Shown: one piece after another, positions 1 to 5,149 of the stretch | How positions within the stretch are numbered: the first letter of the stretch is position 1 | Layout: the number at the start of each line of letters is the position of its first letter | NCBI GenBank assembly: GCA_022562855.1 | Contig: JADFON010000177.1 | Coordinates: 1 to 5,149, forward strand | Direction of reading: 5' to 3' | Source of the DNA: Candidatus Zhuqueibacterota bacterium | GTDB taxonomy: Bacteria; SM23-31 | DNA: 5,149 nt | The notes under the pieces: model-generated | Databases searched by the model: none | The model's input: the letters and a program-made list of their open reading frames with translations, nothing else | What the model was told of the DNA's origin: nothing | Translations under genes and position numbers: made by a program

Positions 1-1
1 A

Positions 2-325
2 ACTGTCACGCCAATATCTGGTGTGTTTACAGAGGCAGTCAATGTATTGTTAATTTTAAAAGATCACGGTGCAGATGTGGATTTATCATCATCTTGGAAT
101 GTTATCGAATTAGAAGATGCAGTTCCACAATCAATTAAAGTCACATTGACTTCACCATTTGGTGAGTTCTCAACTAGAGGTGCAAAGATTCAGAAATTTG
201 ACAGAATATATCTGCAAGTAACTGACATTCGTGGAAATGTCTTCAAGGACGTGTTCCATGTCAGAAAGATAAAACGTCCACGCAAAGGCGGAAAAGGCAA
301 ACAGATGATCCTCAACGATTTTTGA
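2..325 (+). CDS. Hypothetical protein, 5' end beyond the window
   Basis: The frame is open from the window edge; a GTG at 23 could be read as a start, but the frame is open upstream of it (T-V-T-P-I-S-G before GTG), so the gene more likely begins outside the window. The visible 107 residues look like a real soluble protein: an amphipathic stretch near the N-terminal side (TEAVNVLLILKDHG), then alternating beta-like segments (SIKVTLTSPFGEF, DRIYLQVTDIRGNVFKDVFHVRKI), and a basic tail (KRPRKGGKGK) just before the stop. No membrane segment or signal peptide is visible. Codon choice is narrow: all four Ala are GCA, all four Pro are CCA, and all seven Ser are TCA or TCT, unlike the mixed GCC/GCG, CCG/CCC and TCC/AGC use in the large gene to the right. 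The last ~150 nt overlap the 3' end of the SecA-like gene on the other strand. I do not recognise the family. An archaeal or viral origin is possible from the codon style but unproven. The stop at 323-325 may itself be created by a junction, so the C-terminus may also be incomplete. Confidence 0.6.
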   Translation, partial: TVTPISGVFTEAVNVLLILKDHGADVDLSSSWNVIELEDAVPQSIKVTLTSPFGEFSTRGAKIQKFDRIYLQVTDIRGNVFKDVFHVRKIKRPRKGGKGKQMILNDF

Positions 326-3175
326 AAGCTGTTCTTTATGCCCAAAATCCAACATTAAAGCGGGCAACCTGCCATTCAAATAATCGAGACTCGTATTAAA
401 TACCGATTCGACCGAAAATTTGAACTGTTCGAATTCAGCCGGAGTCATAAATTTTTCTTTAAATAAATCGTTGATCAATTTTTTTGTTATTATCGAAATC
501 GATTCGTATATCCATGTTTCGCAGTCCATCGTCTCGCCGGTTACCGACTCTCTGAAATCAGAAATGCATTTTCTCTGACTTTCAACAATTGAGCCAAAAA
601 ACAAATTTTCCTCACGGGCATTTTCCGAATCTTTGTCGCTTTTGACCTGCGCTCCATAAACGGATAGAATTTGAATTAGATTCCTCACAAAAGGTATGCG
701 TAAAATTTTCCCGGACATATACTTTACGTTTCGCTTTCCCGGAATAACAACCGCAATTTCCCCTATCAGAGCGCCGGAGTCGGAGTTTTTCATTATTTCG
801 TCTTCAAGCGATGTATAGAATATCGACGACCCTGTCCTTCCCTGTCTGCCGGTTCTTCCCCTCAACTGTGTGTTTATCCTGCCGGAATGTCCGGGTTCGC
901 CTCCGATTACATGCAGTCCCGTGCCGAAGGTCAGACGCATCACACTGTCCAAATCCGCATTTTGAAAAGTATTCATATTTCGTTGACTGCGTCGTTTACC
1001 GTTCCCGCCCGCATACTTGTCCCTTTCTTTTCGGGACTTGTCATCCCTGAACTTCAGAGTAATTTTGAATAAATCTCTGAATTGTACTTTTCCGGTTCTT
1101 GTAAATTCTTCCCGTAGTCCCGATTCAGTTAGTGTTTCCATGAGAATATCAAACTCATATCTTGAATAGACCGAAATTTGAATTTCTTTGGTTTGGGGCA
1201 GTAATGATATTACATAGTTTGCAAAGTTTTGCGCAATTATGACGTCATTCTCACCGGGAACATTGATATCGACGCCCCTGCCTGCCATATTGGTCGAAAT
1301 CGTCACGGCATTCAGTTGTCCCGCCCCGGCTATAATCTCTGCTTCTTCACACTCGTTCTTTGCATTAAGGATTTTACAAGCGATGCCTGCCCCCTTCTTT
1401 TTGGGGCTTGGATTTTTCTCGCCGTTTCCGGAAAAACTTCCCGATGCAAGTGTTTTGTATAATTCCTCCGATTCTTTGACAGAGGAAGTACCGATCAAAA
1501 CGGGTCTTCCCATCGAATGATTAAACAGTATATCTGATATAAGCGCTTTTTTCTTTTCGCTCTTTCGTGCAAAAAGCATCGTTTGAAAGTGCTTAACTGC
1601 CGGCGCTTTGAATGTTGGAATATCAAACGATTTTATTGAATATATTTTTTCAAACTCCTTCCGGTTCGGAGATATGGTGCCCGACATCGCACAAATTCTC
1701 GAATAATTCGAAAGCAGAGCAGGTATCGTTGTAGATGTGACAACCACATCAGACTGCGTTTGTCTCACGTTTTCTTTGTATTCCACAGCCTGTGTGAGAC
1801 CCATTTGATACTTTTTCTGTGGGTCGGGTCTTCCGGTTGAAGCAGTAATCAGTTCAATTTTTTTGTTCTCTGAAAGAATATAATCCTTGTCCCTCAGCAA
1901 TAATGTTTGCGCATAAAGTGCGTTTTGAATAGAAGACAGTAAATTGAGCTGATGGTATTCTCTGTCCTGTAGTTTCTTTAACCTGTATTTTTTTTGATAC
2001 CGGTTTAGACCGCTTTTCAAAATAGAATCCGCCTGTTTGCTGTAATCGGGGATTAAAAATAACCCATCAACATCAGGATACGTATTTTCGATCAACGCCA
2101 TCCCTTTTTCCGTCAGGGCGCACTCTTTTTTATCCTCATTCACAACAAAAAGCAAATAACGTTCTACGTGGTCTTGAAATCCGTTTTCGGTTAGAAAGGT
2201 GTGTTCAAACTTATCCGCTTTGTTCCCGATAGCCGGATTCTTCGCATAAAACTCCTGAAGCCAGTCTCCGGCGAATCCACTGTATTTTACCTGGACTAAG
2301 AGATTAAGATAGTCACGACAGTCCTTATATTCATGATCTCCTTTTCCCAGTTGTACCTTTAAACCGTCAGAATATTTTTCTTGCTTTTCGATTAGATGCC
2401 TGACAATATTTCCGGCTGTTTGCACGTCTGTATCAAAACGCTGAACCGTAGAAGATAAAATTACCGGGGTCTGTAGTTCATCGAGCATGATGTGGTCGGC
2501 TTCGTCAACTATAACATAATTTCTGGCACGGCACATTGCCTCTGAATTCACGGACCTGACCGAATCACGCAGAAAATCAAATGCGAATTCTTTATCTGAC
2601 CCGAATACGACCTGTGCATCATAGGCAGATCCTTTGTCCCTGTCATCCGCAGTCAAAAAGGCAGACGTTATGCCGAGTTTTTCAAGAACAGGACCTATCC
2701 ATGAACGGTCTCTTTCCGCAAGGTAATTATTTGAGGTCATAACGTGGACTTTACCAAATAACGCATGGTAAGCGATCGGGAAAAGACTTATTAATGTTTT
2801 ACCTTCACCCGTTCTCACCCGGATAAAGCGGTTTTCACCGATCTCATCGCACAAGATAATTCCCGCCTTGATCTGAACGTTCCATGGGACAAGATTCCAT
2901 GTGTACTTTTTACCAAAAACCAGCCAGGAATCTCCAACAGACCTTTTGCAGGTTACAAATACACAGGCCGCCGCCTTGTTTACAAGCAGATGAGAATCTT
3001 CCGGATATCTCGATTCCAAACTGTGGAAAAAATTTCTCAGGGAAGTAAAATCCTTACATTCGGAGTCTATTTCGCGGGCAAAAACCAGTATTTTTTTGAC
3101 CCGTTCTTCCAGGTCTAAAACCATGTTTCTGTTTTTAAAAGCAAATTCTTCTATTTTTGATTCAATCAGCGACAT
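170..3175 (-). CDS. Divergent SecA-like ATPase, C-terminus probably replaced
   Basis: This is a 1001-codon frame of the SecA family, the ATPase that pushes preproteins through SecYEG at the inner membrane. SecA landmarks in order: NVQIKAGIIL (99-108, Q-motif region), Walker A TGEGKT (122-127), MTSNNYLAERD (146-156), FAFDFLRD (197-204), Walker B DEAD (224-227) followed by LDELQTPVIL, TGRPDPQKKYQMGLTQAVEYKE (447-468), MSGT (497-500), GRPVLIGTSSVKESEELY (556-573), TNMAGRG (628-634), GLHVIGGE (753-760), QLRGRTGRQG (770-779) and FYTSLEDEIM (786-795). Oddities: the usual DE(H/F)TGR is TASTGRP; the region between DEAD and RDKDYIL, which holds the preprotein cross-linking domain, is ~190 residues rather than ~150; ~118 residues separate TNMAGRG from GLHVIGG; two hairpin repeats are embedded. 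After the QRK segment (867-869) the expected two-helix finger (LWKEH...RGYAQ-type sequence) and zinc-binding tail are absent, and residues after ~950 are antisense to the gene at 2-325. The true 3' end is therefore probably missing. The ATG at 3175 has no good Shine-Dalgarno. Family assignment is secure; whether it exports proteins is not. Confidence 0.88.
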   Translation of the reverse strand: MSLIESKIEEFAFKNRNMVLDLEERVKKILVFAREIDSECKDFTSLRNFFHSLESRYPEDSHLLVNKAAACVFVTCKRSVGDSWLVFGKKYTWNLVPWNVQIKAGIILCDEIGENRFIRVRTGEGKTLISLFPIAYHALFGKVHVMTSNNYLAERDRSWIGPVLEKLGITSAFLTADDRDKGSAYDAQVVFGSDKEFAFDFLRDSVRSVNSEAMCRARNYVIVDEADHIMLDELQTPVILSSTVQRFDTDVQTAGNIVRHLIEKQEKYSDGLKVQLGKGDHEYKDCRDYLNLLVQVKYSGFAGDWLQEFYAKNPAIGNKADKFEHTFLTENGFQDHVERYLLFVVNEDKKECALTEKGMALIENTYPDVDGLFLIPDYSKQADSILKSGLNRYQKKYRLKKLQDREYHQLNLLSSIQNALYAQTLLLRDKDYILSENKKIELITASTGRPDPQKKYQMGLTQAVEYKENVRQTQSDVVVTSTTIPALLSNYSRICAMSGTISPNRKEFEKIYSIKSFDIPTFKAPAVKHFQTMLFARKSEKKKALISDILFNHSMGRPVLIGTSSVKESEELYKTLASGSFSGNGEKNPSPKKKGAGIACKILNAKNECEEAEIIAGAGQLNAVTISTNMAGRGVDINVPGENDVIIAQNFANYVISLLPQTKEIQISVYSRYEFDILMETLTESGLREEFTRTGKVQFRDLFKITLKFRDDKSRKERDKYAGGNGKRRSQRNMNTFQNADLDSVMRLTFGTGLHVIGGEPGHSGRINTQLRGRTGRQGRTGSSIFYTSLEDEIMKNSDSGALIGEIAVVIPGKRNVKYMSGKILRIPFVRNLIQILSVYGAQVKSDKDSENAREENLFFGSIVESQRKCISDFRESVTGETMDCETWIYESISIITKKLINDLFKEKFMTPAEFEQFKFSVESVFNTSLDYLNGRLPALMLDFGHKEQLSKIVEDHLFAFSAFAWTFYLSDMEHVLEDISTNVSYLQIYSVKFLNLCTSS
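300..330. other. Suspected sequence junction (chimera or recombination)
   Basis: Left of here the plus strand carries a convincing protein. Right of here the minus strand carries a convincing SecA-like protein. The two frames overlap antisense by 156 nt (170-325). SecA similarity fades before this point and the conserved two-helix finger is missing, while codon choice changes from GCA/CCA/TCA-only to mixed. The simplest reading is that two unrelated sequences meet here, either by assembly error at a contig end or by a real recombination event. G+C does not discriminate (115 of the first 300 bases are G or C, not far from the adjacent stretch), so the exact point cannot be fixed from sequence alone. 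Confidence 0.5.
1016..1039 (-). repeat. Intragenic hairpin repeat, copy 1
   Basis: On the minus strand this reads as AAG-TCCC, loop GAAAAGAAA, then GGGA-CAAG: stem GTCCC/GGGAC (1019-1023 with 1033-1037) and a 9-nt loop. It matches copy 3 at 20 of 24 positions and copy 2 at 19 of 24, without gaps. Two of the differences from the other copies are paired (C:G becomes T:A in the stem), so base pairing is preserved. It encodes KSRKERDK (residues 713-720) of the SecA-like protein, inside the long insertion between TNMAGRG and GLHVIGG. An arm CATCCCTGA follows at 1042-1050 on the plus strand, four nt beyond the stem, and recurs at copy 3. Confidence 0.62.
1386..1409 (-). repeat. Intragenic hairpin repeat, copy 2
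   Basis: On the minus strand this reads as AAG-CCCC, loop AAAAAGAAG, then GGGG-CAGG: stem GCCCC/GGGGC (1389-1393 with 1403-1407) and a 9-nt loop. It matches copy 3 at 21 of 24 positions. It encodes part of PSPKKKGAG (residues 589-597) of the SecA-like protein, between LYKTL and CKILNAK. Canonical SecA has only about seven to nine residues there, so this site carries roughly 15 extra residues. The codon phase differs from copy 1: the repeat begins on a third codon position here and on a first position there. Confidence 0.62.
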
Positions 3176-3229
3176 TGTGTATACGGGTTTATCCGTTATT
3201 TCCGGCAGTTTTATAACAAGAACGCTTTG

Positions 3230-4132
3230 TCAATCAACCGTTAATTTTTCCGCAAGCACAAGCCAGTCATATATATCGTTATTGCTTGCGCCAAGCCCGA
3301 AATGTTTGATTACCGGTTCGGGATAGTAGAATCTTTCCAAAGAAATAATTCGAAAACCATGATTTGACAAAATATCTTCCAACTCAAATTGAGAGTAGAG
3401 TTTGATCCGAAGGTCACCGTTTTTCATATCTATGGACCCGCCCACCGGGTCAAACCTTCTCTTTTCTAATTCGTCGTAAACATGTTTTAACGCGGTATTC
3501 TCATCATGCCCGCCGTTCGTAAAGTTCTCTTTTATTCTGTATGCCTGTTCTAAATGGTTTTCATTGCTGGGAAAAAGACCAAGCAGAAAACCTCCGCCGC
3601 AGAGAGTCCGGTGTATTTCAGAAAACATCATAAACCTGTCAATTCTTTCAACAGCCAAAATCGAATTGACCGCAACTATCTCTTCGAAAAAATTGCTGCG
3701 GAATGGAAGTTGCGCACTGTCAGCCGTTACCGTAAAAACGGGGGATTTACTTTTGTTATTGCGTAAGCCCCGAAAAGATAGGGGCAGGCCATCCCTGACG
3801 GGACAAATGAGCTTCGCTTTTGCGATCATTGCAGACGAAAAATCGATCCCGACCACTCTCTTTATACGGTTGGGCAGACCATTTTGATTCAATGAAAGAT
3901 AGTTCAGGAAATAGCCGTTGCCGCAACCGTTATCAAGTACCCAGGCGGTTTTCGAGTTGCTTGCCCGGTTTACTCGATCCTTTTGATTTTTCTTTTTGAT
4001 CGATTCAACGGCAGAATAAAAAATCCGCTCAGTCTCCGGATCATGAAATGGGGAAATAATTTCATTTCTGTAGTTATCCGAAACATCTCCCCAATAATTT
4101 ATCTGTGGATTCTTTCCGTTCAGGTTTTCCAC
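3230..4132 (-). CDS. Class I SAM-dependent methyltransferase
   Basis: This 300-residue protein has the Rossmann-type fold signature of S-adenosylmethionine methyltransferases. Motif I is VLDNGCGNG (65-73), the SAM-binding glycine loop. VVGIDFSSAMIAKAK (93-107) carries the acidic residue (D97) expected to bind the ribose hydroxyls. ADSAQLPF (137-144) is the motif II/III region, followed by FEEIVAVNSILAVE (149-162), and GGGFLLGLFPSNEN (179-192) fits the later strand 5 region. The C-terminal DWLVLAEK is a common ending in this fold. The spacing from D97 to D138 is about 15 residues longer than usual and contains hairpin repeat copy 3. The N-terminal INYWGDVSDNY fits the YW-type entry helix of the Methyltransf_11/25 group. 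Length is slightly above the usual 220-280. The start is GTG at 4132; an in-frame TAA 18 nt upstream leaves no earlier start, and the nearest purine run (GGTGAA) is too close to be a standard Shine-Dalgarno. The substrate (small molecule, lipid, protein or RNA) cannot be told. It ends 54 nt before the SecA-like gene on the same strand, so one transcript is likely. Confidence 0.88.
   Translation of the reverse strand: MENLNGKNPQINYWGDVSDNYRNEIISPFHDPETERIFYSAVESIKKKNQKDRVNRASNSKTAWVLDNGCGNGYFLNYLSLNQNGLPNRIKRVVGIDFSSAMIAKAKLICPVRDGLPLSFRGLRNNKSKSPVFTVTADSAQLPFRSNFFEEIVAVNSILAVERIDRFMMFSEIHRTLCGGGFLLGLFPSNENHLEQAYRIKENFTNGGHDENTALKHVYDELEKRRFDPVGGSIDMKNGDLRIKLYSQFELEDILSNHGFRIISLERFYYPEPVIKHFGLGASNNDIYDWLVLAEKLTVD
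3765..3804 (+). repeat. Intragenic hairpin repeat, copy 3, with second small hairpin
   Basis: The core at 3765-3788 reads on the plus strand as AAG-CCCC, loop GAAAAGATA, then GGGG-CAGG: stem GCCCC/GGGGC (3767-3771 with 3781-3785). Four nt beyond the stem lies CATCCCTGA (3790-3798), also found at the same spacing beside copy 1. It extends here into a second small inverted repeat, TCCC-TGAC-GGGA (3792-3803). The core is antisense to the methyltransferase and encodes GLPLSFRGL (residues 115-123), in an apparent insertion between the SAM-binding strand after motif I and the motif II acidic region. Copies 1 and 2 have the core on the sense strand of their gene, so this copy is flipped relative to its host gene. 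Confidence 0.65.
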
Positions 4133-4245
4133 TTCACCAACGATTTAGTTTTTCAAAAATATCTGTGAAAACGCATATTAATTTTGTACATTTTTAAAAA
4201 AAAAGCGCCGTTTATCATTCTTCAACGTATGCCATAAGTATCAAA

Positions 4246-4253
4246 CAAAGATA
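4246..4253 (-). promoter_or_regulatory. Possible -7 box (TATCTTTG) for the methyltransferase-SecA unit
   Basis: The minus strand reads TATCTTTG here, matching the TAnnTTTG -7 consensus known from Bacteroidota primary promoters. It would give a leader of roughly 100 nt before the GTG at 4132. I do not see a clean -33 TTTG at the expected distance, and TAATTTTG on the plus strand at 4179-4186 also fits the same loose pattern, so this is only a candidate and depends on the organism being of that lineage. Confidence 0.2.
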
Positions 4254-4396
4254 TAATAAAAACTCGTAACATAAAACAGTTTTTTTTGAACGGTTTAGCA
4301 TTAAGGCACTTTTAATTATATCCTGTCGATACAACTATTCTCTTAACAACAATCAGATATTATTTACGAAAAGTAATTGACCAAAAAATGAGCTTT

Positions 4397-4401
4397 GGAG
4401 G
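4397..4401 (+). promoter_or_regulatory. Shine-Dalgarno GGAGG
   Basis: A perfect GGAGG sits 6 nt before the ATG at 4408. It decides the start of the coiled-coil gene and rules out the ATG at 4388, which has no such site. It is clearly stronger than anything before the two minus-strand genes. Confidence 0.85.
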
Positions 4402-4407
4402 ATTTCA

Positions 4408-5149
4408 ATGCCAAAAGGGAAAAAGCAGTCCATTCAAGCGGAAATGGAGCAAATTCAGCAGTTAAAGAGCGAAGATCAGAATTTAAACGACCTACTGCGA
4501 AAGTCTGAAGCGCAAACACACGAAGAACTTGCAGAAGCCTCTCAAAGAAGCTCTTTTGTCAAAGAATACATGCAGGTCAACCAGGAACTTGCCGGAAGGA
4601 TCAACACCTTTCTTGACAAGAGCCAGAGCTATTCTGAAAAGTTTAAAACGATGATGAAACAGCCGAGTAAAAGTACCTTCGGCAGATTATTCAGGGCAAC
4701 ATTCAAGTCAAAAACAGCCTTTACACCGGAAAAAGTATCTGAAGTAATAATGGACATGTACACAAACATGATATTGCAGAAGGACGCCGTAGCCAAACAG
4801 CTCAGCATTATCGAAAGCAGAAGAGAGGATTTGTTTTCACAGAGTACCGAAGCAGTAAACGATCTCGAAAAAGCCGATGTGAACTTCAACGAAACGAAAG
4901 GCAAATTCAATACTCTCGATAAGAGCCTGAAAACAGCGACTGCGGTTCTCGATAATGACGGCGCCGTGGCAGATATTGTATTAGAATCACTGGAAGAATA
5001 TTTTGGAGAATTGAACATTGAGGGTACCACCCCGACGAAAATAAGTCTTTCGAAAATTAATATTCTTGTCGATAAACTTGAAAAACTCGTAACGGAAGCA
5101 GATGAAACAAAAAAGAAATTTGAAATCGAATTAAATGCGGCAAACTCTG
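4408..5149 (+). CDS. Helical, coiled-coil-like protein of unknown function, 3' end beyond the window
   Basis: An ATG with GGAGG six nt upstream opens a frame that has no stop through the window end: 247 codons plus one base. The protein starts MPKGKKQS, without a signal peptide or membrane segment, so it looks cytoplasmic. It is very rich in Lys, Glu, Gln, Ser and Asn with regularly spaced Leu/Ile/Val/Phe, the pattern of long helices and coiled coils. Likely helical blocks are residues 9-84, 107-181 and 212-243. A basic, hydrophobic stretch (FGRLFRATFKSKTAF, 91-105) and a short break with Gly, Thr and Pro (FGELNIEGTTPTK, 199-211) separate them. I do not recognise a family; structural or scaffold roles are possible but unsupported. 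It is divergent from the methyltransferase-SecA pair, with 275 nt between starts, so it may share control with them or be unrelated. A minus-strand open frame at 4629-5030 is a shadow of this gene. Confidence 0.8.
   Translation, partial: MPKGKKQSIQAEMEQIQQLKSEDQNLNDLLRKSEAQTHEELAEASQRSSFVKEYMQVNQELAGRINTFLDKSQSYSEKFKTMMKQPSKSTFGRLFRATFKSKTAFTPEKVSEVIMDMYTNMILQKDAVAKQLSIIESRREDLFSQSTEAVNDLEKADVNFNETKGKFNTLDKSLKTATAVLDNDGAVADIVLESLEEYFGELNIEGTTPTKISLSKINILVDKLEKLVTEADETKKKFEIELNAANS

Follow-up and report, generated by a model that had tools for sequence, protein, structure and literature searches.

The window analysed in this study, i.e. the whole stretch of 5,149 nucleotides, is contig C183 of a draft genome (2.51 Mb, 491 contigs, 79.6% complete) of a Candidatus Zhuqueibacterota bacterium. 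It contains two intact genes on the minus strand: a SecA-like gene (positions 170-3175), encoding a strongly divergent second SecA-like protein of 1001 aa, and an adjoining gene (3230-4132) for a class I SAM-dependent methyltransferase of 300 aa. The canonical SecA is encoded at G000:C218, and the SecA-like protein of the window shares approximately 31-35% identity with SecA over residues 22-640. A search in 60 relatives gave no close orthologue of this gene, and the matches obtained there (31-40% identity) are in keeping with canonical SecA. An open frame at positions 1-325 of the plus strand, which runs in from the contig edge and shares 156 bases in antisense with the end of the SecA-like gene, gave no family match and may be either a genuine convergent gene or the product of a chimeric contig end.

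Three copies of a short hairpin lie within these two genes, at the positions and on the strands given by the original prediction. Copy 1 (AAGTCCCGAAAAGAAAGGGACAAG, 1016-1039, minus strand) and copy 2 (AAGCCCCAAAAAGAAGGGGGCAGG, 1386-1409, minus strand) belong to the SecA-like gene, where they are read in element frames +1 (KSRKERDK) and +2 (SPKKKGAG), respectively, and copy 3 (AAGCCCCGAAAAGATAGGGGCAGG, 3765-3788, plus strand) is antisense to the methyltransferase gene, in which it is translated as LPLSFRGL. Each copy has a 5-bp stem and a 9-nt loop and matches the degenerate consensus at all 24 positions, with pairwise identities of 19, 20 and 21 of 24. Copy 3 is followed by a second hairpin, CATCCCTGACGGGAC (3790-3804), and together they form a composite unit (3763-3804, plus strand), which is identical at 39 of 42 positions to a composite at G000:C474 (L010); the composite is present at C332 (L008), too.

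A chance origin of three such matches had been doubted from the outset, and it is excluded by a weight matrix trained exclusively on 27 places outside the window, which avoids circularity; these places were loosely collected and include some noise. The three copies are the top three sites of the window (35.0 bits for copy 3, 33.7 for copy 2 and 24.3 for copy 1), all above the best site in 200 dinucleotide shuffles of the window (18.4 bits). The observation of three hairpins is confirmed. As single strands, they fold only mildly better than shuffled sequences (z-scores of -2.8, -1.8 and -1.5). Covariation in the stem is not demonstrable, as the three innermost base pairs hardly vary and the two outermost are formed in only approximately half of the copies, and an Rfam search with the hairpin gave no match.

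The original prediction had inferred a small mobile or spreading hairpin element and proposed a genome-wide search with a covariance model. Such a model, here built from 22 copies, detected dozens of copies: 33-34 places at E<0.01 and 48 at E<0.1, the training copies among them. Pattern AAGNCCCNAAAAGANNGGGNC was found at 18 places with at most 2 mismatches (1 for the reversed control), and pattern CCCCN{3,16}GGGGCAGGC gave 29 strict matches, a few of which overlap each other (0 for the reversed control). These whole-genome counts come from pattern and model searches, while the copies read one by one number some 48 and cover part of the genome. The copy number is a minimum, as several copies lie at contig ends (e.g. 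C96, C306, C363 and C297). The unit CCCCGAAAAGATAGGGGCAGGC is present in five identical copies, which lie far apart and in differing surroundings.

Two further genomes from the same taxonomic family, which are of different genera, gave 4 and 3 covariance-model matches (weak to good), and three genomes of the same class gave none; the hairpin family is thus concentrated mainly in this lineage. The exact motif was absent from viral contigs and, among approximately 85,000 species genomes, was found in one contig, of a Cecembia MAG, a single hit being close to the rough chance expectation of ~0.2. In that contig (L230), the 22-mer and a variant differing by one base (1094-1115 and ~1279-1300) occupy a palindrome loop, the arms being AGTGAAGC/GCTTCACT and the end CAGGGTGACG; the palindrome of the hit ends with GGTGACG.

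The unit is a hairpin of the form CCC(C) - A-rich loop - GGG(G)RCARGC, of approximately 21-27 nt, with a counted core of 16-24 nt (mostly 18-22 nt), and five of the six reading frames of the consensus are open. AAG often comes before it, and after it there is often CATCCCTGACGGGACAAGC or a further short hairpin, e.g. CACATAGTGGCAGGC. The modules follow one another head to tail in composites of 40-100 nt, and the tandem arrays (at C286, C143, C164 and C417) reach approximately five similar, non-identical modules. One copy, in L002 (G000:C270, 3799-3825, minus strand), ends directly at an ATG and replaces or overlaps the ribosome-binding region of a gene whose epimerase-like product begins with MKIVSVVGTRPNF.

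Most copies are intergenic, and the loops of other palindromic repeats house many of them, as single units or in tandem. Outer stems of at least 7 bp flank 12 of 39 copies, whereas 200 permutations of the flanks, which already pair fairly often, gave 4.0 on average and 10 at most. Five outer palindromes are present in the same genome both empty and filled. The palindrome GATCCTGAAAC/AAGTTCAGGA is empty in four cases and filled once, at C275, with 21 nt (CCCAAAAAGAAGGGGCAGGCT), while GATTGCCAC/GTCGCTACGCTCC (right arm GTCGCT) is empty at C127 and holds 21 nt (CCCGAAAAGATAGGGGCAGGC) at C297, C422 and, with one change, C71. The palindrome CACCCCCAAAC..GTTTGGGGGTG has an empty 3-nt loop at C422 and C71 and is filled with 22 nt at C205; GACAGAC..GAATGTC is empty (2 nt) at C127 (L025) and C68 (L195) and contains 21 nt at C72 and C151; and TTCCGAAAC/AAGTTCGGAA is empty at C341:2869 and filled, at C83 and C198, with 21-22 nt. 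For another palindrome, TTCCGTGT..AAGCACGGAA, the sixth, only the filled form was seen (C143, C319, C470 and C67).

The insertion junction within the loop follows a C, in most cases as part of AC. Target duplications were looked for at the clean empty/filled pairs and none was found; we read these pairs as clean insertions into hairpin loops. Some filled sites share long flanks (AGATTGCCACCCCGAAAAGATAGGGGCAGGCGTCGCTACGCTCC in C422 and C71, and nearly so in C297), and because of these common flanks the filled GATTGCCAC sites may in part have been copied whole, as composites. In some cases the outer palindrome itself has the appearance of a CGTC/TGTC REP (TGTC-ATTCCGTG-loop-CACGGAAT).

The original prediction described the repeat as gene-embedded. 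This holds for the three copies of the window and for copies in four other genes, but it is not a property of the family, as approximately 7 of some 48 distinct copies read lie inside recognisable genes, with three of the element frames in use. Gene embedding is thus genuine but confined to a minority of copies. The four other genes encode a glycosyltransferase with GT4 and GT2 domains (C332, with the unit just before the PF00534 match), a CheA-type kinase carrying the unit in its linker (C134), a molybdopterin oxidoreductase carrying it near the N-terminus, whose true start is uncertain (C169), and a PBP-like protein, named from its sequence with no family search, in which it occupies a linker (C179).

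In the SecA-like protein, copy 2 is held by an insertion of 17 residues (approximately 1386-1447, minus strand, and residues 577-593) between the conserved SecA motifs GTxSVxxSE and VLNAK, and a MAFFT alignment with SecA of relatives has a 17-column gap at this point in every correctly read SecA. Copy 1 falls within residues 640-745, which are lineage-specific and have no counterpart in other SecA proteins. In the methyltransferase, 119 residues extend over 94 profile positions, with ~15-17 extra residues at copy 3, and the same stretch corresponds to gaps of 14-15 residues in the solved methyltransferases 3L8D and 1VE3 (weak matches). The check suggested along with the original prediction has revealed, for copies 2 and 3, homologues without these residues rather than the same residues conserved as protein sequence.

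Three genes for Y1 (RAYT-like) transposases were identified in the genome (C347, C119 and C53), two of them above the NCBIfam cut-off for REP-associated tyrosine transposases, and none of the three loci has the present hairpin at its ends. The RAYT gene at C347 instead has GTAG-type repeats of its own (GGGGTCGTCCCTGACCCC) around it. At this locus (L078, 1050-1935), GGGGTCAGGGACGACCCC palindromes lie on both sides of the gene, and the palindrome GGGGTCGTCYCTGACCCC occurs at 36 places in the genome versus 0 reversed, i.e. as a GTAG-type REP family with its RAYT. The RAYT-like gene at C53 (L079, 174-641, minus strand) contains within its own coding sequence an in-frame GTAGGGGCAGGTTC repeat, which has TAGGGGCAGG in common with the tail of the present hairpin.

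The idea that this tail might be a tag arose from its presence in different modules and in palindromes of unrelated genomes. In G229 a pattern with the same tail gave 123 matches versus 0 in the reversed control, and the unrelated bacteria G229, G175 and G283 have many same-tail palindromes, e.g. CCCCGTATCAAGTACGGGGCAGGC, sometimes in tandem with a period of 23. CARGC/GCYTG was rejected as a third REP tag, as the tail is not enriched after GC-stem hairpins in approximately 0.58 Mb of unmasked own sequence; as a recognition tag, the CARGC tail is a lead.

REPs are palindromes of 20-40 bp, which form GTAG- and CGTC-tagged superfamilies and in some species are located in genes (Di Nocera et al. 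2013, PMC3733652). The present units are likewise palindromes in many copies, single or grouped, mostly intergenic and in some cases in frame in genes. However, in GTAG REPs the GTAG (GTRG) is unpaired at the palindrome end, and the RAYT gene lies between inverted copies of the same repeat, RAYTs being flanked by GT(A/G)G repeats (PMC2817692), whereas GTAG/CTAC lies within 8 nt of 5 of 48 present hairpins, which flank none of the three transposase genes. CGTC REPs have a CGTC/TGTC tag, a stem of 8-9 bp starting with AT and a loop of 4-5 nt. Some outer palindromes fit this description, but the present hairpin has a C/G stem of 4-5 bp and a longer, A-rich loop, with CGTC/GACG within 8 nt in 5 of 48 copies. 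A few REP families located inside other palindromes are known, namely the A. variabilis GTAG-15 dimers, T. roseum GTAG-23 and H. neapolitanus CGTC-1 (PMC3733652). Unlike REPs, the present single units occupy the loops of several different outer palindromes, of which empty versions exist in the same genome.

The parallel drawn by the original prediction was with Rickettsia palindromic elements (RPEs), which are in-frame palindromic insertions of ~150 bp, divided into ten families (PMC10969869), and of which RPE-4 and RPE-6 are CGTC REPs (PMC3733652). It is apt for the in-frame insertion in several unrelated genes, but the present unit is smaller (21-27 nt, or 40-100 nt as a composite), mostly intergenic and devoid of the CGTC tag, and is therefore not an RPE, from which length and tag set it apart. 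The present units thus work like REPs and RPEs but fall outside both tag definitions. In BIMEs, REPs alternate in orientation (PMC2817692); the present arrays are similar in being a mosaic of palindromic units and other short modules, but they lack regularly spaced REPs of alternating orientation, and the modules are arranged head to tail and nested in loops. IS200/IS605-type mobile DNA has a hairpin at its end and a Y1 enzyme available, and inserts without target duplication; here, the clean empty/filled pairs lack a target duplication and Y1 genes are present, but without a link to the hairpin. The mobile hairpin elements of mitochondria (double-hairpin elements; sponge RHEs) (PMC2800124) are also small hairpins, which become double hairpins by tandem insertion and are tolerated in genes. 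They are organellar and have no known sequence in common with the present unit; the likeness is an analogy only.

Based on our observations, the hairpin is real, and mobile or recently spreading: the genome-wide family, the empty and filled sites and the location of copies in insertions relative to homologues all bear out the small spreading element that had been inferred. We suggest that the window hairpins probably belong to a REP-like family of small palindromes, dispersed over the genome and moving as single-stranded DNA, with a RAYT acting in trans as the likeliest agent. The units are clean additions, without target duplication, to the loops of other palindromic repeats, and they are also found inside genes, where copies whose total insertion keeps the frame survive in linkers or loops. 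The unit, which would have no coding function of its own and would add approximately 15-33 mostly neutral residues in genes, may enter exposed DNA, typically after a C in a hairpin loop, during replication or palindrome extrusion. This movement is inferred from the sites of a single genome, the two sister genomes being of different genera. Transposition in trans by a REP-associated tyrosine (Y1, HUH) transposase is the preferred but unproven agent, because no RAYT is flanked by the present hairpin, and its probability is hardly greater than that of template switching at stalled hairpins.

The latter, our main rival explanation, would require no transposase, as fork template switching or gap repair at hairpins would place in a hairpin loop the copy of a different hairpin, either a nearby or a repeated one. 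It seems a serious possibility, if short of an even one, as it would account for insertions in hairpin loops, the variable length and composition of the loop, arrays of up to approximately five non-identical modules, the absence of target duplication and the absence of a transposase flanked by the hairpin unit. However, the five identical copies of CCCCGAAAAGATAGGGGCAGGC at distant sites need a mobile or in-trans source, and the insertions in the window genes have no notable outer palindrome. It is unlikely that the units act at the RNA level, for example as terminators or mRNA-stabilising hairpins, and are maintained by selection rather than being mobile DNA: the many intergenic copies would form hairpins once transcribed, and the C270 copy lies directly upstream of a start codon, but the units occur in both orientations relative to genes as well as inside coding regions, and they show neither an Rfam match nor covariation, with folding mildly better than that of shuffles. 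Least probable by far is that the window copies are alike as conserved or convergent protein sequence (K/R/G-rich linkers) and not as inserted DNA. Two of them do encode K-rich stretches, but the three copies are in different frames, one of them antisense, the DNA family is mostly intergenic, and the alignments refute this reading for copies 2 and 3, at which homologues lack the residues.

Returning to transposition in trans, we tentatively propose a more specific and rather doubtful picture of an untagged mobile unit of ~21 nt that may prefer the single-stranded loops of palindromes, may be moved by a tyrosine transposase in trans, and may thereby give rise to nested and tandem arrays and, occasionally, to in-frame residues.

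In the open-access literature searched, we found no report of untagged single hairpins that had entered the loops of several REP-like palindromes time and again. For CGTC REPs, the question of how palindromes that have no transposase of their own may spread has been posed (PMC3733652). The paired empty and filled sites with exact loop junctions in one genome point to single-stranded loops as targets, and give a defined substrate for a biochemical test. At the same time, the present family shows a route by which non-coding hairpins add residues to conserved proteins outside Rickettsia.
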